Of a stretch of DNA of 43,124 nt, positions 1 through 43,124 are shown piece after piece. How positions within the stretch are numbered: position 1 is the first letter of the stretch; every line of letters begins with the position of its first letter. The translations under genes and the position numbers were made by a program. Source of the DNA: Bacteroidota bacterium (GTDB taxonomy: Bacteria; Bacteroidota; Bacteroidia; AKYH767-A; 2013-40CM-41-45); assembly GCA_026391945.1 (NCBI GenBank), contig JAPLDA010000043.1, forward strand, positions 1-43,124. The letters are read 5' to 3'. The notes below the pieces were generated by a model, which made no database searches, was not told the DNA's origin, and saw only the letters and a list, made by a program, of their open reading frames with translations.

Positions 1-790
1 ACTGATGGTGACCTTTGCCTGGTTGTCACAACTATCCGGTGGGGATCCATATCCGTAATCCACATAACGGGTTGGCTTGCCACCTGGAGTGAACTCTAAC
101 TTTCCGCTTTCAATCCAATGGCAGCTTAATGCAATGTGCAAGGCCTGTGTGATGGTGATGTTAAAAGATGCGCCTGAGAAATTCGTTCCGTTGATGGAAC
201 CTGTGATCAGGTATTCATCATCCAACCAGTTACCGATCGTTGACTCACCGGCAATCCATTCCCGCGTACGTTGTGAAGTCCAGTTCATGGTTTGTCCGGC
301 TGTATTGATCAGCGAACCGTTTACATTGATGCTGAAGGCCAAGTACCCGTTTGCATCGTGGCCGGTGTTGGTGACGGTTTTTGTTCCCATCACTTTATAC
401 ATGTTCGAAGAATCACGGCCTACATAATAATTGTTGAACGTTACCGTGATCACAGTCCCCGAATCCCTGTAGTGACCGGTGTATGCAATGTTGATGATTC
501 CTTTGCGGTATCTCAGGTCGTAGTTGCACAGGCAAGGAGCGGAACCAAAATCAACAGTGACATTTCCTCCGGGAGTCGGCGGCACATTGGGAATGACCGT
601 ACGATCCGTTATCAACGGCCTGGCTTGCGATGTTGTTGACGTCATTAAAAGTTCCTTCCGCCAGTGAATTGTCCTGCGCTGTCTGGGTATCGCTGTCTAT
701 GGTTTCAGCGGTCTTGTCTTTTTTGCATCCGTTCAGGATGAGTATTCCGCCAATGAACATCAGCGAAATGTAAATCAATGCCTTTTTCAT
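1..790 (-). pseudogene. Lipoprotein gene, frameshifted, 3' end beyond window
   Basis: The gene starts at the ATG complementary to 788-790 with a lipoprotein signal (MKKALIYISLMFIGGILILNG, then Cys22 in an LNGC lipobox, followed by KKDK). This frame runs to about position 600 and then hits a stop at 551. From about 604 down to position 1 a different frame stays open and reads as a coherent protein (TVIPNVPPTPGG..., later IAGESTIGNWLDDEY and ending KVTIS at the window edge). One extra base near 598-604, or two missing ones, explains the break; there is no homopolymer there to suggest an obvious sequencing slip. Read through, the product is an outer-envelope lipoprotein of more than 260 residues, rich in Thr, Asn and Gly. 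I do not recognise the family beyond a general Bacteroidota secreted lipoprotein. Confidence 0.7.
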
Positions 791-882
791 TTTTTGTTTT
801 TTTTATTATGAGTCTTCGACGACCGGTACCAACCAGGGTTTAACAGGTAATCTTGATAGCCGGTTATACCAACGTACAGGTA

Positions 883-890
883 CAAAGTTA
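883..890 (-). promoter_or_regulatory. Candidate -7 element for the lipoprotein gene
   Basis: Read on the minus strand this is TAACTTTG, a match to the Bacteroidota -7 consensus TAnnTTTG, about 95 bases before the lipoprotein ATG. No TTG-type -33 element lies 19-20 bases upstream, so the call is weak. Confidence 0.25.
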
Positions 891-927
891 CCCGAATTTT
901 AAAACCTCATGCTGCCGGACAGAAATT

Positions 928-984
928 TTTACCAGCATAAACCGTTTAAACAGAATAATTTCTGTTTAAAACTGTGTTGGTAAA
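928..984. promoter_or_regulatory. Nested inverted repeat between divergent genes
   Basis: An inner perfect 11-bp inverted repeat (TTTAAACAGAA at 945-955, TTCTGTTTAAA at 960-970, 4-base loop) is enclosed by an outer 7-bp pair (TTTACCA at 928-934, TGGTAAA at 978-984). It sits between the divergent lipoprotein and TPR genes and between their candidate -7 elements, so it could be an operator for a dimeric or tetrameric regulator. It has no T-tract after it and is not a typical terminator. Confidence 0.5.
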
Positions 985-1021
985 TACGCAGCCTGTCATA
1001 CAGCATGGCAATGCGTTTGAA

Positions 1022-1029
1022 TAATTTTG
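1022..1029 (+). promoter_or_regulatory. Candidate -7 element for the TPR-OMP pair
   Basis: TAATTTTG matches TAnnTTTG and lies 52 bases before the ATG at 1082. A TTG at the right distance upstream is missing, so only half of the promoter is supported. Confidence 0.35.
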
Positions 1030-1081
1030 TCTGGATTGCGTTTACCTACTTAAATTCCCACTAACCGATTCCAGAATCCGA

Positions 1082-4000
1082 ATGAGAAAATACTTTTTAG
1101 TTTTCCTGCTGATCACATTTTCACTTCCACTCGTTGCACAGAAAACCGCCATCTATCTTGACCCGGAGCGGACGTATCAATCGGGGATGGAACTTTTCAA
1201 TAAACAAAAGTACGGCGCCGCCCGGAAAGCCTTCGAGGAAGTCATGGAATCCCGGGAAGCCGTTGCCGATGAAACCCGCACCAATGCCGGGTTCTACACT
1301 GCCTTTTGCGCAGCCGAACTGTTTCACAAGGACGCTGAATACCTGCTCACCCGTTTCATGAATGATCACCCGGAAAGTCCGAAGTACGGAGCCACTGTCC
1401 TGGAACTTGCCAATTATTTTTATCGCCAGAAAAAATACAAGAAGTCCATCGAGTGGCTGGAAAAAACAGACCGTTCACTCATCAGCAAAGAAGACCTGCC
1501 GGAATACTATTTCCACCTGGGTTATGCGTATTACATGACCAATGAGTATGAGAAAGCCGGGAAAGCATTCAACGAAGTGAAAGACTCCGACAGTAAATAT
1601 GCTTCCGCCGCCACGTACTACTATGCTCACATGGCTTATGTGAACAGGAATTATGAAACCGCGCTGAAAAATTTTCTCAAGCTGAAAGACTCCGAATCGT
1701 TTGCGCCGGTGGTTCCGTATTACATCGCGCAAATTTATTACCTGCAAGGCAAACACGATGAATTGCTTTCGTATGCCCCTGCTTTACTCGATTCTTCCGC
1801 AGCAAAAAACGGCATTGAGATCAGCCGGATGGTCGCCGAATCGTACTACCGGAAAGGAAATTACAAGGAAGCCATTCCTTATCTCGCCGACTATGAAAAA
1901 AATTCGGCGGCAGCCGGAAGAACGGACCTGTATCAACTGGGATATTGTTATTACCGGAACAGCCAGTACGAAAAAGCCATTCCTTACTTCCAGCGTGTCA
2001 CCGACAAGGAAGACACCATCGCACAAAATGCGTATTTCCACCTTGCTGATTGCTACCTGAAATCCGGGAATAAAAAAAGTGCGCGGAGTTCATTTCAGTC
2101 GGCGGGAAAGATGAAATTCGATGATCAGTTGCAGGAAGAAAGCCAGTTCAACTACGCCAAACTTTCTTATGAACTTTCTTTCCAGTCGGTGGCCATTGAT
2201 GCTTTCCGGAAATTTCAGAAGTCGTTCCCGAACAGCATCCACACGGATGAAACCAATGAAATCCTCGTTGACATTTACTCGACTACCAAAAATTACCGCG
2301 ATGCGCTCACGGCGATCGGGAACATCCGGAACAAAACGGATAAAATAAAAACCGCTTACCAGAAAGTGGCTTATTACCGCGGCGTTGAACTGTACATGGA
2401 TAACAAGCCGGGTGAGGCCATCAATTTATTCACCACCTCCACCGGCAACCCATTGGATGCGCGCATGGTGGCTGCCGCCAGGTACTGGAAAGGCGAGGCA
2501 TATTTCAAATTGAAAAATTATGACGACGCCATCCAGTCGTACAATGATTTCCTGTTTACACCATCAGCCGTTACAACAGAACATTACAACCTCGCCAATT
2601 ACAACATCGGCTATTCCTATTTCAAAAAAGAAGAGTACGGCAATGCACAAACGTGGTTCAGGAAATACATCAAGGACAAAACGCAAACGGATGTTGCCCG
2701 GTACAATGATGCACTGCTCCGTATCGCCGACTCTTTTTTCATGCTGAAAGACCAGGCGAATGCGTTGGATTATTACGGACAGGCGATTGATAACAAATCG
2801 AAGAGCAGCGATTATGCCTTGTACCAGAAAGCCATCATCCTCGGCATTCAGAACAAGCTGAAAGAAAAAGCAACGGTGCTTCAGAAGATTTTAGAAAAAT
2901 ATCCGAAGTCGGTGTATTACGATGATGCCTTGTACGAATCGGGAAATGCCAGCATGCTTGCCGGTGACAACGAAAAAGCGATTTCGGAATTTAAAAAACT
3001 GATCAATGATTTCCCTGCCAGCAGCTATGTAAAAAAAGCGATGCTGGGCGAGGCGCTTGTTTATTTCAACAACCACGAAGATGAAAAAGCAAAGACCACT
3101 TACAAAGATGTCGTGGAAAAATATCCGAACACATCGGAGTCGAGGGAAGCGCTGGCACAATTGAAAAATGTAGCGGTGAGTCAGAACAAAGTGGATGAAT
3201 ACCTCGCATACACCCGGAACATCCCGAATGCTGACGTGTCGGCAGCGGGACAGGATTCGCTGGTATACGAATCGGCTGAACTACGCTACACACAGGGAAA
3301 CTGCGATGACGCCATCAAAGATTTTGACAATTATCTTCAGAAATTTCCGGAAGGATTTTTCCGTGTGAATGCTTCATATTACCAGGCCGACTGCCGGTTC
3401 CGGAATAAAGAATTTGAAAAAGCGCTGGAAGGATATGAGTTGGTCATTTCCAAAGCTAAAAATTCATTCACTGAAAAATCGCTGCTGAATGCAGGCGTCA
3501 TTCATTACCGGTTGAAACAATATGACAAAGCATTGGATGATTTCGACCGGCTGGAATCGGTTGCTGAAGTGAAAGACAACATCGTGGCGGCACAGGCCGG
3601 GCAGATGCGTTGTCACTACAAACTGACTCAATATGATCAAACCATCGCCGGTGCTGCTAAAGTGATTGCTTCATCGAATACTGATAAAGACCTAGTGAAT
3701 GAAGCGCATCTTCTTTCAGGAAAATCTTCGCTTGCAAAAAATGATCTCGAGTCAGCAAAGAGCGAACTCACCATTGTTTCCAAACGCACGAACAGCGAAA
3801 TGACTGCCGAAGCGCGTTATGATCTTGCTCTCCTTGAATACCTTTTGACGAATTACAAAGAGAGCGAAAAGATGATCCAGGAAATTCAGAAACTCGTTCC
3901 GTCGTATGATTACTGGATTGCCAAAGGATTCATATTGTGGGGAGATAATTACCTCGCTCTGAAAGATACGTTCCAGGCAAAAGAAACGTACAAAAGCATC

Positions 4001-4162
4001 GTGGAGAATTACCAGAAGAATCCGGATGATGCGGAAGACCTGAAAGCCATTGCCCAACAGAAATTAAATGATGTTAAATCGACTGAAGAAAACAGGAACA
4101 AGGAAATCATGGATGAGAAGCTGAGGAAAAATCCTGCAGTGAAAGATAGTATTGAGAATTGA
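1082..4162 (+). CDS. Secreted tetratricopeptide-repeat protein, 1026 aa
   Basis: The protein begins with a cleavable signal peptide (MRKYFLVFLLITFSLPLVAQ) and the remainder is almost entirely TPR-like helical hairpins with the usual small and aromatic positions (for example YYFHLGYAYYMTNEYEKAGKAF and repeated A-x-Y-x-x-G patterns), ending in a charged tail. There is no lipobox, so it is predicted to be periplasmic. TPR proteins of this size act as scaffolds; no catalytic motif is visible. It is followed after only 21 bases by an outer-membrane barrel gene, which suggests co-transcription and that the TPR protein works with that barrel at the periplasmic face of the outer membrane. It resembles periplasmic TPR proteins of the T9SS/gliding group only in a general way; I cannot assign it to PorW/SprE, which are lipoproteins. 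Confidence 0.85.
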   Translation: MRKYFLVFLLITFSLPLVAQKTAIYLDPERTYQSGMELFNKQKYGAARKAFEEVMESREAVADETRTNAGFYTAFCAAELFHKDAEYLLTRFMNDHPESPKYGATVLELANYFYRQKKYKKSIEWLEKTDRSLISKEDLPEYYFHLGYAYYMTNEYEKAGKAFNEVKDSDSKYASAATYYYAHMAYVNRNYETALKNFLKLKDSESFAPVVPYYIAQIYYLQGKHDELLSYAPALLDSSAAKNGIEISRMVAESYYRKGNYKEAIPYLADYEKNSAAAGRTDLYQLGYCYYRNSQYEKAIPYFQRVTDKEDTIAQNAYFHLADCYLKSGNKKSARSSFQSAGKMKFDDQLQEESQFNYAKLSYELSFQSVAIDAFRKFQKSFPNSIHTDETNEILVDIYSTTKNYRDALTAIGNIRNKTDKIKTAYQKVAYYRGVELYMDNKPGEAINLFTTSTGNPLDARMVAAARYWKGEAYFKLKNYDDAIQSYNDFLFTPSAVTTEHYNLANYNIGYSYFKKEEYGNAQTWFRKYIKDKTQTDVARYNDALLRIADSFFMLKDQANALDYYGQAIDNKSKSSDYALYQKAIILGIQNKLKEKATVLQKILEKYPKSVYYDDALYESGNASMLAGDNEKAISEFKKLINDFPASSYVKKAMLGEALVYFNNHEDEKAKTTYKDVVEKYPNTSESREALAQLKNVAVSQNKVDEYLAYTRNIPNADVSAAGQDSLVYESAELRYTQGNCDDAIKDFDNYLQKFPEGFFRVNASYYQADCRFRNKEFEKALEGYELVISKAKNSFTEKSLLNAGVIHYRLKQYDKALDDFDRLESVAEVKDNIVAAQAGQMRCHYKLTQYDQTIAGAAKVIASSNTDKDLVNEAHLLSGKSSLAKNDLESAKSELTIVSKRTNSEMTAEARYDLALLEYLLTNYKESEKMIQEIQKLVPSYDYWIAKGFILWGDNYLALKDTFQAKETYKSIVENYQKNPDDAEDLKAIAQQKLNDVKSTEENRNKEIMDEKLRKNPAVKDSIEN

Positions 4163-4183
4163 GAAAAATTTGAAAAAAAATAA

Positions 4184-5875
4184 ATGAAAAAAATAATTTT
4201 TTTATTCCTTATCCCTTATTCATTCTTACTTTCCACCATGGCGTACGCCCAGGAAAATCTCGGCGATAAAGAATACATCATTGTAAAAGATTACAAGCCT
4301 GTGCTTGCCGAATCATTCAAGATCTCCGAAACGCCGGAAGCCGACACCACTTCTTCGATGCCGCCTTCACTCCATTACAGCATCACTCCAAAAAAAATCG
4401 AAACCAGTTACGAAGCGGGAGTCATCAAAGCCGTGAAGCTGAAGGACGAACCCATTTCAAAATTGTACAGGAACTTTTTAAAACTCGGGCTGGGCAACTA
4501 CAGCACTTTTTATGGTGAGCTGTTCATGAATTCACTGCGTTCAAAAACAGGTTCGATCGGGCTGCACCTCAAACATTTTTCCGGCTCCCCCACGCTGAAC
4601 GATGCCGGCAATGCGAACTTCAGTGATAACGATGCCGTAGTTGACGGGAAATACTTTTTTGACAATTCAACATTCTCAGGAGATTTCGGATACAACAGAA
4701 ACGTTCTTCACTATTACGGTTACAACACCAGTGACGATTCACTTCATTTGGTTAATCAAAAAACGAATACGCCTGACAGCATCCGCCAGCGGTTCAACCA
4801 TTTCGATTTGAACCTTGGTTTGCAAAGCAACTACACCGGCAAAGGAAATCTTGATTATGATTTGCATTTCCGTTTTCATTCCATCAGCGATTTGTATGAT
4901 GTAAGTGAACCGGACATCATCGTGAGCGCACAGGCTGGCAAACCGGTGGATGAGCATTACTACAGCCTGCTGGCTTCCTTCGACTATTTCAAAAAATCAG
5001 ATGCAAACTACGAGCGTTTGTATGCTGATCCGTTGAATCATAACCTGAGCAGGAACATCATCCGCATAGAACCACAGATGAAAATGGATAAAGACAGGGT
5101 TCACCTCCTGTTCGGAATCAATCTCGGGATGGAAAAAAATCTTTCCGAGCTGGTTCATGTATTCCCGAAAGCAGAAGTTTCAGTTCCGATTGCCGAACAC
5201 ATTCTCACGGCGTTTGCCGGTGTTGACGGGAACATTGAAAAAAATAATTTCAAAACGCTGACCGATGAAAACCCTTTTACCACATCATCCGTCATTATGA
5301 AAAACACCATTCATAAACTGGTTATCAAGGGAGGACTGAAAGGAAATTTCAGCAACACCATTTCATTTTCCGCATCAGTGAATTATGACCAGGTAAAGGA
5401 CCTGCAGTTGTTTTACAACGACAGTATGTTCCGGAACAAATTCAATGTGTTGTATGATGACGCCAATGTGTTTAACATCCATGCCGAATTATCCTACTTC
5501 AACGGCGGGAAGCTGAACGTTTCCCTTCATGTTGACCAAAACAGTTATTCCATGAACTTACAGCCGAAAGCATGGCATAAGCCGGGAAGCATGGTGGCGT
5601 TGGTTGCGAAGTATAATCTCGGGGATAAAGTTCTTGCCGATGTATCGCTGTTTGCACACGGTGTTCAGTATGCGAGGATTTCTGACGGGAACTATATTCT
5701 TGCAGAAAAAATCAACAGCTATCTTGATGCCAATCTCGGACTTGAATATCGTTACTCAAAAATTCTTTCCTTTTACATGCACCTGAACAACCTCGGCTTT
5801 ACAAGATATTACCAGTGGTCGCAGGTTCCTTCGGAAAGGTTCAACCTCCTTGGAGGCCTTACGTATTCGTTTTAA
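4184..5875 (+). CDS. Outer-membrane beta-barrel protein, 563 aa
   Basis: A signal peptide (cleavage after MAYAQ) is followed by a short soluble segment containing YIIVKDYKPVLAESFKISE and then, from about residue 95, a long series of alternating beta strands rich in aromatic residues. It ends in SFNLLGGLTYSF-like sequence with a terminal Phe (LLGGLTYSF), the classic C-terminal outer-membrane assembly signal. The size fits a barrel of perhaps 14-18 strands without a TonB plug domain. The gene follows the TPR gene by 21 bases and is probably in the same transcript. Substrate or role is not evident; a porin-like or scaffold function with the TPR protein is inference. Confidence 0.8.
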   Translation: MKKIIFLFLIPYSFLLSTMAYAQENLGDKEYIIVKDYKPVLAESFKISETPEADTTSSMPPSLHYSITPKKIETSYEAGVIKAVKLKDEPISKLYRNFLKLGLGNYSTFYGELFMNSLRSKTGSIGLHLKHFSGSPTLNDAGNANFSDNDAVVDGKYFFDNSTFSGDFGYNRNVLHYYGYNTSDDSLHLVNQKTNTPDSIRQRFNHFDLNLGLQSNYTGKGNLDYDLHFRFHSISDLYDVSEPDIIVSAQAGKPVDEHYYSLLASFDYFKKSDANYERLYADPLNHNLSRNIIRIEPQMKMDKDRVHLLFGINLGMEKNLSELVHVFPKAEVSVPIAEHILTAFAGVDGNIEKNNFKTLTDENPFTTSSVIMKNTIHKLVIKGGLKGNFSNTISFSASVNYDQVKDLQLFYNDSMFRNKFNVLYDDANVFNIHAELSYFNGGKLNVSLHVDQNSYSMNLQPKAWHKPGSMVALVAKYNLGDKVLADVSLFAHGVQYARISDGNYILAEKINSYLDANLGLEYRYSKILSFYMHLNNLGFTRYYQWSQVPSERFNLLGGLTYSF

Positions 5876-5897
5876 TACTGCTGCTTTTTTTCATTTT

Positions 5898-5929
5898 CAC
5901 ATTCTCAAATCAACACATTCTCCAATTAA
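5898..5929. repeat. Two tandem 16-bp repeat units
   Basis: CACATTCTCAAATCAA (5898-5913) is followed directly by CACATTCTCCAATTAA (5914-5929), 14 of 16 bases identical. The second unit covers the stop codon of the minus-strand crotonase gene, which converges here with the outer-membrane barrel gene. Confidence 0.6.
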
Positions 5930-6696
5930 CTTTTCCCTGCTTTAAACTTCGCAATCGCATTTCGCGTAAAATCTGAAAGCACAAGCCTGCCGCTCATTTC
6001 AGCGCGCTCAATCAAGAGAGTATCCCAATCTTCTGTTCCTTTCCAGAATGTTTTTTTCAAAAGAGCCATCGCTTCAGGATTGCTTTGTGCAAGGCGTCCA
6101 GTAAGAAGTTTGATGGCTTTATCCAATTCATCTATCGAAGAAAATACATCAGCATACAATCCTTTTTCCTTTGCCCATTGTGCACTCTGCCATTCCGTTG
6201 CATTGATGGAAAGTTGTGTGAATGCCGGTTTCCCGATTTTTCTTTCCACAGCAGGACCTACAACGAAAGGCCCGATGCCGATGGCCAGTTCGCTGAGTTT
6301 AATGGAAGCCGTATCAAGTGCAAGTGTATAATCAGCAGCTGAAGCCAAGCCAACTCCGCCACCAACAGCTTTTCCCTGTACCCGTGCAATCACAAACTTC
6401 GGAGCCTTCCTGATGGCGTTGATCACTGAGGCAAAACCTGAAAAAAATATTTTCCCTTTTTCAATCGTATCTATGGAAATGAGTTCATCGAATGAAGCGC
6501 CGGCACAGAAAGTTTTTTCTCCTTCGCTTTTTAAAATGATCACGCGGACTTCCGGGTTCTCACCGGCGCGATTGATTTCACCGGCGAGATCCGTTAATAC
6601 AGTTCCGGGTAATGAATTGCTTTGAGGATGAAAAAAAGAAATGGTGGCAATTCCATTTTCAGTTCGTGAATCTACTTTTCCTGTTACCTGCGACAT
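5926..6696 (-). CDS. Enoyl-CoA hydratase/isomerase (crotonase) family protein
   Basis: This 256-aa protein has the crotonase fold signatures: the oxyanion-hole segment CAGASFDEL (residues 64-72) and the GKAVGGGVGLASAAD segment (109-121), with a final SELAIGIGPF stretch (135-144). In hydratases with two catalytic glutamates the first lies in a GGGCEL-like motif; here that position is Gly116. The second, Glu136, is kept. This pattern is more like a one-glutamate isomerase or an atypical hydratase, so the reaction is open. It lies in the same direction as paaZ, which suggests ring-cleavage or beta-oxidation steps of phenylacetyl-CoA degradation, but a strong terminator separates it from the gene upstream. 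The ATG at 6696 gives MSQVTGKV. Confidence 0.8.
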   Translation of the reverse strand: MSQVTGKVDSRTENGIATISFFHPQSNSLPGTVLTDLAGEINRAGENPEVRVIILKSEGEKTFCAGASFDELISIDTIEKGKIFFSGFASVINAIRKAPKFVIARVQGKAVGGGVGLASAADYTLALDTASIKLSELAIGIGPFVVGPAVERKIGKPAFTQLSINATEWQSAQWAKEKGLYADVFSSIDELDKAIKLLTGRLAQSNPEAMALLKKTFWKGTEDWDTLLIERAEMSGRLVLSDFTRNAIAKFKAGKS

Positions 6697-6720
6697 ACAT
6701 CATTAGAGTTAGAGTGTGTA

Positions 6721-6760
6721 AAAATAAAAAACCACGGAGAAGTAAGAAAAATCTCCGTGG
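6721..6760 (-). terminator. Rho-independent terminator inside the paaZ cluster
   Basis: A perfect 9-bp stem (CCACGGAGA at 6732-6740, TCTCCGTGG at 6752-6760) with an 11-base loop is followed, on the minus strand, by TTTTTTATTTTT (6731 downwards). It ends transcription 40 bases after the 149-aa gene and only 24 bases before the crotonase ATG. Confidence 0.85.
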
Positions 6761-6800
6761 CTGTCATTTTAACGGTGTTTCGTTAAACAAAAATGAAACA

Positions 6801-7250
6801 TTATTTTTTAGAATATTTCGGGACCTTGCCTTCTTTGATCAGCAAATCCACTTTCTTTTTATGTTCCTCGAAGTCACCAAAACACAGCGCCGACAGCATT
6901 TCATCGCGTGTCATTTCTTTATTGCCCAGTTGCTTTTTGATGTCATCGCTGCAACGATCCACAAATTTCTCAAAACGTTCCGGAGCCCAGATGTACTCGC
7001 GTTTTGTCCAGTCGGGCTTGGTACGGTCCACGGTAAATTCCTTCGGGAGGTCGCCATGAATAACGGTTTTCACATCCAGCCCCTCGAATGATTTCGGGAG
7101 CAAACGGTTGTCGAAAACGAGCGGCCTGCTGATGTCGATGACATGCTTCTTGCGTTTCGGGTCAATCATTTTCAGACCGTTTACACGCAAACCTTTTTTC
7201 TTCAGGAAAGCAAATTTCTTTTCGAAGCGATCAAGTGTTTCGTACAACAT
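6801..7250 (-). CDS. Conserved-looking hypothetical protein, 149 aa
   Basis: A soluble, highly charged protein without signal peptide or membrane segment. It has an N-terminal helical part (LDRFEKKFAFLKKKGLRVNG), a central beta-like part (HVIDISRPLVFDNRLLP) and a Lys-rich C-terminal helical part with two Cys (Cys115 region DRCSDD and later ALCFGDF). I do not recognise a family. It follows paaZ by 63 bases and precedes the cluster terminator, so it is probably co-transcribed with paaZ; a role in phenylacetate metabolism is only suggested by this position. The ATG at 7250 is the first in frame. Confidence 0.65.
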   Translation of the reverse strand: MLYETLDRFEKKFAFLKKKGLRVNGLKMIDPKRKKHVIDISRPLVFDNRLLPKSFEGLDVKTVIHGDLPKEFTVDRTKPDWTKREYIWAPERFEKFVDRCSDDIKKQLGNKEMTRDEMLSALCFGDFEEHKKKVDLLIKEGKVPKYSKK

Positions 7251-7272
7251 GGATTTGTGTTTTAGTGATGGT

Positions 7273-7314
7273 TATTGGGTGTTCAGTAATGCGTATTGGG
7301 TATTGAGATAAGAT
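7273..7314. repeat. Degenerate 21-bp tandem repeat
   Basis: TATTGGGT recurs at 7273 and 7294 with partly matching sequence after it, filling the gap between paaZ and the 149-aa gene. The match is loose, but it is of the same G/T-rich type as the repeat at 13176-13223. Confidence 0.35.
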
Positions 7315-9359
7315 TATTGTTTAGACGCTACGAGTGTTAAGACTGTTTCCACAGCCACTGTTTCATTTCGCTGATTGGAGACAACCACATCCCATTCGAC
7401 AACTCCTTGCGGAATTTGTCCTTCCCGGTTTTCTTTTTTCGTTTTTGTTTTACACGTTAGTTTAACGCCGATGGTATCGCCCACATAAACGGGTTGTGTG
7501 AAACGAAGATTATCCAGTCCGTAGTTGGCGAGTACGGGACCTTTTTTCGGATCCACGAACAGACCGGCAGCAGCAGCGATCACGAAGTAACCATGAGCCA
7601 CGCGTTTTTCAAAGATACTTCCTTCCAGGGCTGTTTCATCGGTATGAGCATAAAAGAAATCACCGCTGATACCGGCGAAGTTGACGATGTCGGCTTCGGT
7701 GACGGTGCGCCTATGTGTAACGAGCGTATCGCCGACCTGTATCTCTTCAAAATATTTTCTGAACGGATGGATGATGTCTTCTTTTGTTTCAGCTCCCGGG
7801 AGATAGGTATTCATGATGTGCATGAGCGTGGTGGGTGATCCCTGCAAGGCCGTCCGCTGCATGTAATGCTTCACACCTCTCATTCCTCCCATTTCCTCTC
7901 CTCCTCCTGCACGGCCGGGGCCGCCATGAACGAGATGAGGTAACGGGGAACCATGACCGGTTGATTCTGCCGCGCAATGCCTGTTGATCACCACCATTCT
8001 TCCATGCATGGATGCGGAACCAAGCACCACTTCTTTCGCAAATGTATCGTCGGCAGTAAACACAGAACCCACGAGACTTCCTTTTCCCATCTTGGCAAGT
8101 TCAGCGGCTTCAGCGGATGTTTTGTATGACATCACCGTATTCACCGGTCCGAATGCTTCGACTTCATGAGGTTCTTTTTTCTTAAACGGATCGTTGCAGA
8201 AAAGCAGCATGGACGACATGAACGCTCCGCGTTTGCTATCCGCACCAACCACTTCTACATTTTCGAGATCGCCGTACACCAGTTCGCAGGCGTTCATCAG
8301 TTCTTTCACTTTTGCTTTTACATCCTTCACCTGACCTAAGTTGGCAAGAGGACCCATCCTCACACCTTCTACTGCCGGATCACCGATGACATTGTTCTTC
8401 AGTTTTTCTTTTAATGCATTGAGTACAGCATCGGCGAGGTTTGCCGGCACAATCGTTCTGCGGATGGCCGTACATTTTTGTCCGGCTTTCACCGTCATCT
8501 CACGCGTCACTTCTTTGATAAACAATTTGAACTCCTCTGTATCGGGCGTTGCATCGGTACCCAGTATGCAGCAGTTGAGCGAATCAGCTTCCATGTTAAA
8601 CCTCACCGAATTTTCGATGACGGCCGGATGCCGCTTCAGCATTTTTCCTGTTTCAGCAGAACCGGTGAAGGTGACTACATCCTGGCAGGTGACATGCTCC
8701 AGTAAATTTCCGGCGCTGCCACAGATGAGTTGCAATGCGCCTTCAGGCAAGATGCTGGAAGAAATTATTTCACGTGTAACCACTTCGGTGAGAAAAGAAG
8801 TGGCCGTTGCAGGTTTTACAATCGCCGGAACACCGGCCAGCAGGTTCACTGCTATTTTTTCCAACATTCCCCAAACAGGGAAGTTGAATGCGTTGATGTG
8901 GATGGCAACGCCTTCGAGTGGAACACAGATATGATGACCGACAAAAGTTCCTCCTTTGGAAATCATTTCCATGTTTCCATCCACGTAAAAAGTTTCATCA
9001 GGAAGTTCGCGTCTGCCTTTGCTTGCATACACGAACAGGTTCCCGATCCCGCCATCGATATCAATCCATGAATCTGTTTTGGTGGCACCTGTAACCGCGC
9101 TTATGGAGTAAAAATCTTTTTTCTTTTCGTTGAGATGCATGGCCAGCGCTTTCAGCATGCGGGCACGTTCGTGAAAAGTCATCCTGCGAAGTTTCGGTCC
9201 GCCGGTTTTTCGTGCATAGTCGAGCATCCCTTTAAAATCAAGGCCTTCACTGGAAGCAATGTAAAGCTGATCGCCGGTTACCGCATGGAAAATAGCAGTA
9301 CCAGAACCGGTACCTTCAGACCAATTTCCTTGAGAAAAGTTTTTCAGCTTGACTGGCAT
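7314..9359 (-). CDS. paaZ: PaaZ: oxepin-CoA hydrolase / semialdehyde dehydrogenase
   Basis: A two-domain protein of the PaaZ family: an N-terminal aldehyde dehydrogenase domain (residues about 1-515) and a C-terminal MaoC-type hot-dog hydratase (about 540-680). PaaZ opens the oxepin ring of phenylacetyl-CoA degradation and oxidises the resulting aldehyde with NADP. The dehydrogenase has the catalytic pair Glu257 (NMEADSLN) and Cys296 (AGQKC), one residue off from E. coli PaaZ E256 and C295. The hydratase has the Asp and His of [12 protein letters not shown] take the ATG at 9359 (MPVKLKNF), giving 681 aa, the length of E. coli PaaZ; a TTG four codons upstream is less likely. A well-matched promoter lies at 9409-9438. 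Other paa genes (paaABCDE, paaJ, paaH, paaK) are not in the window. Confidence 0.93.
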
Positions 9360-9393
9360 CGAGTGGGTCAATGAGTTAAAGAAGTAATAAATA

Positions 9394-9407
9394 CGGGAGT
9401 TAACCCG
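9394..9407. promoter_or_regulatory. Inverted repeat at the predicted paaZ start site
   Basis: CGGGAGTTAACCCG is a CGGG-N6-CCCG inverted repeat immediately downstream of the -7 element, where transcription of paaZ should begin. The position would suit a repressor operator. No regulator gene is in the window to pair with it. Confidence 0.35.
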
Positions 9408-9408
9408 A

Positions 9409-9438
9409 CAAAGATAAACTATCTGAGGTTCAAGTCAA
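9409..9438 (-). promoter_or_regulatory. paaZ promoter (TTG-N19-TATCTTTG)
   Basis: On the minus strand TTG (9438-9436) is followed by exactly 19 bases and then TATCTTTG (9416-9409), the Bacteroidota housekeeping promoter pattern. The predicted start leaves a leader of about 40 bases before the ATG at 9359. Confidence 0.65.
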
Positions 9439-9547
9439 GAAGTTATTAACAGATGTTGATAAGTAGGTCATTTCCAGGCTTTGTTTGAAGCCGGGAGCAT
9501 CCTGCCGGGACAAAAAAAATTTCGTTTCATTTTCCCATCTTTATCCC

Positions 9548-10603
9548 ATGGACTTTGGCTCAGAGATCATTCGCTGGTATCACCTCAACAAACGTGATCT
9601 TCCATGGAGGAATACGAGGGATCCGTACAGGATCTGGTTGTCGGAAATCATCCTCCAGCAAACCCGTGTTGACCAGGGATTGGCCTATTATCACCGGTTT
9701 ATTGAGAAATACCCGGATATTAAAAAATTAGCCAAAGCAAAAGAGGATGATGTCCTCAAATTATGGCAGGGGCTCGGGTATTACACGAGGGCGAGAAACC
9801 TTCATCATACGGCAAGGGAAATTGTAAAGAAGCATGATGGAAAATTTCCCGATGATGAAAAACAACTGCGTTCATTAAAGGGAATCGGCGACTACACCTG
9901 CGGAGCCATCCTGTCGTTTGCCTTCCATAAAAAATTTCCGGTGGTGGATGGAAACGTATTCAGGTTGCTGAGCAGATTCAACGGGATCAAAACCCCGATC
10001 AATTCCCAAAAGGCAAAAAAAGAATTTTATGCTCTTGCAGGCGAACTCATGGAACACCATCAACCGCATGATTTCAACCAGGCCATCATGGAATTCGGAA
10101 GCAGGCAATGCAAACCGCAAAATCCTGATTGCATCAACTGCGTGTTGAATGCCGGCTGCTTTGCCTTTTCAAAAAAGAAAGTGAACAGCCTGCCTGTCAA
10201 AATTCAAAAGAAAAAAACAAGGAAACGATTTTTTAATTACATCGTCATACATCAGCAGGGAAAAATAGTTTTCAAAAAAAGAACCGGGAAAGATATCTGG
10301 AAAAACCTGTTCGACTTTCCGCTTGTTGAAACTTCCTCCAGCATCAGAATAGAAAAACTTGCAACCAGCAACGAATGGAAAAAACTATTCGGAAAAACCG
10401 GGACCAGCATTGTTTCCGTGAGCAGAAACTACAGGCATCTTCTCAGCCATCAGCAGATTCATGCGCGGTTCATTACCGTGAATTTAAAAGTCAGCAAAAT
10501 GTTCATCTCAAGAAACAAATTCAAACCGGTTTCAGAAAACAACCTGGGACAACTTGCTGTTCCTAAACTGGTTGAAAATTTTTTAAAAAACGAAATGGAG
10601 TAA
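9548..10603 (+). CDS. mutY: A/G-specific adenine DNA glycosylase MutY
   Basis: MutY removes adenine mispaired with 8-oxoguanine. Counted from the ATG at 9548 the protein is 351 aa. It has the catalytic Glu in LSEIILQQTRV, the helix-hairpin-helix LKGIGDYTCGAI, the catalytic Asp in VVDGNVFRLLSR, the four-cysteine iron-sulfur loop with C-x6-C-x2-C-x5-C spacing (from CKPQNPDC on), and a C-terminal NUDIX-like domain for 8-oxoG recognition. An earlier in-frame TTG at 9485 adds 21 residues before the conserved MDFGSEIIRWY start and is not favoured. mutY, ssb and gldE/gldD in this order are a common arrangement in Bacteroidota. Confidence 0.95.
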   Translation: MDFGSEIIRWYHLNKRDLPWRNTRDPYRIWLSEIILQQTRVDQGLAYYHRFIEKYPDIKKLAKAKEDDVLKLWQGLGYYTRARNLHHTAREIVKKHDGKFPDDEKQLRSLKGIGDYTCGAILSFAFHKKFPVVDGNVFRLLSRFNGIKTPINSQKAKKEFYALAGELMEHHQPHDFNQAIMEFGSRQCKPQNPDCINCVLNAGCFAFSKKKVNSLPVKIQKKKTRKRFFNYIVIHQQGKIVFKKRTGKDIWKNLFDFPLVETSSSIRIEKLATSNEWKKLFGKTGTSIVSVSRNYRHLLSHQQIHARFITVNLKVSKMFISRNKFKPVSENNLGQLAVPKLVENFLKNEME

Positions 10604-10609
10604 AATTTT

Positions 10610-10640
10610 TTTGCACCCTTTTATTTTTTTTATACTTTTG
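10610..10640 (+). promoter_or_regulatory. ssb promoter, perfect TTTG-N19-TAnnTTTG
   Basis: TTTG (10610-10613), 19 bases, then TACTTTTG (10633-10640). It begins 6 bases after the mutY stop and gives a leader of about 40 bases, so ssb is transcribed on its own. Confidence 0.8.
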
Positions 10641-10684
10641 AACCACAATTCAAATTTTTTTAAACCTTTTAAAACCTATTTAAC

Positions 10685-11110
10685 ATGAGTGGAATTAACA
10701 AAGTAATTTTAGTCGGACACGTGGGCAAAGACCCGGAAGTCCGTTACCTTGAAGGTGGTGTTGCCGTTGCAAGATTTTCCATGGCTACATCGGAATCCTA
10801 CAAAAACAAAGAAGGCAACAAAGTGGAACAAACCGAATGGCACAACATCACGGTTTGGCGTGGCCTTGCTGAGGTTGTTGAGAAGTATGTAAAGAAAGGA
10901 CAACTTCTTTACATCGAAGGAAAAATCCGGAACCGTACCGTCGGCGAAGGTGACAACAAAAAATACTACACGGATATCATTGCCGACAACATGACGATGC
11001 TTGGGGGAGGCGGTAACCGTGAAAAGGGTACGATGGTTATTGAATCAAAACCGATCGAAACTCCTCTTCCGGCTGCTTCTGCGGAACCGGGCGATGACCT
11101 GCCGTTCTAA
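10685..11110 (+). CDS. ssb: Single-stranded DNA-binding protein
   Basis: The 141-aa protein has an N-terminal OB fold (MSGINKVILVGHVGKDPEVRY, then ARFSMATSESYKNKEGNK, TEWHNITVWRGLAEVVEKYVKKG) and ends in the acidic DDLPF tip that binds partner proteins of replication and repair. It coats ssDNA as a tetramer. It has its own promoter (10610-10640) and its own terminator (11131-11172), making it a one-gene transcript between mutY and gldE. Confidence 0.97.
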   Translation: MSGINKVILVGHVGKDPEVRYLEGGVAVARFSMATSESYKNKEGNKVEQTEWHNITVWRGLAEVVEKYVKKGQLLYIEGKIRNRTVGEGDNKKYYTDIIADNMTMLGGGGNREKGTMVIESKPIETPLPAASAEPGDDLPF

Positions 11111-11130
11111 ACACCGTGCGTAAAACAATC

Positions 11131-11172
11131 ACTGAAGGCAAAGTTTTTTACATAACTTTGCCTTCAGTTTTT
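11131..11172 (+). terminator. Strong rho-independent terminator after ssb
   Basis: A perfect 15-bp stem (ACTGAAGGCAAAGTT at 11131-11145, complement at 11154-11168) with an 8-base loop, followed by TTTT. It lies 20 bases after the ssb stop. Confidence 0.9.
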
Positions 11173-11213
11173 AAGACGTACGGTGTACGTTTTATCAATC
11201 AAAACATTTCACC

Positions 11214-13169
11214 TTGGACCCTTCGAGCAGCCATTTTTTTTTCCTTCGGATTTTACTTCAGCCGCCGGCCGGAATCATCAACCCCACTTTTTACATCAGC
11301 GCCGGTTTTATCCTTGAACTTATTTTCCTGTTCGTGCTTCTTTCCGCTTCCGGTTTTATTTCCGGAGCCGAAACAGCTTTCTTCGCCATTACCCCGACAC
11401 AACTGGCACACCTGAAGAATTCGAAGACCACTACCAGCAGAGTCGTTCACCAGTTGCTGAATACGCCGAAGCGGCTGCTGGCAACATTGCTCATCGCCAT
11501 CAACTTTGTGAACATCGCCATCATCGTATTTTCTTCGGTACTCATTTCACAGATATTTATTTTCGACGGGCATGAAGTGGCCGGCTTTATTATCCAGGTG
11601 GTTGCCGTAACGTTTGTGATCGTGGTCTTCTGCGAAGTGCTTCCAAAAGTGTATGCAACACAAAATGCTTTGCGAACCGCTCACCGGAGCGTTTACGTGA
11701 TTTTTGCACTTGATAAACTGCTGCGTCCATTCAGTGCTTTGCTGGTGCTTTCAACCTCTTTCGTTGACAAGCGCATTCACCTGAAAGGGTATGATGTAAC
11801 GGTGGATGAACTGACACATGCCATCGATATCACGTCCAACAAAGATACTCCCGAAGAAGAAAAAAAGATACTCAAAGGGATCGCACGATTCGGGAACATT
11901 GATGTGAAACAGATCATGAAGCCGAGGATGGATGTCATTTCGTTTGACAAGGAAATGAAATTCCCGGAGCTCTTTTCCCAGGTTCTCGAACACCGTTATT
12001 CGCGGATTCCCGTTTACACGAACACCTTCGACAGCATTGCAGGAATTCTTTACATCAAAGATCTGCTTCCTTACCTCGATAAACAGCAAACGGATTTTGA
12101 ATGGCAGAAACTGATCCGCCCCGCTTATTTTGTTCCGGAAAGCAAAAAGATAAATGACCTCCTCCAGGAATTCCAGGAGAAAAAAAATCATCTTGCCATC
12201 GTGGTGGATGAATACGGCGGATCATCAGGAATTGTGACCATGGAAGATATCCTGGAAGAAATTGTGGGAGAAATCAATGATGAGTTCGATGAAGAAGAAC
12301 TGGTTTTTTCAAAACTCGATGAACTAAATTATGTGTTTGAAGGGAAAACACTGCTGAATGATGTTTGCCGCGTGATGGAAGTGGACCGGAAAATTTTTGA
12401 CATCGGTAACGAAGAAGTGGATACCCTTGCCGGCTTGATCCTGGAACTGAAAGGAAGCATTCCGTATAAATTCGAAGTGGTGAAATTCAATGACATCGCG
12501 TTCACCATCGAATCGGCTGACAGGAGAAGAATAAAACGGGTGAAGATTACACTGCCTGAAAAAAAAGAAGGATCACCCGGGAACCCGGTACGAGGCATCA
12601 CGTTGCTTTCTGTTTTTTTTCTTCTTGCTTCCATTTTACTCTCGTCCTGCGACGAGGAATTTGTTCCCAAGCCAAGAGGTTACTTCAGGATTTCATTCCC
12701 GGAGAAAAAATACATTCCCTACACTCCTGCCGACTGCCCGTTTGCATTTGATGTTCCGGCTTATACCCAGGTGGTGCGCGATACCGAAGCCCGTGCCGAG
12801 CCATGCTGGATGGATATCCGGTTCAACAACTTCAGGGGAACGTTGTACATCAGTTACAAGGAAGTGAATCACAACCTCCGGCAGTTCATGGAAGACAGCC
12901 GTACGCTGGCGTTGAAGCACATTCCAAAAGCATCGGGCATTGATGAAATACAAATCCAGGTTCCGGAAAACCATGTGTACGGAACACGTTATGATGTGAA
13001 AGGAAACGCCGCTTCTCCGATCCAGTTTTTCATCACCGACAGCACCAGGCATTTTCTCCGTGCTTCGCTTTATTTTTATGCTTCACCGAATTCCGATTCC
13101 ATCGCACCGGTTCTTAAATTCATCAGCAGCGACATTGATCATTTGCTTGCTACGTTTCGATGGAAATAA
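11214..13169 (+). CDS. gldE-gldD: GldE-GldD fusion: CorC/CBS protein joined to gliding lipoprotein
   Basis: One open frame holds two proteins normally made separately. Residues 1 to about 450 are GldE: a DUF21/CNNM membrane domain (about 25-200), a CBS pair (about 215-340) and a CorC_HlyC domain (about 355-445). After a short linker (EKKEGSPGNPVRG) a lipoprotein signal follows (LLSVFFLLASILLSSC, lipobox Cys479 at 12648-12650), then about 170 residues of GldD. Both are needed for gliding and T9SS function in flavobacteria. The first start is a TTG at 11214; an in-frame stop at 11172 excludes a longer form, and no ATG lies between. The GldD part has no ATG or GTG near its signal; only a TTG at 12603 could start it separately. 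As a fusion, the lipoprotein signal would be a membrane span leading from cytosolic CBS/CorC domains to periplasmic GldD, which is topologically sensible. Confidence 0.85.
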   Translation: MDPSSSHFFFLRILLQPPAGIINPTFYISAGFILELIFLFVLLSASGFISGAETAFFAITPTQLAHLKNSKTTTSRVVHQLLNTPKRLLATLLIAINFVNIAIIVFSSVLISQIFIFDGHEVAGFIIQVVAVTFVIVVFCEVLPKVYATQNALRTAHRSVYVIFALDKLLRPFSALLVLSTSFVDKRIHLKGYDVTVDELTHAIDITSNKDTPEEEKKILKGIARFGNIDVKQIMKPRMDVISFDKEMKFPELFSQVLEHRYSRIPVYTNTFDSIAGILYIKDLLPYLDKQQTDFEWQKLIRPAYFVPESKKINDLLQEFQEKKNHLAIVVDEYGGSSGIVTMEDILEEIVGEINDEFDEEELVFSKLDELNYVFEGKTLLNDVCRVMEVDRKIFDIGNEEVDTLAGLILELKGSIPYKFEVVKFNDIAFTIESADRRRIKRVKITLPEKKEGSPGNPVRGITLLSVFFLLASILLSSCDEEFVPKPRGYFRISFPEKKYIPYTPADCPFAFDVPAYTQVVRDTEARAEPCWMDIRFNNFRGTLYISYKEVNHNLRQFMEDSRTLALKHIPKASGIDEIQIQVPENHVYGTRYDVKGNAASPIQFFITDSTRHFLRASLYFYASPNSDSIAPVLKFISSDIDHLLATFRWK

Positions 13170-13175
13170 ATGAGG

Positions 13176-13223
13176 GAGTGTTGAGGTACGTGAGTATTTG
13201 AGTGTTGAAGTGCGCAAGTGTTT
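13176..13223. repeat. Two tandem 24-bp repeat units
   Basis: Units at 13176-13199 and 13200-13223 both start GAGTGTTGA and match at 19 of 24 bases; a fragment of a third (GAGTTG) follows. They fill the gap between the convergent gldE-gldD and ctaA genes. Confidence 0.55.
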
Positions 13224-13252
13224 GAGTTGCCATGCAAATCTGCCATAACACT

Positions 13253-14284
13253 TCAGAAGGGATCTTCCCGGAACCGGAACAAAAGAACAATTACTGTAGT
13301 AAAAAAAAAGAATGCACCCACCTGGTGGAGCGAAGCCATCATGACCGGCACTTTGAGCAGCAACGTGAACACACCCAGTAAAAATTGAACCCCAACGGCA
13401 ACGGCGAGAAAATAAAATGCATTGGCCTGGGAGCGGTTCATGTTGTTTTTACTGGCCGAGAACCAGAGCCACACGGTGAATGCCACGATCACCAATGCCG
13501 TAACGCGGTGAATGAACTGCACGGTAACCGGGTTTTCAAAAAAGTTTTTCCAGAAAACTTCCATGCCGAAAATTCCTGAAGGAATCCATTCGCCGTTCAT
13601 TGTCGGAAAAGTATTGGCAAAATTACCGGCATGCAGGCCGGCCACGAAAGCTCCGTAAATAACCTGCAGCCCTGCCAGGAACAGGAGTGCGGCAACCATC
13701 AGCCTGTGTTTTTTTTTCAAACCGGAAGCTTCCGCTTTTTCATGATACATCAGTTCGAGGGCAAACCACAGTGTAAAAGCAAACGTGATGAATGCCGCGA
13801 CGAGGTGGATGGCCAGCCGGTAATGGCTCACACTCGTTCGTTCGGTGAGCCCGCTTTTCACCATGAACCAACCCATGAATCCCTGGATGGCGCCGAGGAC
13901 AAAAAGGAAAATGGATTTGCGAACCATCTTCCTGTCCAACTGCTTTGTGAACCAGAAATAAAAAAAAGGAATAAGAAATACCATCCCAATCATTCTACCG
14001 ACGAGGCGATGAAGGTATTCCCAGAAAAATATTTTTTTGAAATCACCGAGGGTGAAATCAAAATTCAGTTTCTGAAACTGCGGGATCTGTTTGTATTTTT
14101 CAAAGGCTTCGTTCCACTGGTGTTCATTCAACGGAGGAATGGCACCCATCACCACGTTCCATTCGGTGATGGATAACCCGGAACCGGTGAGCCGTGTGAT
14201 CCCGCCGATCACCACCATCGAAAAAATAAGGAAGCAGCCGCACAGCAACCAGACGATGATTCTTACTCTTGAAATATCATTCAT
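13253..14284 (-). CDS. ctaA: Heme A synthase (CtaA/COX15 family)
   Basis: An integral membrane protein of 343 aa with eight predicted spans that oxidises the C8 methyl of heme O to give heme A for aa3-type cytochrome oxidase. The family signature GGITRLTGSGLSITEW is near residue 30. Conserved heme-ligand histidines are visible in EYLHRLVGR, AIHLVAAF, FIHRVTAL and SLHQVGAF. The ATG at 14284 (MNDISRVRII) is chosen over a TTG at 14347 that would add 21 residues. A -7 element lies 8 bases before this ATG. No other oxidase genes are near. Confidence 0.93.
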   Translation of the reverse strand: MNDISRVRIIVWLLCGCFLIFSMVVIGGITRLTGSGLSITEWNVVMGAIPPLNEHQWNEAFEKYKQIPQFQKLNFDFTLGDFKKIFFWEYLHRLVGRMIGMVFLIPFFYFWFTKQLDRKMVRKSIFLFVLGAIQGFMGWFMVKSGLTERTSVSHYRLAIHLVAAFITFAFTLWFALELMYHEKAEASGLKKKHRLMVAALLFLAGLQVIYGAFVAGLHAGNFANTFPTMNGEWIPSGIFGMEVFWKNFFENPVTVQFIHRVTALVIVAFTVWLWFSASKNNMNRSQANAFYFLAVAVGVQFLLGVFTLLLKVPVMMASLHQVGAFFFFTTVIVLLFRFREDPF

Positions 14285-14292
14285 GCTGTCCG

Positions 14293-14300
14293 CAAAAATA
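14293..14300 (-). promoter_or_regulatory. Candidate -7 element close to the ctaA start
   Basis: TATTTTTG on the minus strand matches TAnnTTTG. Transcription would start about 4 bases before the ATG at 14284, giving an almost leaderless mRNA. There is no good -33 element at 19-20 bases. Confidence 0.4.
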
Positions 14301-14494
14301 GAAAAGAAAGATGGATTGGGAAGCAAGAAGTTAGATGCAGGAATCAAGATGCAAGACGGAATGCGGAAGACGGTAGAGTCTGACTAAATCAACCCATTCA
14401 CTAACTCAACATATGGACGATCGGACTATAAGACCAATCGACGAAAAGCCGAATTGTTCCAGGTCAGGATGGTAAGGGTGGGTGACACAAACAC

Positions 14495-14528
14495 AAAAAA
14501 TCTTTCCTGTTGAGCGGAAAGATTTTTT
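14495..14528 (-). terminator. Terminator of the 485-aa gene
   Basis: A perfect 13-bp inverted repeat, AAAAAATCTTTCC (14495-14507) and GGAAAGATTTTTT (14516-14528), with an 8-base loop. Each arm supplies a T-run, so it can work in both directions. It lies 24 bases after the stop of the 485-aa gene. Confidence 0.8.
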
Positions 14529-14551
14529 ATGAATAACAAACCAGTTGAACT

Positions 14552-16009
14552 TTATTCCTTAATTGGGTTCGCCAGTTTACGGATGACTGATTCATCCATT
14601 TTTACAAACCAGAGAATTCTTTTACTTCCGGTATTGGCGGCATTGAAAGCCTCAAACAACTCCGTAATTTTTTTCACTTTCTTCCTGAACTCTTCCGGTT
14701 TGATGGCTGCCTTCAGTAATTTGATAAACATGGAAGCCGGCTCAAACAGTGATTCATCTTCGGATGTCTGGCGTTTGATGCTTTGAATGAGTTGCGAGCA
14801 CAAACCATCTTCTCCCATCATGGCATAATTCAACGCCTGGAAAAGTTTGCATTCCACATCGGAGAACAAATATTTTTTCAACGACATGTCATTTCGAAGC
14901 GAGTTGATCGTTTTAGCTGCGCCGTTGTAATCGCCTTCATAAAATTTGCTGATGGCCTGGTATTTTTTAAAGGAGATAAACGGGTAAGGTTCGTTGGTGT
15001 TCACATCGAAACAACCTTCCAGTTCACTGTTGAGATCGGTAAGCCCGCTGATGTCGTGGTTCACAAGGAACCGTTCCAGTTTGGAATGAAGGAATTGAGT
15101 GACAAAGAAACTGAAAATCGGTTTATGTGCCACTTCCGGAACCTGGCTGTTCACCTGGTTGTAGTAATGATCAGCACGAACCGAATTCCCGGTGCGCTGG
15201 TAATATTCGAAATAAAGGAAGTCAACCACAAAACGAATGCTTTGGTAGAACGTATCCATTTCATACGTTTCAAAATGTTTCCTGATCTGCTGGAGGATGG
15301 AGTCAATTTCAATTTCAAGTGCCTTCAGGTTTTCCGAACGGGATGTAAGCGTGCATAAATAATAGATCCGTACAATGTTGAAAAGGACAAACAACCGGTG
15401 CCCGTGATACAGTTCAGAGATGTTGGTAAGTTCACGCAAAACTGTTTTCACACTCTCCAGGTCACGTTCATCGCGGGTAAGCAAATACATGCCCGTGCGC
15501 TTGGAAAATTCAAAGAACAAATCTTCCGCTTTCACTACAGACAGAGAATAAGCCACATGTTTATTGTATTCCTTTTCATAAAAATCGAAATCACCGTTGT
15601 ACATGCTTAAACGGGCAAGGGCTTTATAGACCACGATGAGTTCATTGGAAAGATCATATTCGGTGAGTTGTTTCTCAAGATTTTTCAGGGCACGGATCGA
15701 AACCTCCCGGTCGTTTCCGAAAAGCATGGCCGGAACCATGGCCACTTTTTCTTTCAAAGCGCTGATCGGGTTCTGGGCATTTTGTGAAAGGTATTGAGCA
15801 ATTTTTTCATTTAACCTCGACTTAAGCGTGTAATAGGTACTGGCATTCACTCCCAGAGTTTGCATCATCGTATTCTCATCGTAATTCTGAAGACGGGCTG
15901 CTTCAAGAACGAGGTAAGGCTTGTTGTTTTTTCTGCCGGCCACCGCCGAGAGCAATTCCTTATACTCCTGTTCGTTTAGTTTTTTGATGGTCTTGTTCAA
16001 TGTTTCCAT
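14552..16009 (-). CDS. Helical-repeat protein with HTH-like N-terminus, 485 aa
   Basis: There is no signal peptide or membrane span, so it is cytoplasmic. Residues about 35-70 (YDENTMMQTLGVNASTYYTL, then KSRLNEKI) have the spacing of a helix-turn-helix. The rest is alpha-helical and TPR-like, with paired helices carrying Tyr, Phe and Leu at regular positions. This suggests a regulator or adaptor with a protein-binding helical solenoid, but I do not recognise a named family. It is transcribed away from two secreted-protein genes (16332 and 16952) across a 322-base spacer and could regulate them. It ends in a strong terminator. Confidence 0.75.
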   Translation of the reverse strand: METLNKTIKKLNEQEYKELLSAVAGRKNNKPYLVLEAARLQNYDENTMMQTLGVNASTYYTLKSRLNEKIAQYLSQNAQNPISALKEKVAMVPAMLFGNDREVSIRALKNLEKQLTEYDLSNELIVVYKALARLSMYNGDFDFYEKEYNKHVAYSLSVVKAEDLFFEFSKRTGMYLLTRDERDLESVKTVLRELTNISELYHGHRLFVLFNIVRIYYLCTLTSRSENLKALEIEIDSILQQIRKHFETYEMDTFYQSIRFVVDFLYFEYYQRTGNSVRADHYYNQVNSQVPEVAHKPIFSFFVTQFLHSKLERFLVNHDISGLTDLNSELEGCFDVNTNEPYPFISFKKYQAISKFYEGDYNGAAKTINSLRNDMSLKKYLFSDVECKLFQALNYAMMGEDGLCSQLIQSIKRQTSEDESLFEPASMFIKLLKAAIKPEEFRKKVKKITELFEAFNAANTGSKRILWFVKMDESVIRKLANPIKE

Positions 16010-16331
16010 TTTGATGAGGCTAAAATTTAGTTGTGTTTGTTGACTTGTGTTGTTATAATTATTGGGGTTGAACGTTGGTTAAAGCGCTTTGGATACACCG
16101 GAAGCGGTTTTGGAGAATATTTATTCCCGGGCCTTTCTTTCAAAGCTTCGTTGCCGGTGAACTGAAAATAAATGAAGGAATTTAACCTGTGAAGATGGTT
16201 TCCTTACCCGCACCCCGATTTTTTTGGTGACAAAAACGCGAAAACCTTACAGGTGTAAGAAAGAAAAATTCTTCTAAAAACTCCGCCATGTGAAAGAGGT
16301 ATAATTGATACAAAACTAAAACTGAAATCAG
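16010..16331. other. Divergent intergenic region, no gene
   Basis: No ORF of note. It holds a 10-bp palindrome AAAGCGCTTT (16081-16090) and an inverted repeat CTTACAGGTGTAAG (16246-16259). Near the plus-strand gene, TATAATTG around 16302 is a poor -7 match. No full promoter is visible for either gene. Confidence 0.4.
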
Positions 16332-16877
16332 ATGAAAAATCAATTTACCAGGTCAATCCCGGGATTCATGCAAAACGGAATGATTCAATCATTGAAAACA
16401 AAAGCTTCCGGCAACAGCTTCTTCCTGTATGCACTGGAACTGGTGATCCTGTTCGTTCTCGTGTTTGCTACGGTAAGCACGTTCGCACAGGCTCCTAAAA
16501 CTTCGGCACCGGCCAAAGCGGTGGCGGAATCAGGAAAACTTGAGTTTGTGAAACAGCAAATCGTTTACAATTCAGGAAAAGTGTATTTCAACTGGATTGT
16601 GAAAGCAAATTCAGATGACTGCCTGTATGTGATCGAACGATCCACAGATGGTAATGAATACGAACCGGTGGGTTTAAAAGAAGGCATTGGTTCACCTCTT
16701 GAATTGCTGTACAGCTGGGTGGATACCAAACCTGTAAGCGGAACTGCTTATTACAGGATCAAACAAATTGACAATGATGGCAAACTGGTTTCACAGGCCG
16801 ACACCAAAATGGTATCCGCTCCTGAAGCCAATCCATTGTTCATTGAAAAAGGAAGCAGGATGGTTTCAACCAAGTAA
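16332..16877 (+). CDS. Small secreted protein with Fn3-like domain, 181 aa
   Basis: After a charged N-terminus, a hydrophobic segment (FFLYALELVILFVLVFATVS, residues 29-48) ending TFAQA serves as a long signal peptide or membrane anchor. The mature part has the Bacteroidota surface pattern of a Fn3-like beta sandwich (YVIERSTDGNEYEPVG ... GTAYYRIKQIDNDGK). This is the segment that usually precedes a T9SS sorting domain, yet the protein stops shortly afterwards and has no such domain. It lies 74 bases before the PKD giant and may share its transcript. Function unknown. Confidence 0.7.
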   Translation: MKNQFTRSIPGFMQNGMIQSLKTKASGNSFFLYALELVILFVLVFATVSTFAQAPKTSAPAKAVAESGKLEFVKQQIVYNSGKVYFNWIVKANSDDCLYVIERSTDGNEYEPVGLKEGIGSPLELLYSWVDTKPVSGTAYYRIKQIDNDGKLVSQADTKMVSAPEANPLFIEKGSRMVSTK

Positions 16878-16951
16878 TTGGTTATTCAGAAGGTAATTCC
16901 CGACACCTGGAAAATTTTACCATACCAATTGACAATGAAATCCTCCTCGCA

Positions 16952-19900
16952 TTGAAAACTAAACTGAAACGAATCCTGATACAAACAGCATTCCCGGCAA
17001 TCGTCGGGATGCTTTCAGTATTTGTATTCCCGGCACGTTTAACGGCGACTCCGCAGGCTTCATTCAATGCAGATCATACAGCAGGGTGTAACCCGCTGAA
17101 TGTTCAGTTCACCAGCACGTCAACAGGAGCAGTTTCCTATTACTGGGATCTTGGAAACGGAAACACTTCTACCCTTCCGAATCCTTCTATGTTATATACC
17201 CTTCCAGGCAGCTTCAACATATCGCTGGTGGTCACCGATGCTTCCGGCATCACCGACACGCTGATCCGGAACAACTACATCAATGTGGTTGGAGAACCCA
17301 ATGCTGATTTCGTTTGCGCTACCACATCATCCTGCCTGGACAACAACCTGTTCACGTTTAACAATACCTCCACGGGAGGATTCACTTACTTATGGGATTT
17401 CGGTGATGGAACCACATCCACACAAATGAGTCCGAGCCATCAATACACAATGACAGGCTCATTCACCATTACCCTGATCGCAAGAAATTTTTATGGCTGT
17501 GAAAATGTAAGGATCCGAAACCTGTACGTCACCGTCTTTCCAAGGCCGGTGGCGACCATTTTAACCAACGCCACATCGAGTTGTGACCCGTGGTCGGTAT
17601 TTAATTTCAGCTCATCAGGATCCAGCATCACTTCCTGGCACTGGGCATTCGGTGACGGAACTTCTTCAGGCCAGCCAAACCCCAGCCACGTTTATGGAAT
17701 ATCCGGAACATTCCCGGTTTCCCTGGTTGTGATCGATAACCATGGCTGTACGGATACCACCGACCAATCAACCATCATTCATGTCGGAACGTCTCATTGG
17801 GCAAGTTTCAGCCAGAACACCGACAGTGGTTGTGCTCCGCTCACAGTTAACTTCTATAATTCAAATTTAAATGCATCAACAAGTGTCTGGAATTTCGGTG
17901 ACGGCGGTACATCGACTCAGATCGCACCTTCACATGTTTACAACAATCCCGGGATTTATACGGTAAGTCTTATTGTTACAACATCAAGCGGATGTATTGA
18001 CACAGTCATTCATCCCAATGCCATACAGGCTGGCATTCAGCCGACGGCTAATTTTACATTTTCAAACGGAACCGGTTGCGCTCCTTTCCCGGTTCATTTC
18101 ACCAACACGTCAACCAATTATGCAACCTGTCAATGGAATTTCGGTGACGGCACCACTTCCAATTCATCCAACCCGACACATTCCTATACCGCCAACGGTA
18201 TATACAGCGTTACGCTCACCGTTTACGGTCCAACCGGCTGCTCCAAAAGCAAGTCGCTGGCGAACATCATCAATGTATCTTCTGCTCATGCATTGTTTAT
18301 TGCCAATCCAAGGATCGGCTGTCCGCCAATGACGGTTAATTTCACAAGCGCCTCCTACGGAAACCAACTCAGTTACTCATGGGATTTCGGTGACGGAGTC
18401 ACCTCCACTTCACCAAATCCATCTCACGTTTACACTACATCAGGAAGTTTTGATGTGACCCTAGTCGTCACCGATTCATTGGGATGCACCGACACGCTGG
18501 TAAAACCCTCTTATATCCAGACATCAAATCCTTCCTTAGGATATATACCTCCACCGACAACTTCCGGTTGTGCTCCGGTAACAGCACAGTTTACGGATGG
18601 AACAATGGGATCGGTTGCATGGTTCTGGGATTTCGGTGACGGAACTACTTCGACGTTGCAAAATCCATTGCATATCTATACAACACCAGGTAATTACTCG
18701 GTAACATTAACCACGCAGTCAGCAGGTGGTGGCTGCACTCAAACAATCAACAACTTCAGTTCCTTTGATGTGAAAGGTGGATTTGCCGGATTCACACATA
18801 CCGAAACTCCTTGTCCGCCTTATGAATCAGTATTCACCGATACTTCCCTGAATGCCGTTGCCTGGTTTTGGGATTTCGGTGATGGGACAACTTCTACTGC
18901 ACAAAATCCGGCTCATACTTTTTCCGATCCCGGGTATCACAGTGTTACGCTAACCATTACAACTTCCGATGGATGCACGTATACAACGATGCAAAACAAC
19001 GGCGTTTATTTCCAGCCGTTCGGAGCAAATTTTTATGGCATCCCGACAGGAACTACGTTCCCAATGGTGGTTGACTTTCACGCCAACTCAGTGGGAGCCA
19101 CCGGCTGGTTCTGGACGTTTGGTGACAGCACCTCATCCACTCTTGAAAATCCAAGCCATACCTATCCTGTATTCGGAAATTATAACGTCACCCTTACCAT
19201 TACAAACGGAGCCTGTACACTTACGTATGCACCTCCACCATTCAATTTCGGATTGCCTGATACCACGCCTGTACCCACAGGAAATCCTGGTATGCCCGGC
19301 GAACAGCAAGGATGTGCACCGCTGTCGGTTTCCTTCAGTAATGTTGTGGCAGGATCTGTTCTATGGCATTGGGAATTTGGAGATGGTGATACCTCTACTG
19401 CCCAGTTTCCACTGCATACATATTATATACCGGGCATCTATACGGTTACCCTGACAACCTACGATTCTTTAGGCCTGTCTTCGGTATTTGTGATGGATAG
19501 CATTGTGAAAGTCTCCGGGCCGAAGGCATTGTTTTCCTTTCAGCAAAATTCAAGTTGCACTTCCACGCAGATAACCTTTACCGATTCATCCACGGGAGCC
19601 ATCAACAACTGGTCATGGAATCTTGGTGACGGAACTTTTGCTTTCACTCAAAATGTCACACATACTTATTCCGGCAGCATGCCGAATTACATCATCACGC
19701 ATACTGTTTTTGACACACTCGGTTGTTCAAGCACTATTTCGACAAGCATCTTTGCAAATTTCATCAGTCCGCTCCTGGTGAGCGAGTCTGAAATCTGCGG
19801 ATTCGATACCGTCCATTTCACCACCAGCCTCCGGAATTTCGCTTCCTACCTCTGGGATTTCGGCGATGGAACATCGGATACGATTTGTGAACCGTCGCAT

Positions 19901-22750
19901 TTGTATCAAACCGAAGGTGTTTTTCATGCATCGGTAACGGTTACTGACAGTTCCGGGTGCTCGCAGACATTCACGGTATCTCCTCCGATAACGGTTAGTC
20001 TCCCGCTTTCCAATTTCACAGTGAACGGAACACGTCATGGTTGCGGAAGATCACGTGTTGATTTCATCAACCTGTCGGTGAACTCCGATTCTTACTTCTG
20101 GGATTTCGGGGACGGTTATACATCCAGCAACCAGGCACCTTCACACATCTATAATACAGCCGGAAGCTATACGGTATCGCTGACAGTTTACAGGGGACAA
20201 TGCGTATCAAACCTCACCATGCCGCACTATATAACCATCGACACGGCTTATGCGGCCTTCTCATCTGTTGTGGACGGAATCTGCATGCCGGTGACCATGA
20301 CGTTTACCGATTTAAGTGCCTACCCGGTTGCATGGTTCTGGAATTTCGGAAACGGTGACACCTCGACACTGCAAAACCCGGTGATCACTTACCTGACACC
20401 CCCGGGAGCCAATGTATCATTGACCATCACGGACATTCATGGTTGTACTTCAACAGCCTATCACACACCGATGGCGCCTATGATTGCAGACTTTAATGTA
20501 GCCAGCGATTCAGGATGTGCGCCGTTTACAACCCAGTTTACCGATCACTCCAATCTTTCTCAGAGATGGTTCTGGGATTTTGGCGATGGCGATACCTCAA
20601 CTGTGAGAAACCCGAATCATACCTACCAGAACCCCGGATCCTATACGGTGATGCTCGTGGTTTATTCTGACCCATACTATCATTGCACGGATACGCTGGT
20701 GATGCCACAACTGATAAAAGTCAAACATCCTGTTGCTGATTTCTCAACACCGGATCTTTCGGCCTGTGCGCCATCGCTCGTAAACTTCACTGGCCATGCC
20801 GTTGACGCCGACAACTACCTGTGGGATTTCGGCGACAGCACGACCTCCACCAATCAAAACCCATCGCATATATATAACAGGCCGGGTATATATACTGTTT
20901 CCCTCATCGCCCTGAACAGCCTGGGATGTGCCGATACACTGGTTAAACATCAATATGTTTATGTGCTTGGGTCTATCACCAATTTCACGCCTTCAGCATA
21001 CTCAGGATGCAACCCGTTCAATGTAACGTTTACTGATTTATCGCAGGGAGCCATCGACTGGACATGGAGTTTCGGTGACGGTTATTCAACCACGCAACCA
21101 AGCCCGGTGCATCTTTACCAGGATACAGGTTCCTATACGGTTGCGCTCGTAACCCATGATACGGCGGGATGCGCATCCTATTATGAATTGCCACAGGAAA
21201 TTTTTGTTCACCCGACGCCAGTAGCATCCTTCATGACCAACGACAGTGCTGGTTGCCAGCCTTACCAAGTAACCTTCAGCAACACTTCCCTCAGCAGCGA
21301 TTCTTCTTATTGGGATTTTGGTGACGGAGCCACTTCGACCAGCAGGGATCCCGTGCATACCTATACAACACCTGGAATTTACCCGGTTTATCTTGTTACC
21401 ACCAACCAATTCGGTTGCACCGATACGTTTGTATTGAATCACCCGATCATCGTGAAAGCCACGCCTCAGCCCGCTTTCACCGTCGATACCACGCAGGGTT
21501 GCGCCGGCCTCTCGGCACAATTCCATGACTTATCGGCTAACCTCATCCAGCCATCTTATTCGTGGGATTTCGGAAACGGCAACACTTCCGTTTTGCAAAA
21601 TCCGCCTGTGCAGTTCACCAATCCAGGGTTTTATGACATTACCTTAACCATCACCAATTCGAACGGGTGCAGCAATTCGGTGATGTATCCTGCATACATC
21701 CATGTATTTGATACTTTGCCGCCGCCAATTTCAGAAATACTGAGTGTTTCTGTCACCTCCAATACGTCCATAGAAATCACCTGGGAAAACAACCCGGCCA
21801 TCGACCTTGGCGCATATATACTTTATAGATTTAACCCGTCAACCAATGTATATGACAATATATTCAGGATCGACAACCCTAACAACACCGGCTTCTCCCT
21901 GAACCCGACCTACATTGATTCGGGATTGAATACACTTCAGAATACGTATACCTATAAATTGCAGTCACTCGACATTTGCGGTTACACAATCGGGCTTGAC
22001 CAGCTCAACCCGCATACATCCATCAATGTTACCTCGCAGCGTGCAGGACAGTTCATCAAGGTATGGTGGAATTCGTATGGAGGATGCCCGGTGAACACGT
22101 ATGAAATCTTCCGTTCTCATCCCGGCAGCTCCCTGCAATGGATTGCTTCTGTTCCTTATTTCCAGCTTACCTATTTTGATACCATGTTCGATTGCCCTTA
22201 CCAGTACTCTTATAAAATCATGGCCACCGATTTATGCGGCCGCCCTTATATTTCGAACAGTGATACTTCTGCCACGGAACCCTTTAATTTCCTGGCCAAC
22301 CAGGTAGTGGATGTAGTCCGGTCGACGGTTGTAGATAATCAAACCGTGCTCACCGAATGGCTGCAACCGGTTGTTCATCCTGAAAAAGTTGCGCAGTTCG
22401 AAATCTACCGTTCCACCGACAGCATTAATTTCTCTTACCAGGCAACGGTTCCGTCGATACAAACCGATTACATAGATTATCATGCAGACGTACAGAACAA
22501 CCATTACTACTACCGGATCAAAGTCGTGAACACCTGCGACATCTATGAAGATCCAAGTACCAACACGTCCACGATACTGCTGAAAGGTGAAATGCATGAC
22601 GACCGAACCGTACACCTGAACTGGTCGCCATACACCGGCTGGGATAGCGGCGTGGATTATTATATCATCGAAGTGCTGGATGAAAACGGACAATGGCAAT
22701 TCCTCAAACAAGTGGAAGGATGCACGACTCATTACGTTTACCAGCAATAA
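16952..22750 (+). CDS. Giant secreted protein with 19 PKD repeats
   Basis: A 1932-aa surface protein. The start is a TTG at 16952; no in-frame ATG precedes the signal peptide (ILIQTAFPAIVGMLSVFVFP, cleaved near ARLTA). Residues about 30-1585 hold 19 PKD domains, each marked by a W-x-FGDG-type core with T/S-rich turn and a GxYxVxL strand, plus paired Cys around SGCAP and GCxDT that probably form one disulfide per domain. From about 1586 to the end there are three Fn3-like modules. Proteins of this architecture are T9SS cargo used in adhesion or gliding and normally end in a type B sorting domain (the gliding motility-associated C-terminal domain). This one stops after TTHYVYQQ with no such domain. 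Confidence 0.88.
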   Translation: MKTKLKRILIQTAFPAIVGMLSVFVFPARLTATPQASFNADHTAGCNPLNVQFTSTSTGAVSYYWDLGNGNTSTLPNPSMLYTLPGSFNISLVVTDASGITDTLIRNNYINVVGEPNADFVCATTSSCLDNNLFTFNNTSTGGFTYLWDFGDGTTSTQMSPSHQYTMTGSFTITLIARNFYGCENVRIRNLYVTVFPRPVATILTNATSSCDPWSVFNFSSSGSSITSWHWAFGDGTSSGQPNPSHVYGISGTFPVSLVVIDNHGCTDTTDQSTIIHVGTSHWASFSQNTDSGCAPLTVNFYNSNLNASTSVWNFGDGGTSTQIAPSHVYNNPGIYTVSLIVTTSSGCIDTVIHPNAIQAGIQPTANFTFSNGTGCAPFPVHFTNTSTNYATCQWNFGDGTTSNSSNPTHSYTANGIYSVTLTVYGPTGCSKSKSLANIINVSSAHALFIANPRIGCPPMTVNFTSASYGNQLSYSWDFGDGVTSTSPNPSHVYTTSGSFDVTLVVTDSLGCTDTLVKPSYIQTSNPSLGYIPPPTTSGCAPVTAQFTDGTMGSVAWFWDFGDGTTSTLQNPLHIYTTPGNYSVTLTTQSAGGGCTQTINNFSSFDVKGGFAGFTHTETPCPPYESVFTDTSLNAVAWFWDFGDGTTSTAQNPAHTFSDPGYHSVTLTITTSDGCTYTTMQNNGVYFQPFGANFYGIPTGTTFPMVVDFHANSVGATGWFWTFGDSTSSTLENPSHTYPVFGNYNVTLTITNGACTLTYAPPPFNFGLPDTTPVPTGNPGMPGEQQGCAPLSVSFSNVVAGSVLWHWEFGDGDTSTAQFPLHTYYIPGIYTVTLTTYDSLGLSSVFVMDSIVKVSGPKALFSFQQNSSCTSTQITFTDSSTGAINNWSWNLGDGTFAFTQNVTHTYSGSMPNYIITHTVFDTLGCSSTISTSIFANFISPLLVSESEICGFDTVHFTTSLRNFASYLWDFGDGTSDTICEPSHLYQTEGVFHASVTVTDSSGCSQTFTVSPPITVSLPLSNFTVNGTRHGCGRSRVDFINLSVNSDSYFWDFGDGYTSSNQAPSHIYNTAGSYTVSLTVYRGQCVSNLTMPHYITIDTAYAAFSSVVDGICMPVTMTFTDLSAYPVAWFWNFGNGDTSTLQNPVITYLTPPGANVSLTITDIHGCTSTAYHTPMAPMIADFNVASDSGCAPFTTQFTDHSNLSQRWFWDFGDGDTSTVRNPNHTYQNPGSYTVMLVVYSDPYYHCTDTLVMPQLIKVKHPVADFSTPDLSACAPSLVNFTGHAVDADNYLWDFGDSTTSTNQNPSHIYNRPGIYTVSLIALNSLGCADTLVKHQYVYVLGSITNFTPSAYSGCNPFNVTFTDLSQGAIDWTWSFGDGYSTTQPSPVHLYQDTGSYTVALVTHDTAGCASYYELPQEIFVHPTPVASFMTNDSAGCQPYQVTFSNTSLSSDSSYWDFGDGATSTSRDPVHTYTTPGIYPVYLVTTNQFGCTDTFVLNHPIIVKATPQPAFTVDTTQGCAGLSAQFHDLSANLIQPSYSWDFGNGNTSVLQNPPVQFTNPGFYDITLTITNSNGCSNSVMYPAYIHVFDTLPPPISEILSVSVTSNTSIEITWENNPAIDLGAYILYRFNPSTNVYDNIFRIDNPNNTGFSLNPTYIDSGLNTLQNTYTYKLQSLDICGYTIGLDQLNPHTSINVTSQRAGQFIKVWWNSYGGCPVNTYEIFRSHPGSSLQWIASVPYFQLTYFDTMFDCPYQYSYKIMATDLCGRPYISNSDTSATEPFNFLANQVVDVVRSTVVDNQTVLTEWLQPVVHPEKVAQFEIYRSTDSINFSYQATVPSIQTDYIDYHADVQNNHYYYRIKVVNTCDIYEDPSTNTSTILLKGEMHDDRTVHLNWSPYTGWDSGVDYYIIEVLDENGQWQFLKQVEGCTTHYVYQQ

Positions 22751-22772
22751 AGACAAATCTTAAAACCGGAAA

Positions 22773-23201
22773 ATGTCAATCGTATTTACGTGTTGCCTTC
22801 TTTATAATTATTTCATCAGGTACCGTCATTTCAAAATTCTTGAAACGTCGCCGCTGCAAATTCTGGCCGGCGCGAAGCATGCACAGGATTTCCTTTCGTG
22901 CAGGATTAAACTGATGGCTAAGTTTCCAGGGCACAAACTGGTATTCGATGAATTGTGGATTGATGACCGGTTGTATAAAGTCCGCATCACTGACGAAGAA
23001 AACCGTCATGTTGAAAATATTTTCAGGAAAAAACAAATTCTTTACATTGATGCCGGATCGGAAATCAATCACCACACCTTCGCCCCGCCGAAAACAAAAT
23101 CCGGTTCCAAAATTTTTCTCGGTTACCGTGTGGATGACAAAAGAAAGTATTTCCCGATTGACCTGTTCGTTGAAGAGGCCGGTCAGGCGGCCGTTGCCTG
23201 A
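22773..23201 (+). CDS. Hypothetical protein, 142 aa or shorter
   Basis: A frame with coding-like codon use from about 22825 on; the best part reads LVFDELWIDDRLYKVRITDE and later KIFLGYRVDDKRKYFPIDLF, a small soluble alpha/beta protein. The first ATG at 22773 gives an odd N-terminus (MSIVFTCCLLYNYF). An alternative ATG at 22914 has an AGGA 8 bases upstream and would give a 95-aa protein, but codons before it also look coding. It lies between the PKD giant and the sensor kinase. I do not recognise a family. Confidence 0.5.
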   Translation: MSIVFTCCLLYNYFIRYRHFKILETSPLQILAGAKHAQDFLSCRIKLMAKFPGHKLVFDELWIDDRLYKVRITDEENRHVENIFRKKQILYIDAGSEINHHTFAPPKTKSGSKIFLGYRVDDKRKYFPIDLFVEEAGQAAVA

Positions 23202-23255
23202 ATAATTTTTTCCAACCGGATGTATGTGTATTTTTTTTGGTAGCTTCGCTACTGA

Positions 23256-24212
23256 ATGAAACCCATCTATATTTTTTCCATCCTGTTCATCTACATCATG
23301 CTCCAGTTTGCGTGGTGGTCGTATCTTCTTGTCAAACTGAATACGGAAGTTTACCAACACAAAATTGAAAACGTAAGACTCCGTTCTACAGCTCCCGGAC
23401 AAACGATCGCTGAAGAAAAAATACTCGAGAAAAAACTCCACGAAAAGTGGTGGATGGTGATGGGTGAAGGCGGTGTATTCATTTCGCTATTACTTTTCGG
23501 AACCATCCTCACACTTCGTTCCTTCAATAAAGAAATGGCTCTTGCACGGCAGCAGAAAAACTTTCTGTTGTCGATCACGCATGAATTCAAATCGCCGCTT
23601 GCTTCCATCAAGTTGTATTTGCAGACGCTTCTCAAGCATGACCTCGACAAAGAAAAAAAAGTCTCCTTCATCAGCAGCGCCATCGATGATGCCGACCGGC
23701 TAAATAACCTCGTGGAAAATGCCCTGCTTGCCAACATGATCGATTACAAAGGGTATGCATTCCATAAAGAAGAAGTGAACCTGTCGGCGCTGGTTCGCCT
23801 TCTCGTTCAGAAATTTCAGTCGACCCCCGGAGCGAAAAATAAAACGACGGCTGTTATCGGGGAAGACATCACCATGCATGCCGATAAAGTGGCATTGGGA
23901 TTAATGCTGAACAATCTCCTGGAGAATGCTTCCAAATATTCCACTGAAAACACGCTGATTCATGTGAACCTGCAACGCCTGCATGACAAAACCATCTTGT
24001 CGGTTGCCGATGGAGGCGCCGGGATTCCTGATGCCGAAAAGACTAAGGTCTTCGAAAAATTTTACCGCCTCGGCAAAGAAGAAACCCGGACTACAAAAGG
24101 TACCGGTCTTGGATTGTATATTGTAAAGTACATTGTTGAACATCACAACGGCAAGATAACCGTTCGTGACAACTCACCGAAAGGTTCTGTATTTGAAATC
24201 GTTTTCAGCTGA
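23256..24212 (+). CDS. Sensor histidine kinase, 318 aa
   Basis: A membrane-bound kinase: span 1 at about residues 5-26, a short periplasmic loop, span 2 at about 68-88, then the HisKA dimerisation helix with phospho-acceptor His109 (SITHEFKSPLASIK) and a HATPase domain with N-box NNLLENASKYS, G1 VADGGAGIP and G2 GTGLGLYIV. No response regulator gene is adjacent, so it is an orphan. No HAMP or PAS domain is evident. A small hairpin (GTAGC-TTC-GCTAC, 23240-23252) ends three bases before the ATG and could limit translation. The sensed signal is unknown. Confidence 0.92.
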   Translation: MKPIYIFSILFIYIMLQFAWWSYLLVKLNTEVYQHKIENVRLRSTAPGQTIAEEKILEKKLHEKWWMVMGEGGVFISLLLFGTILTLRSFNKEMALARQQKNFLLSITHEFKSPLASIKLYLQTLLKHDLDKEKKVSFISSAIDDADRLNNLVENALLANMIDYKGYAFHKEEVNLSALVRLLVQKFQSTPGAKNKTTAVIGEDITMHADKVALGLMLNNLLENASKYSTENTLIHVNLQRLHDKTILSVADGGAGIPDAEKTKVFEKFYRLGKEETRTTKGTGLGLYIVKYIVEHHNGKITVRDNSPKGSVFEIVFS

Positions 24213-24257
24213 CATGATTCGATTTTCCACACAGGAAAGAATTTTCGGAAAATAAAT

Positions 24258-25778
24258 ATGACGAATAAAAAAGTTGTGATCATCATTATGGACGGCTGGG
24301 GCAAAGGCCCGCAAACCGCTGCCAATGCCATCTTCAAAGCCCACACTCCGTTTGTGGACCAGTTGTTTAAAAACCATCCGAACTCGGAGTTGCTGACATC
24401 CGGAGAAAATGTGGGATTGCCGGATGGCCAGATGGGAAATTCGGAAGTCGGCCATCTCAACATCGGTGCAGGACGAATCGTGTACCAGGATCTCGTGAAA
24501 ATAAATCTTGCCGTGAAAGACGGCTCGCTCCATGCGAACCCTGTCATCAAAGAAACATTCAGCTATGCGAAAATCAACCGGAAGAAAGTTCATCTCATCG
24601 GGCTGGTTTCCGACGGAGGTGTTCATTCTCATATCCGTCACCTGAAAGCGCTCTGTGACATTGCAAAAGAATGTTCACTTGAAGATGTTTTCATTCATGC
24701 TTTCACCGACGGCCGCGATACCGATCCGAAAAGCGGAATCGGTTTCATCCGTGAACTCGAAGATCATTTGAAAACTTCCACTGGGAAAATTGCATCTGTT
24801 GTCGGGCGTTATTATGCGATGGACAGGGATAAACGCTGGGAACGCGTGAAACTTGCTTACGACTTATTGGTTCATGGAACCGGAACGAAAACAAAAAACA
24901 TTTCAGAAGCCATTCAGCAAAGTTACGATGACGGTGTAACCGATGAATTCATCAAGCCTGTTGTCGCGGTGGATGATCATGACAAGCCCGTTGCCATCCT
25001 AGAAGAAGGAGATGTGGTGCTTTGTTTTAATTTCCGTACCGACCGCTGCCGGGAAATCACGCACGTGCTCACTCAAACAGACATGCCTGAACAACACATG
25101 CATAAACTCACTCTTCATTATGTGACGATGACCAATTACGATGACACGTTTCAGAATGTAGAAGTCGTTTTTGAAAAAGATAATCTCGCGATGACGCTGG
25201 GTGAAGTGCTGGCAAAGGCCGGAAAGAAACAAATCCGCATTGCAGAAACTGAAAAGTATCCACACGTTACTTTTTTCTTTTCGGGAGGAAGGGAAAAACC
25301 ATTCGATGGGGAGAAACGAATTCTCATTCCTTCTCCAAAAGTGGCCACGTATGATTTGCAACCGGAGATGAGCGCTGCTGCCGTTACGGATGCCATCGTT
25401 GTTGAACTGGAAAAAAGTGAAACGGATTTTGTGTGTCTCAATTATGCCAACGCCGACATGGTTGGTCACACCGGGGATTTCAATGCCGTTATCAAAGCCG
25501 TTGAAACGGTGGATGCCTGCGTGAAACGCGTAGTTGAAACAGGAATGAAAAATGGCTATTCATTTCTCATCACGGCCGATCACGGCAATGCCGATTTCAT
25601 GATCAATGAGGATGGAACTCCGAACACGGCTCATACCACCAACCCGGTTCCTCTTTTTCTTATTGACAACGATTACAAAAAGATCAGCAACGGGAAACTC
25701 TGCGACCTCGCTCCTACCGTTATCAAGATGATGGGAATGACCGTTCCAAAGGATATGACGGGGGAAATCCTGGTCTGA
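24258..25778 (+). CDS. gpmI: Phosphoglycerate mutase, cofactor-independent (GpmI)
   Basis: Converts 3-phosphoglycerate to 2-phosphoglycerate in glycolysis, cytoplasmic, with two manganese ions. At 506 aa it has the usual length. Asp12 (IIMDGWG) and the phosphorylated Ser62 (GQMGNSEVGH) are present, as are the substrate-binding DGRDTDP, the Arg-rich FRTDR and the metal-binding segments DMVGHTGD and TADHGNAD. The ATG at 24258 is 45 bases after the sensor kinase stop, so the two may be co-transcribed. Confidence 0.97.
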   Translation: MTNKKVVIIIMDGWGKGPQTAANAIFKAHTPFVDQLFKNHPNSELLTSGENVGLPDGQMGNSEVGHLNIGAGRIVYQDLVKINLAVKDGSLHANPVIKETFSYAKINRKKVHLIGLVSDGGVHSHIRHLKALCDIAKECSLEDVFIHAFTDGRDTDPKSGIGFIRELEDHLKTSTGKIASVVGRYYAMDRDKRWERVKLAYDLLVHGTGTKTKNISEAIQQSYDDGVTDEFIKPVVAVDDHDKPVAILEEGDVVLCFNFRTDRCREITHVLTQTDMPEQHMHKLTLHYVTMTNYDDTFQNVEVVFEKDNLAMTLGEVLAKAGKKQIRIAETEKYPHVTFFFSGGREKPFDGEKRILIPSPKVATYDLQPEMSAAAVTDAIVVELEKSETDFVCLNYANADMVGHTGDFNAVIKAVETVDACVKRVVETGMKNGYSFLITADHGNADFMINEDGTPNTAHTTNPVPLFLIDNDYKKISNGKLCDLAPTVIKMMGMTVPKDMTGEILV

Positions 25779-25789
25779 ATCCGGATTCA
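25776..25789. repeat. 14-bp perfect palindrome over the gpmI stop codon
   Basis: TGAATCCGGATTCA includes the gpmI stop codon (TGA, 25776-25778) and lies just before the candidate -7 element of the next gene. It lacks a loop and a T-run, so it is not a standard terminator. Confidence 0.45.
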
Positions 25790-25798
25790 CTTTTCTGC

Positions 25799-25806
25799 TA
25801 TCTTTG
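25799..25806 (+). promoter_or_regulatory. Candidate -7 element for the M20 dipeptidase
   Basis: TATCTTTG is the commonest form of the Bacteroidota -7 element. The start would lie about 55 bases before the ATG at 25869. No clear -33 is seen 19 bases upstream. Confidence 0.45.
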
Positions 25807-25868
25807 CTTTCCTTTTTTAAATCAAACTATAGGCAAATACTAAACGAACATATTAATCAACTATCAAC

Positions 25869-27239
25869 ATGGAACCCACACTTGAATTTATCAAAAGCAA
25901 CGAGAAACGATTTCTTGACGAACTTTTTAACCTGCTTCGCATTCCTTCTGTAAGCGCCGACAGCAAATACAAAGGCGATGTGGCAAAGGCAGCCGAATTC
26001 ATCAAAGCAAGCCTCGAGCAGGCCGGCGTTGACAAAGCAGAAATCTGCGAGACCAAAGGCCATCCCATTGTGTACGCTGAAAAAATGATTGACCCGAAAT
26101 TAAAAACGGTGATCATCTACGGACATTACGATGTGCAGCCTGCCGACCCGATCAACTTATGGAACACGCCGCCGTTTGAACCCACCATCCGCGACGGAAA
26201 AATTTTTGCACGAGGATCCTGCGACGACAAAGGACAGGTGTTCATGCACGTGAAAGCGTTCGAGAGCATGATGAAAACAAATTCGCTTCCATGCAACGTG
26301 AAATTCATGATTGAAGGAGAGGAAGAAGTCGGTTCATCCAACCTCGGCGAGTGGATCCGTGAAAATAAAAAACGATTAACGGGAGATGTGATTTTAATTT
26401 CCGATACGAGCATCCTCGCCAACGACACACCATCGATTGAAGTCGGTTTGCGCGGACTGAGTTACGTGGAAGTGGAAGTGACGGGACCAAACCGTGATCT
26501 TCATTCCGGTGTTTATGGCGGAGCCGTTGGCAACCCGATCCAGGTCCTATGCGACATGATCACTTCGATGAAAGATAAAAACAACCACATCACCATTCCG
26601 GGTTTTTATGATGACGTGGTGGAACTGACAAAAGAAGAACGCATCGAACTGAACAAAACTCCTTTTGATGAGACTGATTATAAAAAAGATCTTGGCGTGG
26701 ATGAACTCGTCGGGGAAACGGGTTTTACTTCACTCGAGCGTACCGGCATCCGCCCCACTCTTGAACTGAACGGAATCTGGGGAGGATACACCGGCGAAGG
26801 ATCCAAAACGGTTTTGCCTTCCAGTGCCTTCGCAAAAATCAGCATGCGTTTGGTTCCGAATCAAAGCAATGCAAAAATCACCAAACTGTTCACCGATCAT
26901 TTCAACAAGATTGCGCCGAAGAGTGTCAAGGTAAAAGTGACTCCTCATCACGGCGGAGAACCTGTTGTGACTCCGACCGATTCCGTAGCCTTCAAAGCCG
27001 CTGCCAAAGCGATGGAGAAAACATTCGGCAAAAAACCAATTCCGACACGCGGTGGTGGAAGCATCCCGATTGTTGCACTGTTCGAAAAAGAACTCGGATT
27101 GAAATCGGTGCTGATGGGTTTCGGCCTCGACAGCGATTTGATTCACTCGCCGAATGAACACTACGGAGTTTTTAATTTCATGAAAGGGATTGAAACGATT
27201 CCTCTTTTCTTCCGGTATTATTCGGAGATGAGCAAGTGA
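25869..27239 (+). CDS. M20-family dipeptidase (metallopeptidase)
   Basis: A cytoplasmic 456-aa di-zinc peptidase of the M20/CNDP-like group. Visible metal ligands and catalytic residues are His86 and Asp88 (YGHYDVQPAD), the bridging Asp in GSCDDKGQ, the catalytic Glu pair in EGEEEVGS, and the His near the end in SPNEHYGVFNF. The dimerisation (lid) domain is in the middle, including LHSGVYGGAVGNP. The family cleaves dipeptides or small amides; the exact substrate is unknown. It has its own candidate promoter and converges with the EamA transporter. Confidence 0.9.
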   Translation: MEPTLEFIKSNEKRFLDELFNLLRIPSVSADSKYKGDVAKAAEFIKASLEQAGVDKAEICETKGHPIVYAEKMIDPKLKTVIIYGHYDVQPADPINLWNTPPFEPTIRDGKIFARGSCDDKGQVFMHVKAFESMMKTNSLPCNVKFMIEGEEEVGSSNLGEWIRENKKRLTGDVILISDTSILANDTPSIEVGLRGLSYVEVEVTGPNRDLHSGVYGGAVGNPIQVLCDMITSMKDKNNHITIPGFYDDVVELTKEERIELNKTPFDETDYKKDLGVDELVGETGFTSLERTGIRPTLELNGIWGGYTGEGSKTVLPSSAFAKISMRLVPNQSNAKITKLFTDHFNKIAPKSVKVKVTPHHGGEPVVTPTDSVAFKAAAKAMEKTFGKKPIPTRGGGSIPIVALFEKELGLKSVLMGFGLDSDLIHSPNEHYGVFNFMKGIETIPLFFRYYSEMSK

Positions 27240-27273
27240 GTTTGCGGATGCACTGAATACTTTTGAAAAATTC

Positions 27274-27316
27274 TCAACAGGAAATCAATGAAGATGATTC
27301 ATTCATTTCCTGTTGA
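27274..27316. terminator. Long hairpin between convergent genes
   Basis: TCAACAGGAAAT (27274-27285) pairs perfectly with 27305-27316; after one mismatch six more pairs close a 5-base loop. On the minus strand it is followed by GAATTTTTC, so it can terminate the EamA transporter gene, whose stop codon lies inside the hairpin. It may also slow transcription of the dipeptidase gene from the other side. Confidence 0.7.
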
Positions 27317-28181
27317 TCATATATACCCCTGAAAGAATGGCTCCCAGGCCAACCAGTTGCAGGAAAACAATCCGTTCACCGAAACCGATTCCCCAAAGAA
27401 TCGCGACAAACGGAATGAGGTAGGTCACCGATGAAGCAAACAATGCGCTTGAAATTTTAATCAGCTTGTTAAATAAAAATGTGGAAATGGCTGTACCAAA
27501 AACCGCCAGCACCACGATGGCCAGCAGTCCGTATACCGCGCCATCTGCATGTTGCGTACGGCTGATAAAATCAGTGGTGAACAAATAAATGCCCGAAGGA
27601 ATTCCTGCAAACATCAACGCAAACCCGGAAATGAGGATGGCATCAACCTGCGTGAGCCTGTGCCGGAGAACATTCACACTGAATGCATAACACAAAGTAG
27701 AGATGACCACGAAGAGAGAATAGGCTACATTGCCGCTGATGATTCCTTTCGACCGGGCGAGAATAATCATCACGGCACCTACAAGACCTATCAACACACC
27801 GGCTACACGATTGGAAGAAAGCTTTGAACCAAAAAAAAGTAAACCGACCAGCAGCGTAAAAAGAGGAGTCAGGGAATTGATGATGCCCGCCAGCGCACTG
27901 TCGATGCGGGTTTCAGCCAACGGAAAAAGATACGATGGAATCCCATTTCCGCATATTCCTGAAATGAGGATAAACTTCCAGAGAGCAGAATCAATTTCCT
28001 TAAACCGTTTCCACACGAATGGAAAAAGGACTACGAAGGATACAAGCATACGGAATGAGCCGACCTGGTCCCAGGTATATACTTCAAGACCTTTCTTCAT
28101 CAGGATGAATGAACTTCCCCATACCACAGCGAGAATGGCGATCAGGGTAATGGCCGTTGACTTATGAATTTTCTGTACCAA
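27303..28181 (-). CDS. EamA/DMT-family transporter
   Basis: A 292-aa inner-membrane protein with ten predicted spans arranged as two EamA repeats of five. Typical features are the N-terminal VVWGSSFILMKKGL and the second-repeat ending GIGFGERIVFLQLVGLGAILSGVY. Family members export amino acids, metabolites or sugars; the substrate cannot be told. The start is a TTG (28181-28179); there is no ATG before the first span. It lies 15 bases after the helicase gene and is probably co-transcribed with it. Confidence 0.88.
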   Translation of the reverse strand: MVQKIHKSTAITLIAILAVVWGSSFILMKKGLEVYTWDQVGSFRMLVSFVVLFPFVWKRFKEIDSALWKFILISGICGNGIPSYLFPLAETRIDSALAGIINSLTPLFTLLVGLLFFGSKLSSNRVAGVLIGLVGAVMIILARSKGIISGNVAYSLFVVISTLCYAFSVNVLRHRLTQVDAILISGFALMFAGIPSGIYLFTTDFISRTQHADGAVYGLLAIVVLAVFGTAISTFLFNKLIKISSALFASSVTYLIPFVAILWGIGFGERIVFLQLVGLGAILSGVYMINRK

Positions 28182-28196
28182 TGATTTTCTAAAAAC

Positions 28197-29456
28197 TTAA
28201 CCGTTCCTTCTTTTCTTATCCTGGAAAGCGCCCTTGTATTCCGGATCTTCTTTTTTTCTCTGCGCGTCAATCTCCCTCAGCATGATCTGATTTTCTTCGA
28301 AAGGAGTTTCCTCCCTTTCAATTGTCGGCGGAAGATCCTTCACAGGAATTTTCTGGCCGATCAGCTTCTGAATTTTTTTAATATGGTATTCATCGGCAGG
28401 CGTACAAAACGTAATGGAGTCGCCGGTACGAAACGCCCGGCCGGTGCGGCCGATGCGATGAACATAATCTTCGTACACCAGCGGAACATCGAAATTAATC
28501 ACGTGGGTTACTTCGGTGACATCAATTCCACGCGCTGCCACATCGGTGGTGATCAGGATCCGGATGCTTCCTTCCCTGAATGCATTGAATGAATTACTAC
28601 GTGTGTTCTGATCTTTATTGCCATGAATCACGCGAACCTGTTCATCACCGAATTTCCTGCTGACGTATTTAAAAACATTGGTGGCAGCATTTTTTGTTTT
28701 GCAGAAAACAATCACCCTTGAAAATTTTTCGTCATCAAGAAAATATTCGAGCAGGTTGATTTTTGTTTTCAGGTTCGGTACATGGTACACCAGTTGGGTG
28801 ACGCCTTTCGCCGTCTTAAATTCAGGCGTGATGTTCACCATCATGGGCATGTCCAGAAAATTATCAGCGACGGCTTTCACGTTCGCCGACATGGTTGCGG
28901 AAAATAAAATGTTCTGCCGTTTCCTCGGGACCACATCGAGGATGCCGTTGATTTGTTTTTTAAAACCCATGTCGAGCAGCCGCTCCGCTTCATCCATCAC
29001 GAACATTTTCAGTTTTTTCAGGATCAGGTCGCCGGAGAAATAAAGTTCCAGCAGTCTTCCGGGAGTCGCGACCAGGATATCAAGCCCGCTCCGGATGATT
29101 TCCAGTTGCGCCTTCAATCCAACGCCACCGTAAACGGCAGCATACCGAAGATCGGTGTACTTCGCCAACATTTTTATCTGTTCATGAACCTGTAACGCAA
29201 GTTCCCGTGTCGGAACCACGATCAATGCCCGTGGAAATTCTCCTTCAGCAAATTTTATTTTCATGAGCACCGGCAACAGGTAGGCTGCGGTTTTACCGGT
29301 ACCTGTTTGTGCGACTCCCATGAGGTCGTGGCCGGAGAGGATCAGTGGTATTGCTTTTTGCTGAACTGCCGTCGGCTGTTTGAACCCGGCATCTTCCACA
29401 GCATTCAACAATTGTTTGTTTAATTTAAAATCAGAAAACGATCCGGTGCCTGGCAT
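28197..29456 (-). CDS. DEAD-box-family RNA helicase (RhlE-like)
   Basis: A 419-aa ATP-dependent RNA helicase. Seen in order: Q-motif (GFKQPTAVQQKAIP), Walker A AQTGTGKT, PTRELA, TPGRLLE, motif II as DEAE rather than DEAD (VMDEAERLLDMGF), SAT, motif V TTDVAARGID and motif VI HRIGRTGRA, then a short basic tail ending KKRRNG. RhlE-like helicases remodel rRNA and mRNA. The DEAE motif keeps the residues that contact ATP and Mg (Asp-Glu) but changes the last Asp. A TATCTTTG element ends four bases before the ATG. Confidence 0.93.
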   Translation of the reverse strand: MPGTGSFSDFKLNKQLLNAVEDAGFKQPTAVQQKAIPLILSGHDLMGVAQTGTGKTAAYLLPVLMKIKFAEGEFPRALIVVPTRELALQVHEQIKMLAKYTDLRYAAVYGGVGLKAQLEIIRSGLDILVATPGRLLELYFSGDLILKKLKMFVMDEAERLLDMGFKKQINGILDVVPRKRQNILFSATMSANVKAVADNFLDMPMMVNITPEFKTAKGVTQLVYHVPNLKTKINLLEYFLDDEKFSRVIVFCKTKNAATNVFKYVSRKFGDEQVRVIHGNKDQNTRSNSFNAFREGSIRILITTDVAARGIDVTEVTHVINFDVPLVYEDYVHRIGRTGRAFRTGDSITFCTPADEYHIKKIQKLIGQKIPVKDLPPTIEREETPFEENQIMLREIDAQRKKEDPEYKGAFQDKKRRNG

Positions 29457-29460
29457 GCGG

Positions 29461-29468
29461 CAAAGATA
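29461..29468 (-). promoter_or_regulatory. -7 element abutting the helicase ATG
   Basis: TATCTTTG on the minus strand, then CCGC and the ATG. Transcription would begin at or next to the start codon, giving a leaderless mRNA. No clear -33. Confidence 0.5.
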
Positions 29469-29583
29469 GATTTTGTAACCGGAAGCGCGTTCAGAAATCT
29501 GAGCTTAAAAAAAATAGTTCAGAATGAGCATACAAGCCAGTAAGTGAGGAAACAATCATCGTTACCGGTCTTTTTCATCCGGC

Positions 29584-29676
29584 CATTTTTTTTTGAAGCG
29601 ATGCCGTTCCGCATCAAACCTCCACCGTTCCCGCTGTCCGCAATTCTCCTTCGTCGAATTGCTTCCATCGGGGCTA
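29584..29676 (-). repeat. Dispersed hairpin element, copy C
   Basis: Read on the minus strand it starts TAGCCCCGATGGAAG, forms a hairpin (GCAATTC ... GAATTGC) with a GACGAAGGA-like loop, continues GGACAGCGGGAACGGTG, then a second stem (GATGC ... GCATC) and ATCGCTTC followed by A's. Block order and boundaries match copies at 36972-37096 and 39755-39880, though it is shorter. Confidence 0.7.
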
Positions 29677-29721
29677 TGCAGCAACAGGATCGTTTCATCG
29701 GAAATTTTTTCTGCGCTGCTT

Positions 29722-29747
29722 AAAAAACGACAACCATTTCAATGGTT
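29722..29747 (-). terminator. Hairpin with T-run after the GH38-like gene
   Basis: On the minus strand AACCATT-GA-AATGGTT is followed by GTCG and TTTTTT. The stem is 7 bp, so this is a moderate terminator. Confidence 0.5.
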
Positions 29748-29764
29748 TCAAATTCAAATTTGAA

Positions 29765-29780
29765 AATGGCTGAAGCCATT
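29765..29780. repeat. REP-like palindrome
   Basis: AATGGCTGAAGCCATT is a 7-bp perfect inverted repeat with a 2-base centre, close to the terminator-like hairpin at 29732-29747. Such short palindromes resemble REP units. No REP-associated transposase is in the window. Confidence 0.4.
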
Positions 29781-29817
29781 GTGTGCCTGCGTTTCATTCG
29801 TTGCCTGACGTGCGGTC

Positions 29818-32800
29818 CTATTTCGTTACCACCAGCAACGGCTCGTTCACCTCATAACCGAAATGTTGTGCATCAACGGTCGAGAATGTGTCGTGCAGGT
29901 GAAGGTAAAAATCAAATCGTACAACGCCCGACTGATCCGCTTTGTAATTGGTATGCCAGTAGTTGTTCATGGCATAACCAAAAATGGCAGAAGAAGATTT
30001 ACTTTCTCTTTTCCACAACTTCTCTCCTTTGTTCACCCTTCGTTCGTCGATCATATTTCCGATTTCAAACAAAGCACATTGCGGAGAAGAGATGGTAACG
30101 CCGCGATCTTTTTCCGAGACATCAATCCATCGCTGAACGGAATAATAATCTTTATTCGCTGCAGAAAGCTGACCGTGTTCGGGAGTAATGAACGTATCCC
30201 GGATACCGATTCGCGTGGTCACGTTTTTCAACTTAAATGGAAATGCCATGTGAACCGATTCCTTTTCCCTCACTGCTTTTTTATCAACCATAACAGAAAA
30301 TAAAAGATCACCGGTGGATTTATATTCTGTGATCTCATACACAACTTCATTGGTTCCTACCAGCGAACAGGTGATGCGTTCCTTACGGATCACGGTTCCG
30401 TTTTCAATCGTCTCAATCTTCCTTACAGTTGAAGAAGAAAATTTTTGCGGATCAGGTCCCGCCACATACAAAGCGGAATTCAATCCGTCATATTTTTCAT
30501 GATCAACCCATTCAATACCCTTTCTTTCCAGGCTTTTCACGGAACCATTCGTTGAATCGATGATCATTATAATTTCCGGAAGAAGATCCATTGATGGTAC
30601 CGGTTCCTTTTTAAAAGATACAATCCTGTACGTTTTTTTTCCTGACGGAGGAATATGATCCGCTTGAAAACAAATTTTTCCATTGGATAATTTCTGATAA
30701 TCAATGGCTGAATTTTTTTCATCCACGATTGAAAAATTCCGCAGGCCTTCCGGCGGATTCATTTCAACATAACCACTTCGCTCCCATGAAAGCGTATTCC
30801 ACATTTCAAATTGACTGAAGTTTTTCTCTTTCGACATGAACCCATTTTCAACCTGCTTCACATAATAACCAGCCGAATCGCAAAACCGTTTTTTGTATTC
30901 CCACTGGCCGGTGGTAAACGGATTGTCGGGATCAGAAACGCTGTTCCAGCTTCCCCACGTATGTTCCTGGAACATCACCACGCACCGCCGGGCCAGGCAA
31001 AACCAATTCGTATCCACATTCACGGCAGGATTGAGCCGATGGAGTTTTTGCAGTTGAATGATCTTCTCACCTACCATCCGCACTTCGCCTTCTTCTTTTG
31101 CGGTTGAGTAGGCTCCGTCTTCCCAGTACGGAGTGAAATCACCACTCATCTCCGGAAGATCCTTGCCATACTTTCTTTCAAACCGCTCCATCATGTCATC
31201 CACCGTGGTGATGTTTAATTTCGGCGAAATGTATTTTTCATTCCACGATTTTACAAAATCACACAGCGTGCTGTCGGTCGGGCCGTTATCCGTTTTGATG
31301 TTGTAACGCAACTGCACGATGTCGTAAGGATAATTCGTGCTATCTAGTTCATTCATGTAATCAACGAGTTTGTCTTTTCGCTTCTCATCGAGATCAGCAA
31401 ACGGAATCATGTGAAACATGGAATATCCGCGGCCGGCAGTCCAGAAAAGAATTTTCGATTTCCCGTTTTCACCGAGCCAGTAAAAAGGTTTGTCGCCGTA
31501 GTCGAGGATGGTTCTGCCGATCCGTTCACCACGATCAGGAAATTGCGGCTGGTAATTCGGGCCATTGGAAAAATAACGGAAGCCGTGATCAGCGAGCGAC
31601 TGAACCTCGCTCCAGCTCACGCCGGGAATATCCGTGAGCATCACTGAACTCATCGGAAGATGATGTTCACTGCGAAGCTGCACAGCCCGTTCGGTAATCC
31701 AATCGAGTTCTTCCGGTGTGCACAATCCTGTCAGGATGTTTGCATAATGACCGCTCAACCCGATTTGCTTTTTACGAACGGCATCAAAGAAATTTTGTTT
31801 CTCATCTTCGGTTGCTTCGTTCAAAAACCGGTCAACTCCCCAGACCGATTCTACATTCCAAACAAACCGGCTGCCTTCGGGATAATTTTGTGTTTTACGA
31901 ATTAAGCTCAAAGCGCTTTTGATATTCTCAACCTGGATACGAGCCACATCTTCCTGGAAGTGCGAGTAACCGATGTCGTTGTGAGAATGATGGATGATGT
32001 CAACTTCTCTACGATGAACAGGAGCAAAATGCACGGAAATTTTTTGTTCAAACTTATTTGAAACCTTCGCAGTGACGAGATCATCATGAGCTTTATCAAC
32101 GGTATCCACCGGCAATTCAAAATAATTGAAACCGGGTTTCAGGATGTAAGAAAATTCCCCGCAGAAAAGTTTAAGAACAAGTGTATCTTCAGTAGTGAAC
32201 GTATGATCGCACTTAATCCTGATCAGTTGTTTGATTCCCTTCTTAGTCTGAACCAGCAGCGGTGATGGTTCCACGATGATTTTCTCCACGTATGGATACC
32301 GGAAAATCATGAACCAGTCGTTGCTGTTTTCTTTTTGTCCTTTGATGGAAAACGTAACCGACTTTCCCGGCACGATCATTTTCTTCGGCACTTTTAAAAA
32401 CAAATCACCGTGGGCATTGGCGTGAATGTCCATGAGGTTGGCATTGAAAACCAATTGCACCGAATCGTTGCCGGTAAAACTCCAGCTAAACGGCAGTTTC
32501 TTTTTTTGAGGAGTGATGAACGTGAGGCATTTTTCTCCATTGATAAAAAAATCAAAATGACGGTCGGCCGTGCTGGTTCCGGTGGAATGCCCGGCGAGAA
32601 AATAAAAATAGCCATAGTCGTTTTTGAAATCTGCAGGAACCACGGCGCTTTGCCAGGTGATGATTTTATTTCCGTCGGTGCAGCGTGTCAGCAACGCTTC
32701 TTTGGCGAATTGCTGGTACGAAGAAAAGTACGGCAGAATTTCTCCTTCCACATTTTTTTCATAACCACCGATCACCGTTTGTTTTCCAAAACCCGGAATA

Positions 32801-32874
32801 ATGAACTGTGCATTTGATTGCTGACCGAGGAACAATAAGAACAAAACAGGAAAGTGAAAATGTATTTTCTTCAT
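29818..32874 (-). CDS. Secreted glycoside hydrolase family 38-like protein
   Basis: A 1018-aa protein with a signal peptide (LFLLFLGQQSNAQ). Residues about 25-285 form an extra N-terminal beta region. The GH38-type catalytic part begins with the metal-binding motif VDIIHHSHNDIGYSH (His295 to Asp300), followed by WNVESVW and LTDIPGVSW, where the Asp is the likely nucleophile by position. The C-terminal half is the beta-sandwich region of alpha-mannosidases. GH38 enzymes remove alpha-mannose from glycans. The sequence is divergent from classical mannosidases, so substrate is uncertain. There are no SusC/SusD or other glycosidase genes beside it, so it is not in a normal polysaccharide-utilisation locus. 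Confidence 0.8.
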   Translation of the reverse strand: MKKIHFHFPVLFLLFLGQQSNAQFIIPGFGKQTVIGGYEKNVEGEILPYFSSYQQFAKEALLTRCTDGNKIITWQSAVVPADFKNDYGYFYFLAGHSTGTSTADRHFDFFINGEKCLTFITPQKKKLPFSWSFTGNDSVQLVFNANLMDIHANAHGDLFLKVPKKMIVPGKSVTFSIKGQKENSNDWFMIFRYPYVEKIIVEPSPLLVQTKKGIKQLIRIKCDHTFTTEDTLVLKLFCGEFSYILKPGFNYFELPVDTVDKAHDDLVTAKVSNKFEQKISVHFAPVHRREVDIIHHSHNDIGYSHFQEDVARIQVENIKSALSLIRKTQNYPEGSRFVWNVESVWGVDRFLNEATEDEKQNFFDAVRKKQIGLSGHYANILTGLCTPEELDWITERAVQLRSEHHLPMSSVMLTDIPGVSWSEVQSLADHGFRYFSNGPNYQPQFPDRGERIGRTILDYGDKPFYWLGENGKSKILFWTAGRGYSMFHMIPFADLDEKRKDKLVDYMNELDSTNYPYDIVQLRYNIKTDNGPTDSTLCDFVKSWNEKYISPKLNITTVDDMMERFERKYGKDLPEMSGDFTPYWEDGAYSTAKEEGEVRMVGEKIIQLQKLHRLNPAVNVDTNWFCLARRCVVMFQEHTWGSWNSVSDPDNPFTTGQWEYKKRFCDSAGYYVKQVENGFMSKEKNFSQFEMWNTLSWERSGYVEMNPPEGLRNFSIVDEKNSAIDYQKLSNGKICFQADHIPPSGKKTYRIVSFKKEPVPSMDLLPEIIMIIDSTNGSVKSLERKGIEWVDHEKYDGLNSALYVAGPDPQKFSSSTVRKIETIENGTVIRKERITCSLVGTNEVVYEITEYKSTGDLLFSVMVDKKAVREKESVHMAFPFKLKNVTTRIGIRDTFITPEHGQLSAANKDYYSVQRWIDVSEKDRGVTISSPQCALFEIGNMIDERRVNKGEKLWKRESKSSSAIFGYAMNNYWHTNYKADQSGVVRFDFYLHLHDTFSTVDAQHFGYEVNEPLLVVTK

Positions 32875-33399
32875 CTGCTTATTTTTTTACAAGGAAAGAA
32901 AAAGAAAAGTGTCGGTCAATAGACCGGCTGGAAAACATGGTCACATGATGCATTGTTGAAAAGCAATGAGTAGATAGTGGAACCAGTACCTCAACACCTT
33001 TTCTTCTTCATGAAAGAAAATACAAAACAAATCATTTTTAGCTTTTTTCATAAAGGAATCATGCATGATTCATTTCATCATTACTCTTTTTTCCATGGCA
33101 AACTACTATTTATAAAATTAGTGGAGAAAAACCATGAAACCTTTTACCGGTAACGGTTACAACACTTCAATAAGCAACGATCCGATGCTTTGTTCCATAA
33201 TCAAGTTATTTCTGGTCGACGCCGGAATCGCTTACAACAGGCTGAAGAAAAGGATCTTGCCGGAAATCGACTAAACAGCAGGTTTCTCGAAATCATCAAT
33301 GGTTCTTACAACGGGCAGCAATCTGGAAAATGTGTAAAACTGATACCCTTGTTATTTTGTTTAACTACATAAAACCAGAATTCAGAAAGCCACCAGTTC
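32875..33399. other. Intergenic region with palindromes and a possible small ORF
   Basis: It holds the inverted repeats CGGTCAATAGACCG and, further on, AATCATGCATGATT (33057-33070), and a 46-codon ORF listed separately (33134-33274). No full promoter is seen for either neighbouring gene. Confidence 0.5.
33134..33274 (+). CDS. Possible small protein, 46 aa
   Basis: ATG at 33134 is preceded by GTGGAGAAAAACC, an unusually good Shine-Dalgarno (GGAG, 8-base spacing) for this window. The product has a polar N-terminus (MKPFTGNGYNTSISNDP), a short hydrophobic stretch with one Cys (CSIIKLFLVDAGIAY) and a basic tail (NRLKKRILPEID). It could be a membrane-associated small protein or a chance ORF. No homologue is known to me. 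Confidence 0.3.
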   Translation: MKPFTGNGYNTSISNDPMLCSIIKLFLVDAGIAYNRLKKRILPEID

Positions 33400-34893
33400 A
33401 TGAAAAATTTCAAAGCATTCGTATTACTATTTTCGATGCTGTTTTTATCCGCTTCCACGAATGCAAACAACCTTCAGATTACCGGCATCAGTGTCAATCA
33501 AGCTACTCAAATGGTTTCCTTCACGATATCATGGGATAACAGTTGGCGTGTTTCATCAACACCGAACAACTGGGATGCCGTATGGGTATTTGTAAAATTC
33601 AAAGATTGCGGCGCCGCATCGAACACTCCGTTTACGCATGGAACGTTAAGTTCAGTTACTTCCGATCATTCTTATACCAACCTCGAAGCGATGACTTCTG
33701 TAAACGGAGTTGTAACGCAAAGTGCTGCACAGGGAGCTACGATGGATTTCACCGATGGAATCATGTTGAGGCGGAATTCGATTGGGCAGGGAACCGTGAG
33801 TTCAACCGTTTCATTAAAAGTAACCAATTTGCCGGGTACCGGTTCTTCCATTTCAACCAGTGTATTCGGATTAGAAATGGTGTATGTGCCTCAAGGTGAT
33901 TTTTATGTTGGAGATCAGTCAGGAGCGAATTATTATACTTTCCTGGCAACAGCGGTTCCAACTGACCCGCCCATGCAAATCACCAGTGCTGCTGAAAGCG
34001 GAGCACAGAATTTTTATGTCAATGCACCTGCCGGCATACCGACCACCATCACTTCAACTTCGGCGGCATTTCCAAAAGGTCAATACGGATTTTATATGAT
34101 GAAGTATGAAATCACCCAGGGGCTTTATGCTGAATTCCTGAATACACTCGGAAGCGTAGCAGCCACTGCAAGGTACCCGGGCAATTTCGGAAGCAACAGG
34201 AACCAACTTACACTCACAGGAACTATCTATTCTTCCACGCGTCCTGACCGTGCACAGAACTGGCTGAGTTGGGCTGATGTTTCGGCACTGCTTGACTGGG
34301 CCTGTCTTCGACCGATGACGGAACTCGAATATGAAAAATCCTGCAGGGGAAACAGTGGAACTTCACTGACACTTGAATATGCATGGGGCAGCACCACCAT
34401 CTCTTCAGGAACCACGTTCGCAGGAGCGGGTGTGGAAAATGGAACAGAAGTTCTGACAACAGGAAATGCTATTTACACTGGGGTCGCATTTGCAAACGGA
34501 GATGGAAATACAGGGCCGGCGAGAGCGGGAATTTTCGCCACCAGCAGCAGCACCAGGCAAACAGCCGGTGCATCTTTTTATGGAATCATGGATTTAACAG
34601 GAAATGTAAGAGAAGTGGTAGTGGCCATGGTTACTCCTGGAGCTAACAATACATACACCCGAACATGGGGCGATGGACTGGTAGATCCGGTAACCGGAAA
34701 CCACAACGTAGGAGGCGGATGGCCTTCCGGGGCAGTTGTCGTTGCAAATGCTGCAACCACGAACCTGGTAGGTCATAAGGGCGGAGCATGGAATAATGGA
34801 ATAGCACAATTAACAGTTTCAGAACGATTGTACATCTACAGCACGCCGGTCATTTCCAGGCAAAATTATAACGGCGGTAGAGGCGTGAGATAA
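33400..34893 (+). CDS. Secreted FGE/SUMF1-fold protein, 497 aa
   Basis: A signal peptide (MKNFKAFVLLFSMLFLSASTNA) is followed by a beta-rich N-terminal domain (about 25-150, with SWRVSSTPNNWDAVWVFVKF) and a formylglycine-generating-enzyme-type domain (about 155-497): MKYEITQGLYAEFLNTLG, RPMTELEYEKSCRG, GIMDLTGNVREVV, and the end KGGAWNNG ... GGRGVR. The two cysteines that true FGE uses near the C-terminal RGGSW-like motif are absent, so it is probably a non-catalytic relative, as are the gliding proteins GldJ and GldK. It lies 21 bases before the 16-repeat protein gene, and the two are probably translated from one mRNA. It lacks a T9SS sorting domain. Confidence 0.85.
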   Translation: MKNFKAFVLLFSMLFLSASTNANNLQITGISVNQATQMVSFTISWDNSWRVSSTPNNWDAVWVFVKFKDCGAASNTPFTHGTLSSVTSDHSYTNLEAMTSVNGVVTQSAAQGATMDFTDGIMLRRNSIGQGTVSSTVSLKVTNLPGTGSSISTSVFGLEMVYVPQGDFYVGDQSGANYYTFLATAVPTDPPMQITSAAESGAQNFYVNAPAGIPTTITSTSAAFPKGQYGFYMMKYEITQGLYAEFLNTLGSVAATARYPGNFGSNRNQLTLTGTIYSSTRPDRAQNWLSWADVSALLDWACLRPMTELEYEKSCRGNSGTSLTLEYAWGSTTISSGTTFAGAGVENGTEVLTTGNAIYTGVAFANGDGNTGPARAGIFATSSSTRQTAGASFYGIMDLTGNVREVVVAMVTPGANNTYTRTWGDGLVDPVTGNHNVGGGWPSGAVVVANAATTNLVGHKGGAWNNGIAQLTVSERLYIYSTPVISRQNYNGGRGVR

Positions 34894-34914
34894 TCCATTT
34901 CTAACATTCATTTT

Positions 34915-36558
34915 TTGAATTTTGATTGCTCCATATTTTTTCGAAAGTTTTTTCTACCGATGTTGCTGGTCATGGGATTCACAGATTCCGTTGCACAATA
35001 TTCGGGAGGAAGTTATTCGGGATTTGCTATATTCAAAACAAGCTGCTCAGCTCCGGTCAATATTTTTAAGGGCAGCTCCGCCAGTGGGTTTTCAATAAAT
35101 TACATAAGCTGTTCCGCACCGGGAAATATTTTCACCGGTGGTTCTTATCATGGTTTCTCCATAAGTAAAATAACCTGTTCAGCAACGATTTTTTCCGGTG
35201 GCTCCAATGATGGATTTGGGGTGAGAAGCATCATTTGCAGCGGAATTTTTTTCGGTGGTTCTTCCGATGGTTTTGCCAACAATGGTATTTCCTGCTCCTC
35301 TCCTTCCAATGTATTTACCGGCGGCTCCTATGCTGGTGCCGGATTCATCAGCATCACCTGTGAGGCTGCAGCCAATATTTATGCAGGAGGACCCACCGAT
35401 GGTTTTGCAATCATCAGCATGGCATGCCCTGTTCCTGTCAATATTTTTAACGGCGGTTCAACCGAAGGATTTGCATTGAATAATGTTGCATGCCCGTCAC
35501 CGGTAAATGTTTTTACCGGTGGTTCTTCTGATGGCTTCGATATCAACCGTTTGATATCCTGTGCTGTACCTGCCAACGTATTCGGCGGCGGCTCCTACAG
35601 TGGATTCGCCTTTACCGGAACATCGTGCCCTCCCGGTGCCAATGTGTTTGCCGGTGGATCATTCCAGGGATTCTCCATGAACAGCATCGCTTGTTCAGCA
35701 ACTATTTTTTCCGGTGGTTCCAACAGCGGTTTTGACATCAGCAGCCTGGCTTGCGCAAGCATTTTTACCGGCGGATCTTTTGATGGTTTCTCCCTTCATT
35801 CAACCGCATGTGCTTCTCCATCCAATGTCTTCACCGGTGGTTCCTACGATGGATTTGTTGCCAGCAACCTGGCTTGTACTTCTTCAGTCAATGTATTTGC
35901 CGGCGGATCGTATGACGGATTCTCAGTAAACAGCATGGCTTGTTTGTCTCCTGCAAATGTTTTTTTAGGACGATCCTTTTCCGGCTTCTCACTTGCATCC
36001 ATTGGCTGCGGCGGAAGAGGAACGAGCCTGCCGGTCGAATTGGTTTTCTTTAAAGCAACCTGTACGGGTAACTTTGTTTCCCTCAGCTGGCAAACCGTTT
36101 CACAAATCAACAACGATTATTTTTCAGTTGAACGTTCATCAGATGGTCAGAATTTTCAAGCCATCGGAACGATAGCAGGAGCGGGTAACAGCACCCATGT
36201 GCTGGATTATGCATTCATGGATCCGGATCCATTAGGCGGGACTTCATTCTACCGTCTCCGTCAGTCTGATTTCGATGGCCGTTACCAATACTTCGACGTG
36301 GTGAGTTCACACTGCAATAATAACGCTCCGGCCATCAGCATCTATCCGAATCCGAGTAACGGACATTTTATCATTGATGGCGTTGAACAAAATGCCGACC
36401 TGACCATTACCAACCTGGTGGGTGAAAAAATTTATTCGGAAAAAATCACCGCTTCCAGATCAGAGATCCGGTTGAAATATCTCATCAGCGGAATTTATTT
36501 TATCCGGATTAATTTTGACAAGGGAAGTTTGACAAAAAAAATAATTATAAACGAGTAA
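34915..36558 (+). CDS. Surface protein with 16 one-cysteine repeats and T9SS domain
   Basis: The start is a TTG at 34915, giving the signal peptide FFRKFFLPMLLVMGFTDSVAQ. Residues about 29-365 are 16 repeats of about 20-23 aa of the form GGSxxGFxxxxxxCxxPxNVF, each with one Cys at the same place. Such short Gly/Ser/Phe repeats suggest a beta-solenoid in which the Cys would stack in a row. A Fn3-like segment follows (VELVFFKATC ... SFYRLRQSDFDGRYQYFD), then a type A T9SS sorting domain (SIYPNPSNGHFIIDG to the end, KKIIINE). It is thus exported and attached to, or released from, the cell surface. Function unknown; adhesion or structural role is likely. Confidence 0.85.
   Translation: MNFDCSIFFRKFFLPMLLVMGFTDSVAQYSGGSYSGFAIFKTSCSAPVNIFKGSSASGFSINYISCSAPGNIFTGGSYHGFSISKITCSATIFSGGSNDGFGVRSIICSGIFFGGSSDGFANNGISCSSPSNVFTGGSYAGAGFISITCEAAANIYAGGPTDGFAIISMACPVPVNIFNGGSTEGFALNNVACPSPVNVFTGGSSDGFDINRLISCAVPANVFGGGSYSGFAFTGTSCPPGANVFAGGSFQGFSMNSIACSATIFSGGSNSGFDISSLACASIFTGGSFDGFSLHSTACASPSNVFTGGSYDGFVASNLACTSSVNVFAGGSYDGFSVNSMACLSPANVFLGRSFSGFSLASIGCGGRGTSLPVELVFFKATCTGNFVSLSWQTVSQINNDYFSVERSSDGQNFQAIGTIAGAGNSTHVLDYAFMDPDPLGGTSFYRLRQSDFDGRYQYFDVVSSHCNNNAPAISIYPNPSNGHFIIDGVEQNADLTITNLVGEKIYSEKITASRSEIRLKYLISGIYFIRINFDKGSLTKKIIINE
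35005..36009 (+). repeat. Coding tandem repeat, 16 units of about 60-69 bp
   Basis: The DNA of the repeat region shows a periodicity of about 66 bases with recurrent ACCGGTGGTTC or close variants and GATGG(A/T)TT. Units have diverged in sequence but keep the encoded GGS-GF-C frame, which indicates selection on the protein rather than recent duplication. Confidence 0.8.
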
Positions 36559-36640
36559 TTATACCGATACGGTATCCTACCTCCGCCAAGGCGGATTGGA
36601 TTATTTTATATTGAGTAATGGTATTACTGACTTGCCACCG

Positions 36641-36690
36641 ATGGTCAACGTTACGTGCGGGCGCCTGTGTGCGAGCCAACTTTAATCGCG
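36641..36690 (+). repeat. Direct repeat, copy 1
   Basis: Begins ATGGTCAACGTTACGTG and ends GCGAGCCAACTTTAATCGC. Copy 2 at 36913-36960 matches at nearly all positions outside a short GC-rich middle; the two starts are 272 bases apart. Confidence 0.75.
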
Positions 36691-36735
36691 ACCTGAGATC
36701 GCCGGCGGGAAGTTTCGCGAAGGATATTTTTCCTT

Positions 36736-36760
36736 GTTACTTTCTTTAAAAGAAAGTAAC
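36736..36760. repeat. 25-bp perfect palindrome
   Basis: GTTACTTTCTTT (36736-36747), a central A, and its complement AAAGAAAGTAAC (36749-36760). It has the look of a REP-type unit and is followed by CAAAGAATCG. Confidence 0.7.
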
Positions 36761-36912
36761 CAAAGAATCGTGCGTTTATTCATATCATATTTTGTTTCAC
36801 AATTGCATTCATGAATGCTTCGCATTTCAAGGCAATTTGCTGTGTAACGCACTGAGCGTTGTCGCTGGCTTCCGATGGTCAAAGATTTATAAGTGAACCA
36901 ACCTTGACCACA

Positions 36913-36960
36913 ATGGTCAACGTTTCGTGTGTGAGCCTGTGTGCGAGCCAACTTTTACGC
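36913..36960 (+). repeat. Direct repeat, copy 2
   Basis: Begins ATGGTCAACGTTTCGTG and ends GCGAGCCAACTTTTACGC. A further degenerate copy, starting ATGGTCAAAGATT, lies at 36875-36910. Confidence 0.75.
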
Positions 36961-36971
36961 TGCTGATTCCA

Positions 36972-37096
36972 TAGCCCCGATTGAAGTGAAAAGCCCGTGC
37001 TGTTATGGCGAACGAAGTGAAGCCATGACAACACGGCTTGCAACGGAAAGCGGGAACAGTGTTCTATTAAAACCGTACACGATCGCTTCTAAAAAG
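36972..37096 (+). repeat. Dispersed hairpin element, copy A
   Basis: Starts TAGCCCCGATTGAAGTG, has a long stem (AAGCCCGTG/CACGGCTT plus TGTTATGGC/GCCATGACA) closed by loop GAACGAAGTGAA, then CAACGGAAAGCGGGAACAG, a second stem GTGT/ACAC and GATCGCTTC with an A-run. Copy B (39755-39880) has the same block order with different paired bases. Confidence 0.75.
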
Positions 37097-37213
37097 AATC
37101 CATCTTTATTATTTGATTGTTCATCCTGAGAATAAAAAAAATCATCGATGCAGGCCCTCGATGCCTGCCGGGTTTCATTCCAACAGGAGCCCTGAATGCC
37201 TGACATTCGTCAT

Positions 37214-37244
37214 TTTGCGGATCGCTTCATTCTTTCTATGTTTG
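37214..37244 (+). promoter_or_regulatory. Porin-amt promoter, perfect TTTG-N19-TATGTTTG
   Basis: TTTG (37214-37217), 19 bases, TATGTTTG (37237-37244). It lies 28 bases before the porin ATG at 37273. A tiny ATG-AAG-GAA-TGA frame at 37265 overlaps the porin start and might affect initiation. Confidence 0.8.
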
Positions 37245-37272
37245 CCTTTCATGCAATAAATTTAATGAAGGA

Positions 37273-38361
37273 ATGAAGAATAAAATTTTATTCTTTTTCT
37301 GTGCTGGTTTTTTTCTTTTCGTCACCCAAAGTTTTTCTGCAGACAAAGATTCATCTGTTATGAAAATCAGCGGGTATGTGGATGCTTACTATGCCTGCTA
37401 CAATGATTCTGTCGGGGCAGGTAATTTTCAGAAATTTCCATCCGTGTCACCACGAAGCAACCAGTTTGGATTGAATACAGCACAGGTAACCTTTCAATAT
37501 GATGCTGAAAAAGTGAGAGGACTCGCCATCCTGCATTTCGGTGACATCCCGGTAAGCGCCTGGTCAGGCACTTTCAACCACATTATGGAAGCGCATGCCG
37601 GTGTTCGATTGTGTTCCAGGGTCTGGCTTGATGCAGGATTTTTCCGTACGCATGTGGGGACGGAAGGACTCCTGCCTAAAGAAAATTTCGCCAGTTCTGT
37701 TTCGGTCAATACATACTACGAACCTTATTTCGAAGGCGGTGTCCGTTTCAATTACAATCCCAATGACAAACTTGCCATCAATCTCTTTGTGCTGAACGGA
37801 TACGGCATGTATGAAGACAACAATGACAAAAAATCAATCGGTGCGCTGATCACCTATGCCATCAATGCGAATGGAAGCATTGGCTACAGCAATTATACCG
37901 GGGATGACTCACGGTTGGGAGATTCCATTTCACACACCCGGATTCACCAGAGTTTGTTTTTTAATTACCAGATCAAAAAGCTGAAAGTACAGGTTGGTGG
38001 AGATCACTGCCTTCAGCAACACAGTGATACTACTCATCAAAAAACTGCCTCGATGGTTAGTGGAGTAATTGGTTTAAAATACCAGAGCAGTTCAACGGTT
38101 GCTATGTATACCCGCGGAGAATTTTTCAGTGATCCCCAGGGATTTATTTCCACCCTGTTTACCGATACCAAAGGCCGTCTTACCGGATATAAACTTTTCG
38201 GAATCACCGGCGGAATAGAATACAAACCGACTGACAATGCCTACATCCGGATGGAATCAAGACAACTGATTATGGACCAGGCACAGGAAATCTTCACATG
38301 GCATGGAGAAGTGAAAAACAACCGCCTGGAATTCCTGCTGAATATGGGAGTGTCTTTTTAA
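37273..38361 (+). CDS. Outer-membrane porin, 362 aa
   Basis: A signal peptide (FFFCAGFFLFVTQSFSA) is followed by a beta-barrel of the OmpL/BBP2-like porin type: ISGYVDAYYACYND at the start, the NQFGLNTAQVTFQYD strand, many alternating aromatic strands, and the C-terminal LEFLLNMGVSF with terminal Phe. It is transcribed from a strong promoter and followed after 117 bases by an ammonium transporter. This pairing suggests that it lets ammonium or another small solute cross the outer membrane for that transporter; the substrate itself cannot be read from the sequence. Confidence 0.85.
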   Translation: MKNKILFFFCAGFFLFVTQSFSADKDSSVMKISGYVDAYYACYNDSVGAGNFQKFPSVSPRSNQFGLNTAQVTFQYDAEKVRGLAILHFGDIPVSAWSGTFNHIMEAHAGVRLCSRVWLDAGFFRTHVGTEGLLPKENFASSVSVNTYYEPYFEGGVRFNYNPNDKLAINLFVLNGYGMYEDNNDKKSIGALITYAINANGSIGYSNYTGDDSRLGDSISHTRIHQSLFFNYQIKKLKVQVGGDHCLQQHSDTTHQKTASMVSGVIGLKYQSSSTVAMYTRGEFFSDPQGFISTLFTDTKGRLTGYKLFGITGGIEYKPTDNAYIRMESRQLIMDQAQEIFTWHGEVKNNRLEFLLNMGVSF

Positions 38362-38478
38362 TAACATAGAACCTGAGCCTGTAAAAAAAATATTGCATGT
38401 TGATCATCATCTGCCATTTTAAATTTCGTCATCCCGGATAATATCCATATCATTCACTAACCATCTAAACTCATCATT

Positions 38479-39702
38479 ATGTTCGACACAGGAATCACCG
38501 GCTTTATGCTTCTCGCAACGAGCCTCGTCATGCTTATGACACCCGGACTTGCATTCTTCTACGGCGGGCTTGCCGGCAAAAGGAATATTTTAGGAATCAT
38601 GATCCAGAGTTTTGTTTCGATGGGTATCACGACAGTTCTTTGGTTCATTTGCGGGTACTCACTGTGTTTCAGCGGTGACACCATGGGTGGTATCATCGGA
38701 AATCTCGACAAAGCATTTATGCAGGGCGTTGATCTGAATTCTCCTTTTCCAGGGAATCATAAATTGCCTGAATTTGTTTTCATAGCCTACCAGATGATGT
38801 TTGCCATTATCACGCCGGCTCTTATTACCGGGGCGTTTGTAAACCGTGTGACCTTTAAATCGTATCTTATTTTTCTCGTGTTGTGGCAGGTACTCGTGTA
38901 TTATCCGTTTGCTCACATGGTGTGGGGGGGCGGACTGCTTGCAAAATGGGGCGTCCTTGATTTTGCAGGAGGAATTGTGGTGCATGCGATTGCCGGCTTT
39001 GCCGCGCTCGCGTCCGTATTTTATGTTGGTCGTCGCAGGGATAAAGAATCTCCACCGAACAGCATTCCCCTTATCGCCATCGGAACCGGTTTGCTTTGGT
39101 TTGGCTGGTATGGATTTAATGCCGGCAGTGCACTGGATGTAAATGCGGTGACCGGGCTGGCATTTTTGAATACGGATGTGGCTGCATCGTTTGCCGCTGT
39201 GACCTGGCTCGCGATCGAATGGAGCCAGCACAGGAAACCAAAATTTGTAGGCTTACTCACCGGTGCTGTAGCCGGACTCGCTACCATTACACCCGCTGCC
39301 GGTTATATATCGCTTCCGGCCGCTGTGTTCATCGGTGTCGCAGCCGGAATTGTTTGTTACCTCGCAGTTAAACTGAAAAATAAAATGGGTTGGGACGATG
39401 CGCTGGATGTCTGGGGCGTTCATGGAATGGGTGGTGTTCTCGGAGTCATTTTACTCGGTGTATTCGCTTCCAAAACCATGAACAGCGCCGGTGCCGACGG
39501 ACTGTTGTCCGGGGGAACTCACTTCTTTATCAAGCAGTGCATAGCCGTAGTGGGCGCATCCATTTATGCTTTCGTTTTTACTTACGTGATGCTGGCTGTC
39601 ATCAATAAGATCACAAAAGTAAAAGTTGCTGAAGCCGATGAAGATGCCGGTCTTGACGAATCGCTGCATGGTGAAAAGGCATACGACGAAGGTGTAATCT
39701 GA
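38479..39702 (+). CDS. amt: Ammonium transporter (Amt family)
   Basis: A 407-aa inner-membrane channel with eleven predicted spans. Family residues are present: the GGLAGKRN segment after span 1, DFAGGIVVHAIAG with the first pore His, and VWGVHGMGGVLG with the second. The cytoplasmic tail (LDESLHGEKAY) matches the conserved Amt tail that couples subunits and is contacted by PII proteins. There is no glnK/PII gene beside it in this window. It is probably co-transcribed with the porin and ends in a strong terminator. Confidence 0.96.
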   Translation: MFDTGITGFMLLATSLVMLMTPGLAFFYGGLAGKRNILGIMIQSFVSMGITTVLWFICGYSLCFSGDTMGGIIGNLDKAFMQGVDLNSPFPGNHKLPEFVFIAYQMMFAIITPALITGAFVNRVTFKSYLIFLVLWQVLVYYPFAHMVWGGGLLAKWGVLDFAGGIVVHAIAGFAALASVFYVGRRRDKESPPNSIPLIAIGTGLLWFGWYGFNAGSALDVNAVTGLAFLNTDVAASFAAVTWLAIEWSQHRKPKFVGLLTGAVAGLATITPAAGYISLPAAVFIGVAAGIVCYLAVKLKNKMGWDDALDVWGVHGMGGVLGVILLGVFASKTMNSAGADGLLSGGTHFFIKQCIAVVGASIYAFVFTYVMLAVINKITKVKVAEADEDAGLDESLHGEKAYDEGVI

Positions 39703-39722
39703 TGAACTGATGAATATTAAAC

Positions 39723-39755
39723 CCGGCCGGATCTTTTGAACCGGCCGGTTTTTTT
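39723..39755 (+). terminator. Strong rho-independent terminator after amt
   Basis: CCGGCCGG (39723-39730) and CCGGCCGG (39741-39748) form an 8-bp all-GC stem with a 10-base loop and are followed by seven T's. It lies 20 bases after the amt stop. The last T is the first base of the hairpin element copy B. Confidence 0.93.
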
Positions 39756-39880
39756 AGCCCCGATTGCAGTGGAAAGCCGCGATGTCATGGTGAGCGTAGC
39801 GAAATAATGGCAGCGCGGCTTGCAACGAAAAGCGGGAACGGTGTTGCATTGAAACGATACACGATCGCTCCGGAAAAATA
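39755..39880 (+). repeat. Dispersed hairpin element, copy B
   Basis: Starts TAGCCCCGATTGCAGTG, has the stem AAGCCGCG/CGCGGCTT with TGTCAT/ATGGCA next to it, loop GAGCGTAGCGAAA, then CAACGAAAAGCGGGAACGG, GTGT/ACAC and GATCGCTCC. It directly follows the amt terminator and lies between convergent amt and mfd. Confidence 0.75.
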
Positions 39881-39907
39881 TTCACTCTTCACTTTTCACT
39901 ATTTAAA

Positions 39908-42900
39908 TCACCCGAGTATCCCATTCAGCAATGCATTCGCCGCTTCCACACCCGGAATGTTCATCACCGAAAGCGACAATTTCATTTTGTCTTCCTTCAG
40001 TTTGCATTTCTTCGACTGGCTTTGCACGAACTTCAGCATCTTCGAAAAAACTTCCGACTGGTAAAAGTGTGACGTCGGGTTGCTGACGAAGTAACCGATC
40101 ATGCGTTGGTTTTTCAGGATGATTTTTTCGAACCCGAGCTTCTCCGCCAGCCAGCGGAGACGAATGGTGGCAATGAGTTCCTTCGCCGGTTGCGGCAACG
40201 GACCGAACCTATCGAGGAGTTTACTTTCAAATTCGACGAGCGATTTTTCTTCCTGCATGCCGTCGAGTTCCTTATACAGAACCAGTCGTTCCGTGACGCT
40301 GTTCACGTAATCGGTCGGCAGAAGAATTTCAAGATCGGTATCGATCTGGCAGTCGGTGACAAACGGTTTGTGCTGAATTTCTTCCCTGAAGATTTCAGAA
40401 AAATCTGTTTCCTTGAGTTCGGCAATCGCTTCGTCGAGAATTTTATGATACATCTCAAAACCGATTTCAGAAATGAAACCGCTCTGCTCGCCGCCCAATA
40501 AATTTCCCGCTCCGCGGATGTCGAGATCACGCATCGCCACGTTGAAGCCGCTTCCGAGATCAGAAAATTCCTCAATCGCTTTCAGCCGCTGCTTTGCTTC
40601 GGACGTTAACACCGTAAGCGGCGGAGTGAGTAAATAGCAAAACGCCTTTTTGTTGCTGCGCCCTACTCTTCCACGCATCTGGTGAAGATCGCTGAGCCCG
40701 AAATTCTGCGCCTGGTTGATGATGATGGTATTCGCATTCGGAATATCCAACCCGGATTCGACAATGGTTGTTGAAACAAGCACATCGGAAGTTCCGGCGA
40801 TAAAATCCATCATCACTTCTTCGAGCTTCTCCCCGTCCATTTGTCCGTGGCCGACAGCTATGCGCACATCGGGACACAATTTCTGAATCATGGCCGACAT
40901 GTCATGAATATCCTGCACACGGTTGTGAATAAAAAAAATCTGTCCGCCGCGCGACACCTCATAGTTGATGGCTTCCCGAATCATATTTTCACTGAATGCA
41001 TGCAACTCTGTTGTTACAGGATAACGATTCGGTGGTGCCGTGTTGATGATGCTCAGGTCGCGCGCGCCCATCAGTGAAAACTGCAACGTACGCGGAATCG
41101 GCGTGGCAGTAAGCGTCAGCGTATCGACATTCACTCGGATGGCTTTCAGTTTTTCTTTCGCTGCCACTCCGAATTTTTGTTCTTCGTCGATCACCATCAG
41201 CCCGAGGTCTTTGAACTTTACATCTTTGCCAAGCAAACGATGTGTGCCAATGATGATGTCAATTTTTCCATCCGCCAGTTTCTGCAACGTTTCTTTTTGT
41301 TTGGCAGACGATTTAAACCGGTTGATGTAATCAATGTTGCATGGAAAATCCCGCAACCGGTCTTTGAACGTATTGTAATGCTGAAGAGCGAGGATGGTGG
41401 TGGGAACGAGGATGGCTACCTGTTTGTCATCAGTCACGGCTTTGAATGCGGCGCGTACGGCGATCTCCGTTTTCCCGAAACCGACATCACCGCAGATCAG
41501 GCGATCCATCGGGAACTCGCGCTCCATGTCCTTTTTTACATCACGGGTTGATTTCACCTGATCGGGAGTATCCTCGTAGATAAAACTTGCTTCGAGTTCA
41601 TTTTGCAAATAAGTGTCAGGAGTAAATGCAAAACCTTTTTGCGCTCTTCGTTTTGCATACAACTGAATGAGGTCCTTCGCAATGTCCTTGACATGTTTTT
41701 TCGTCTTCTGTTTTAAATTGCTCCACGCATTCGATCCGAGTTTATGCAATGAAGGCGTGGTGCCTTCCTTGCCTGTGTATTTGGCAATGCGATGAAGCGA
41801 ATGAATGCTGACATACAAAATGTCGTTGTCCTTGTACACCAGCCGTACCGCTTCCTGCGGCTTGCCATTTACTTCCATCGTTTCAAGTCCTGCAAATTTC
41901 CCGACGCCATGATCGATGTGCGTGACAAAATCTCCGGGTTTTAAACTTGACAACTCTCTTAATGTAATTGCTTCCGAGCGGCTGTAATTTTTTTTCAGGC
42001 GGAAACGATGGTAGCGGTCAAAAATCTGGTGATCGGTATAGCAAGCCAGCTTCAGGTCATGGTCAACAAATCCTTCATGCATGGAAAACAGCAAAGAAGT
42101 AAATTCAACTTTACCCTGGATTCCGTTTTTCTTTTCAAGGTCTTCGAAGATGGCATAAAGGCGTTCCACCTGCCGGGCTGTATCGGCGAAGAGAATGTTT
42201 CGTATTCCCTGCCGTTCGTTCTCCTGTAAATTTTTTACCAGCAACTCAAAATTTTTGTTGAAGCTGGGTTGAGGAGAAAAGTGAAATTCAAATTCCTGTG
42301 TGGAAGATAAAAAGTACCGCCTGCCGAATTCGATGATGGAAAATTTTTCAAGCTGCTGCCTGGTTACCTCAGGTGAATCAAAGACTTCATCGAGTTTTTC
42401 CGTTGAATAGGATTTCGCCTGCTGAACAAGTTCCTTCGCTTTGGAGAGGTGGATGTCGATGAAACTTAATGCTGATGAAAAGTCTTTGATCCAGACCACC
42501 GTCTCCGGCGAAATGAAATCAAAAAAAGAAGTGTGGCTGTTTTCCCTCAGCTTCGTCTGCACGTCAGGAACGATGGTGACATGGTTCATCGCCTGGACGG
42601 AGAGTTGCGTGGACGGATCAAACGTTCGGATGCTTTCTACTTCATCACCGAAAAATTCGACACGGTAAGGGAGTTCATTCGAAAAAGAAAAGATATCGAC
42701 AATGCCTCCGCGAACGGAGAACTCGCCGGCCTCAGCAACAAAGTCGGTGCTCTCAAATTCATGATGCAGCAAAAACTCGTTGATGAAATCGATGGATATT
42801 TTTTCTTTCACGCGAAGCTCCACGGAATTCTGTTCCAGGTTTTTTCTCGTGATCACTTTTTCAGCGATGGCTTCAGGGTAAGAAACAATGATGGTGCGGC

Positions 42901-43124
42901 TTCGTTTTGCAACACGGCTCAGCACCTCCGACCGCAACAATACATTGGCGGAATCAGGTTCATCCAGCTGAAATGTTTTTTTATAAGAGGCGGGAAAATA
43001 GAGAGCGGTATTTTCTCCCAAAAAATTTTCGAGGTTGTTCAGGAAATAAGCCGCTTCTTCCTTGTCGTTGAGAATAAAAAGATGGGATGATTCGCATTGA
43101 GCGCAAACAGCAGCTGCGACTACA
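39908..43124 (-). CDS. mfd: Transcription-repair coupling factor Mfd (5' end missing)
   Basis: Mfd removes stalled RNA polymerase at DNA lesions and recruits UvrA. The open frame runs from the window end (VVAAAVCAQCESSHLFILND) to the TGA at 39908: about 1071 residues, so only some tens of N-terminal residues are missing. Seen are the UvrB-like N-terminal domain (GEFSVRGGIVDIF), the RNA polymerase-interaction region (LKPGDFVTHIDHGVGKFAGL), Walker A CGDVGFGKTEIAVRAA, motif II as DEEQ (VIDEEQKFGV), TATPIPRTL, QMRGRVGRS and a TRCF C-terminal domain. A TTG at 43021 could be taken for the start, but the family sequence clearly continues upstream. Confidence 0.96.
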   Translation of the reverse strand, partial: VVAAAVCAQCESSHLFILNDKEEAAYFLNNLENFLGENTALYFPASYKKTFQLDEPDSANVLLRSEVLSRVAKRSRTIIVSYPEAIAEKVITRKNLEQNSVELRVKEKISIDFINEFLLHHEFESTDFVAEAGEFSVRGGIVDIFSFSNELPYRVEFFGDEVESIRTFDPSTQLSVQAMNHVTIVPDVQTKLRENSHTSFFDFISPETVVWIKDFSSALSFIDIHLSKAKELVQQAKSYSTEKLDEVFDSPEVTRQQLEKFSIIEFGRRYFLSSTQEFEFHFSPQPSFNKNFELLVKNLQENERQGIRNILFADTARQVERLYAIFEDLEKKNGIQGKVEFTSLLFSMHEGFVDHDLKLACYTDHQIFDRYHRFRLKKNYSRSEAITLRELSSLKPGDFVTHIDHGVGKFAGLETMEVNGKPQEAVRLVYKDNDILYVSIHSLHRIAKYTGKEGTTPSLHKLGSNAWSNLKQKTKKHVKDIAKDLIQLYAKRRAQKGFAFTPDTYLQNELEASFIYEDTPDQVKSTRDVKKDMEREFPMDRLICGDVGFGKTEIAVRAAFKAVTDDKQVAILVPTTILALQHYNTFKDRLRDFPCNIDYINRFKSSAKQKETLQKLADGKIDIIIGTHRLLGKDVKFKDLGLMVIDEEQKFGVAAKEKLKAIRVNVDTLTLTATPIPRTLQFSLMGARDLSIINTAPPNRYPVTTELHAFSENMIREAINYEVSRGGQIFFIHNRVQDIHDMSAMIQKLCPDVRIAVGHGQMDGEKLEEVMMDFIAGTSDVLVSTTIVESGLDIPNANTIIINQAQNFGLSDLHQMRGRVGRSNKKAFCYLLTPPLTVLTSEAKQRLKAIEEFSDLGSGFNVAMRDLDIRGAGNLLGGEQSGFISEIGFEMYHKILDEAIAELKETDFSEIFREEIQHKPFVTDCQIDTDLEILLPTDYVNSVTERLVLYKELDGMQEEKSLVEFESKLLDRFGPLPQPAKELIATIRLRWLAEKLGFEKIILKNQRMIGYFVSNPTSHFYQSEVFSKMLKFVQSQSKKCKLKEDKMKLSLSVMNIPGVEAANALLNGILG

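Follow-up and report, generated by a model that had tools for sequence, protein, structure and literature searches.

A recurrent GldE-GldD fusion in the class Bacteroidia, with a predicted internal lipoprotein signal between its two parts

In a 43,124-nucleotide stretch of a Bacteroidota genome (contig JAPLDA010000043.1 of assembly GCA_026391945.1, positions 1 to 43,124; hereafter the window), GldE is joined to GldD in a single open frame of 651 codons (11214-13169, forward strand), and this fusion is a recurrent variant of known genes. According to the reading that we prefer, to which we give a probability of about two in three, the gene encodes a real polyprotein, the internal type II signal of which is predicted to be still lipidated and cut by signal peptidase II (LspA) to yield a normal GldD and a GldE with an extra C-terminal helix. 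The established part of this explanation comprises the fusion, its recurrence, the absence of GldD starts and the conservation of the lipobox cysteine.

The fused frame starts with TTG, and its N-terminus (MDP) is shared with several relatives. The GldE part (residues 39-447) matched NCBIfam model TIGR03520 with 523 bits (cut-off 376; model positions 1-407 of 408), and the GldD part (residues 471-651) matched TIGR03512 with 228 bits (cut-off 120; model positions 2-182 of 182). The description of GldE and GldD as one polypeptide in a first-pass annotation was confirmed by the single frame and by these scores, both above the curated cut-offs; the calculated mass of the fused protein is 74.3 kDa instead of the 73 kDa given there. 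The order of Pfam domains is CNNM (residues 38-215), CBS, CorC_HlyC (367-448) and GldD_lipo. The CNNM/DUF21 transmembrane domain of GldE (11328-11858) has hydrophobic helices near residues 24-55, 86-114 and 119-149, and is followed by the CBS pair and CorC_HlyC (11859-12557, residues about 216-448), which are expected to be cytoplasmic. A variable linker of low model confidence (12558-12593, about residues 449-460) leads to the putative internal lipoprotein signal (12594-12647), a hydrophobic helix of residues 460-478, and then to the mature GldD domain (12648-13166). The lipobox LSSC noted earlier between GldE and GldD was found again at residues 476-479, where it ends the hydrophobic segment, and its Cys, the predicted lipidation and cut site, is residue 479 (12648-12650).

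Upstream of the fused frame lie ssb (10685-11110, forward strand) and, further away, a mutY-like gene with HhH-GPD and NUDIX_4 domains (9485-10603, forward strand); a CtaA/COX15 gene lies downstream on the reverse strand. Elsewhere in the window, the reverse strand encodes an aldehyde dehydrogenase joined to a MaoC-like domain in a PaaZ-type arrangement (7314-9371), and a protein of 1932 aa in which PKD-like WDFGDG motifs recur many times is encoded a few kb from the fusion (16952-22750).

A search for the same fusion in relatives, suggested in the first-pass annotation, was successful: the open fusion was present in eight of the 11 genomes of the window's family, and a profile of fused proteins gave full-length, stop-free matches in 26 of the 395 genomes sampled from the same class. 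The latter belong to seven families (f1, f8, f9, f14, f25, f31 and f32), all of which also include split relatives. These 26 loci, together with two from the window's family outside the sample (G003 and G008), make up the 28 fused loci studied here. Only the window's own locus was fused above threshold in a phylum-wide sample of 395, and no fusion was found among at least 80 loci listed from named genomes (71 split with both genes, nine with GldE only); split genes are therefore the rule.

The distribution of the two states was mapped on a tree of 87 GldE and GldD pairs, from which the junction was left out and which was built by a quick method with approximate branch supports. Eleven changes between fused and split were needed, at least eight of them forced by starred branches, and the tree does not separate gain from loss of fusion. 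As judged from these sequences, the fusion has evolved repeatedly and recurs in at least seven families of the class. With so many changes of state, fused and split genes look interchangeable, which is simplest if their end products are identical. Of 59 split relatives, 40 have gldD starting upstream of the end of the gldE stop codon, often with a 4-base overlap, and in a further 11 gldD starts no more than 20 bases after that stop; since the split genes mostly overlap already, a small indel that deletes the stop and aligns the frames would suffice for fusion. The close relatives L012 and L199 show both states, L012 being fused and L199 split with an ATGA overlap. An exception to the tight pairing is L224 (genome G064), in which gldE and gldD are on the same strand, more than 1.3 kb apart.

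No ATG able to start GldD occurs in frame before Cys479 in the window. The in-frame start-like codons are a GTG at 12540 (36 codons upstream), which lies within the GldE core, and a TTG at 12603-12605 (15 codons upstream), the sole one near the signal, with no basic residue between it and the Cys; the earlier claim that no ATG or GTG could start GldD alone thus held. An ATG 11-35 codons before the Cys was found in 54 of 59 split but only seven of 28 fused genes (Fisher p 6e-10), and an ATG followed by a basic residue before the Cys in 54 of 59 and two of 28, respectively (Fisher p 5e-15), both p values being only indicative as the sequences are related. Since the split state requires a start by definition, the informative part of this comparison is the loss of the start in fused genes.

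The lipobox Cys was present in all 28 fused proteins, with S, G or A at position -1 in every one (28/28), and on a fused-only tree it underwent 0 changes, versus 7-18 (mean 12.9) at 21 neighbouring columns; in these two counts the Cys was chosen by lipobox score, which favours a small -1 residue, and an independent check was provided by a MAFFT alignment, in which Cys479 was invariant in 23 of 23 rows. In close fused pairs, dN/dS was about 0.03-0.1 for GldE and GldD where computable, and 0.2-1.0 for the linker and signal, which points to strong constraint (purifying selection) on the two domains and to a much looser linker and signal. Among the features of a type II signal, a hydrophobic h-region, a small residue at -1 and Cys at +1 are all present, and an N-terminal location with a start and a basic n-region of its own is absent, the signal being internal. 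R460 is the sole basic residue among the 20 that precede Cys479, and further charge is supplied by the GldE tail. Of 13 fused genomes tested for LspA, 12 contained it, the window's genome among them; the draft genome G130, also fused, gave no LspA match. On whether signal peptidase II would cut at Cys479, the sequence evidence favours yes.

An AF2 model of the fused protein (pTM 0.39), for which the alignment was mostly unpaired, showed no confident GldE-GldD contact or domain arrangement, and placed helix 460-478 between low-confidence or disordered stretches (451-461 and 479-489). One alignment (A4) contained in-frame neighbours with TAA read as Q, purely for alignment depth. Mature GldD was modelled with a pLDDT of 90.5 and resembles the PsbP/Mog1 fold (Foldseek E 6e-6), with Z of 10-11 to BT_1490, LpqN, Mog1 and PsbP. 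A PsbP/Mog1/LpqN-like fold is accordingly predicted with high confidence for mature GldD, and such a shared fold shows no function. By sequence, GldD had no relative among solved structures (all E above 0.1). The GldE part matched structures of the CorC/CNNM magnesium transporter family (4hg0, 7m1u and CNNM4), with which it shares CNNM, the CBS pair and CorC_HlyC; the fused protein differs from this family in the addition of a GldD lipoprotein at the C-terminus. The window's genome carries another CorC-like gene, which is distinct from fused GldE (29% identity).

GldL and GldB, markers of the gliding/T9SS machinery, were found in 17 of 17 fused and split genomes tested for both, and the window's genome carries them. 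In F. johnsoniae, GldD is needed for gliding/T9SS (PMC9127263), and F. psychrophilum and F. columnare seem to lack GldE (PMC5714932). Within the window's order, GldD was found with no GldE match in G022, G024, G025, G027-G030, G032, G034, G037, G039 and G040, which contain at best a CorC-like protein of about 30% identity. GldE thus appears from these searches to have been lost or to be absent while GldD stays in many genomes of the order, and GldD therefore does not strictly need GldE.

An assembly or sequencing artefact, in which a missed stop or indel merged two ordinary genes, was suspected from the homopolymers at the junction, A8 in the linker (about 12559-12566) and T8 in the signal (about 12612-12619). 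The other two frames, however, are free of stops from 12541 to 12865 in one and from 12557 to 12749 in the other, so that a single missed indel near 12560-12600, the cause considered in the first-pass annotation, would not yield a GldE stop before GldD. This frame test covers indels, and a substituted stop would still be compatible with the window sequence taken alone. Since the same open fusion was found in other genomes (at least 28, in seven families), an assembly error is very unlikely, and the homopolymer explanation was rejected. It is also improbable, though to a lesser degree, that ribosomes initiate GldD at TTG 12603, or at a similar weak codon in relatives, and thereby make most GldD separately. 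Positions -3 and -6 of this TTG are occupied by A, as is favourable in F. johnsoniae (PMC6847099), and GldE itself appears to use TTG, but the signal made from TTG 12603 would have only 15 residues and no basic n-region. Moreover, start-like codons of fused relatives have no conserved place and are equally frequent elsewhere in the hydrophobic stretch, and five of the 28 fused genes have no such codon at all 11-35 codons before the Cys. Four fused relatives (L003, L004, L051 and L053) carry an ATG that precedes the Cys by 14 codons, at which a secondary GldD start is conceivable, and leave room for a minor role of this kind.

The more serious competitor, still an unlikely one, is a permanent tether, in which the protein stays uncut, the signal serves as an additional transmembrane segment, and GldD remains attached to GldE in the inner membrane, its Cys perhaps lipidated. 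A single frame without an internal ATG would be expected of such a protein, and the fact that the fusion arose repeatedly is consistent with selection for co-localisation; under this arrangement, however, the Cys and the small -1 residue would drift freely, in contrast to the unchanging Cys, and the lack of a confident GldE-GldD contact in the model and the many genomes with GldD and no detectable GldE also count against it. Slightly less probable again is its most specific form, an uncut chain with lipidated Cys479 that evolved repeatedly and would wire the cytoplasmic CBS/CorC domains to a periplasmic T9SS assembly factor. Alternatively, a need for lipidation alone could maintain the Cys in a protein that is not cut. 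Taken together, the switching between states, the unchanging lipobox Cys, the absence of a confident contact and the occurrence of GldD without GldE fit cutting better than a tether. The same four observations, with at least eight switches of state, leave the earlier proposal that the halves stay together as a complex of fixed stoichiometry unsupported. As for the proposal that the signal serves as a membrane span, the stretch is hydrophobic and can cross from the cytoplasmic C-terminus of GldE, and that part stands; a span that tethers GldD permanently is disfavoured by the conservation of the Cys.

In the preferred reading, that of a polyprotein cut at its internal signal, one ribosome would translate GldE and continue directly into GldD. 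The CNNM helices of GldE would insert in the membrane and the CBS/CorC domain would remain cytoplasmic, and the hydrophobic stretch after GldE would pass outward through the membrane, acting as an internal lipoprotein signal. CorC/CNNM proteins hold their CBS domains in the cytoplasm, and because these relatives do so, the signal after GldE would be correctly oriented, from cytoplasm to periplasm. Lgt would then lipidate Cys479 and LspA would cleave before it, giving, one to one, an ordinary GldD lipoprotein and a GldE that keeps the leftover signal as an extra C-terminal transmembrane helix. The steps that we infer are translation across the junction, translocation, lipidation and cutting.

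The separate gldE and gldD genes of Bacteroidota such as Flavobacterium johnsoniae belong to the same families and have the same order, with lipobox and mature GldD unchanged; there they form two frames, usually overlapping by a few bases, whereas here there is one frame without a GldD start. A further parallel is FbcH of Bradyrhizobium, the precursor of cytochrome b/c1, one chain that is cut in two by signal peptidase I. In both, a polytopic membrane protein leads into an internal signal peptide, behind which lies a periplasmic protein, although cutting is only predicted for GldE-GldD, and FbcH uses signal peptidase I and includes no lipoprotein, whereas the GldE-GldD signal is of type II. 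A literature search of incomplete coverage yielded neither a description of a GldE-GldD fusion nor a report on internal type II signals. Uncommented GldE-GldD entries of about 650 residues may already exist in large protein databases.

To our knowledge, the role of GldE in gliding and type 9 secretion is poorly defined. The unchanging lipid-attachment Cys suggests synthesis of a single long protein that is subsequently cleaved into the two usual products. If LspA cuts the internal lipobox, the fusion would be a natural test of lipoprotein maturation on a signal placed behind a 450-residue membrane protein, and the signal behind GldE would be a case that predictors of N-terminal signal peptides would miss. 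The repeated fusion of GldE and GldD is evolutionary evidence for their joint production, and perhaps for their joint action.
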